From Candidatus Heimdallarchaeota archaeon (GTDB lineage Archaea; Asgardarchaeota; Heimdallarchaeia; Heimdallarchaeales; Kariarchaeaceae): a stretch of 47,146 nt of DNA. The stretch lies in assembly GCA_015523565.1 (NCBI GenBank), contig WAKA01000009.1:1-47146 (forward strand), in the 5' to 3' direction. A program made the translations under genes and the position numbers. The notes below the pieces were generated by a model that ran no database searches, was not told the DNA's origin, and saw only the letters and a list, made by a program, of their open reading frames with translations. Positions 1 through 47,146 of the stretch are shown in pieces (the first letter of the stretch is position 1; each line of letters starts with the position of its first letter).

Positions 1-55
1 CCTTGTAGTTTTATTCTGTTGAATTTGTCTCTTATTCATTGAAAAAATAATTGCC

Positions 56-66
56 CTTATATAGTA
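56..66 (+). promoter_or_regulatory. Putative archaeal TATA box for ABC permease gene
   Basis: cttatatagta about 20-30 nt upstream of the ATG at 86. Confidence 0.4.
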
Positions 67-85
67 GTACAAATTAATAGAACAC

Positions 86-3061
86 ATGAGCTATGTGGGT
101 GAACGTAAAAGTTCAAAACGCACAAATAGATCTTGGACTTTGATTTCTTTCACTTTTTTCATCAATTTTTCAATGGGATACGCCTTTACTAGAGATATCT
201 TCTTTTTCAAATCTTTTTTCCTGTTTTTCACCATCTTTTCTGGAACTGTTTTTGTTTTGCTTTTCCTCAAAAATTTTATTTCACTCAGGAAAAATCCTAT
301 CGAACGAAAAATTGCTGAAATAGGGATTGTAAAGAAATATCTGAAAATCTCTCGAAAATATCTTATGGCTTCTGCTATTGGAATGGTTTTGGCTACATTG
401 TTGCTTTCACAAGGAATATTGACCCCGCAAATATATGAAAAACAAATTGCCGAGCAATATTTTAATGGAAATCAAGTCAATTCATTCTCTATTAACTATT
501 ATCATAATACAAACAATGTTACAAATGATATGCCCATTATTTTTGAAAATTTCAAAAAAATGAAAACAATAGCAGAACAGCAATTAAGTGGTTCAAATTT
601 CCCAATAGTTTCAGCTTTTGACTGGATTACTCTTGAAACTTCCTTAAACAGTTCTCGTTTAATTAAAAATAACTCTCGCAATGATTTTTATTATGGCCCC
701 TCATTTGTAACCGTTCTCCCCTTAACTGAAAATAATATTCAATTTTTATCAGATCGCCATCTTTTTCAAGGTTCTAGTACAAATGACACTGCAATGCTTC
801 TTACTTATCCTTCATTTAAGGAATTTTTCCAATCTGAAAACACTGTTCCTCTGCTTTTTGAAAAAGTCTACTCGTTTGAGCCAACCTATAATGCAACAAA
901 ACTTGAATACAGTGTAAATCTTACCAACAAGGTTTTCACTAGCTTATATGATTTATTTGACAACTATGTTGGTGAGATTCTACTCTTTGTTTCCATTCCT
1001 ATTTTCTCTGACTTAATGTCCATTTATCAAACCCAATATCCTGTATCTTATAACAAGGAGTTTTCAAGGTCTTCTTATACCCTATTTCTATATTCTCCTA
1101 TTCCTCCGTTAGATGACATTGATTCGCGTAAAAAAGAACTGGCCGCTTTAACAAACAAGCTTTATGGCTCTTTTTCAGAATATGATGTATACATCACCAC
1201 CCCATTCGAAAAAAAATTGGATGACTATCAAGACACATTATCTGGATTAATATTTACTATAATATTATTCTTGTCTCCTATAATTGGTTTGGGACTTTAT
1301 CTGGTCTATTACTCATCTACATTGGTTGAAAAACGCAGAAGAAAATTGGTCTCAATAATGAGAATGAGGGGAACCACTGAAAATGAACTGAAGACAATGT
1401 TCATATTCGAGATTGTTGCTGGTTCTCTAATTGCTGTTGGTGTTGGAATGGTCTTGTCAATACCATGGGTTCAACTCATCAATAGTTTCTCAGGGTTTTT
1501 CCAAATATCATTTAATCAGACTCCTTCAGTTTCCCCAATTTTCGAATGGTATTGGCAAGTTCCTTTGACAGGGATGATTCTGGCCTTTGATGTGAACATG
1601 TTTCCATTGTTCAAACTTGCGGATCCAAATTTGACAGAGGGAATGGGTCCTGAAGAAAAAAGACCTCCTTTTTGGCAACGTTATTATTTTGACGTAATCT
1701 TGTTTATCATTGGTTTCATTGACTATGCCCTCATAAGTTTCATACCTATCAATCCCCAAACGATTGGTGTTCTAATCATTATTTTCCTATTGAGTCCATT
1801 TGCAATCATTGGAATATTTATTGGATCATCACTGATTGTTGCAAGATTTTTTTCTCCTGTCATCGGCTTTTTCTCTGATTTTATTTGGATTAGAAGGGGT
1901 GACATGATTGCATTGGCTACAAGAAATATGAGACAAAACAGATATACCAGCTCAAAACTTGTTGCATTCATATTATTTGCCTTAATGGTCAGTTTTACTT
2001 TTATCATCCTCCCAAACAGCATAATACCCTATTCAGAGGAAACCACTATGTATTCCTCAGGTGCTGATGTAGTAATTTCTGGACCACAATTCCTCAATAC
2101 TAGCACTCTCACAAACATTACTGGAATAGAGGGTGTTGAGGGTTTCACCAATCTAGTACAGACTTACCTATCGTTTGAGCGAAGCATAAGCCTTCTTGCA
2201 GTCAATGCAAGCAGTTTCGCAGAATATTCTTTTTGGAAGGGGAAATATGCCGATAAACCAATTGAGAAACTGATGGATGCGCTTGGCAAAAAACAAGAAA
2301 ACATACTGATGCAGAAATTGAGTGCCAAAAGTTTGGATATTGAAGTTGGTGATTCGTTTTTCCTTCAATCATCCGACAATACAATTGATTTGACTGTTGT
2401 TGGAATGTTCGATTATTTTCCACGACTGGTGCAATATCTTGATCCTACATATCCCCAAACCTATTTTGTGATGAACTTAGATTATTTCTTTTCTCTCAAT
2501 CTCACAGGTATTACTGCTTATTCTTATATTAAGGTGGACAAAAATGCTAACATTACTCGTATTCTCTCTGAAATTGACGACGTCCTTCCAGCATCATACT
2601 CTGTCTCAAGTCCACTGAAAGAGATTAGTGAAAATAATGTTTTCAAAAAACTAACTGTAACGATTTCTCAATCAAGTTTGATGACTGCATTGCTGGCCAT
2701 TTCCATTGCTACCTTCTACTATGCATTTACAACTCTTTCTGATAGGAAAAAGGAAATTGGAATATTTCGTGCATTGGGTATGAAGGAAAAACAAATATTC
2801 CAATTGCTGCTTGTTGAAACCCTCATAATCATATTAATTGGTGTTTTGCTTGGAATTGTGTTTGGGGTTATTTTAAGTGATTTCATCAGCAAACTGATTT
2901 TTGCAGGTTCTTTCGGCGTTCCGCCATTCTCTCTGGAATTTCCCATATCATATCTTTCTTCATATGGCTTGATTGTCCTGTTATTGGCAGTTGTTGGTGC
3001 GATAATCCCTGCAAAACGAATTGCATCCCTCCAAACAGGAAGTATTCTCAGGGCTGAGTGA
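86..3061 (+). CDS. ABC transporter permease, FtsX/MacB-like, 991 aa
   Basis: Long ORF; multiple TM segments; typical C-terminal FtsX block (TLSDRKKEIGIFRALGMKEKQIFQLLLVETLIIILIGVLLG); followed by two ABC ATPases. Confidence 0.85.
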   Translation: MSYVGERKSSKRTNRSWTLISFTFFINFSMGYAFTRDIFFFKSFFLFFTIFSGTVFVLLFLKNFISLRKNPIERKIAEIGIVKKYLKISRKYLMASAIGMVLATLLLSQGILTPQIYEKQIAEQYFNGNQVNSFSINYYHNTNNVTNDMPIIFENFKKMKTIAEQQLSGSNFPIVSAFDWITLETSLNSSRLIKNNSRNDFYYGPSFVTVLPLTENNIQFLSDRHLFQGSSTNDTAMLLTYPSFKEFFQSENTVPLLFEKVYSFEPTYNATKLEYSVNLTNKVFTSLYDLFDNYVGEILLFVSIPIFSDLMSIYQTQYPVSYNKEFSRSSYTLFLYSPIPPLDDIDSRKKELAALTNKLYGSFSEYDVYITTPFEKKLDDYQDTLSGLIFTIILFLSPIIGLGLYLVYYSSTLVEKRRRKLVSIMRMRGTTENELKTMFIFEIVAGSLIAVGVGMVLSIPWVQLINSFSGFFQISFNQTPSVSPIFEWYWQVPLTGMILAFDVNMFPLFKLADPNLTEGMGPEEKRPPFWQRYYFDVILFIIGFIDYALISFIPINPQTIGVLIIIFLLSPFAIIGIFIGSSLIVARFFSPVIGFFSDFIWIRRGDMIALATRNMRQNRYTSSKLVAFILFALMVSFTFIILPNSIIPYSEETTMYSSGADVVISGPQFLNTSTLTNITGIEGVEGFTNLVQTYLSFERSISLLAVNASSFAEYSFWKGKYADKPIEKLMDALGKKQENILMQKLSAKSLDIEVGDSFFLQSSDNTIDLTVVGMFDYFPRLVQYLDPTYPQTYFVMNLDYFFSLNLTGITAYSYIKVDKNANITRILSEIDDVLPASYSVSSPLKEISENNVFKKLTVTISQSSLMTALLAISIATFYYAFTTLSDRKKEIGIFRALGMKEKQIFQLLLVETLIIILIGVLLGIVFGVILSDFISKLIFAGSFGVPPFSLEFPISYLSSYGLIVLLLAVVGAIIPAKRIASLQTGSILRAE

Positions 3062-3067
3062 TTTACC

Positions 3068-3994
3068 ATGAATGCAAAAACCCAAAATAGCTTTAATCTA
3101 GAAATTTCCAAACCAGTAGGTATCGTCGCCCGCAACTTGATTAAGGTTTATGATGACCCTTCTTCAGACAGTGGCATTATTGCCTTGCGTGGTGTTGAAT
3201 TGAATGTGAAACCAGGTTCTTTGGTTTCAATAATAGGTCCGTCAGGTGCTGGAAAAAGCACATTGTTGAATGTATTGGGCGCAATGTATCCTCCTACTGC
3301 TGGAGAACTTTATGTTGGTTCTATTCCAGTCCATTCACTTCGCCACTGGCAAATTGACTATTACCATCAAAAAATAGTTGGATTTCTCTGGCAATTGCCT
3401 GAAAGGAATCTTTTGCCTGAACTTTCTGCCGAAGAAAATGTGGAATATGTGATGCAGATTGCAGGCTACCCCAAGGATAAACGTAAAGAACGCATCAAAT
3501 ACCTTCTGACTGCTGTTGGGGTATGGGAACGAAGAACACATAAACTCGGACAATTGTCTGGTGGCGAAGCTCAACGTGTTGGTTTGGCTGTGGCACTCGC
3601 AAATGAGCCTGCTATCCTCCTTGCAGATGAACCAACTGGTGAGCTCGATTCTGAAACAACTATGGAAGTTATTGGCTATCTTCAAGACTTGAACAAGGAT
3701 GAAGACCTAACAATGGTCATTGTTACACATGACGGTCGATTTGAACGGATGACGCATCAAAGCTTTCACATTCTTGACGGCATGATCAGTGGTGTGAGAA
3801 GATCTATAACTGGTGAAGCCGCAAAAGACTGGAGAAGTGCAGAAAGGGAAGAACTTGCATTTGTGGATCAGTTTGGCAATGTTCGAATTCCCTCAGAACT
3901 GAGAAAACGACATGCAATTGGTTCCTATGTTCGTTTTGTATCTGAGGACGGTCGGCTCTACATAGAACCCGCGGAGGTGTCAACAAATGAATGA
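3068..3994 (+). CDS. ABC transporter ATP-binding protein (LolD/MacB type) with C-terminal AbrB-like segment
   Basis: Walker A GPSGAGKST, signature LSGGEAQR, Walker B ILLADEP; C-terminal FVDQFGNVRIPSELRKRHAIGSYVRFVSEDGRLYIEP. Confidence 0.88.
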   Translation: MNAKTQNSFNLEISKPVGIVARNLIKVYDDPSSDSGIIALRGVELNVKPGSLVSIIGPSGAGKSTLLNVLGAMYPPTAGELYVGSIPVHSLRHWQIDYYHQKIVGFLWQLPERNLLPELSAEENVEYVMQIAGYPKDKRKERIKYLLTAVGVWERRTHKLGQLSGGEAQRVGLAVALANEPAILLADEPTGELDSETTMEVIGYLQDLNKDEDLTMVIVTHDGRFERMTHQSFHILDGMISGVRRSITGEAAKDWRSAEREELAFVDQFGNVRIPSELRKRHAIGSYVRFVSEDGRLYIEPAEVSTNE

Positions 3995-4760
3995 TGAAAT
4001 TCTCATTCATACTGAAAATCTGACCAAGGAATATGGTGCTGGTGAAACTTTGGTTCGTGCCATCAGAGGCATCGATATCGATATCAAAAGAGGGGAATTC
4101 ATTGCAATTCTTGGAAAATCTGGAAGTGGGAAATCCACATTTGTATCTATGCTGGGGGGCTTGGAAATTCCGACACGGGGTAAAGTCATTTTTGATGGCG
4201 TTGATTTGGCAAAACTTTCGCAAGACGAATTGGCGGAGATTCGGAGAGATAACATCGGAATTGTATTCCAGCACTTTTATTTGCTTGAAACACTAACTGC
4301 TGTAGAAAATGTTGAACTCCCTTTGCTGATCGCCAATCGTCCAAAGAAAGAACGTCGTCCGCTTGCCTTGCAAATTCTCCAACGTGTCGGACTTGCGGAT
4401 CGTGTATCAAATTATCCTGTCGAACTTTCAGGTGGTGAAAAACAAAGGGTTGGAATTGCAAGGGCACTTGTTGCCAAACCCAAGTTGATTTTGGCGGATG
4501 AACCTACAGGGGATCTTGACTCAAAAACAGGTGACCAAATTATTGACCTTCTCGTTGAAATCAATAATGATCCTGACTGGAGACCCACAATAATCATGGT
4601 TACTCACGACGTCAGCAAATTACGCAAAGGTATGCGTGTCTTGACCCTCTCAGACGGAAGGATTATTGATGACCGTTACTTCTTGAAAGACAGTGATTTG
4701 TTGATTTTTGATGAATTTGGGGCTCCAAGTGAAATCATTGGTGAGTTGCAGAAAAGTTAA
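3987..4760 (+). CDS. ABC transporter ATP-binding protein (LolD/MacB type)
   Basis: GKSGSGKST, LSGGEKQR, LILADEPTGDLDS; start overlaps previous stop. Confidence 0.92.
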   Translation: MNDEILIHTENLTKEYGAGETLVRAIRGIDIDIKRGEFIAILGKSGSGKSTFVSMLGGLEIPTRGKVIFDGVDLAKLSQDELAEIRRDNIGIVFQHFYLLETLTAVENVELPLLIANRPKKERRPLALQILQRVGLADRVSNYPVELSGGEKQRVGIARALVAKPKLILADEPTGDLDSKTGDQIIDLLVEINNDPDWRPTIIMVTHDVSKLRKGMRVLTLSDGRIIDDRYFLKDSDLLIFDEFGAPSEIIGELQKS

Positions 4761-5655
4761 GCATCTCCATCAACTTATCAATCTTGATATTCAGTTCTGC
4801 AACATTCACAGACATGTCTTTTTCTGTATGGTAATTTGGGTTTCTGTAATTGGCTGTATCTGTCACCATGACAGCAGGAACGTTTATGTCCCAAAACAAG
4901 GCATGATCTGATCTTCGTGCATCTTCATTGAATTCAAGCGGTTCAAGTCTGTGGACAATAAAATCTGGAAGTTTAAAAAGATTCAAGAGAAATTGACTGT
5001 TGTGGTTACCGACTACAACTAGATAATTTCCATCCTCAGGTAACATGATGTCCCCTACCGCCTTTTGTTTTCCAAAATACCCTACTGATTCAAAATTAAT
5101 CACTCCTTTCAACTTAGGTAAAAGTAAAACATCTCTTAAATGTTTAATCAACATTTTGGTTCCATGAAAAATAGAAATTCCCTTGTACTTTGATATGAAA
5201 TTCCTCTGAAATTCAAAATACTCTTGAGTTCCCAATTTTAGTTTGCCGTGTTCACTTTCCCATTTATATCTCTCCTCCCATAATCTTGGATGACCTTCTT
5301 CAAAATCCGTAAGGGCAAATGCATAATTCCCTTTTAGTTTCCCTTGTTTGTGTGCAAGTAACAACTGGTGAACTGTTGCCATTCCAGAAAGATTATCGTC
5401 AGCTCCTGGGCTATTTGGGACTGTGTCATGATGTGCCATAAATAAAATAAATTCTTCTTCAGGCTTCTTTGGAGGGACAAAGATATTGGTTCCCTGTATT
5501 CCCCCCAATTCAAATGACATTTCTATCGATGTGATTCCCTTTTCTTTCCACTCTTGCCTTATCTTTTTTGGAGTCTCAGAATGCCCTTCTGGATTTGTCC
5601 AAGGATTTCTGTCATACAGATATTGATCCACAAACCCTTTGATATCTTCCATCAT
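4735..5655 (-). CDS. M28-family-like metallopeptidase
   Basis: FMAHHDTVPNSPGADDNLSGMA and RRSDHALFWDINVPAVMVTDTANYRNPNYHTEKD motifs. Confidence 0.75.
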   Translation of the reverse strand: MMEDIKGFVDQYLYDRNPWTNPEGHSETPKKIRQEWKEKGITSIEMSFELGGIQGTNIFVPPKKPEEEFILFMAHHDTVPNSPGADDNLSGMATVHQLLLAHKQGKLKGNYAFALTDFEEGHPRLWEERYKWESEHGKLKLGTQEYFEFQRNFISKYKGISIFHGTKMLIKHLRDVLLLPKLKGVINFESVGYFGKQKAVGDIMLPEDGNYLVVVGNHNSQFLLNLFKLPDFIVHRLEPLEFNEDARRSDHALFWDINVPAVMVTDTANYRNPNYHTEKDMSVNVAELNIKIDKLMEMLNFSATHQ

Positions 5656-5784
5656 AAACTTTCCATGAATCTGTTTCTTTAATTATTTTCCAAGTTGACT
5701 TTGTCAATTTAGCTGTTTAAAGTGCCATTTTTCATTATAGCTAACTAAATGCTTTAATTATTTGAATCCATGTTTTTTATTTAG

Positions 5785-6474
5785 ATGGAAAAAATCAAGG
5801 AAGGCTCATTTGTCAAAGTTGATTTTATCGCTAAAAAATCCGAGGACGGCGAGATTTTTGATACAACAATAAAGGAAGTAGCTGAAAAACATGGTATATT
5901 TACACATGCTAAAATTTATGAACCAAAATTACTTGTAATCGGAAAGGAATGGCTCCCTGGTGCAGTGGAAAATGCCCTGTTGGGAAAAACTGTTGGTGAA
6001 ACCATCGAAATAGATGTTCCATTTGCAGAAGCATTTGGTCCTCATGATCCATCCAAAATAAAACTTGTTCCCCGCCGTGAATTTCAGAAACTTCAAATCA
6101 ATCCACAAAAAGGTGAATACGTTGAAATTTCTGGTCAGGAAGGATTAATCCTCTCAGTAACTCCTGGAAGAGTTCGAATTGACTTCAATCATAAACTTGC
6201 AGGAAAGGACTTGCATTATACTGTAACCATCCATTCAGTAATCAATGAGGAACTTGACAAAATTCAGGCATTGATCAATAGACGACTACCTGGCGCTGAT
6301 TTGTCTGATTCAATTATTCGTATTGACGGTGAAAAACTTGATGTAATCCTGCCTGACAGGGTTCGCTATTATGAGTATATCCAATTCGCAAAGAAAAACA
6401 TCGCAAAAGATATTGGTGATATTATTGGAAAATACACTGAAGTGGTTTTCCATGAAACCTTTCCGACATCATGA
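5785..6474 (+). CDS. FKBP-type peptidyl-prolyl isomerase (SlyD-like)
   Basis: KEGSFVKVDFIAKKSEDGEIFDTT ... LPGAVENALLGKTVGETIEIDVPFAEAFGPHDPSKIKLVPRREF. Confidence 0.9.
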   Translation: MEKIKEGSFVKVDFIAKKSEDGEIFDTTIKEVAEKHGIFTHAKIYEPKLLVIGKEWLPGAVENALLGKTVGETIEIDVPFAEAFGPHDPSKIKLVPRREFQKLQINPQKGEYVEISGQEGLILSVTPGRVRIDFNHKLAGKDLHYTVTIHSVINEELDKIQALINRRLPGADLSDSIIRIDGEKLDVILPDRVRYYEYIQFAKKNIAKDIGDIIGKYTEVVFHETFPTS

Positions 6475-6535
6475 CGCTAATCTTTCAAAGAAAATATCGA
6501 TATGATTTAATAAAATAAGTGACAAAATTTTAATT

Positions 6536-7195
6536 ATGGGTCATGGACTGGAAACTGCCCTTTCTGAACTTAAAAAGTACAGGGTTATTGATTCTAACGG
6601 AAATGAAGTTGGCAATCCAATTGATGTCGTCTTTGATATCAAAAAGGATCTGGCTACCAAATTGGTTTTAGGTGGCTCTTTTATCGAAGAACTCAAGGAA
6701 AAATTGGGTCTGAAACCTGATGATGATCCTGTTGTGTCTTTGACGCATATCGACAAAGTTCAGAATAAGATTATCAAGCTAAATGTAACAGCAGAAGATT
6801 TACCTAACAAGCTGGAAACAGATGCAATCTCCAAAAACGAACAAATGTTCTCTCAAATCAAGAATTTTGTCATTGTTGATACTGAGGGCAATGAAATTGG
6901 AAGACCCATTGATATAATCATACATTCCGATAATGGAATATCATTTATCATTGGAGATTCCATATTTCAAGAGTTCCTTGAAAAAATCGGTTTTACTCCT
7001 GATTTTGATTTGCTTCTTCCCTTCCATGATGTCCAGTTTATTGACACTCCCAGCAAGAAAATTAAGATAAAAAGCAAAAAGGAACATCTCCAAACAATTC
7101 TTGATGGACTTCCTCTCAAAGATGCAATTGATAGGCTAAATACTGCCACCATGGCAAGCAAAGAAGCAGAAATCATGAGGTTTAAAATCCAATAG
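6536..7195 (+). CDS. PRC-barrel-like protein, two internal repeats
   Basis: Repeated pattern VIDSNGNEVGNPIDVVFDI / IVDTEGNEIGRPIDIII. Confidence 0.55.
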   Translation: MGHGLETALSELKKYRVIDSNGNEVGNPIDVVFDIKKDLATKLVLGGSFIEELKEKLGLKPDDDPVVSLTHIDKVQNKIIKLNVTAEDLPNKLETDAISKNEQMFSQIKNFVIVDTEGNEIGRPIDIIIHSDNGISFIIGDSIFQEFLEKIGFTPDFDLLLPFHDVQFIDTPSKKIKIKSKKEHLQTILDGLPLKDAIDRLNTATMASKEAEIMRFKIQ

Positions 7196-7205
7196 AGGGT
7201 ACACC

Positions 7206-7805
7206 ATGAGTCTTCCACCTATCCAATTCTCAAAAATTAGACGGATGGTCATTATTGACTGTAATGATGTTGAGGTTGGAGAACCTGTTGACATTGGTTT
7301 TTCTCTTGATCTTACTCCAAAATTCTTGGTTATCGGTGGCGGGTTCATAGAAGAGTTGCTCGAAATAATGGAACGCCGCGAGGATATTGATCAGATAATT
7401 GACCTTGATATAATCCAAGAAATCTCTGATGCAATTTACCTGAAAGTTCCCGAAACCGATCTTCCTGAAGAAAGCAACATTGGAACCATGATGACTGATA
7501 TCATCCTTTTTTCCCAAATCTGCCAAACACCAATGTTTGACATAGATGGTTTACCATTAGGTAAAATTAAAGATGTCATCTTCTCATCCGAAAAGACTGA
7601 ATTCATCTTTGAAAATCCAGAATTCAATAAGGCAATGTCAATGCGAGGCTATGGACAAAAGCTTGAATTCAAGGTGCCCAAGGAAAAACTGAGTTATCAA
7701 AATGGACTTCTTATGCTTGCATTGCCTAAGGAAGAAATCGAAAGTAAAATTCAAGCCCAAATCATCGCCAAATCAAGGGGAAAACAGCTAATTGCATTAT
7801 CATGA
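7206..7805 (+). CDS. PRC-barrel-like protein, tandem paralogue
   Basis: MVIIDCNDVEVGEPVDIGFSLD and MFDIDGLPLGKIKDVIFS; 10 bp after its paralogue. Confidence 0.5.
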   Translation: MSLPPIQFSKIRRMVIIDCNDVEVGEPVDIGFSLDLTPKFLVIGGGFIEELLEIMERREDIDQIIDLDIIQEISDAIYLKVPETDLPEESNIGTMMTDIILFSQICQTPMFDIDGLPLGKIKDVIFSSEKTEFIFENPEFNKAMSMRGYGQKLEFKVPKEKLSYQNGLLMLALPKEEIESKIQAQIIAKSRGKQLIALS

Positions 7806-7830
7806 AAAATTGCATTGAACTAAAAAAGAA

Positions 7831-8604
7831 CTAAAGAAACATCCCTTTGTCAGCTCCCTGATTGTCACCATTGTCATTTCCCATGCTCTCTGTCGCATCC
7901 ATCATCGATTGTATTTCCCTTTCAATATTTTCTGCCTCTTTAATAAGTTCTTCCACGCCACAGTTGGTTCCCAATAGGTCATTGATTATTTCAACGGCAT
8001 GGCTTGCTCCAATTGGGTCTGGTCTTGACCTTTCTGCATATGGAAGTATTGCAATTCCTGGAAAATCATATAGTTCACAGTACATCAACAATAGTGCCAA
8101 CGGTCCTGTAACATAAAGTCCTTCATCAAGGCTGGGGACATTGGCCGCTGGAAACATCTCCCTATAAAGTGTTGTATAAACTGCTTTTGCAAGGACTTCC
8201 TCTTCAGTCCTCAATCTTGAATCCAACCCTCCAATCAATATCGCATTGTTCATGCGTTTGCTTTTTGCCCATTGGATAATGGCTTTTGCAAATGCCCTAT
8301 GCTCATATTTCTGAGGCTCAAAAAAAGCGGCCAAGAAAACTATGTTATCCGATTTGTAAAGTTCAAATGGAAGAATCAAATCCTGATTCCGTACTGAAAG
8401 AAATGGCGGCAAATATTCTGTTACCACAAACCCAATTCTTTTTGCATTTAATTTCTGTATCATGTGGTTTACCGCTATGAAGCCAATCTTCCCAATTCCA
8501 TAAAATCCTGTGACTAAAGTACATCCTGATAAGTCTTCCCCATTTGTCAAAAATTCAATTGGATTGCCGCCTGTTTCTATACGCTCTATTTTTTTATCGT
8601 CCAT
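7831..8604 (-). CDS. PAC2-family protein (proteasome assembly chaperone-like)
   Basis: LVTGFYGIGKIGFIAVNHMIQKL ... AILIGGLDS ... VTGPLALLLMYCELYDFPGIAILPYA. Confidence 0.82.
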   Translation of the reverse strand: MDDKKIERIETGGNPIEFLTNGEDLSGCTLVTGFYGIGKIGFIAVNHMIQKLNAKRIGFVVTEYLPPFLSVRNQDLILPFELYKSDNIVFLAAFFEPQKYEHRAFAKAIIQWAKSKRMNNAILIGGLDSRLRTEEEVLAKAVYTTLYREMFPAANVPSLDEGLYVTGPLALLLMYCELYDFPGIAILPYAERSRPDPIGASHAVEIINDLLGTNCGVEELIKEAENIEREIQSMMDATESMGNDNGDNQGADKGMFL

Positions 8605-8660
8605 TTGCCCATGATTGTTTTCTCATTATCCTTTTAAATGACTTCCATTGTTTGCAACAA

Positions 8661-9659
8661 TTAAAGTAACCCTTTTAGGTAGTTTCTATAATTGACACGA
8701 TACGAGGGATGATATTCTGGTTCATTATCCATGATCTGCTCTATTTCCTCAACAAGTTGTCTCGAAAGGTTGATCTCCCCTGCCGCTGCATTTTCTCTCA
8801 CTTGATCAGGTTTGCTGGCTCCCGTTATCAAAGAACTTATCTGTGGTTTACTGAGTGCCCAAGCCAAGGAAAGTTGGGTAAGGCTCATATCATTCTCCTT
8901 TGCCAATTCCCTCAACTTTCTCAACTTTTCAAAAACTTCCTCTGTCATCTCACGTTCTGTCAACTTGTTATATCTTGCATGTCTGGAATCTTCTGGAATT
9001 CCATCTAAATACTTCCCAGTCAATATTCCCTGTGCCAATGGAGACCATACCGTTATTCCAATACCATGACCATCAATTGTATACCAGAGTTCCTTTTCTA
9101 TGTATCGATCCAATAAATTATATCTTGGCTGTTCCACAGCAGGTGGTCTCAACCCAAGCTCTTTCGCCAAGCCTGTTGCCCTTTCAATTTCCGCAGCAAA
9201 CCATGTGGATGTTCCCCAATAATTGATCAATCCCTCTTCAATCAGGTCATTCATCACTTGTATCGTTTCTTCAAGTGGTGTTGAATAATCATAGCGATGG
9301 CAGAAATAGATGTCGAGATAATCCGTGTTCAATCTCGCAAGGCTTTTCTTGATTGATTCCCTGATATGCTTATGGGAAAGCCCTCTATTGTTTGGATTGT
9401 CTGACATCTTTCCATAGACTTTAGAGCTTATGACAAAGTCACTACGATCTCTTCCTTTCAAAAACTCCCCAACAACCCGTTCTGACTCACCTTTATTGTA
9501 TACATCTGCAACATCAATAAAATTAATGCCTTCATCCTCTGCAACCTGTAGGCATTTCAATGAAGTTGAATCATCCACATTCATGCCAAATGTCAGCCAA
9601 CCTCCAATGCTTATTGCTGAAACTTTTGTTCCATATTTTCCCAAATTTCTATAATGCAT
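8661..9659 (-). CDS. Aldo/keto reductase (Kv-beta-like)
   Basis: MHYRNLGKYGTKVSAISIGGWLTFG; DVADVYNKGESERVVGEFLKG; YLDIYFCHRYD; WSPLAQGILTGKY. Confidence 0.93.
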   Translation of the reverse strand: MHYRNLGKYGTKVSAISIGGWLTFGMNVDDSTSLKCLQVAEDEGINFIDVADVYNKGESERVVGEFLKGRDRSDFVISSKVYGKMSDNPNNRGLSHKHIRESIKKSLARLNTDYLDIYFCHRYDYSTPLEETIQVMNDLIEEGLINYWGTSTWFAAEIERATGLAKELGLRPPAVEQPRYNLLDRYIEKELWYTIDGHGIGITVWSPLAQGILTGKYLDGIPEDSRHARYNKLTEREMTEEVFEKLRKLRELAKENDMSLTQLSLAWALSKPQISSLITGASKPDQVRENAAAGEINLSRQLVEEIEQIMDNEPEYHPSYRVNYRNYLKGLL

Positions 9660-9758
9660 AGGTTACCTTGTCTAAACAAAATTTAAAGAATTGTAAACCA
9701 CTAAATTATCCAAGCCTCTTCCGATTGATTGATAACAAGCAAGTTTCCATTTTGAAAC

Positions 9759-10610
9759 ATGATAAAAAACCTAGCAGTTATTGGTGCAGGGCAAATGGGT
9801 GCTGGCATCGCACTCGTCTGTGCTGTTAATGGCTATGAGGTAACCCTCAACGATATTGACCAAAAATTCATCGACAGTGGGTTGGAAAGAAACAAAAAAT
9901 GGCTGGATAGGCAGGTCTCAAAAGAACGGATGACACAACAGGAGGCTGATGAAATTTGGAACAGAATGACTGGTGAAGTGGATCTGCAAAAAGCAGTATC
10001 TGAAAAAGACATGGTTATTGAGGCCATAATCGAAAACCTTGACATTAAAAAGGATGTATGGACAAAAATAGGTAACTACGCCCCAGAGCATGCCATTTTT
10101 GGATCAAACACCTCATCTCTCTCAATTACCGAAATGGCTGTGGCATCAGGTCGCCCTGAAAAATTCTTGGGAACACACTTTTTTAATCCACCTGTGATCA
10201 TGAAAATCATTGAATTCATCAAGGGCTATTCCACCTCTCAAGAAACATTGGAAACAGCTATTGAATTCGGAAAATCATTGGGCATGAAAACAGTCATTGC
10301 CGCAGAGGCTCCTGGATTCATTGTCAATCGTATCCTCATCCCCATGCTTAATGAGGCATACTTTGCTCTTCAAGAAGGTGTTGCCACAAAAGAAGACATC
10401 GATCTCGCCGTAAAAATGGGTTTGAACCACCCAATGGGTCCTCTAACCCTCTCGGATTTCATTGGGTTGGATACCATACTCTATATCGCAGAATATCTAC
10501 ATAAGGAATTGGGTGAGGATAAATATCGACCTTGTCCCTTGCTCAGAAAAATGGTAAGGGCTGGCAAGCTTGGCAGAAAAACTGGTGAAGGGTTCTATAA
10601 ATACGATTGA
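9759..10610 (+). CDS. 3-hydroxyacyl-CoA (3-hydroxybutyryl-CoA) dehydrogenase
   Basis: VIGAGQMGAGIALVCAVNGYEVTLNDID; FGSNTSSLSITEMA; GTHFFNPPVIMKIIE; GRKTGEGFYKY. Confidence 0.95.
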   Translation: MIKNLAVIGAGQMGAGIALVCAVNGYEVTLNDIDQKFIDSGLERNKKWLDRQVSKERMTQQEADEIWNRMTGEVDLQKAVSEKDMVIEAIIENLDIKKDVWTKIGNYAPEHAIFGSNTSSLSITEMAVASGRPEKFLGTHFFNPPVIMKIIEFIKGYSTSQETLETAIEFGKSLGMKTVIAAEAPGFIVNRILIPMLNEAYFALQEGVATKEDIDLAVKMGLNHPMGPLTLSDFIGLDTILYIAEYLHKELGEDKYRPCPLLRKMVRAGKLGRKTGEGFYKYD

Positions 10611-10664
10611 GCCTTCCGAACCCCAGTCATCATTGTTAAGAAGGGTTTTTGACAGATAATAATT

Positions 10665-11063
10665 ATGGTCAAAATTTCCCAAATTGCAATTGCAGTGCCA
10701 GAAATAGAAAAGGCAAAAAAGGTCTTTGAAGCACTTACTGAAACATCTGCAAGCTCTCCCCATCTTGTTGAAACTCAAAAAGTCAATGTTTCATTCATTC
10801 AAGTTGGAGACACTAAAATTGAACTGTTGGAACCTGCCTCAGATAAAACCCCTATTACAAATTTCCTTCAAAAAAGAGGCAGTGGAATACATCATATTGG
10901 GATCAAAGTGAAGGAATTTGAAGAAACGATAAAAAAAATGAAGGCATTGGGTGTCCGTACCCTCGGTGATCCCACTGTTGGTGCTGAAGGGCATCGTGTT
11001 GTTTTCTTCCATCCCAAGGACACACATGGTGTACTTATTGAGCTTGAAGAGGATCTGGAATGA
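10665..11063 (+). CDS. mce: Methylmalonyl-CoA epimerase
   Basis: VOC fold: KISQIAIAVPEIEKAKKVFEAL ... GSGIHHIGIKVKEFEETIKKMKALGVR ... VVFFHPKDTHGVLIELEE. Confidence 0.9.
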   Translation: MVKISQIAIAVPEIEKAKKVFEALTETSASSPHLVETQKVNVSFIQVGDTKIELLEPASDKTPITNFLQKRGSGIHHIGIKVKEFEETIKKMKALGVRTLGDPTVGAEGHRVVFFHPKDTHGVLIELEEDLE

Positions 11064-11611
11064 ACGGTTGGATTGCCCCAAATTCATTTCCTGGTTGGTA
11101 TGTTCTGCACAAAGTCGAAACTGGTTCAACAAATGATGATAGTGCAGAATTGCTGGATGAGGGGTATGAAAAAGTCATTGTAACGGCAGAAGTTCAACAC
11201 CATGGGCGAGGCAGAAAAGGAAACTTTTGGCATTCTCCAAAAGGTGGATGCTGGATTTCCATTGGCTTTAATTGCAATCTCCCTGTGATGGAATTAAGTA
11301 CTCCTCTTGTTGAAACCCTTGCCATAAAATTTTCCAATAACTTCAAAACCAAATTTAATGTAAAACAACCAAATGATATTTTCTTAAATGGAAAAAAAGT
11401 GCTGGGATTGCTAATCGACACCATAATTGTTGATCAAACAATTAAACGTCTTATTCTTGGAGTGGGTGTAAATGTAAACAATCCCCTCCCTGAACCAATC
11501 ATGGATATAGCAACTTCCTTGAAGAATGAGGGCATTCAGACAACCCCGGCAGAAGTGGCAATGTTAATCTGCAACAGCGCATTGCCTTTTTTCAAACAAC
11601 TTACTGGGTAA
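11060..11611 (+). CDS. birA: Biotin-[acetyl-CoA-carboxylase] ligase, catalytic domain only
   Basis: TGSTNDDSAEL; HHGRGRKGNFWHSPKGG; KQPNDIFLNGKKVLGLLID; overlaps epimerase stop. Confidence 0.85.
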   Translation: MNGWIAPNSFPGWYVLHKVETGSTNDDSAELLDEGYEKVIVTAEVQHHGRGRKGNFWHSPKGGCWISIGFNCNLPVMELSTPLVETLAIKFSNNFKTKFNVKQPNDIFLNGKKVLGLLIDTIIVDQTIKRLILGVGVNVNNPLPEPIMDIATSLKNEGIQTTPAEVAMLICNSALPFFKQLTG

Positions 11612-11662
11612 CGCGAAATGATGAAAAGAGAGTCAATGATCCTTCATGGAAATGAAAACACC

Positions 11663-12322
11663 CTAATTTTTCTGATCGCGTTTTTCCAGTACAAACTGCG
11701 TAATGAATTTGCCTCGTTCTAACATGGATGCTCTCCCAAATTCCTTGAACTGATGATAGGAGCAAATAATGCCATGGTTATCCTCCAGTTCCATGGAGAG
11801 TCTCTCACGATCTATCATTTGTGAATATGCTTGGGAAAGGACAAACACGACCCTTTCAAATCTCTCTGATAAAATATATGACTTGAGTATTTCTCCCAAC
11901 CTGTTCTTTTTCCAAAATGTCTTTACAGTCCCCATCCCCTCAAGCTTATCAACTGACTTTAAATCATAGTTTCTTATGGGGTCATCAAACAAAATCAATC
12001 CATAAAATGGTGTGACAATCACAGCATCAAGATCTTGATCTTCCCCAATGGTATGCCATACCTCAATTGGGATTTTTGAAAAAGTCCTGCCAGTACACCT
12101 TTGATAAGCAGGCATCAAAGCCACTGTTTTCTCTTTACTTGGTTCTGTATCAAATGCTGGCTTTTCTCCAGTCTTTTGAAGAATTTCGGTTCTCAATGCC
12201 AACAATTTTTCTGCTTCTTTCCGCGGCAATGACTCCAAAAATGTATGCCTTTTCTTTTTAAAATCTGTAATTCCTCCTGCTTGCTTGGATTTTGAAGTTG
12301 CCGTGACAATTAATGTTTTCAT
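11663..12322 (-). CDS. YaaA/UPF0246-like protein
   Basis: LMPAYQRCTGRTFSKI ... VIVTPFYGLILFDDPIRNYDLKSVDK ... FWKKNRLGEIL, as in the YaaA superfamily. Confidence 0.5.
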   Translation of the reverse strand: MKTLIVTATSKSKQAGGITDFKKKRHTFLESLPRKEAEKLLALRTEILQKTGEKPAFDTEPSKEKTVALMPAYQRCTGRTFSKIPIEVWHTIGEDQDLDAVIVTPFYGLILFDDPIRNYDLKSVDKLEGMGTVKTFWKKNRLGEILKSYILSERFERVVFVLSQAYSQMIDRERLSMELEDNHGIICSYHQFKEFGRASMLERGKFITQFVLEKRDQKN

Positions 12323-12364
12323 TGCTTTCTTAATGATTCCCCGATTTTAATGTTTTATATCCTT

Positions 12365-12775
12365 CTAAAAATCAATTCTTCTTCTTTGGCAATATTCTTC
12401 ACTGAATTTATAGTAATGCTTGATCTCCATTTCCCCCATCTTATAGCACAGAAATACGGGTTCCAACTTTCTTAAGGTGATAAATGCAATAATTCCCCTC
12501 TCCCAATCCCTGACAAGGACATCGTTTCTCAAAAACCTCAAGTTCAGATCATGAAGTCTTTCCGTAATCTCATCCAATTGAAACCTTTTAAGTGTGACAA
12601 CTGTTGGATCCTCGCCTTCCATTAACAGTAATTCTCTTTTCAACTCTTTATATCTCAGAAATAAATTAACCGCCTCCCTTAGCAATGGTTCAATGATATG
12701 GATCTTTTCCTGAGCCTCATGCAAATGAATTGCCCTGACAGGAATTTTCTGGTTTTGGAAGAGATCTTCGTTCAT
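12365..12775 (-). CDS. DUF2203-like protein
   Basis: HEAQEKIHIIEPLLREAVNL ... DVLVRDWERGIIAFITLRKLEPVFLCYKMGEMEIKHYYKF. Confidence 0.55.
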   Translation of the reverse strand: MNEDLFQNQKIPVRAIHLHEAQEKIHIIEPLLREAVNLFLRYKELKRELLLMEGEDPTVVTLKRFQLDEITERLHDLNLRFLRNDVLVRDWERGIIAFITLRKLEPVFLCYKMGEMEIKHYYKFSEEYCQRRRIDF

Positions 12776-12816
12776 CTGCTAATTTATTGGTTAAGTATTA
12801 ATTAACTTTTCTTGTA

Positions 12817-13914
12817 TCACTGACCAACCTTTTCATCAACAGACCCTTTGTCTATCAGGCCTGTCTTCTCCAATGCTTTGATGACTGCCCTTCTCGTTAC
12901 TCCTGTCGCCAATATGGTATATCTTTCTGGTCTAATGCTCTGTGCCGTTAAAATTGCATTGACCAGCATCTCTGGGTCAACTCCGATTTGAGAGACATGG
13001 GTCGGCGCCCCAATGATTTCCAATGTTTCCTTTATCTCCTGCCAATTGCCCCCGTGCAAATACATTGTGAAAATTGACATCATTCCAACTTGTTCCCCAT
13101 GAAGTGCTGGATGTTCCACTAATTGATCGAGACTATGCGAAATCAAATGCTCTGCTCCACTCGCAGGTCGGGACGATCCATCAATGCACATTGCCATTGA
13201 ACTTGTTATCAATCCTTTAAAAACGTGATAAGCCCCCTTTATGGGATCCTTTGCTATCTCTTCCCTTGCTTCTATCATTGAAATTGCTGAAATCTCTGCT
13301 AAGGTGGATGCATAGGATGACATATGTTCTCCTGTTATCCGTCGTGATAATTCCCAATCCAAAATGGCTGTCTTGTTTGAAATGATGTCTGCACAACCCG
13401 AAATGGTAAATCTCCTTGGTGCCTTTGCCAAAACTGAAATGTCTCCTACAACAAGAATGGGTGCTTTTGCTGGAAATGATCCCTTGACATCAACACCATA
13501 AAGGGATGCTCTTGCGCTTGCAATCCCATCATGGGATGCCGCAGTCGGGACAGAAACAAAAGGGATATTATACTCATGCGAAGAGAATTTGGTCACATCT
13601 ATTACCTTGCCTCCTCCCACAGCTACTGCAAAATCTGCATTTATTTCCTCATAAAATTTTTCTGCCTCCTTCGCAACTTCTGTTGTTGCTTCCTTGATCT
13701 TAAGGATTTGAACTTCTTTGCCTGCTTCCTCCAAAACCTCTTTCACTTTTTTCCCAGCAACTTTATAGGTTGTATTACCTGATAATAATGCGACAGTGTC
13801 CTTTAATTGCAGTTTCTCAACATTTTCACCTATGTTTTCTATCGCGTGAAGCTTTACATCAAAAAGCCTTGGCAATTCAATAGTGGGTCTATCTATTATT
13901 CTTGCAAAACTCAC
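12817..13914 (-). CDS. egsA: NAD(P)-dependent glycerol-1-phosphate dehydrogenase
   Basis: VAVGGGKVIDVTKFSSHEYNIPFVSVPTAASHDGIASARASLYG; SRPASGAEHLISHSLD; HGEQVGM. Confidence 0.93.
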   Translation of the reverse strand: MSFARIIDRPTIELPRLFDVKLHAIENIGENVEKLQLKDTVALLSGNTTYKVAGKKVKEVLEEAGKEVQILKIKEATTEVAKEAEKFYEEINADFAVAVGGGKVIDVTKFSSHEYNIPFVSVPTAASHDGIASARASLYGVDVKGSFPAKAPILVVGDISVLAKAPRRFTISGCADIISNKTAILDWELSRRITGEHMSSYASTLAEISAISMIEAREEIAKDPIKGAYHVFKGLITSSMAMCIDGSSRPASGAEHLISHSLDQLVEHPALHGEQVGMMSIFTMYLHGGNWQEIKETLEIIGAPTHVSQIGVDPEMLVNAILTAQSIRPERYTILATGVTRRAVIKALEKTGLIDKGSVDEKVGQ

Positions 13915-13992
13915 TAATTTCTATACAACTTTACTATTAAAACTATTGTCTTTAAAAAATTTGAAAATAAATATTTTTAATTCTAATTACGT

Positions 13993-15384
13993 TTAATTTC
14001 TTCTTCTCTTAAAGTGGACTATTGTTGCGAAACTGAACAAGGTGACCAATGCAAGGTAAAGTCCAAATCCAGGTCCTTCTTTTGCTTTTACAGGTGAAAA
14101 TGAGGGTGTTTCTGTGACACCACCAGGCCATGTGATGGTTCCTGTAATTGACATTCCTGAGGTTTCGTCCCATGAGCCAACTACTGCAAACTTGTCTCCC
14201 TGCAGGTTCACAATGTCATAAAGTGCGTTCCTGTCTCCCTGTGAGTTGAAGGTGACATGTCCTGTTGCTCCCATGAAGTCAGTCTTCTTCAATTCAGCAA
14301 GCAAAAGATCACCGTCATTGTAATCCTTGCTGTCCTTTACCAACCTTTCAATTGCATAGGCAAAAGCAAAGACTGCGTCATATGCAAAGCTTGCATAGGT
14401 GTTGGGTGTTCTGTCACCACACCCTGTGTATGTGTTATTGTCCTTGCCATTGCATGTTTCCCACAAATCAAGGAATGCATCGTGAGTTGGACCACTGCCT
14501 CTGTTTGGTGCAGTTCCAATCATTCCTTGCATGTTATCCTTGACTGTTTGGTCGACCGTGCCGTCATCATTCTCGAAGACACCTTCTTGTGTGGGTCCAT
14601 CTGTACCAATCCATACATAGTCTTTTCCAACAAGTCCGACATCGCCTGCTTGGGAGAACACAGTCTTTGCATCACCAACGATGGTGTTCAAGACAATGAC
14701 ATGTGCTCCAGAATCCTTAATTGCCTGCAATTGGGTTTTTACGTCTGGTGCACCTTTGTCAAACCTTTGTGAACTGAGAATTTCAATTCCAAGATCTTTT
14801 GCAGTGTCTTCAACAACTGATATACCGCCTTCACCATAATCGTCAGATGTTGCCAAAGTTGCAATTTGTGTAAAACCAAGATCCTTGATGATGTTTGCAA
14901 TTGCAACTCCCTGTACTGCATCAGAGGGGACAACTCTCAAGAAGTATGGATATACTGTCTTGTTTGAAAGGTCTGGATTGGTTGATGAGTAGGAAATCTG
15001 TGGTATTTTGTTCTGTTCTGCAACAGCGGCAATGGCCTTTGAGACTGAGGATGATGCCGCTCCAACAAAACCAACAACTCCTGCTGCTGCCAATTCCTCT
15101 GCTGCTGACTTTCCAGTTGTTGGATCTGTGGCTGTGTCCTTGACAACCAATTCCAATGTGTATCCGCTGAGCAATGAGTCATTCGCATTGATGACATCAA
15201 CTGCCATTTGGGCGGCTGCTCTTCTTTCAACACCACCTGCTTGGAGCTTGCCCGTAAGTGGGAAAAGTCCACCAAGCTTAATTGTTGTGGTCTGATGAAG
15301 TTCAAGTGCTGTACCATTGCTCATTGGTGCCAACATCATCAAACCCAAAACAATTGTCAAATAAACAATGTTTCTTTTATTCAT
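13993..15384 (-). CDS. livK: Branched-chain amino acid ABC transporter substrate-binding protein with signal peptide and C-terminal PGF/TM anchor
   Basis: Start placed at MNKRNIVYLT..., preceded by GGAGGA; IKLGGLFPLTGKLQAGGVERRAAAQMAVDVIN; C-terminus EGPGFGLYLALVTLFSFATIVHFKRRRN. Confidence 0.9.
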   Translation of the reverse strand: MNKRNIVYLTIVLGLMMLAPMSNGTALELHQTTTIKLGGLFPLTGKLQAGGVERRAAAQMAVDVINANDSLLSGYTLELVVKDTATDPTTGKSAAEELAAAGVVGFVGAASSSVSKAIAAVAEQNKIPQISYSSTNPDLSNKTVYPYFLRVVPSDAVQGVAIANIIKDLGFTQIATLATSDDYGEGGISVVEDTAKDLGIEILSSQRFDKGAPDVKTQLQAIKDSGAHVIVLNTIVGDAKTVFSQAGDVGLVGKDYVWIGTDGPTQEGVFENDDGTVDQTVKDNMQGMIGTAPNRGSGPTHDAFLDLWETCNGKDNNTYTGCGDRTPNTYASFAYDAVFAFAYAIERLVKDSKDYNDGDLLLAELKKTDFMGATGHVTFNSQGDRNALYDIVNLQGDKFAVVGSWDETSGMSITGTITWPGGVTETPSFSPVKAKEGPGFGLYLALVTLFSFATIVHFKRRRN

Positions 15385-15396
15385 GTTCTTTCCTCC

Positions 15397-15460
15397 AAAT
15401 TGCAACGCTTTTTTCGCACCAACCATTCGGTTCTCGAAATGTGCTGTCGCGTTGCAATTT
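15397..15460 (-). promoter_or_regulatory. Candidate structured 5' leader or operator pair of livK (12-bp perfect inverted repeat around 40 nt)
   Basis: Minus strand AAATTGCAACGC-[GACAGCACATTTCGAGAACCGAATGGTTGGTGCGAAAAAA]-GCGTTGCAATTT, immediately followed by the GGAGGA Shine-Dalgarno. Confidence 0.65.
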
Positions 15461-15480
15461 TGCTAATATGTCAAATTTGG

Positions 15481-15488
15481 CTTATAAG
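15481..15488 (-). promoter_or_regulatory. Putative TATA box of livK
   Basis: CTTATAAG; predicted TSS about 25 nt downstream falls near 15460. Confidence 0.5.
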
Positions 15489-15570
15489 ACTTTCTATTTT
15501 TTTGTGAATGAATCATAATTCTCAATTCCGTAAAAGTCATCACCTATTTTCTATTGATTAAGAATAACAA

Positions 15571-15578
15571 TTATAAAG
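15571..15578 (+). promoter_or_regulatory. Putative TATA box of the livFHMG operon
   Basis: ttataaag about 45 nt upstream of an AAGGAGG Shine-Dalgarno at 15614-15620. Confidence 0.45.
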
Positions 15579-15629
15579 CAATCCGAAAATCAGAATAAAA
15601 TTACATATCCCGTAAGGAGGATGATATGA

Positions 15630-16358
15630 CTGAAAGTAATAGAAACACAAAATTTGGTTAGCGGTTATGGAAAACTCCAAATCATTAATGGAGTTGACAT
15701 TGAATTGAATAAAGGGGAATTGGTTACAATAATAGGTCCAAATGGATCTGGCAAATCAACATTAGTAAAAACAATAATTGGACTTGTCCCAAGCTGGTCT
15801 GGTAAAATCATAATCAACGAAAAATTGGACATAACTGGCATGAAGCCTTATGATATTGTCACCAAACAAGTCCCAATCAACTACGTGCCACAGGTCAACA
15901 ATGTTTTCCCAACATTGACGATTGAGGAAAATCTTCTTTTGGGCGCTCTCCCCAGGAAAAAAGATCCTAAAGAGAAAATCCAAGAGGACATGGAAAAAAT
16001 CTTTGAAATTTTTCCACGGCTAAAGGAGCGGCTCTCTCAAAAAGCTGCGCTTCTTTCTGGCGGTGAAAGGCAAATGCTTGCCCTTGGCAGAGCATTGATG
16101 TCAAATCCAGACATTTTGATTTTGGATGAGCCTACAGCTGCATTAGCGCCTGTTCTTGCGGATGAAATATTCAACAAAATTATTGAACTGAAAAAACTGG
16201 GGCTAAGCATATTGCTTGTGGAACAGAGGGCAACACGTGCCTTGAAAATCAGTGACAGGGGTTATGTCTTGGTCTCTGGAAAGGTTGCTTTTGAAGACAA
16301 GGCCGAGAATCTCATAAACAATGAAAAAGTTGGAGAACTTTATTTAGGAAAGAGGTGA
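15630..16358 (+). CDS. livF: Branched-chain amino acid ABC transporter ATPase; start codon ambiguous (CTG 15630 or TTG 15654)
   Basis: GPNGSGKST, LLSGGERQMLALGRALM, ILDEPTAAL; in-frame upstream LKVIETQNLVSGYGK matches a usual LivF N-terminus. Confidence 0.85.
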   Translation: MKVIETQNLVSGYGKLQIINGVDIELNKGELVTIIGPNGSGKSTLVKTIIGLVPSWSGKIIINEKLDITGMKPYDIVTKQVPINYVPQVNNVFPTLTIEENLLLGALPRKKDPKEKIQEDMEKIFEIFPRLKERLSQKAALLSGGERQMLALGRALMSNPDILILDEPTAALAPVLADEIFNKIIELKKLGLSILLVEQRATRALKISDRGYVLVSGKVAFEDKAENLINNEKVGELYLGKR

Positions 16359-17590
16359 ATGATATGAGTGAAGAAGACAAAGAAATTCAAAAAATTATTG
16401 ATGAACTCAATGAGGAGGAAATCAAGGAAATTCAAGAGGTGAAAACAGAGAAACAATCATTTGTCACGGATCATCCCATTGTTTCTCTTGTTATTGCGAT
16501 TCTAATATTTATTCCAATTGCATGGGTTTTTTCCGTATTCACTTTCACCAACTTGTTGCAACAGTTCCTTTTCTCTGTTGAAAGGGCTGCATTGTATGTA
16601 ATGGTGTGTGTAGGCTTAACCCTGACAACTAGAGTTCTTAAATTCGCAAACTTTGCACATGCGGAGTTCCTTACCATTGGTGTTTATACTGGTTTGGTTA
16701 TTACATCTTTCACAAATGCGTCTGAGATTTGTTTAGGGGATTTCTGCCTTGACAATATCTTTTTGCTATCCATTTTCATCTTCATCATCACGGGTGCATT
16801 TGCAGTTCTTGGTGAAAAACTAATTTTTGGTCCCCTAAGAAAAAGAAATGCCACTCCATTGTCGCTTATGGTTGCTTCAATTGGATTTGGTCTGGTCATC
16901 AGGCAACTCGTGTCTGACTTTTTCGGGGGTCGTGATCAAAAGATTGATCTTCAATATCCTCCTTTCTTTGATAAGGTTGGATCGAATCTTGAATCAATCC
17001 CTGTTTTGAAAATCTTCTCAATTTGGTTCAGTGAAAGAGTCGAATTCAGTATTATTGGAACAACAAAAGTTATTGCCTTCAATCGAAACATGGTTTGGAA
17101 AGTGACTATGATGATAATATTAGTGGTCTTACTCCAACTTTTGTTCAAGAAAACAACACTTGGGATTTCGATGCGAGCAACTGCCGATGATATTGATTTA
17201 GCACAAATAAGCGGAATCAATACCCAGCGCATCATTGATTGGACTTGGTTCATCGCGGGTGGTGTTACTGGTGTCGGTGCATTGTTTTTCTTGGGTCCCC
17301 AAGCATTTGTTCCATTCTCTGGCTTTGCACAACTTCTCATCATATTTGCAGTCGTAACCTTAGGGGGTTTTGATTCTTTTGAGGGGACAATTGTCAGTGC
17401 CTTCATCATCTCTGCAATTCAAACAATGACCATTCTCATCAATTCTAATTTGGATCCTGATAATCCGCTTGTTTTTTGGTCACCCAACAAGGATTGGAGC
17501 TTGGTTGGTCCCTTTGCCACAATTATTGTTGTTCTAATATTCCGACCAAGAGGGCTGTTCGGGTTGGTTGACCCCAAGTCAAAATTATGA
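16355..17590 (+). CDS. livH: Branched-chain amino acid ABC transporter permease with charged N-terminal extension
   Basis: FSVERAALYVMVCVGLTLTTRVLKFANFAHAEFLTIG; LGISMRATADDIDLAQISGIN. Confidence 0.88.
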   Translation: MNDMSEEDKEIQKIIDELNEEEIKEIQEVKTEKQSFVTDHPIVSLVIAILIFIPIAWVFSVFTFTNLLQQFLFSVERAALYVMVCVGLTLTTRVLKFANFAHAEFLTIGVYTGLVITSFTNASEICLGDFCLDNIFLLSIFIFIITGAFAVLGEKLIFGPLRKRNATPLSLMVASIGFGLVIRQLVSDFFGGRDQKIDLQYPPFFDKVGSNLESIPVLKIFSIWFSERVEFSIIGTTKVIAFNRNMVWKVTMMIILVVLLQLLFKKTTLGISMRATADDIDLAQISGINTQRIIDWTWFIAGGVTGVGALFFLGPQAFVPFSGFAQLLIIFAVVTLGGFDSFEGTIVSAFIISAIQTMTILINSNLDPDNPLVFWSPNKDWSLVGPFATIIVVLIFRPRGLFGLVDPKSKL

Positions 17591-19295
17591 GGTGCCTATC
17601 ATGTACGAAGATACAGATATCCAAAAAATTCTTGAAAAACGAATTGTGAAAAAAGATCAAGGTTATTTGCGCATGCTTTTGGGATTGATAATACTTATAG
17701 CATTGCTCATTATTTTCCTTTGGGCCACATTCTCATCTGGTACTGACCGTAATAAACAATTCAACTTTGTTTTAAGCTCATTTACCCTTATTTTCATTTA
17801 TGCGGCCTTTGCCTTGAGCCTTAACCTTGAAGTCGGTTATGTTGGTCTGCCAAACTTCGGAAAAATTGGTTTCGTTGCTATCGGCGCGTATACTTTTGTG
17901 ATATTGGAAACTACTCAGGGTTCCAATCTTTTTGTCCATGTTTTTTGGTCCGTAATTGCAACGCTTATCTTTGGAGTGCTCATGACTTTACCATCTCTTA
18001 GGTTGAAAGAGGATTATTTTGCAATTGTCACTATTGTTGCAGGTGAAATTGTCCGAACAATTGTTCAGAATGAAGATAAATTTGGTGGTACTTCTGGTAT
18101 TAATTATGTAAATCCAATTTTCAAAAAGTATTCCGCGGATTCATTGGTGAAACACATTTTCATTAATTTTACTTCTTTCTTGTTTCTTCTTGTTATTGTT
18201 GCTATAACTGTTGTAATTGCAATATTTCAATATCGTGGATACCTTAAGGTTAACTCCTCAAAAAGAAGCATGGTTCGTACTTTGGAAAATGCTGACAAGG
18301 TATTTCTCTTTTTCATGCTCATAGGATTTATCATGAATTTTGCTGGAATTATGGATGATGGGCCATCCCTTGGACTTGATCTAATGCTTCTGCTAACATA
18401 TTTCTCAATAAAAATTGCTAAAGCTACTTTGAACATGATCGTTTCCGACAATAAACCAACGACAAATAATGTATTGGTTGGGATTTCTCCCCTCATTATC
18501 CCCATAATATCTATTGTTGTGTTCTTTTTGCTAAGATTCTCAAAAGGTGATACTGTAAGCATTATTTCAACTCCCAAGTGGTATACTGCAATTCTTTCCA
18601 TGTCAATCATGCTAATTGCATATGAGGTCATGAACATAATGGACATATCCCCCTTGGGACGAACATTAAAGGCAATAAGGGATGACGATACTAGTGCCGT
18701 TTCTGTTGGAAAGGGTCTCTTGATTAACAGGCTTAAAGGATTTGTCGTTGCAAGCTTTGTAATTGGATTTGTGGCACCATTTTTCGTGTTCTTTAATGCA
18801 GGTGTAACGCCTGAAACCTATCTGCCCCTTCTCACCTTTATCCTCTATATAATGATCATTATTGGTGGAACGGCTAACAACCGTGGAGTTGTCTTTGGTG
18901 CAGTGACCATCGAGTTGCTTATCTTGACAGCCCAAAGGCTCCAAAGCGTCAATAATGCATTCATACAAAACCTGTCCTACCCATGGGGACAAAAAGTGGA
19001 TCCCGTCAATTGGGCTTATATTATTACAGGAGTACTCCTGATTGTGTTTCTCATTTTTGCTCCTGAAGGATTTTTCCCTGAAAGAAAATACAACAATGAC
19101 AGGTATCTTGACGATCTTTACCTTGCAGACAGGGATGATGACATAGACAAAAGCAAATTCTTGTCAATGCTGGCAAAAGCCTCAAAATCTTCCCTTATCT
19201 ATGGTGAACCCAAGGAGGAAATTCCATCAAATTTCTTCAGCAACTTGTTGGATCAAGTAAAAAATAAATTCAAAGGAGGTTCTGAAAATGAGTGA
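17568..19295 (+). CDS. livM: Branched-chain amino acid ABC transporter permease with extra central TM region
   Basis: LSLNLEVGYVGLPNFGKIGFVAIGAY; SPLGRTLKAIRDDDTSAVSVGKG; 575 aa. Confidence 0.88.
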   Translation: MTPSQNYEVPIMYEDTDIQKILEKRIVKKDQGYLRMLLGLIILIALLIIFLWATFSSGTDRNKQFNFVLSSFTLIFIYAAFALSLNLEVGYVGLPNFGKIGFVAIGAYTFVILETTQGSNLFVHVFWSVIATLIFGVLMTLPSLRLKEDYFAIVTIVAGEIVRTIVQNEDKFGGTSGINYVNPIFKKYSADSLVKHIFINFTSFLFLLVIVAITVVIAIFQYRGYLKVNSSKRSMVRTLENADKVFLFFMLIGFIMNFAGIMDDGPSLGLDLMLLLTYFSIKIAKATLNMIVSDNKPTTNNVLVGISPLIIPIISIVVFFLLRFSKGDTVSIISTPKWYTAILSMSIMLIAYEVMNIMDISPLGRTLKAIRDDDTSAVSVGKGLLINRLKGFVVASFVIGFVAPFFVFFNAGVTPETYLPLLTFILYIMIIIGGTANNRGVVFGAVTIELLILTAQRLQSVNNAFIQNLSYPWGQKVDPVNWAYIITGVLLIVFLIFAPEGFFPERKYNNDRYLDDLYLADRDDDIDKSKFLSMLAKASKSSLIYGEPKEEIPSNFFSNLLDQVKNKFKGGSENE

Positions 19296-20073
19296 TATCA
19301 TCTTTGAAGCTGAAAACATCCACAAGTATTTTGGAGGTGTAAAAGCGTTGCAAGGCGCAACTGTCCTTGTGGAAAAAGGAAAACTAACTTCCCTGATCGG
19401 TCCGAATGGAAGCGGAAAAAGCACTTTCTTTAATGTGATTACAGGTTTCCTTAAAGCGGAAGAAAATAGCGGCAAAATCATCTTCAAAAAACATAACATC
19501 AAAAACTTGCCACCAGAATACATCCCATGGCTTGGTATGGTAAGAACGTTTCAGCACACCCGCAATTTCCCCCAAATGACCGTTCTTGAAAACATGCTAG
19601 TCTCCCCCAAAAAACAAGTCGGTGAAAGCCTAATCTGGAGTTTTCTAGCCAAACCAATCTGGCAAAGGGAAGATGCAGTCAATGTGAAAAAGGCATTGCA
19701 AATCCTTGATTTTCTTGAAATTGCCCATGTCATGGATCACTTGGCCAGCGAACTGTCTGGTGGTCAACAAAAGCTGTTGGCGATAGGCAGACTCCTTATG
19801 ACTGCTCCATCATTGCTTTTGCTCGATGAACCTGTGGCAGGTGTTAACCCTACCCTTGCCAATAAAATCTTTGACCAAATTATCAATTTGAAAGAAAAAC
19901 AGGGAATAGATGTTCTTTTGATTGAACATAATATGGATGTTGTCATGTCCTTCTCAGACCATATCTTTGTCATGGCAGAAGGAAGGGTCATTGCGGAAGG
20001 AGACCCATCAAGCATCCAAAAAGACAAGAAGGTTCTTGATGCATACCTCGGAGAAAGTCCAGACGAAGCATAA
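19288..20073 (+). CDS. livG: Branched-chain amino acid ABC transporter ATPase
   Basis: GPNGSGKSTFFNVITGFL; RTFQHTRNFPQMTVLENML; ELSGGQQKLLAIGR; LLLLDEPVAGVNP. Confidence 0.93.
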   Translation: MSDIIFEAENIHKYFGGVKALQGATVLVEKGKLTSLIGPNGSGKSTFFNVITGFLKAEENSGKIIFKKHNIKNLPPEYIPWLGMVRTFQHTRNFPQMTVLENMLVSPKKQVGESLIWSFLAKPIWQREDAVNVKKALQILDFLEIAHVMDHLASELSGGQQKLLAIGRLLMTAPSLLLLDEPVAGVNPTLANKIFDQIINLKEKQGIDVLLIEHNMDVVMSFSDHIFVMAEGRVIAEGDPSSIQKDKKVLDAYLGESPDEA

Positions 20074-20284
20074 TCTGTGCTTCTCTTAAATTGCTGCTCT
20101 TATTTGTTTATTTTAATTTTACCTACTCGATTCTCCTTGTTGTAATAAAAAAATTTCAAGTTTTTGGCACCTTTGAACTCTGTAATCAAATTTTCTAATT
20201 TTCTACCATCTTGTTAGGTACCTCCAAAAAGTTTAATAAGGGGTGGTCTGAAATATTGCTTTTAAGGTAATTCGGTGAACTGAT

Positions 20285-21607
20285 ATGGTAACCGCAGATG
20301 TTGTCGGTGGCAAAAAATATGATTTTGACCATCTTTCAAATTATCTGAACCCCCATATGAAGGGTTTTGAAAAATCACCCACTCTTGCAATCAATGAACT
20401 GTCCAGAGAAATGGAAATGCAGGGGATGAAGGTCTACAGATTCGGATTTGGTCAATCTCCTTTTCCTGTTCCCAACTTCATGGTCAAGGAATTGCAGAAC
20501 TATGCAAAAGAAAAGGATTATTTGCCCGTCGAAGGGCTCCCTGAACTCAGGGAAGCCGTCGCAAATTTCTACAGGGAAGTAAAAGGCATTGAAGTCGAAT
20601 GGAATCAGGTGCTTATCGCCCCTGGCTCAAAACAACTTCTTTTCCTCATCCAATTCGTCCTAAATGCTGAACTCCTTATTCCTGTACCATGTTGGGTGAC
20701 TTACATCCCCCAAGCAAAACTTTTAGGTAGGCAAGTCCACACCTTCATGACTTCTGCCGACAACAACTGGGAACTGGATCCTTTTGAACTCGAAGAATAT
20801 CTGCAATCCACTTCCAATACCCCAAAACTTCTTCTTCTCAATTATTACAACAATCCCACAGGAACCGAAGCTCATGCCAAAAACCTAATGAAAATTGCCG
20901 AAATTGCAAGAAAATACGGTGTTGTTGTTGTCTCTGACGAAATTTATGATCGACTCACATTTACAGACAACTACTCATCGATCGTAAAATATTATCCTGA
21001 AGGAACAATCATTAGCAGTGGACTGTCAAAATGGGCTGGTGCTGGTGGATGGAGACTTGGAACCTTTATTTTCCCAAAACGCCTTGGGGAAATCCAACGG
21101 GCATGTGCTGTCCTTGCTTCTGAAACTTACTCCTGTGTTGCCGCGCCCATTCAATATGCAGGCGTTGCGGCCTATAATGATAGGGATCGGATACACAAAT
21201 ATATCTCTAAATCCGTCAAGATTCTCAAGCTTATTTCATCTTATTGCTCCATGAAGCTTGTACAAGCAGGAATCAGAGTCAATCCTTCTGCTGGAGCATT
21301 TTATCTTTTCATTGATTTCGAAAAACTCAGGGACAAACTTCTTGCCAAAGGTGTCCATACAAGTATTGAACTAACGCACACCTTGCTTCAGGAAACAGGA
21401 GTTGCTCTACTGCCAGGCACCGCTTTTGGAATGCCTCCTGAATCATTGACTGCACGTTTGGCTTATGTGGACTTCAATGGAGCACACGCTTTAGAAATGC
21501 TTGGAAATTACCTTGAGTATGATTCTGACAAAGATTTCCTTATGGAAATCGCCCCCAATGTTGTTGAAGGAATTGATGCACTTACTGAGTGGGTCGAAAC
21601 TCTCTGA
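20285..21607 (+). CDS. Class I/II pyridoxal-phosphate aminotransferase
   Basis: YNNPTGTEAHAKNLMKIAEIARKYGVVVVSDEIYDRLTF; SGLSKWAGAGGWRLGTFIFP. Confidence 0.92.
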   Translation: MVTADVVGGKKYDFDHLSNYLNPHMKGFEKSPTLAINELSREMEMQGMKVYRFGFGQSPFPVPNFMVKELQNYAKEKDYLPVEGLPELREAVANFYREVKGIEVEWNQVLIAPGSKQLLFLIQFVLNAELLIPVPCWVTYIPQAKLLGRQVHTFMTSADNNWELDPFELEEYLQSTSNTPKLLLLNYYNNPTGTEAHAKNLMKIAEIARKYGVVVVSDEIYDRLTFTDNYSSIVKYYPEGTIISSGLSKWAGAGGWRLGTFIFPKRLGEIQRACAVLASETYSCVAAPIQYAGVAAYNDRDRIHKYISKSVKILKLISSYCSMKLVQAGIRVNPSAGAFYLFIDFEKLRDKLLAKGVHTSIELTHTLLQETGVALLPGTAFGMPPESLTARLAYVDFNGAHALEMLGNYLEYDSDKDFLMEIAPNVVEGIDALTEWVETL

Positions 21608-21777
21608 AAATACTCTACAAATGGCTGATAATCAATCCAAAACTAATCAATATCCATTTTCAATTAAAAAAAATATTTCAATCAAATCTTACTATGAATC
21701 ATCACAAAATGCAGGGCAAAACCGTCTGAAGCCAGTTTGTCTAGGGACTGAATAAGTTTTTCACAAAAACTTGACAT

Positions 21778-22590
21778 CTATGCAATCCATGAATCATTAT
21801 GAACAAAAAATTCATGGAATATGTGGGATATAGTTTTTACCGAAAAATTTATTCGACCGTTTATGTCTATCTTTGGTCCAGCCAGAACAAAACTAGAACC
21901 CAAAAAGCAGTTATGCATTGAGACCCAATCCAGACCTCCATAAATGCTGGGTTTATTTGGAAAAATTCTACAGGAGTTAAATGCAAGACTTCTTAACTTA
22001 TTTGGAATTGAATCCAAAAATATGTCTGACAAAAAGAACGACGCTCGTCTCCATTCATATCCTGAAACAATTTCTACTCCTTTTAGTTGCATTGCAATAT
22101 TTAGCTTCTTTAATTTCCCAAAAGAAAGATCAAATGTACCGCTGCCCTTCGAATTTGAGACATGCAAAACCTCCAACGAACTAGGAAGAGGTGGCCATTC
22201 CTCAACATCAACATGGTCTAGTGTAATTTTCAAAACACGCAAGTAATTTAATTCAAAAACATTCTCTGGAAAAAAAGTAAGTGGTTGATAACCATAAAAA
22301 CCTATAACATGTCCTTTTTGATTCAATGTTAATTTCCATGCGGCCTGACCTCTTTGGTTCATAACATAAACATTTCCCTTAATGTCCGAGGAATTATATT
22401 CTTCTTGCCATTTCAACAAATCCAGTGTTCTTATTGAATTGAACTTCCCCTTATTGACAAGTGAAATTCCCTCAATCATTCGGACATATGCATGAAGATC
22501 TTTCAAAATCTCATTTTCCTTTTGATCAATCTTGACGGATACTCTTTCACCTGTTTTTTCATCTACCAATGGGAGATAGAAATCTGCCAT
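21778..22590 (-). CDS. Leucine-rich-repeat-like protein
   Basis: LRVLKITLDHVDVEEWPPLPSSLEVLHVSNSKGSGTFDLSFGKLKKLNI; otherwise no recognised domain. Confidence 0.4.
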   Translation of the reverse strand: MADFYLPLVDEKTGERVSVKIDQKENEILKDLHAYVRMIEGISLVNKGKFNSIRTLDLLKWQEEYNSSDIKGNVYVMNQRGQAAWKLTLNQKGHVIGFYGYQPLTFFPENVFELNYLRVLKITLDHVDVEEWPPLPSSLEVLHVSNSKGSGTFDLSFGKLKKLNIAMQLKGVEIVSGYEWRRASFFLSDIFLDSIPNKLRSLAFNSCRIFPNKPSIYGGLDWVSMHNCFLGSSFVLAGPKIDINGRINFSVKTISHIFHEFFVHNDSWIA

Positions 22591-22820
22591 TGTATATATT
22601 GACTCCGTTTACATATTAAAGTATTCTTTATGATCAAATTACATGTTATTTACCTTTTTCCTCTCTCTTTAAGAATCATCGAAATGTTGGTTCAAATGAT
22701 AAATGGTTATTTTAACTAAATGGGTTTTTAATGTGTTTAAATTCATCTGTACATCTATCTCAAAAACTTTCTCACAAAATGAGAAAATCAATCCTTATCC
22801 ACAAGTAAACTTTCCTAAGT

Positions 22821-22829
22821 CTTAAATAC
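22821..22829 (+). promoter_or_regulatory. Putative TATA box for EF-1alpha
   Basis: cttaaatac about 32-40 nt upstream of the ATG at 22860; gagg Shine-Dalgarno-like site near 22852. Confidence 0.45.
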
Positions 22830-22859
22830 AAAAAAATAAAAGCAAAAAACAGAGGAATT

Positions 22860-24152
22860 ATGAGTTCAAAGAAACCTCACTTGAACCTAGTTATCATCGG
22901 TCACGTCGACCATGGTAAGTCAACCATGACTGGTCACCTCCTATATCTTGCAGGAGCAATCGACCAGAGAACAATGGATAAATATGAAAAAGAATCTGAG
23001 AAAATCGGAAGGGGAACCTGGAAGTTTGCATGGGCTCTCGACAAACTGAAGGAAGAGCGTGAAAGAGGTGTGACTATTGATATTGCCTTCTTTAAATTCG
23101 AGACGCCTAAGCAAGTTTATACCATTATTGATGCTCCTGGTCACCGTGACTTTGTCAAGAACATGATTACTGGTACTTCACAGGCAGATGCCGCTGTTTT
23201 GGTTGTTTCAGCAGAGAAGGGTGGTTTCGAGGCTGGAATTTCCGCACAGGGTCAGACACGTGAACATGCTTTATTGGCAAAGACCTTGGGTGTTGACCAG
23301 TTGGTCGTTGCTATCAACAAAATGGACACTGTCGATTTCTCACAGGATCGTTACAATGAAATCAAAGATGAAATTGGTTCCTTCTTAAAGGGTATTGGTT
23401 ACAAGATAGACAAAGTTCCCTTCGTTCCTGTCTCTGGTATTACTGGTGACAATCTGAAGGAACGCAGTGACAAGACTCCTTGGTACAAGGGTCCAACATT
23501 ATTGGAGGCATTGGACACATTCTCACCACCTCCCAAACCAACTGACAAGCCACTGAGACTGCCCATCCAAGATGTTTACACCATTACTGGTATTGGTACC
23601 GTTCCTTCAGGTCGTGTTGAGACTGGTACAATGAAACCTGGTGACAAGGTTGTCTTTGCTCCTTCAGGAAAGACAGGTACTGTCAACAGCATTGAGATGC
23701 ACCATGAGGCAATTCCAGTTGCTGAACCTGGTGACAACATTGGTTTTTCAGTTAAGGGTATCGGCAAGAAAGATGTAAGACGTGGTGATGTTGTTGGTCA
23801 TCCAGACAATCCACCCACTGTTGCAGAAGAATTCAAGGCCCAAGTCATTGTCATGAGACATCCTACTGTTATTGCCCCTGGTTACACTCCAGTTATTCAC
23901 ATTGGTACCTCACAAACCGCATGCACCTTTGCAGAGTTGGTGAGCAAGACAACAAAGGGTGCTAAGGTTGACAAGCCTGACATCTTGAAGAACGGTGATT
24001 CCGCAATTGTCAAGATGATCCCTGTCAAGCCATTTGTTGTTGAGTCCTTTAAGGACTTTCCACAGTTGGGTCGCTTTGCAGTTCGTGACATGGGTCAGAC
24101 AGTTGCTGTCGGTGTTGCAATGGAAGTCACAAAGAAGAAAGACTATCTATAA
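22860..24152 (+). CDS. tuf: Translation elongation factor EF-1 alpha
   Basis: [51 protein letters not shown]. Confidence 0.98.
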
Positions 24153-24364
24153 GCCTAATTTGATGTCTATCCTTTAATTTGATCATTTTTTGTCAAAACA
24201 ATATATTTTGTTATCTTATTGCAAATTTTGATTTCAATACACAGGTTGTCAATTTTTTGGAATTAGTTAATTGCTGATTTTAATTTGAAAATTTCGTTCA
24301 AAAATTTCTATTGGATGAATTTCCATTTGACAATTCATATTAATGTGATAAAAAAAATAGGGTT

Positions 24365-26251
24365 ATGAGACGTTTTTTGTCTATTTTGATGCTATTTTTG
24401 ATTTGGACATCGGTTTCTGTTAATGTAAACAGTGCTGATAATTCAAATGAATTGACATGGGGTTTGATTGCGATTGGTGCACCTGGTGCTTGGAATTATA
24501 CACTAGGTTTGAAAGAGATCGTTGTTGCCGTCATTGATTCTGGTCTTGATTATAGACACCCTGAATTTGCAGGAAGAGTATGGAATAACACTGATGAGAT
24601 TTTGAATGGTATTGATGACGATGGCAATGGCTATATTGATGACATTCGTGGATGGAATTTTTATGATGGTACAAATGATCCTTTTGATGCTCTCCCCTCA
24701 TCACATGGTACTCATGTTTCTGGTACGATTGCCGCGGCACTTGATGGTGTTGGTGTTGCAGGTGTTGCACCCAATGTCACGATCATGCCTTTGAAGGTCT
24801 TTGGAACAGACGACAATGGTGGTGCTGTCGGTCTTTCTGATGCTATTCGTTATGCCATTGACAATGGCGCGAACATTATCTCTATGAGTTTAGGAGGTCT
24901 TGGTTTTACGACTGAAGAGCGTAAAGCCATAGAGGATGCATGGGATGCTGGACTTGTACTTGTAGCTGCCAATGGAAATGAAGCGGGACCTGTTGGTTTT
25001 CCTGCGGCTTTTGATGAAGTTATTGCAGTCTCTGCCGTGGATGAGAACTTGAAGCTCGCCGACTTTTCCAACACTGGGGATCCGACTGAAATAGCCGCAC
25101 CTGGTGTCGGTGTCAATTCAACAGTTCGTCAAGGTTCTGGTCAGTGGACCAAGTTCAGTGTGAATGGGACATCGTATGAGGCAAATTGGATGGAATTCGC
25201 CCCCAATGCAGATCCTGCCGTTATTGGGGAAATGGAATACATTGGTCTTGGTCGATCCGAGGATGTTGCCGGTCGAAATTTGACAGGAAAAATTGCCTTG
25301 ATTCAAAGAGGAGAAATCTATTTCCGTGATAAGGTTGGAAATGCTTCTGCTGTAGGTGCAATCGGTGCAGTTATTTTCAACAATCAGCCAGGGAATTTCC
25401 TTGGCACTCTTGGAGAACCTGGTGAAATTCCTGCTGTATCCATCTCAAAGTCAGATGGTCAATTCCTGTTGGATCAATTGAATCAAAACATGACTTTGAA
25501 TGCAACGCTTGTTTCAAAACCTGCAAATTATAGCATGCTATCTGGTACGTCCATGGCCACCCCACATGTCTCTGGAGCCGCAGCATTAGTCTGGAGCCTT
25601 AACACAAGCTTAAGCAATATTGAGGTAAGGCGTATCCTTGCTCGAAGCACCACGGATCTTGGAACAAAGGGTCGCGATAAATCATACGGTTTCGGACTGT
25701 TGAATGTTGAAAAGGCAATGGAAGTAACGTTGGATTCTTCACTTCCCATACTTGATTACAACCTTTCCACCTCTTGGAACAATGATACAAACAAAATTAC
25801 CGCTTGGGTCAATTTCACGAGTACTGATGACGTTGGAATCTGGTCAGTTACAATTGATGTGCTTGATGTAAATGGTTCGCTTGTGGCAAACAAGGTTTAT
25901 ATGAACAATGACAGGGACAATAATTATAAAACTCGTGTCTTTTTCAAAGGTCTGGATTCAACTCGTGGTAATCTTACCTTTGTCTTGAATGTTGAGGATC
26001 TACGCGGACATCGCGTTTCAGCTATTGTGGATACAATTACGTACAATACAACTCAAACTCTTGTTTCATCAGGAAGTACAAAAACAAGTGAACCCGTGAC
26101 TTCATCTTCTTCTACTACAACAACAAATATTAGTGGCTCGGTTGAAACAAGTCCTACAACGTCAAACGTAACTCCAATCGACTTTGAAATGATTGTAAGT
26201 GGTCTAATCATTATGGTAGTGACTGTACGTCGTTCACGGAAACGTCGATAG
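24365..26251 (+). CDS. Secreted, membrane-anchored S8 subtilisin-like protease with PA-like insert
   Basis: Signal peptide; triad VAVIDSGLDYRHPEF / SSHGTHVSG / SGTSMATPHVSG; PA-like LTGKIALIQRGEIYFRDKVGNASAVGAIGAVIFNN; Ser/Thr-rich stalk then TM and RRSRKRR. Confidence 0.9.
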   Translation: MRRFLSILMLFLIWTSVSVNVNSADNSNELTWGLIAIGAPGAWNYTLGLKEIVVAVIDSGLDYRHPEFAGRVWNNTDEILNGIDDDGNGYIDDIRGWNFYDGTNDPFDALPSSHGTHVSGTIAAALDGVGVAGVAPNVTIMPLKVFGTDDNGGAVGLSDAIRYAIDNGANIISMSLGGLGFTTEERKAIEDAWDAGLVLVAANGNEAGPVGFPAAFDEVIAVSAVDENLKLADFSNTGDPTEIAAPGVGVNSTVRQGSGQWTKFSVNGTSYEANWMEFAPNADPAVIGEMEYIGLGRSEDVAGRNLTGKIALIQRGEIYFRDKVGNASAVGAIGAVIFNNQPGNFLGTLGEPGEIPAVSISKSDGQFLLDQLNQNMTLNATLVSKPANYSMLSGTSMATPHVSGAAALVWSLNTSLSNIEVRRILARSTTDLGTKGRDKSYGFGLLNVEKAMEVTLDSSLPILDYNLSTSWNNDTNKITAWVNFTSTDDVGIWSVTIDVLDVNGSLVANKVYMNNDRDNNYKTRVFFKGLDSTRGNLTFVLNVEDLRGHRVSAIVDTITYNTTQTLVSSGSTKTSEPVTSSSSTTTTNISGSVETSPTTSNVTPIDFEMIVSGLIIMVVTVRRSRKRR

Positions 26252-26447
26252 TTTAATTGGAAAATGAATTGAGACAACAATAAATCATCTGTATAATTGA
26301 ACTATCCCCTCTAATTCTATTATTTTTGTATGAAAAGATCACTATTGTGTGAACAAGCAAGGAAAAATGGAATTGTATTACATGCTTTTCAGAATTTTCT
26401 AAATAATTGATTTTTTCCTCATTTAAACATATGTGGATCAAAAAGAC

Positions 26448-27014
26448 TTATCGTGCAGAATATGCAATCCTTTCGATTTCCTGTTTCTTTCTGACACCTT
26501 GTGACGAGGTGTCATTGTTTGCCGCGGCAATCAGTTCGTCTGCAATGACTTCATCAAAAGATTTTATGTTTGAGAAGCAAGACTTGGTAATTCCTTCACA
26601 GATGTATCTTAATGCTAAGTCAACCCTCCTTAATGGAGCAACGTCAACAGCTTGGTGTTGGGCAACTCCACCATACGAAATCCTTGTTGTCTCTTCTCTT
26701 GGTGCTGCATTGACAATTGCATCAACAAGGACTTGAATTGGATTTTTCCCTGTTTTTGCATTAATGATTTCAAAAGCTGTTTCAACACTTTTGATGACCT
26801 TGAGTTTTTTGCCCGCATTTCTTCCTGGTCTCATGAGCTTGTTGATGAATCTTTCAACGATATTTACCTCTGCTTTCTTAAATCTCTGGGACGCATGTCT
26901 TCCTGCTGAGTGGGGAAGGATGATTGGCTTGAGGTTTACATATTTCTGAAGGCCAAGATCATTGACCTCAACGTCCTCGAATGTCCATTTGTCAAAAAGC
27001 TTGAATTCTGTCAT
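26448..27014 (-). CDS. rps7: 30S ribosomal protein S7
   Basis: FDKWTFEDVEVNDLGLQKYVNLKPIILPHSAGRHASQRFKK ... GKNPIQVLVDAIVNAAPREETTRISYGG. Confidence 0.96.
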   Translation of the reverse strand: MTEFKLFDKWTFEDVEVNDLGLQKYVNLKPIILPHSAGRHASQRFKKAEVNIVERFINKLMRPGRNAGKKLKVIKSVETAFEIINAKTGKNPIQVLVDAIVNAAPREETTRISYGGVAQHQAVDVAPLRRVDLALRYICEGITKSCFSNIKSFDEVIADELIAAANNDTSSQGVRKKQEIERIAYSAR

Positions 27015-27020
27015 GTTCCA

Positions 27021-27548
27021 TCATTCCTCTATTTTTCCGATGATTACCTTTGCAGGGCATGGCATTTTGGAGACGCCTGATTGCATGGCTTGAATTGCCA
27101 GTTCCAAATTTTCCTTATTGACCCTTATTGTAAATAGTTCGTCATTTGCCTTGATTCTTGCGGCTCTGTCTGTTGGTTTTCCAAATGACTTTCTCATCCC
27201 ATCCTGCATTCTGTCTGCACCTGCGAATGCCATCATCTTGTTTTCCCTTAAGACATGGTGTGGATGTTTTCTGACTCTAAAGTGGTAGTTCTCTCGTCCT
27301 ACCTTTTTCATGAGTTTTCTGTTTATGGCTTGTCTTGCCGCTTCCAATGCCATATGCCTTATGTTGCATGCCTCGAGTCCTATCATGTGTACTTCAGCAT
27401 TGAAGTCGCCACCTTTTTTTCCCATGTCATAAATCTGCAATTTGGATCCTGGTATCCCTCTAATGTATCCTTTGGTTCTTCTTCCTTGTGTACGGGTATA
27501 CGCTGGTCCTTTTGAATATGAATAGCATCTTGCTGGTCTTTTACCCAT
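27021..27548 (-). CDS. rpl10e: 50S ribosomal protein L10e (L16/L10ae family)
   Basis: MGKRPARCYSYSKGPAYTR... GLEACNIRHMALEAARQAINRKL...; start moved to internal Met, since the upstream 20 aa are not family-like. Confidence 0.94.
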   Translation of the reverse strand: MGKRPARCYSYSKGPAYTRTQGRRTKGYIRGIPGSKLQIYDMGKKGGDFNAEVHMIGLEACNIRHMALEAARQAINRKLMKKVGRENYHFRVRKHPHHVLRENKMMAFAGADRMQDGMRKSFGKPTDRAARIKANDELFTIRVNKENLELAIQAMQSGVSKMPCPAKVIIGKIEE

Positions 27549-27614
27549 AATGATAACCTCTACAATTCTGTAGATGATTTTGGAATTTAAAAGGTATTCA
27601 TTGTTCACAAGAGA

Positions 27615-29645
27615 TTACACAAGGCGTTTTGACTTCCTTATGACTGTTTCATTTACCCTGTCCTTGAACAGTTCAACCATTGAATACGATGCACTTCTGA
27701 TTGCTGAAACTTCCTCCCCTTCTTTCTTGTATCCGAACACGATTTCTTCATCGTCTCTGAAGCAAGCGTACAGGTCTTTTTCCTCATAGTTATAAATTAA
27801 GATTGTCCCGAATTCCTTCGCCCTTTCCAACTCTTTTTTCCGTTTACCTGGGGGGATGTGAGTGACAATAGTCACTCTTGTACTCGGTGAATTTCTGACC
27901 AATGAAATTGCCAATCCAAACAAGGTGGAATCAAATGTCGGTGTAATTAGGGTCACTCGTCTTCTGGCTCGCAAAAGGAGATCGGTAATTGACGCATAAA
28001 TTGCAGGCAATCCGACAACAACTCCATTATCTACTGGGACTTTGATCTGGATTTTTTCCGTTGCCCTGAGAATCTTGCGAAGATCTAGGCTTCTTCCCTC
28101 AACCATTGTTTTTGCGAACTCTATTCTTTCTTTTAGAAGCAACATTGCTTCTTCCTCCTCTTTTCTCAATTGCATCAAATAGTCCTCAAGTGCGGAATGT
28201 ACTTGGGTCTCAAACAGTTCCTTCTCATTTATCCCCACCTCTTTCAGGTCTTCAATGTATTTCAATAGAATTTGCTTGGGTCTGTTGAAGGCATCAAGCA
28301 GATCCTTTTCATATGCTGCGAATGCATCATGCACGCTTTGAACCATTGCTCCTTCAATTTCCTTGAGTTGTTCCCTTACTTCATTTGTTTTTGATGCCAC
28401 CCTTTTGGTCAACCCTTTTACTTGTTCTTGAATGTCCTCCCTAAGTTTGATTAGTGATTCGTCATCTTTTTGGTTGACCTCTGTCAAAATCCCTCCTATT
28501 TTATTAAGGGTATTCTTAAACTCCTGCTTGGTTTTCAGGAGCTTATTTTGTGCATTTGTTTCAGTTGACTTGATTGCATCTTCAACCTGCCTTAATTCGT
28601 TTGGCAATTGGTTGGCAATTGGGGAAAGTTGATCTTCTGCCTTTACAAAATGTGATAGGTCTGGCTTTTCAATTAGGCTTCCAAGTTCATCGAATTTTTC
28701 CCTCGCAAGCCGTTCCAGTTGTTCTGCTTGGACAGGGTCTGCTATTGTTTCCTTGATGTTTTTAACCAATGTCTCCCTTGAAAGCAAGAGTGTTTCCATG
28801 AGCTGTGCATGTCTTTTGGTTTCCTGTTCTCTCATGCTTTTTATGTTATCAAGTGTATCCTTAATCATTTGTACATTTTTAGCTAACATTCCACTTTTTT
28901 CTTTTAGTCTTTCCAAGTTTTCACTGATGGCTCCATTTATCTCATCAAAGTGTTTTTCAGTTGTCTTGAAATAATTGCCAAGCTGAAAATGGATGTTCTT
29001 CAATAGGCTGATTCTTTCTGCCTTTCTTTTCTTGACAAATTCCAGAAGTCCATCTTCCTCCTCAGTCAATGCCAAGGTCATTTTTGTACCCGACAGTTTT
29101 GTCAACTGTTCAAGAGGAACTGCCATTTTTGTTATCTCTTCTTTTAGGATATCCCTGAAATCTTGGATTGCCTTTACGTTCTTGACAGAAATCTCGTCCA
29201 AATCATCTTGTTTGGACAAGAGTGTATCTCTTAGTGGTTCAAGCACATTGCTGTAATATGAGTCCAAGAGTTGATTTATGAACATCGGCAGAGTGACTTC
29301 TTTGATGAAATTGCGTTTTTCCTCGAGTTCCTTCTGTTTTTCATCAATTGATTCAATCAAGGATGCAAGGCTAATTATGGCCTCCCTTTCCACAGTCAGA
29401 ATCTCCCTTAAAAATGGGAAATTGGCATAATACCTCTTGATTTTTTCACCGACTACAGAAACAAGTCCAAAATCAACAAGGTCTCTTAAGGATTCCAATA
29501 CTTCTATAAGCCCTTTGTTGCCTAAGGTTTCATTTATTTCTCCGGGTGTCATCACTCCTTTTCCGATAAGGACTCCATATACTTCCTGGTCAAGCTTGTT
29601 CAGACCGAACCTGTCAAAAAACTCTGCATATATCTCTTGAGACAT
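27615..29645 (-). CDS. wHTH / long coiled-coil / TrmB-like effector-domain protein
   Basis: N-terminal wHTH-like LDQEVYGVLIGKGVMTPGEINETLG; about 430 aa of heptad-rich sequence; C-terminal ITDLLLRARRRVTLITPTFDSTLFGLAISLVRNSPSTRVTIVTHI. Confidence 0.6.
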   Translation of the reverse strand: MSQEIYAEFFDRFGLNKLDQEVYGVLIGKGVMTPGEINETLGNKGLIEVLESLRDLVDFGLVSVVGEKIKRYYANFPFLREILTVEREAIISLASLIESIDEKQKELEEKRNFIKEVTLPMFINQLLDSYYSNVLEPLRDTLLSKQDDLDEISVKNVKAIQDFRDILKEEITKMAVPLEQLTKLSGTKMTLALTEEEDGLLEFVKKRKAERISLLKNIHFQLGNYFKTTEKHFDEINGAISENLERLKEKSGMLAKNVQMIKDTLDNIKSMREQETKRHAQLMETLLLSRETLVKNIKETIADPVQAEQLERLAREKFDELGSLIEKPDLSHFVKAEDQLSPIANQLPNELRQVEDAIKSTETNAQNKLLKTKQEFKNTLNKIGGILTEVNQKDDESLIKLREDIQEQVKGLTKRVASKTNEVREQLKEIEGAMVQSVHDAFAAYEKDLLDAFNRPKQILLKYIEDLKEVGINEKELFETQVHSALEDYLMQLRKEEEEAMLLLKERIEFAKTMVEGRSLDLRKILRATEKIQIKVPVDNGVVVGLPAIYASITDLLLRARRRVTLITPTFDSTLFGLAISLVRNSPSTRVTIVTHIPPGKRKKELERAKEFGTILIYNYEEKDLYACFRDDEEIVFGYKKEGEEVSAIRSASYSMVELFKDRVNETVIRKSKRLV

Positions 29646-29789
29646 TTACATTATCATATTTGATTCAAAGAATAAATGTTTAACACTTGTAATTACCCAA
29701 ACTTTACAAAAATCATACCATTTTCTCCCATCCTATTTTTTCAGTCGCGCACTATCATAGTATCTTTATTGTCTGAATAATGAGTTCAT

Positions 29790-31937
29790 ATGCAAGTGGA
29801 CGGACAAAAAAACGATATCAATGAAGAGGTGGTTAACGCCATAAGTGACCTGTTGAACTATTCAACCAAACAGGTAATTGGTGCTGAATTGGAGAGGCTT
29901 CGCCAAACCAAGTTGCAAGCCTTAGAAGTCATTTCCAAAAATTGGGACAAGAAAAAGATGATTGAATACATCTGGGCTGCAATTAAGGACGAAGCTGATC
30001 CTGTCATCAAAAAACGATTGATTTCATTTATTATCCAAAAAAGGGAACTGAAGGCCTTTCCTAGACTGTTCCGTTTTTGCCAAATTGGTGCCATCCCAAA
30101 TGAACTGCAACGCATGATCGGCTCCAACTTTGTCGAATATTATGATGCATGCAAGGATTCTGAAGATATGTTGGAGGACCTTGAACATGCAATTAATGTA
30201 CTGGGCAAGACATTAGTTGCAGAAAAAACCGAATCACTCCCTTTGGCAACATCAATACTTACCCGGTATTCTGCAACTTCAATTATCCGGAAAATTTTAA
30301 CATTTAACATTAAACCGAAAATATTGAGGGAATTGGTCTGGGTAATAGCGCGTAACGAAATTGGTGTTGTGGCTCTTTATGACAATGCTCCAAATATTCC
30401 CTCTGTTGACAGTGTATTGCTGGAATTGGCTCATGCCTTGCTCTTCCCTTATGAAACAAGAAATGGAAGATTCAGAAAACCTAACAAGGCGGTTATTGTC
30501 GATCTTTCATCAGAACGAACTTGGAGTGTATTTCCTGACCTCCCCCCAGTTCTTCAATATCTTGTGCGAAAGACACGAAATGTCCACAGTTCCGAAAACA
30601 TACGGTTGACTGCTATGAAACTTTTGTCACGGACACAGAAAATGGCTATTGATCATCTTTATAGACGTATTCAAGAACTCAGCAGGGATGATTTTGTTTT
30701 GATTGATGATATCCTCGGGAATGATCTATATTTTGACGCTATTGAGTTACCTATCATCGTTCCTAAAGCTTTGCAAAGGATTTTCGCAGAAAAGAAATTC
30801 CATGGGATCTTGGATAAATTCAATTTTGATGATATGTCTATTTCTGAAGTAGACGCGTCTGATATTGACATTGAAGTCATAAGAATGCTGGAACGGGAGC
30901 AACTGGCCAAAGAAGTACCGTTTATTGAGACAAGGATGGAATTGGCTGAAAAAACAGATGACATGGAACTTAAAGAACTTTTACTTGAATTTATGGATGA
31001 TCATGACTATTCCGTGCTTAAGGAATTTTTAGATTCCATTGAGTACAGTCTTTTGACTATTTTGGAACATCACAAGCTTTTATCAGCAACAGTCGAACAA
31101 ATGCAAAAAGGATTTGAACTTGGAAAAGAAGCCATCCTGAATGCATACTTCTCAATTAACCTTCCTGAAAGTTTTTGGAAGGAAGCTCGGTCTCCAAGCT
31201 CCATTCATAGGTATTTAAGCGTCGATGTCGTACGCCAGACTATCTTGAACGTTGCTCAAACAACTTCATCCATTAATCTTCGACAAAAGGCTTTTGAAAT
31301 GCTTTCCCACCCCGATTTCTGGATTCAAGACAACTTTTTGGTTGCAACAAAAGAAACCATTGTCCAAACAACCAGAACCATGTTTCATTTTCTTAATATT
31401 GAACAATCAAGAAAAACTCAAGAAATTTTATTCTCTTTCAGCAATCTGTTTCTTGACTTTTTACAATCGCATGTTGTCGCGGCTCCTGAAGTTGGGGAAA
31501 ATGGCTATCCTTTGCCAAAAAATATCATCATAAATGCCCTCAAGGAAAATGAGGATCAAATCAATCACCTGAAAGACCATCACCTTGGTTTTACCTTATT
31601 CTTACGATACCATTATTTAGTTGACGGGCATTATCTGAAAATTCCTGAAAGGAGCTCTTATCCTCAAATCACCATCTCTCCATTGGTAAGGCACTATCTG
31701 TCTGGTCTTAGTCATCAAGATGCATATTCATCAATGAAATTTTTACTCTCAAAATCTGCCGATGCAAAATTAGAATTCCTTTCAATTGTTGACAAGGCAA
31801 TTAAAGATACAAATACTCTTCTTTCACTTAACCTCAATTCAATCAGGTCAATTTTGGAAGAGATGCTCTCTGAAATGGATACTACTGGCATAAAGGCAAA
31901 AGCAAAGTTCCTTCTCAAAAAAATCGATAACATTTGA
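29790..31937 (+). CDS. Uncharacterised helical, probably alpha-solenoid protein, 715 aa
   Basis: Helix-rich repetitive composition; no catalytic motif recognised. Confidence 0.4.
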   Translation: MQVDGQKNDINEEVVNAISDLLNYSTKQVIGAELERLRQTKLQALEVISKNWDKKKMIEYIWAAIKDEADPVIKKRLISFIIQKRELKAFPRLFRFCQIGAIPNELQRMIGSNFVEYYDACKDSEDMLEDLEHAINVLGKTLVAEKTESLPLATSILTRYSATSIIRKILTFNIKPKILRELVWVIARNEIGVVALYDNAPNIPSVDSVLLELAHALLFPYETRNGRFRKPNKAVIVDLSSERTWSVFPDLPPVLQYLVRKTRNVHSSENIRLTAMKLLSRTQKMAIDHLYRRIQELSRDDFVLIDDILGNDLYFDAIELPIIVPKALQRIFAEKKFHGILDKFNFDDMSISEVDASDIDIEVIRMLEREQLAKEVPFIETRMELAEKTDDMELKELLLEFMDDHDYSVLKEFLDSIEYSLLTILEHHKLLSATVEQMQKGFELGKEAILNAYFSINLPESFWKEARSPSSIHRYLSVDVVRQTILNVAQTTSSINLRQKAFEMLSHPDFWIQDNFLVATKETIVQTTRTMFHFLNIEQSRKTQEILFSFSNLFLDFLQSHVVAAPEVGENGYPLPKNIIINALKENEDQINHLKDHHLGFTLFLRYHYLVDGHYLKIPERSSYPQITISPLVRHYLSGLSHQDAYSSMKFLLSKSADAKLEFLSIVDKAIKDTNTLLSLNLNSIRSILEEMLSEMDTTGIKAKAKFLLKKIDNI

Positions 31938-31940
31938 TCT

Positions 31941-32744
31941 TTATTGATTATAAAGGACAATGAATTTCAGGTCTGGAAAATCATTTAGAATGCTAGTATA
32001 GTCTTTCATATGTGAATAAAGAACAAGCACTGCAACAGGTATTCCCTTTAAATTTGAAACTAGTTTTATTAATGCCCTTATACTGCTTCCACTGTTAACG
32101 ACATCATCAACAATCAAAACTCGCTCACCGTCCTTGATATATTTTTTTGGTAAGAATAACCCTTGCAAGCGGCCATCTGCCGGTTTAAACATTGATTGAC
32201 CCCACTCACTGCGCTCTAAAAAATCGAATGTGGGTGATTTCCTGCAATATACCATATCCACATTTTGTCCCATGCTTGCAGCAATGGCCGCGGCAAATGC
32301 AATCCCATCCACTTCTAAGGTTGCTATCTTATTTATGCCACATTCCGCCAATATGACCTCTCTTCCATCGACAGAATACAGTTTTCTGTAAAGGGCAAAG
32401 TCGATAATGGTGTACAGTGCCCTGGCATCGCTTAAAAGGTATGATACGTCAATCTGCAAATTATTGTCGATCTCAATGATATGTGAATGCTTTTTAATGA
32501 TATTTCGAAATTGAAGTTCCTTGAAATAATTTGAGAGAAGTAAATCCCATAATTCATCCAGCCTTTTGCCTGAAGGGTGGGCTTTGCCTGAAAGATATCT
32601 GGATAGATCCGCTCCTGAAAGCTTTTGTGAAACTTTGGTGTTTATTGCTTCCAACAGTTTTTGTTGGGAATGATATCTTCTCTCTAAATAACGTAGCTTT
32701 GAGACAACCATCAACTTGCGTCTTACTATTGTTTCCGCATTCAC
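31941..32744 (-). CDS. gfcR: HTH-phosphoribosyltransferase transcriptional regulator (GfcR/PyrE-like)
   Basis: N-terminal HTH region and PRPP-binding motif RVLIVDDVVNSGSSIRAL; DGIAFAAAIAASMG. Confidence 0.75.
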   Translation of the reverse strand: MNAETIVRRKLMVVSKLRYLERRYHSQQKLLEAINTKVSQKLSGADLSRYLSGKAHPSGKRLDELWDLLLSNYFKELQFRNIIKKHSHIIEIDNNLQIDVSYLLSDARALYTIIDFALYRKLYSVDGREVILAECGINKIATLEVDGIAFAAAIAASMGQNVDMVYCRKSPTFDFLERSEWGQSMFKPADGRLQGLFLPKKYIKDGERVLIVDDVVNSGSSIRALIKLVSNLKGIPVAVLVLYSHMKDYTSILNDFPDLKFIVLYNQ

Positions 32745-32974
32745 CTTTTTAATGGAAAACTTATGTATTATAATTTTCTTCTTGCATACACAAAAAATTG
32801 AGAAATGAAATTCCCAACGTGAAAATTTAGGTCGAACTCTTATATTCTGCCTTGAAATTATTGCAGTTTTTTCTTCACTTTTAGATGAAAATTGATGTGT
32901 TCAAGTGAACTTTTTTAGGATTTTATTGTTGCATCACACCATACATTTATGATATTGTATGCGTAAGGGGTTTT

Positions 32975-34486
32975 GTGGGTAACTCGACCAATCCACTAAT
33001 TCGTTTAATCATGTTCACAAGCGAAGATTGCATTTATTGCCCCCCTGTTGAATCAATAGTGAAAGAAGTGGTGGGAGGTGCCATGAGTGACTTTATTTAT
33101 GTGAACACTGTGGATGTCGATGAAAATCCAGAAGCTGCACAACGATACAATATTTCTAGTCTTCCAACTTTAATGATAAACGAGCAAATCGTTCTTCAAG
33201 GGGGCATGGATGACGACAGTATCAGAGAGATACTCTGGAATACACTTTTGAGTTTGGCAGTTGCCAACAAAGAAAGGTTGGAACGGTCAAAACAATCCTT
33301 GCTCCATGTTGCAGTCAACACTTGGGAATCGTTGACTGGAGAGCGGATGCTAAGGAAAACGTTAGGTGATTTTATTCATTTGGGACCATATCAACTGACT
33401 TTGCTCTCACTTTATAGTCTTGACCCATTGGTTCCCTCAATCCTCTATCAAGCAGGTTATCAACTTGGTCTGTTCGGTCTCATGCACCATCTGCTTAATT
33501 TGCTTGAACCCCGGCTTGGTATGACAATTAAACGAAAGAATAGGCTCAAGTTCATTTGTGATGCCCTTGAACTTTATTACAGCGATCGTGAATTCCTTCC
33601 GACATACGTGGCAGAAAGTGCCGAGGTAACGACCATCAAAGATGACCTATTTGTTATCCAGATCGAGGGTCTGGCGTCTGCTGCCATGAAAATTGACGTT
33701 GGGGAACCAATGTGCGATTTTACAGCAGGAACATTGGCGGGTGTCACAGATTCATTGATGGGTACACAATCCATTGCAGTAGAAACGGCTTGTGCCGCCA
33801 ATGGTGCTCCCCATTGTGAATTTACTGTCTATCTTGATCCCGAAAACCCAAACGAAATCAGGAAAACCCCAAAAGTGGAAGACAAATTGGAAATCAGGGA
33901 ACGAAGACTTAATTTTTATGAAAGCATCCATGAACTTAGCATTAAACTTGAAGATAGCTATTTCATGAGAAAAAGGCTCCGACCATCCATAGGTGACATG
34001 GTTCATGTTAGTGTTTATCAGCCTATTGTCCTTTCAATAAAAATGATGGACGATTATCTTTCCTCCATCCTGTTTTCCGCAGGAAGGGAATTAGGTATCT
34101 TTGGCTCAGGAAAAACATTGCTGTATGACATTGTGCAAGGAATGGAAGGTGAAGGTGAACTGCAACTGCCCATTGAGTTCAATAAGGGGGTTGACATTCT
34201 CCAAAAATACATGACACATCCTACAACCTATTTGGCAAAAGAATGGGGGATTGTCGAGACCAGCCCTCCAGATCCAGACAATCCTGGTGTCAGGTATATC
34301 TCTGTTGGTGACTATGGTCCTGTTTCCGGTGTCCCTGATCTTAATCTGACTCTTTGTGACTTCCTGGTAGGATTCCTTACAGGAAGGCTCTCAGTCCTCA
34401 TTGGTGAAGAACCCCTGATTAGGGAGGTAGAGTGTCAAGGAACAGGTGCACCATTCTGCAAATTTGAAATCAAGCTACAAAGGTAA
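32975..34486 (+). CDS. Thioredoxin-like domain fused to two V4R domains
   Basis: FTSEDCIYCPPVE (CxxC), cis-Pro SLPTLMI; two V4R C-terminal signatures MCDFTAGTLAGVTDSL..ETACAANGAPHCEF and LCDFLVGFLTGRLSVL..EVECQGTGAPFCKFEI. Confidence 0.75.
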   Translation: MGNSTNPLIRLIMFTSEDCIYCPPVESIVKEVVGGAMSDFIYVNTVDVDENPEAAQRYNISSLPTLMINEQIVLQGGMDDDSIREILWNTLLSLAVANKERLERSKQSLLHVAVNTWESLTGERMLRKTLGDFIHLGPYQLTLLSLYSLDPLVPSILYQAGYQLGLFGLMHHLLNLLEPRLGMTIKRKNRLKFICDALELYYSDREFLPTYVAESAEVTTIKDDLFVIQIEGLASAAMKIDVGEPMCDFTAGTLAGVTDSLMGTQSIAVETACAANGAPHCEFTVYLDPENPNEIRKTPKVEDKLEIRERRLNFYESIHELSIKLEDSYFMRKRLRPSIGDMVHVSVYQPIVLSIKMMDDYLSSILFSAGRELGIFGSGKTLLYDIVQGMEGEGELQLPIEFNKGVDILQKYMTHPTTYLAKEWGIVETSPPDPDNPGVRYISVGDYGPVSGVPDLNLTLCDFLVGFLTGRLSVLIGEEPLIREVECQGTGAPFCKFEIKLQR

Positions 34487-34596
34487 AGGCAAAAAGATGG
34501 ATATTCTATATAAATTTGAAAACCATTCAACTTTAACCACTATGCTTGAGTAACATATAAGAACCTGAAAGTTAATTAGGTAATTATAGGTTCAAC

Positions 34597-34659
34597 ATGA
34601 ACAAGGTAGGGGATTCCCACAAACAGAACCCGAACAATTCCTTGAGGCTTTTGATATGA
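34597..34659 (+). CDS. Possible 20-aa leader peptide (MNKVGDSHKQNPNNSLRLLI) overlapping GTPase start by ATGA
   Basis: First ATG after a TATA-like acatataag (about 34552-34560); TGA overlaps the GTPase ATG. Confidence 0.3.
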   Translation: MNKVGDSHKQNPNNSLRLLI

Positions 34660-35213
34660 GCAACAGAAGAAAAATTTTCAAAATAGTCCTCCTCGGCGAT
34701 GGAGCAGTAGGAAAGACCGCACTTAGAACCAGATACCTCGGAGAAGGGTTCAAAAAAAGCTATTCTATGACTATCGGTGCAGATTTTGCGGTCAAAAGGG
34801 TCAATCTCGATGGACACGAAATTGTCGCACAAATTTGGGATCTGGCTGGACAAATCCGTTTTCAGTCAGTGAGGGAAGTGTATTACCAAGGAGCGACTGG
34901 AGCTCTCCTCGTCTTCGACATCACCAGAGGGGATACATTCGAAAACATACCTAATTGGATTACTGAACTTCTTGAAAATAACAATAACAGAGTTGTTCCC
35001 ATGGTACTTATTGGCAATAAGTCTGACTTAAGGGATGAAAACTCAATCACCACTGAAGCTGGTATTGAGTACGCCAAAAACCTCTCACAATGGAGCAACT
35101 TTGAAATCCCCTATGTTGAAACCTCCGCCAAAGAAGGTAGCAATGTCGAGGAAGCTTTCCAAATCCTCCTAAGAAATATCGAAAGCTACTTGGCTAGCGA
35201 AAAAGCGGGGTAA
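34656..35213 (+). CDS. Rab/Ras-like small GTPase
   Basis: G1 GDGAVGKT, G3 WDLAGQ, G4 NKSD, G5 ETSAK; no C-terminal prenylation cysteine. Confidence 0.93.
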   Translation: MSNRRKIFKIVLLGDGAVGKTALRTRYLGEGFKKSYSMTIGADFAVKRVNLDGHEIVAQIWDLAGQIRFQSVREVYYQGATGALLVFDITRGDTFENIPNWITELLENNNNRVVPMVLIGNKSDLRDENSITTEAGIEYAKNLSQWSNFEIPYVETSAKEGSNVEEAFQILLRNIESYLASEKAG

Positions 35214-35220
35214 AACATTT

Positions 35221-35604
35221 ATGAGCATACGAAGACGAAAGAAAAAAATTGAAATGGATGATCTTCTTCCCGAAGAAGTTGTAGAATCAACTGACGCAAC
35301 CACTGTCGACGAACTGTCCAAAATTGTCAACCAAATAAAACAACAATTGGAGGATGCTGTAAGCAAGTTCGAAACGCTTTCAAAGGATCTGACCGAAAGA
35401 ATTGAGCTATTGGAAAGTGATTTCAAGCAAGTGGCGTTGGCTCTCCAAAAAGCAGGTCAAATTGCCAACCAACAACCCACAGTTCCCACTACCCCTTCAG
35501 TTCCCAGTGGTGCCCCTCCAAGTGGACCATCTCCTGGCGGTCCAAGACCTGCGCCAGGTGGTCCTCGCCCAGCAACAGGTGGTCCCCGCCCCCCAAAACT
35601 CTGA
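35221..35604 (+). CDS. Small coiled-coil protein with Pro/Gly-rich GGPRP repeat tail
   Basis: Heptad region DELSKIVNQIKQQLEDAVSKFETLSKDLTERIELLESDFKQVALALQKAG then SPGGPRPAPGGPRPATGGPRPPKL; 7 bp after GTPase. Confidence 0.65.
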   Translation: MSIRRRKKKIEMDDLLPEEVVESTDATTVDELSKIVNQIKQQLEDAVSKFETLSKDLTERIELLESDFKQVALALQKAGQIANQQPTVPTTPSVPSGAPPSGPSPGGPRPAPGGPRPATGGPRPPKL

Positions 35605-35618
35605 AATAATTTTTTCCA

Positions 35619-36566
35619 TTAGACTCTTCCCTCTAAATTTTTCTCAATCCAAATTTTCAAAAATTCTCTTAGTTGGCTCACCTTTTTTCTGTTTTTATTT
35701 CCAAAAACTAGATAGGTCTTTAATGGAACCTCATATTTGCTTGGTTGAATCTGCATCTTTGCTTTGTTAAGATCAAATTTCAACGCATCAAATGATGCAA
35801 CAAACAAAAAGTAAATTTTAAACAATTTTCTTGATTTTCCTTCTTTGATCAATTCTGCTTTGGTCAATTCTGTTTTGAAATCTGAAATTTCTATATTTTT
35901 TAATTCTTCTACAGGATATTCAAACATCATCCTTTCTTCTGCACTAACCAATGTTTTTGAAATGACACGTACCCTGTCATTCGATATCCATAATATTTCT
36001 GTTACCATATTATTCTTTTCTTCATCTTTTCCAAATTTCTTCCCAACTGAAATTATAATTAAAATCAAGAAAATCACAATCGGAAATACCGTTCCAAAAA
36101 ATAGAAATCCCCATATAGCGAATTGAAATACCTCATACGGCAAAATATAATTGGTGAAGAAATACACCGTCCCCAAACTTAGGAAATTGAAACATAAAAA
36201 CGTAATTAACATGATGCCTACATACCTTAAATTAATGCTTCCCTCTATCATTTCAATCCAAATTTTCCTAGGGGTTATAAATAAGATTGTGGTTTCATTC
36301 CAATCAATGCACTGCTCTAAAATTCCGAAATTAATCTCTGAAGTACATTTTTCTTTCAACCTTTTTATTTCACTCTTCGTTGCATATCTTATTGAAATAA
36401 TCATTGATAGAATGATCTCTACAAGAATTGGTATTGGCATTGTTGGTTCCATCCCCCAAAAAAACAAAAACAATGAAACAACTATCATCAAGATCGGCAA
36501 TAACAAAAAAAGTGCTTGATATATTTTCAATTCGTTTTCCATCAGCCATAATTCAAAAGAAGACAC
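35619..36566 (-). CDS. Membrane protein of unknown function, 315 aa
   Basis: At least four hydrophobic segments in the N-terminal two thirds. Confidence 0.55.
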   Translation of the reverse strand: MSSFELWLMENELKIYQALFLLLPILMIVVSLFLFFWGMEPTMPIPILVEIILSMIISIRYATKSEIKRLKEKCTSEINFGILEQCIDWNETTILFITPRKIWIEMIEGSINLRYVGIMLITFLCFNFLSLGTVYFFTNYILPYEVFQFAIWGFLFFGTVFPIVIFLILIIISVGKKFGKDEEKNNMVTEILWISNDRVRVISKTLVSAEERMMFEYPVEELKNIEISDFKTELTKAELIKEGKSRKLFKIYFLFVASFDALKFDLNKAKMQIQPSKYEVPLKTYLVFGNKNRKKVSQLREFLKIWIEKNLEGRV

Positions 36567-36688
36567 ATCAAAAAAACAGGTGTTTATTAAAATGTATTAT
36601 GAAAAATTCCTGTACTGATTTTTAATTCCTTTACCTTAATTTTTGGCTTAACACAAAAATCCTTATTCTGCAAATTTCATCTCAAAAT

Positions 36689-37210
36689 ATGAATCAAACT
36701 AAGGAAATAATTCTTGACATGTTTAAGAACATTCAACGAGGAACAGAATACGTCCTGATGGCAATTCCCAAAGACAAACTGGATCATAGGGTCAGCCCAA
36801 ATTCTGCCTCAATCAAGGAATTGGCGTTCCATATTTCAACTATGCCCTTAGGGGCAACTCTCTTCGCCAAGAATCTTTTCGACAAATTTCCAGAGTCCGA
36901 TGTTTTGATGGCTGAATTTGAAAAATATCTTGGAGAATCCATGAAAAACAATGATTTCCCAGAAATGTTCCGAAAATCTTGTGAAGTCTGCATAGAATTC
37001 TTCAATTCCAAGGACTGGCTCAATGAGACATTTTCAAATTTCCTCAACAAAAAGGAAAGAACATATCTCGAAGCCTTCCTGTCCATGCAGAACCATATGA
37101 TCCAACATCGTGGCTCTCTAGTTTCCACCCTCCGCTCAGCAGGAATCCCAGTCACCATGCAACAATATTGGGGAATGAGACCTCTTCAGCAAAAGGAAGC
37201 TTCTCCTTAA
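36689..37210 (+). CDS. DinB-superfamily-like protein
   Basis: ELAFHIS ... NHMIQHRGSLVSTLRSAGI, putative metal-binding His triad. Confidence 0.65.
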   Translation: MNQTKEIILDMFKNIQRGTEYVLMAIPKDKLDHRVSPNSASIKELAFHISTMPLGATLFAKNLFDKFPESDVLMAEFEKYLGESMKNNDFPEMFRKSCEVCIEFFNSKDWLNETFSNFLNKKERTYLEAFLSMQNHMIQHRGSLVSTLRSAGIPVTMQQYWGMRPLQQKEASP

Positions 37211-37355
37211 TTGTACTGAAAAATTTCATTTAACATTTCCATGTCCCTTTCACTTGAAAACATCATATACTGGTGAATTAAATGCAACCCAATCACTTTA
37301 ATAGTTCAATCATATTGGTAATATGCAATCCTTTGGATTGAATGAGTGAAACATA

Positions 37356-37508
37356 ATGAGTTATTATAAAGAAGAAAGAAAAATGTATGACATGGTCTGC
37401 TCAGACTGTGGAACCGAATCACAAGTCCCCTTCAAACCTGACCCAGATAGGGCGGTTTATTGCAGGGATTGCCTGCCCAACCATAGGGCTCCCAGAAGAA
37501 GATTTTAA
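37356..37508 (+). CDS. 50-aa zinc-ribbon protein (not in ORF track)
   Basis: MSYYKEERKMYDMVCSDCGTESQVPFKPDPDRAVYCRDCLPNHRAPRRRF; CxxC ... CxxC. Confidence 0.75.
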   Translation: MSYYKEERKMYDMVCSDCGTESQVPFKPDPDRAVYCRDCLPNHRAPRRRF

Positions 37509-37581
37509 GAATATCATATGAACAATCCTTTATTGCATAAATATTTTAATTGAATATTTCCAATTTAAACAAAATTTTTTA

Positions 37582-37635
37582 TTTATATAACGGGGGTTAT
37601 TCCATAACGATGGCTATTTTTTTTATTCCATAACG
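37582..37635 (+). promoter_or_regulatory. Putative promoter with palindromic operators
   Basis: TATA-like TTTATATAA at 37582-37590 followed by GTTAT-TCC-ATAAC (37596-37608) and TTAT-TCC-ATAA (37623-37633). Confidence 0.45.
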
Positions 37636-37796
37636 GCACACCTACAATTTGTCATTTAATGGAAATTACTGGATTGACTGTCCAATTAATCCCCATCCCC
37701 TTATTTCAAAGATTGAATCCCCGTACAAAAGGAATTGTCCTTACATTCACTTTTATTTCCCTCTTTCAGAAATCCTATTAACCCTGCAAATAAACT

Positions 37797-39224
37797 ATGC
37801 TTGTGGTTCAACGTGAATATTTCATCGAGGAGCAGGAACTACGCGACCCCGAAGAAATAGACAAGGTTTATCTGGAAACCAATGTGTATGAAGAAACCAT
37901 AAAACGTATTGACTTTATCCTGACTGAATTTGAAGAAATCTGCGTCTCTTTCAGCGGAGGCAAGGATTCGTCGGTTCTGTTGCAGTTGACAATTGAAAGG
38001 GCACGGAAGCTTGGCAAACTCCCCGTGAAGGCCATGTTCATTGATTTCGAAGCACAGTACGAGGCAACAATCAAGCATGTCGAGGAAATGCTTATTGACA
38101 ACCCTGATGTAGAGCCATACTGGATATGCCTTCCATTCAAACTCAGAAATGCAGTCAGTGTCTATGATCCGCATTGGATCTGTTGGGATGAGAGTAAAAG
38201 GCACCTATGGGTCAGGGAATATCCTGAATATGATTGTGTTATCACCAGACATAACCTCCCAAAAGAATGGCATTGGTTTTTCGAAGGCATGGAATTCGAG
38301 GAATTCGTTGTTCCCTTCGGCATGTGGATCAGGGATACGGGAGGCATTATCAGGGAACGCATGGAACTTACCAACACCCTTGACAAAAAAGTCCAGACGG
38401 TTTCCATTGAAGGGCTATTGGCAGATACTTACTCCATGAAAGAGATTGTCCGCCACAAAAGCGAACGAAAAAGGCTAACTGCAAACCTCGTGGCAATAAG
38501 GGCTGACGAATCCCTCAACAGATTCAGAGCCGTTAGACGCCTTAACAATGATGCCAAATACAAGGGGATCAACTGGACAACTAGAATGCGTAAAAACCTC
38601 TACAATGCATATCCAATCTATGATTGGAAAACTGAGGATATTTGGACTGCCGTCGGAAAATTCAGACTGAAATACAACAAGATTTACGATTTCATGTATA
38701 TGGCTGGGACCAGCATCCATGAATCAAGACTCTGCCAACCATTCGGTGACGACCAACGCCAAGGTCTTGACCTGTTCAGGAAAATCGAACCAGAAACATG
38801 GTTCAGACTTGTCCAACGAGTTGCAGGTGCTAATTTCGGAAACATCTATGTCAAAAGCCCCCTATTGGGACATGGCAAAGTGTTCAAACCAGATCACATG
38901 ACTTGGCACGAATATGCAAACTTCCTCCTGAACACAATTCCAAAATATCAGGCACATATCTACAAGGAACGCATTGAGCAATTCCTCAAATGGTGGGAAG
39001 AAAACGGCAACTGGCCACGTGACGAAGTTCCAGACGCCACCCCCCCAAAAACTGACCCAAGATGGTACAAACCTGACGGCACCAAATACAGGAAATTACC
39101 GTCATGGGAACGGATCGCAAAAGCCATCCTCAAGAATGACATTACCTGCAAATCACTTAGCTTTGGATGCGTCATCGGCGGTTACCCACGATACCTTAAG
39201 CTCAAGGAAATGTATGGAGAGTAA
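37797..39224 (+). CDS. ibrA: IbrA-like PAPS-reductase-family / PP-loop protein (DUF3440-type)
   Basis: ICVSFSGGKDSSVLLQLTIERARKLGKLPVKAMFIDFEAQYEAT; paired with ParB-like gene 6 bp downstream. Confidence 0.85.
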   Translation: MLVVQREYFIEEQELRDPEEIDKVYLETNVYEETIKRIDFILTEFEEICVSFSGGKDSSVLLQLTIERARKLGKLPVKAMFIDFEAQYEATIKHVEEMLIDNPDVEPYWICLPFKLRNAVSVYDPHWICWDESKRHLWVREYPEYDCVITRHNLPKEWHWFFEGMEFEEFVVPFGMWIRDTGGIIRERMELTNTLDKKVQTVSIEGLLADTYSMKEIVRHKSERKRLTANLVAIRADESLNRFRAVRRLNNDAKYKGINWTTRMRKNLYNAYPIYDWKTEDIWTAVGKFRLKYNKIYDFMYMAGTSIHESRLCQPFGDDQRQGLDLFRKIEPETWFRLVQRVAGANFGNIYVKSPLLGHGKVFKPDHMTWHEYANFLLNTIPKYQAHIYKERIEQFLKWWEENGNWPRDEVPDATPPKTDPRWYKPDGTKYRKLPSWERIAKAILKNDITCKSLSFGCVIGGYPRYLKLKEMYGE

Positions 39225-39229
39225 TTCAA

Positions 39230-40012
39230 ATGCCCAAGAAAAACCAACCAAATGACAAACCGAAAGAGAAAACCATCCAAGGAAAGCCAAAGGGCAAATC
39301 AAAAGAGAATGCCCAAAAGAAGACCAGCCAACGAAACCCTAAAGAAAACCCAAAAGAGAAAACCAACCAAGTAAAAAACATCAAAGACAAGTTGCACCCC
39401 CTCAAAAATGAAATGGACGCTTTGATTACCAAACTGTCACAATTACCTGAAGAACAACGTATCGACCTGCTTAACTATCTGAAACGAAAAATTGCAGAGG
39501 CAAGCCCTTTCTCTCACCATCCCGTTGATGTCGTCCAATGGATCCCCTCCGAAAAAGTGGTCGCAAACGACTACAACCCCAATAAGGTGGCTCCTCCTGA
39601 AATGAGGCTCCTTCATCTCTCCATCAAGGAAGACGGCTATACCCAACCAATTGTCGCATATTACGACAAGGAACTTGACCAATACGTCATTGTCGACGGA
39701 TTCCACAGAAACAGGGTCGGAAAGGAATATGAAGACATCAGGGCATCAGTCAAAAACCACCTGCCCATTGTCGTCATCAACAAGGACATAAAAGCAAGAA
39801 TGGCCTCAACAATTCGTCACAACAGGGCAAGAGGAACTCATCAGATCCAGTCAATGAGCCAAGTCGTTGCAGAGCTCCACCTTAAGGGATGGTCAGACAA
39901 GAAAATCGCAGAACAGCTCGGGATGGACAAGGATGAAGTTCTCAAACTCAAGCAATTCGCAGGACTTGGAGACCTGTTCAAAAACCGAGAATTCTCAAAA
40001 GCGTGGGTGTGA
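39230..40012 (+). CDS. ibrB: IbrB-like ParB-domain protein with Lys/Pro-rich N-terminal tail
   Basis: ParB-like YTQPIVAYYDKELDQYVIVDGFHRNRVGKEYEDI ... RHNRARGTHQI; HTH-like KKIAEQLGMDKDEVLKLKQ. Confidence 0.85.
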   Translation: MPKKNQPNDKPKEKTIQGKPKGKSKENAQKKTSQRNPKENPKEKTNQVKNIKDKLHPLKNEMDALITKLSQLPEEQRIDLLNYLKRKIAEASPFSHHPVDVVQWIPSEKVVANDYNPNKVAPPEMRLLHLSIKEDGYTQPIVAYYDKELDQYVIVDGFHRNRVGKEYEDIRASVKNHLPIVVINKDIKARMASTIRHNRARGTHQIQSMSQVVAELHLKGWSDKKIAEQLGMDKDEVLKLKQFAGLGDLFKNREFSKAWV

Positions 40013-40205
40013 TCATTTCTCTCCTCCAATTGCTCTTTCCACCCGTTTTTCCATTCACCATTTGTCTTCCCCGTTCTTTTTTGTCTGCACTAAATTTTAT
40101 TTTTGTACGCAAATTGCCTCCCCATCCCTCCACTTAATCTCCTATCTCCAAAATTCCTGTAAACTTTCCGAAATTTTTATTAGTGTCCAAATGATAAATA
40201 AAATT

Positions 40206-40236
40206 GCAGCCATCTGATACTTTTTTAGGTGGCTGC
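40206..40236. other. Stem-loop, 10-bp arms (one mismatch/wobble), 11-nt loop
   Basis: gcagccatct ... aggtggctgc. Confidence 0.5.
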
Positions 40237-40303
40237 CTCCCTCCCCCCATATAAAAGTCATGATTATTTTTCCCTCCATACACGTAACTTTCACCCCCTT
40301 ACT

Positions 40304-40329
40304 CAATTTCCTTGGGGGAAATTGTTTTT
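40304..40329 (+). terminator. Intrinsic-terminator-like hairpin
   Basis: CAATTTCC-TTGGG-GGAAATTG perfect 8-bp stem followed by TTTTT. Confidence 0.45.
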
Positions 40330-40493
40330 CAAATCACTGGTTTTTTCAAAACCCAATCGTATCCATTGATCCTATTTTTTACTGACTGAATACATCATTT
40401 CATGTTTTCTCTTCTATTGCACTTGAAAATATCAAAAATTTCTAACAGTTTTTCTAATTCGATTTTTGATTTCCCCCCGACCATTCCAAAATT

Positions 40494-43400
40494 TTACGGA
40501 TTTGGTAGTGTTATTATATCATCCTTAACCAAAATTTTCCTGTTTGTCTCCATTTCATTCATTAACTCCTCGTAATATTGCCTGGTTTTTGGTGATAACT
40601 TGACCCCAAATATCTGTGAAGAATGTTTAATAAGTTCCTTTCTAGAAATCATCCCACCAACAGTATCTATAATAATGAGAATTGATTTTTTCACCTCTTC
40701 TGGAAACACCTCTGTGATGTTTTCATAAACATGCTCTGCAAAACGAACTTTTCCATCCCATTTCCCATAAAAATCACTGTATCCGCTTATGCTTGCCAAA
40801 TAACTTGTCAATGTTCCTAAAAATCGTTTTGTTTTGCGTTTGATATCGAATATTTCCATCATCCGTTTCATTATTACGTTCCTATGGATTGGCTGTTCAA
40901 TTGAAATGATCTTTCTTATTATATCTTTCACAAACATCTGTCTCTCAAAAAAAAGGTCTCGATGGTATTTCATATTTGATTGGAACCGCTGATATGTTTG
41001 CAGTCTCCCCATTTCAAAAAGTATCGTTCGCAAACTCTTTTGTGGTTTTTGATCTCGTGTTTTTTCAATAAATTTCAAGATTTTATCATTATTCTGCCCT
41101 ATATTGTTTGGAACTTTGTCCTCTTTTTTTGACCCTGCTTTCTCTATAAAATCCACCAGCTTTTTCAGAGTTTCTTCCTTTGATGTAAACCAATCTGTTG
41201 ACCAAAGATGATACATGTTCCAACCCAAGCTTTCTAGAAATGACGGTCGTATCTTGTCCCTGTCCCTTGGAAACCTTGAATTAAGGTACGATGGATCATC
41301 ACACTCAATTCCGACAATGTATTTGTCTGGTTGTTTTTTATTTACAATTGCAATATGTACTCTATACGCCGCATTTCCGACATAGGTCTCCACTTCATAT
41401 CCCATCTTTTGAAGGCGGCTTGCCATATTGCTGACAAACTTGCTTTTTTGAATCTCGATCATAAACCCTTCTGGCTTAAGCATTGACATATTTCCTGTTT
41501 TGGCGAATTTCATGTAAGTAATTAGCTGTTTCAATCCCTTACTGCTACTTGAACTGTCATCTATCCCCAAGGGATCAAATGAGGCAAATATCCTATTATG
41601 GTATCTTGCACGGGTGATTGCAACATTCAACCGCCTTTCTCCCCCTTTCCGATTAATGGGTCCAAAATTCAATGACATCTTCCCATCTCTGTCTGGTCCA
41701 TAGCCGACTGAAAGAAAAATGAAATCTCTTTCATCTCCCTGCATGTTCTCTAAACTTTTGATTATGATCTCCTCCTCATTCTCTTCCATTAAAGAAAAAT
41801 AGTATTCCTGCAATTCCCCTTCTTCTTCCAATCTTGTATCAAATAAGTCCTGGATTAATTCCGTTTGCGGCAAATTGAATGCAATGACTCCCAACGAATA
41901 ATATTCCCCCTTCTCCTTGCAAGATTTCAGATGGGCTATCATGTGATCCACAACTATTTCTGCTTCCTTATGGTTTACCCTCTTTCCACCCTTGTCATAA
42001 ATCCCATCAACATAGATAAAACGCAATGAGGGTTCATTCCTGCCTTTCCCTTCTCTATAAGGGTCAGGAAATGTCACCAATTGGCTGTCATAATAATGAT
42101 AATTCGAAAATGTAATCAAATTCTCCCTACGTGACCTATAATGCCATTTAAGCATTGTTTCTGGAATCCCTGCCCCCAAGAATTCCTCTAGAATGCTCTC
42201 ATAGTGGTAGTATTCCTCATCTTCTTCTTCATCATTGTCCCTCATTGTTCGAAAGAATGACGTGGGTGGCATCTGCTTTTCGTCCCCCACCATAATTACC
42301 TGTTTTCCACGGGTAATGGCTCCAATCGCATCCTCTGGCGTCACTTGTGATGCCTCATCAAAAATGACCACATCAAAGAATGAGTTGAATTCATTGCAAG
42401 GCAGATATGTCGCAATAGATAATGGGCTCATGAGAAAACATGGGGTCAGACTTGTAATGTAATTCTTGCAAAGGGAAAAAATTTCCCGCAACGGACGTAT
42501 CCGTCTTTTCTTCAATGTTTCCCTTCTCAAGATTGATTGTTCACTGGTCTTGACTAAATTCATCATCTCTCTTTTCTTCTCTTTTCTCTCCAGCCTGTCA
42601 AGTATTATGCGAACTTGATTCATCCTTATCGTCTTCTGATCTCCCTCTCTCATCCACTTAATGAACATATCTTGCTTGTTTGGCACCATTTCCTGAAGGA
42701 TCTCATCACTTTGGATAATCGACGATATGACATCTTCAAAAACCCTTTTCTTAATGATGGGCTCTAAATTCTCATTCTTTGGTGAATACGTTTCGAAACT
42801 GGAGCCGAAATAATCTGAAAGCAACCATTTCGCCTTAAAATGCTTTACCGTATCCATGAAAAAAGACTTCTGATTCAATGCCTCACTCAACAACTCATGG
42901 TAGTCTTTGTTCAGTATGGTTTCAACCCTTCTACGTTTCATCAAAACTACATGCTCCTGGAACTCCCTCAAACTCTGTTTTGTCATTTCAATCTCCTGCA
43001 TCAGTTCTTGACCATTCCGTACGAACCTTTCCATCTCCTTGACAAATTCCTCAACATCATTCAATGCAATTTCCCTTGAAATCGGAAAATAGCCCTCCAA
43101 TTCATTGAACAATGCATCCATCTCTTGATACAGGTTTAAGTAGCTTTCAAACAGGTTCGACAGTTTCCCAACCCTGTCGAAAAAACTAGGCAATCCCCTC
43201 TCTTCCTGAATCCTATACGGTATCCCGATCTTTTCCAAGGAAATGCCTCCCTCTATCCGTTTCAACACCCTTTTTGCCTTTTCCTCGAACTCTGGTTGAA
43301 GAAAATTCAATTCCAGTTTTTCAATCCCCAATCTTTCCATCTCATTCTTCAATTTACTAAACACATTCCTCTCAGGAAATACCCTGCGCATATATCTCCA

Positions 43401-45386
43401 ATGACGATAATATGCAGGTTTGAAAAAACGGCTTATCCCTTGGTACTTCTCCTCGTTTTCAATAATCTGGGTGATGTCCGCAACTAATTGCTCTGGCTTA
43501 AATGGATTGTCCCTGATAAATTCCAATACCAATTGTGCTGTTTCAACCCTTTTATCCCTCAATTTTTCAACTAAGGGCAAAATCTCACGTAAATCCCCCT
43601 GAATGGTTTTGAGCTCTTCCAATAATTGATGATAGTCACCTAGCCTCTCCAAGGAAACAACTGGGAAATCATATGAAACCTCATTTTTGATGCTCCCTCT
43701 TATCCCCTCCATTTTCCCATGGATTGTGCAGATTCTATCACTCACAACAATCTTTCTTGGCATCTGCCCCACATCAAAGGCAACCCCGTATTCCCGTTTG
43801 AATGCATCAATTGAATTGAGTGTATGCCCCAACCTTTGAAAAAGTGCCTCTAGGCTCTTTACAATTGCCTTTGCATCCATCTCCCTAAAATACTTGATAC
43901 CCAAATCCTTGAACAAATTTTCCTGATCGTTCACATATCCTGTGCTGGAATAATCCCTTGCCGCCGCAAAAATCGACATCATCTCGGTTTTGCTCCTCGG
44001 AACCCGCAAAACCCTTAATTCAAAGTCATCATAGTGCTCCAATTCAGAATACATCCCGATCATGTCATACAATGTCCAATCATCAATCATTCCCCGACGA
44101 CCAATTCTTTCCAGATATGCCTCCATTTTTTGCATGGTTCTGTCCAATGCCCGATAAATGTCATCACTGATCGGTGGATGGTTCACAGCAAGCCGCTCCA
44201 CACGCGCTAAAGTATCCAAGACCTCCTTCTTGTTCGACAAATGGGAATGCAACTCAAGACAAAAATGCCCCAAATTCACCTGATCCAACCTTGACTTTAC
44301 AACTTTCAATGCGGCCATCTTTTGAGACACAAACAGAACACGCTTGTCCCTGGCAATGAACTCTGCAATGATGTTTGCAATTGTCTGGCTCTTCCCAGTT
44401 CCCGGCGGTCCGCGAATCACCATTGATTTTCCTTCCAACGCATTGTGAATGGCAATCATCTGGGATGAATCGGCATCCAGCACTATATGCCGACTGTATG
44501 ACGGCATTCTCACAAGATCCCCCTCAAAGATTTTCTGCAGGACTATAGGTTCCTTCTCAATCATTGCCAACCTGCGGACAATCGGATGGTTGGCAAACAC
44601 ATCCAACTCATCCATTTCCTTGTATAGAGATATTCTACTGAAACTGAAAAGATCCAAAAAAACCTTGTCCATGATCTCCCATTCCCCCATGCCCGGCGCT
44701 TTTTCCAGATGCGCCCTTATCTTCTCAACATAGCCACGGTAGGTGTCCCCCTCCATGAATGGCGGTAGCTTAACCCCATAGTCCAACTTCAATCTTTCCG
44801 ATAATGACTCATTGACCACAGTCTCATCCTCATCCTTTAGTCGCAAGGAATATTGCTGGTATGGACGATTGTACAGCAACTCAACTTGCACAAACACCAA
44901 CGGAGAGAAGTTTACCTTTCCCTTGTCTGGCTCTTTCCACTTGAGAAGACCAAATGCCAAATACATCACATGAATCCCGCGATCACGCAACATTGTTTGG
45001 TTTCTCGCATTCAATCTCTTCAATTGCCGCCTCAAATCTTCATCCATCTGGTTGGTGATCAACGAAAACGGTGGAAGATCACTTCTCAAAGCCTCAACCT
45101 TCTGCATGTGTTGTCGCTTGATGTGTTCCCTCCTTTCTTCCTCCTTCAACCCCTCTGTTTCCTCAGGAGTAGGGGAATAGACTGGAATGAACTTCATGCT
45201 CTCATCCGCAAGCATCTTTCCGAAAAGAATTTCCGCACTTGGAGCAACAATCTCCACCCTTCTCTTCCGCAACGGATTATAATAAATCTGGGGGTTTCTT
45301 CGACTCAAGTCAAGCAAACGGCGTTTCCAATCCCTAAGCTTTTTCAAAAGAACTTGGTAGTTGTCATCCCTCTCAAACATATTCAA
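40494..45386 (-). CDS. Large SF1 helicase with DUF4011 N-terminus, MTES_1575-like REase-fold segment and DUF3320-like C-terminus
   Basis: LRDWKRRLLDLSRRNPQIYYNP; Walker A VIRGPPGTGKSQTIANII; VIFDEASQVTPEDAIG..VGDEKQMPPTSFF; NVAITRARY; VGIECDDPSYLNSRFPRDRDKIRPSFLESLGWNMYHLWSTDWF. Confidence 0.88.
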   Translation of the reverse strand: MNMFERDDNYQVLLKKLRDWKRRLLDLSRRNPQIYYNPLRKRRVEIVAPSAEILFGKMLADESMKFIPVYSPTPEETEGLKEEERREHIKRQHMQKVEALRSDLPPFSLITNQMDEDLRRQLKRLNARNQTMLRDRGIHVMYLAFGLLKWKEPDKGKVNFSPLVFVQVELLYNRPYQQYSLRLKDEDETVVNESLSERLKLDYGVKLPPFMEGDTYRGYVEKIRAHLEKAPGMGEWEIMDKVFLDLFSFSRISLYKEMDELDVFANHPIVRRLAMIEKEPIVLQKIFEGDLVRMPSYSRHIVLDADSSQMIAIHNALEGKSMVIRGPPGTGKSQTIANIIAEFIARDKRVLFVSQKMAALKVVKSRLDQVNLGHFCLELHSHLSNKKEVLDTLARVERLAVNHPPISDDIYRALDRTMQKMEAYLERIGRRGMIDDWTLYDMIGMYSELEHYDDFELRVLRVPRSKTEMMSIFAAARDYSSTGYVNDQENLFKDLGIKYFREMDAKAIVKSLEALFQRLGHTLNSIDAFKREYGVAFDVGQMPRKIVVSDRICTIHGKMEGIRGSIKNEVSYDFPVVSLERLGDYHQLLEELKTIQGDLREILPLVEKLRDKRVETAQLVLEFIRDNPFKPEQLVADITQIIENEEKYQGISRFFKPAYYRHWRYMRRVFPERNVFSKLKNEMERLGIEKLELNFLQPEFEEKAKRVLKRIEGGISLEKIGIPYRIQEERGLPSFFDRVGKLSNLFESYLNLYQEMDALFNELEGYFPISREIALNDVEEFVKEMERFVRNGQELMQEIEMTKQSLREFQEHVVLMKRRRVETILNKDYHELLSEALNQKSFFMDTVKHFKAKWLLSDYFGSSFETYSPKNENLEPIIKKRVFEDVISSIIQSDEILQEMVPNKQDMFIKWMREGDQKTIRMNQVRIILDRLERKEKKREMMNLVKTSEQSILRRETLKKRRIRPLREIFSLCKNYITSLTPCFLMSPLSIATYLPCNEFNSFFDVVIFDEASQVTPEDAIGAITRGKQVIMVGDEKQMPPTSFFRTMRDNDEEEDEEYYHYESILEEFLGAGIPETMLKWHYRSRRENLITFSNYHYYDSQLVTFPDPYREGKGRNEPSLRFIYVDGIYDKGGKRVNHKEAEIVVDHMIAHLKSCKEKGEYYSLGVIAFNLPQTELIQDLFDTRLEEEGELQEYYFSLMEENEEEIIIKSLENMQGDERDFIFLSVGYGPDRDGKMSLNFGPINRKGGERRLNVAITRARYHNRIFASFDPLGIDDSSSSSKGLKQLITYMKFAKTGNMSMLKPEGFMIEIQKSKFVSNMASRLQKMGYEVETYVGNAAYRVHIAIVNKKQPDKYIVGIECDDPSYLNSRFPRDRDKIRPSFLESLGWNMYHLWSTDWFTSKEETLKKLVDFIEKAGSKKEDKVPNNIGQNNDKILKFIEKTRDQKPQKSLRTILFEMGRLQTYQRFQSNMKYHRDLFFERQMFVKDIIRKIISIEQPIHRNVIMKRMMEIFDIKRKTKRFLGTLTSYLASISGYSDFYGKWDGKVRFAEHVYENITEVFPEEVKKSILIIIDTVGGMISRKELIKHSSQIFGVKLSPKTRQYYEELMNEMETNRKILVKDDIITLPNP

Positions 45387-45493
45387 TAGCTAAACTTGTT
45401 CTTCCACAATTAAAAAGTTAGTGCATGCCATCCCTTCTTGGAATGTCCCTCCTTTTGGAAAGGTTAATATGTACCCTGTCCAATGCGCTACAA

Positions 45494-45976
45494 ATGGTAA
45501 ACATAAGACTCTTCAAAACCAGCGACACGGACGATGTAATCAGGGTGGCAAGGAAGGCTTGGTTCCATACCTATAAGGACATCTTCTCCAAAGAGAAAAT
45601 TGAAGAGCTTCTCTCAATCTTCTATGACCCAATTCATCTCGTTGAAGGAAACACCCTGAAGCATTCCTTCTGGGTAGCAGAAACAGATGGGAAAATCATT
45701 GGCTATGTCACCATTGGTCTGGAAAACGGGGAAATGAAACTGTTCAGGATATACTTGGATCCCGATTACATTGGAATGGGCATCGGCTCAAAACTCCTGC
45801 AAACCGCAGAGACATTCATGAGACAACATGGAATAACCAAATACTACCTTGAGGTGCATCCCAAAAACACTCTTGGACTTTCCTTCTACAAACGGAAAGG
45901 ATTTGTCCAGTCAAGCAGGCAACCCACCGACTGTTCCTCCGAATGTGAACTGGTGCTTGAAAAAACGCTGGATTAA
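45494..45976 (+). CDS. GNAT-family N-acetyltransferase
   Basis: MVNIRLFKTSDTDDVIRVARKAW ... LFRIYLDPDYIGMGIGSKLLQTAETFM ... LEVHPKNTLGLSFYKRKGF. Confidence 0.88.
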   Translation: MVNIRLFKTSDTDDVIRVARKAWFHTYKDIFSKEKIEELLSIFYDPIHLVEGNTLKHSFWVAETDGKIIGYVTIGLENGEMKLFRIYLDPDYIGMGIGSKLLQTAETFMRQHGITKYYLEVHPKNTLGLSFYKRKGFVQSSRQPTDCSSECELVLEKTLD

Positions 45977-46079
45977 TCATCACCCCATTCCCAAATCCCT
46001 TTACATGAACTCCTTTGTATTCCTTCAATAATCAACGATCTGCAAAGCATTTTTATTGCGAAAACTCCTTATTTTCCTT

Positions 46080-46220
46080 ATGGGATTGTGGAGTCTTATT
46101 GTACAGTTCACAAAGGCAACTGGTGTTTTTGCCATTGCCGGAAAATCCGCAAATTTTGTAAAAGGCATTCCCCATTTATCAAGGGGCAGGAGATCCAATC
46201 TGGAACCAAAAGATATGTAG
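46080..46220 (+). CDS. Possible 46-aa small protein (MGLWSLIVQFTKATGVFAIAGKSANFVKGIPHLSRGRRSNLEPKDM)
   Basis: ATG ORF with natural-looking composition; overlaps ORF 46088..46306 in the -1 frame. Confidence 0.3.
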   Translation: MGLWSLIVQFTKATGVFAIAGKSANFVKGIPHLSRGRRSNLEPKDM

Positions 46221-46302
46221 AAAGGGCTGAATATATGCGAAAACTTTCCGAAGATTTCCATGGGGCGACCAAATCAACGTTCAACAAAATGGGGAAAAAG
46301 AA

Positions 46303-46521
46303 ATGACGAAGGAGAAGAAAAGCAAGATCAAGGAACGGATTGATGCCCAAAGCTTCGGTCTTGGATACAAAGACGCAATGGAAATGGAGAAAAAAAATCT
46401 CGAGAAAGTCAAAAAAGAATATGAGATTGCAAAGAAAATCAACAAGGAAACCAAGGAACTCATAGAAAGGATGAAGAGTTTTGCCAAAGCCAAGAAAAAA
46501 CTGAAGGGGAGAAGCCGATAA
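46303..46521 (+). CDS. Small charged coiled-coil protein, 72 aa
   Basis: ATGA overlap with the preceding ORF stop; heptad-like KKNLEKVKKEYEIAKKINKETKELIERMKSF. Confidence 0.5.
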   Translation: MTKEKKSKIKERIDAQSFGLGYKDAMEMEKKNLEKVKKEYEIAKKINKETKELIERMKSFAKAKKKLKGRSR

Positions 46522-46985
46522 TGCGCAGGAAATTTGTGACTGACGAATACCGAAAAGGACAGGAAGCATTCAAGAATTCCAAAGAATATGAGGAAATACT
46601 CCAACAGATGGAAGACATGAACCTTGAAATGAACAACGAACTTGACGAAATCGAGGCGCTTATCCAAACTCTCTCAAAAGCAGAAAGGGAAGAGCTCATG
46701 AAAAGATTTGAAATGAAACAAGAGCCGAAACAAATGGAACAGAATACGAGGAAATTGATAAAAAAAGATACACTGACATGGTTATCACGCGCCCGCAGGA
46801 AATACGAAATCATCTTCTCAAATGTCACAATCGTTGAACATGACAAGTATGTGGAAATCGTCGCTGTAACCGACGACAACTCTGTCAGACAGATGAGAAT
46901 TAGGGGAAACAAGAATGAGGATCTCCTAAGGGAACAGCTTGCCGAACAGAACATCCGAAAGACCAAGAAGATCGTGAACCGTTAA
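46521..46985 (+). CDS. Uncharacterised charged protein, 154 aa
   Basis: ATG overlaps previous stop (taatg); same strand as neighbours. Confidence 0.55.
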   Translation: MRRKFVTDEYRKGQEAFKNSKEYEEILQQMEDMNLEMNNELDEIEALIQTLSKAEREELMKRFEMKQEPKQMEQNTRKLIKKDTLTWLSRARRKYEIIFSNVTIVEHDKYVEIVAVTDDNSVRQMRIRGNKNEDLLREQLAEQNIRKTKKIVNR

Positions 46986-47043
46986 TAATAAGTGGTCGAA
47001 AATCTAGCCAAACCTTTCCAAATGCGTTTTTTCAAACCAAACC

Positions 47044-47146
47044 ATGTATATTGGAATTGGACAAGCAAGCAGACTATTAGGTGTCTCCGTCACAACAATG
47101 AGGAGGTGGGATAGAAGCAGGAAATTTTCTACAGACAGAAGGAAAC
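47044..47146 (+). mobile_element. tnpA: N-terminus of IS607-type serine recombinase (TnpA), truncated by window edge
   Basis: MYIGIGQASRLLGVSVTTMRRWDRSRKFSTDRRK..., MerR-like HTH typical of IS607 TnpA. Confidence 0.7.

Follow-up and report, generated by a model that had tools for sequence, protein, structure and literature searches.

Stem-loops at the 5' terminus of bacterial mRNAs counteract decay (PMC3792030), and RppH of Bacillus requires unpaired 5' nucleotides (PMC3997798). The latter source also cites 5' stems that stabilise mRNA, those of Escherichia coli ompA and papA and of Bacillus subtilis aprE. These stems lie at the 5' end or a few nucleotides from it, with the Shine-Dalgarno (SD) sequence downstream. 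Their structure matters rather than their sequence, and each belongs to a gene whose product is abundant and either exported or part of the envelope. The archaeal livK leader described here, as predicted, appears to resemble them in all these respects. In archaea, aCPSF2 carries out 5'-3' decay, and aIF2-gamma at the triphosphate of the 5' end opposes such decay by beta-CASP exonucleases (PMC3792030). The 5' UTR of Methanolobus psychrophilus hsp20 buries its ribosome-binding site (RBS) and, like the livK leader, has a predicted stem-loop beside it (PMC5378194). In hsp20, however, the RBS lies within the stem and there are alternative transcription start sites (TSSs), whereas the SD of livK lies just outside the stem.

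The window, that is the whole 47,146-nt stretch analysed here, lies on contig C9 of a Candidatus Heimdallarchaeota genome of 3.57 Mb. On its minus strand, livK (P0001; 13993–15384, start codon ATG at 15384–15382) encodes a branched-chain amino-acid-type solute-binding protein (SBP) of 463 aa, whose N-terminus resembles a signal peptide. Genes for an ABC ATPase and a BPD_transp_2 permease diverge from it, beginning at about 15630. Upstream of livK, the minus strand reads in order the TATA box CTTATAAG (15481–15488), 20 nt, the left (5') arm AAATTGCAACGC (15449–15460), 40 nt, the right (3') arm GCGTTGCAATTT (15397–15408), the adjoining SD GGAGG (15392–15396), and the ATG. Each arm contains the palindrome TTGCAA. 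Adding 26.5 nt to the centre of the TATA box predicts the TSS at 15458, and TATA-like boxes lie equally far before the left arm in the orthologues. We infer that transcription of livK starts where the left arm does, give or take about 3 nt.

The two arms (15460–15449 with 15408–15397) pair perfectly over 12 bp. Folding of the RNA from 15460 to 15384 returned this stem together with an inner helix (15416–15444, minus strand), in which GCAC (15444–15441) pairs with GTGC (15419–15416) and TTCG (15438–15435) with CGAA (15429–15426). The predicted energy is -23.3 kcal/mol. Dinucleotide shuffles of the same segment have a mean of -14.1 (sd 2.6), which gives a z of -3.57, and 0 of 200 shuffles were as good. 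The earlier note had given the arms, the 40-nt loop, the adjoining GGAGG, the ATG and the TATA box at exactly these positions, and had described a structured leader with a stem that starts at the predicted +1 and closes before the SD. Its description holds, and in relatives the pairing is retained despite complete turnover of the arms.

Such a stem is rare. Perfect inverted repeats of at least 12 bp with a loop of at most 60 occur twice in the window, against 0.25 expected under a first-order Markov model. Rarity among leaders was assessed on about 1.3 Mb of contigs from the window genome and four relatives, with SD-bearing genes called by a simple script. Each gene was scored by its best perfect stem with the 3' arm ending at most 1 nt from the SD, counting 2 for A-T and 3 for G-C. 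With a score of 29, livK ranks first among 681 genes of the five family genomes, and a score of at least 16 is reached by 14 of them. Within the window genome (G000), the next-best of 364 genes with an SD scores 16. The mean pairing probability of GGAGG, with 30 nt of coding sequence included, is 0.27, the 43rd lowest of 492. Across the orthologues, SD pairing is low in G000 (0.27) and G001 (0.14) and is predicted to be high in G002 and G005. No such stem was found before the SBP_bac_5 genes of the sampled contigs or before the two livK paralogues examined in the window genome, which rules out a general trait of solute-binding-protein leaders.

Close livK orthologues are confined to the class of the window among the 228 phylum genomes searched. 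In the same family, the livK leader reads AGGCAC..GTGCCT followed by GGAG in G001, TTGTTC..GAACAA followed by GGTGA in G002, and TTAACAAT..ATTGTTAA followed by GGTGA in G005. The left arms of the four orthologues, AAATTGCAACGC, AGGCAC, TTGTTC and TTAACAAT, are unrelated in sequence. In G001, G002 and G005, the centre of a TATA-like octamer plus 26.5 nt falls at most 2 nt from where the left arm begins. G002 has another TATA-like site that outscores the one used for the +1 stem. The fifth leader, of G007, has no clear SD and contains two hairpins, TTTTCGA/TCGAAAA at the predicted +1 and a second just ahead of the start region. Classical covariation statistics are impossible within the family, because there are only five leaders and their arms are too diverged to align. 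TTCGA (15434–15438, minus strand) is common to all five, and they share no other 5-mer. Any shared 5-mer arises in 0.5% of shuffled leader sets, and one with at least two G/C in 0.04%. At the level of the order, the leaders of the two orthologues G010 and G013 are short and lack structure, which indicates that the feature is dispensable.

A stem near the predicted TSS is by itself unremarkable. It begins there in 5/5 family leaders and in five sister-family leaders, and 11.6% of background leaders match the score of the weakest orthologue. We then required jointly a perfect stem reaching from the TATA-predicted +1 (within 3 nt) to the SD (within 1 nt); a fixed TATA consensus was used, since a matrix learned from the data had drifted to coding bias. 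This combination was found in 8 of 495 genes, namely every livK orthologue whose SD was recognised (four: G000, G001, G002 and G005) and 4 of the 491 others, of which at least two resemble genes with wrong start codons. A stricter setting (score of at least 16, within 2 nt) left three genes, all livK (G000, G001 and G005). Shuffling each leader of the three non-discovery orthologues gave p = 0.0018, 0.0095 and 0.0033 (Fisher 9e-6, or 5e-5 once G007 is counted as a failure), values that are optimistic because the joint criterion was framed after the leaders were inspected.

Five livK leaders of a sister family (L038, L051, L039, L040 and L041) have a kept +1 stem of their own, TATCTCGG / CCGAGATCAA. 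It starts 2 nt past the predicted +1, where ATCTCGG (or ATCTTGG) pairs with CCGAGAT (or CCAAGAT) located 48–63 nt downstream. The arms are near-invariant (ATTATCTCGG / CCGAGATCAA), and the loops vary and align poorly. One compensatory exchange, C-G to U-A, is seen in the stem, and this single covarying pair is not above shuffles (102/500). An RNA model of the sister-family element, run against 59 genomes of the class, found its five training loci and otherwise weak matches with E > 0.02. The element thus occurs nowhere else in those genomes, and the elements of the two families are not detectably homologous.

Taken together, the complementarity and the anchors at the +1 and the SD are kept, and these are meaningful only in a transcript. 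We therefore favour RNA structure for the outer stem, on the ground that pairing and anchoring persist where the sequence is lost. We are fairly confident that the livK leader element exists as an RNA element.

As to its function, we propose a constitutive, 5'-terminal hairpin like that of ompA, which would protect the message and present the SD, and we hold this reading with even confidence. The proposal follows from a paired 5' end with the SD right after it, which is the ompA-type geometry, from the existence of 5'-3' decay in archaea, and from the three beta-CASP proteins, of the group of archaeal 5'-3' exonucleases, that the window genome encodes. The hairpin would occupy the entire livK leader, with the transcript starting where the stem does or within 2–3 nt of that point, and the stem would close on the base preceding the SD. 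A paired 5' end would deny single-stranded entry to 5'-end-dependent decay enzymes. Meanwhile, packing of the leader in a helix would leave the SD and the start codon exposed, with no upstream sequence to pair with. Such a constitutive leader would raise expression, and livK, as its own transcription unit, could outyield the divergent transporter genes. What the analysis establishes is the hairpin as a computed fold, its rarity, and its recurrence from predicted +1 to SD in livK orthologues whose arms are unrelated; we infer the TSS, the folding in the cell, any stabilisation or gain in translation, and the argument from stoichiometry.

The assignment of the livK leader to the ompA type is made by geometry, and the leader may work in the same way. 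Pairing is conserved and sequence is free, as expected of that type: the four orthologues have unrelated arm pairs in equivalent positions. In contrast to ompA, papA and aprE, livK has an archaeal promoter and archaeal decay (beta-CASP nucleases and 5' protection by aIF2-gamma) rather than RppH and RNase E. In addition, one hairpin fills its whole leader and adjoins the SD, and its effect on stability is a prediction.

An alternative is that the hairpin is regulatory, the leader being the target of an RNA-binding protein or a metabolite (at the apical UUCGA, for instance) that alters the translation or decay of livK. The presence of TTCGA in all five family leaders would suit such a site, as would the restriction of the element to livK. 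In the sister family, the arms ATTATCTCGG / CCGAGATCAA are near-invariant beyond the needs of pairing, and their sequence may be read. However, beyond TTCGA as the sole shared 5-mer there is no conserved aptamer-like core, and the elements of the two families are unlike each other. An Rfam scan of the livK locus gave no match up to E=1. We found no alternative fold that masks the SD: in G000 the SD is mostly open in both the minimum-free-energy structure and the ensemble, and no anti-SD run was seen by eye. These results make a sensor or riboswitch unlikely, and we regard regulation through the hairpin as possible but improbable. Among the functions that the earlier note had listed, a 5'-stabilising or translation-promoting hairpin fits the data, and a translation switch or an amino-acid sensor does not. 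The inside of the hairpin may nevertheless hold a protein site, in DNA or RNA.

The inverted repeats could instead act as DNA, with a repressor resembling Lrp/AsnC or TrmB bound as a dimer or oligomer between the +1 and the SD and controlling livK, perhaps together with livF. Lrp/AsnC-type operators are palindromes, as in the archaeal Ptr2 and Ss-LrpB sites. Resemblance to them is seen in the TTGCAA palindrome of the livK arms and in a 13-bp TCCGA-N3-TCAGA site at livF. Several leaders also carry inner TTCG..CGAA dyads. In G000 and G007 the divergent promoter, that of livF, contains TTTTCG/CGAAAA words, and in G000 and G001 a near-palindrome TCCGANNNTCAGA adjoins the livF TATA box. On the other hand, unlike such operators, the livK arms are conserved neither in sequence nor in spacing nor in copy number, and they mark no regulon. 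The outer arms are unrelated between congeners, and the distances between arm centres (52, 47, 42 and 28 bp in the family orthologues) are not in helical phase. When orthologous promoters were compared for a conserved site, only the livF site, which stands apart, and TTCGA inside the hairpin showed conservation.

The arms were also searched for as operator sites across the genome, as the earlier note had envisaged, and they do not recur paired in intergenic DNA. The window genome contains one further exact copy, outside any inverted pair. Copies with at most one mismatch are mostly coding, and no second intergenic dyad built from these arms was found, about 0.68 Mb of the 3.57-Mb genome having been examined for context. 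The arms were accordingly rejected as the mark of a regulon. That neither spacing nor arm sequence is kept and no regulon is marked argues against a plain operator in the outer arms; nor does an operator give a reason for anchoring at both the +1 and the SD. We consider a DNA operator improbable, slightly more so than regulation through RNA. The operator pair that the earlier note had offered as its alternative is thus disfavoured for the 12-bp arms. The inner TTCG/CGAA element may yet be such a site, since similar TTTTCG words lie in the livF promoter.

Chance would require one leader with a long perfect inverted repeat and ordinary stems in the rest. Stems of 6–8 bp are indeed common in A+T-rich leaders, and 6.6% of the genes score at least 14. 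The joint anchoring in 4/4 orthologues and 4/491 other genes, together with the shuffle p-values, makes this explanation very unlikely. Leader-peptide attenuation or uORF control, through an in-frame ATG in the G000 loop (15426) that in G001 opens a 10-codon uORF ending before livK, was rejected as most improbable, since this ATG has no SD and is not conserved, no run of branched-chain codons follows, the frame is not kept in G002, and there is no terminator-like alternative.

More broadly, but with little confidence, we speculate that the hairpin represents a gene-specific leader type used by Asgard archaea of this class on the mRNA of an abundant amino-acid-binding protein. This type would be defined by a single hairpin that spans the +1 to the SD and has UUCGA marking its apex, by complete turnover of the arm sequences and by a gain in another form in the sister family, and it would be read by an RNA-binding protein or a decay enzyme as a new archaeal class of cis-acting 5' element. 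Confirmation of the livK element would link the structure of mRNA 5' ends to transcript lifetime or translation in those archaea that stand nearest to eukaryotes. To our knowledge, little has been documented on archaeal hairpins that stabilise 5' ends, and our literature search found nothing direct on leader hairpins of SBP genes in Asgard or other archaea. Sequence profiles will hardly detect an element that keeps its shape and both anchors while its letters change, which suggests scoring stems between the TATA-predicted +1 and the SD.

In the livF promoter, the near-palindrome TCCGAAAATCAGA (15582–15594, plus strand) lies just downstream of the TATA box, and TCCGAATTTCAGA occupies the equivalent place in G001. 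TCCGAAAATCAGA, the sole intergenic TCYGANNNTCRGA in the sampled part of the window genome, is a candidate operator for the divergently transcribed transporter genes and may be related to the inner TTCG/CGAA element. The livF promoter of G007 (L150 10697–10730) reads TGATTTTCG-TATATAAAAA-CGAATTTCGAAAC, where a TATA-like sequence is enclosed by an inverted repeat that resembles the inner part of the livK leaders. The livF frame (15621–15656) of the window has no ATG at the expected place, where G001 has one, and TGA (15627–15629) precedes CTG 15630. The start of livF may be CTG 15630, TTG 15654, or ATG 15626 by way of a small indel.

Elsewhere in the window, a 676-aa protein (27615–29645) carries an N-terminal TrmB-like HTH just under the Pfam cut-off and is a possible regulator. 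A 1630-aa protein (40494–45386) with DUF4011, a split AAA helicase, an MTES_1575 nuclease and DUF3320 resembles a defence-type helicase-nuclease. In keeping with an Asgard host, the window also encodes an eEF1A-like elongation factor, and the tandem Snf7/ESCRT-III genes of the window genome score above their Pfam cut-off.
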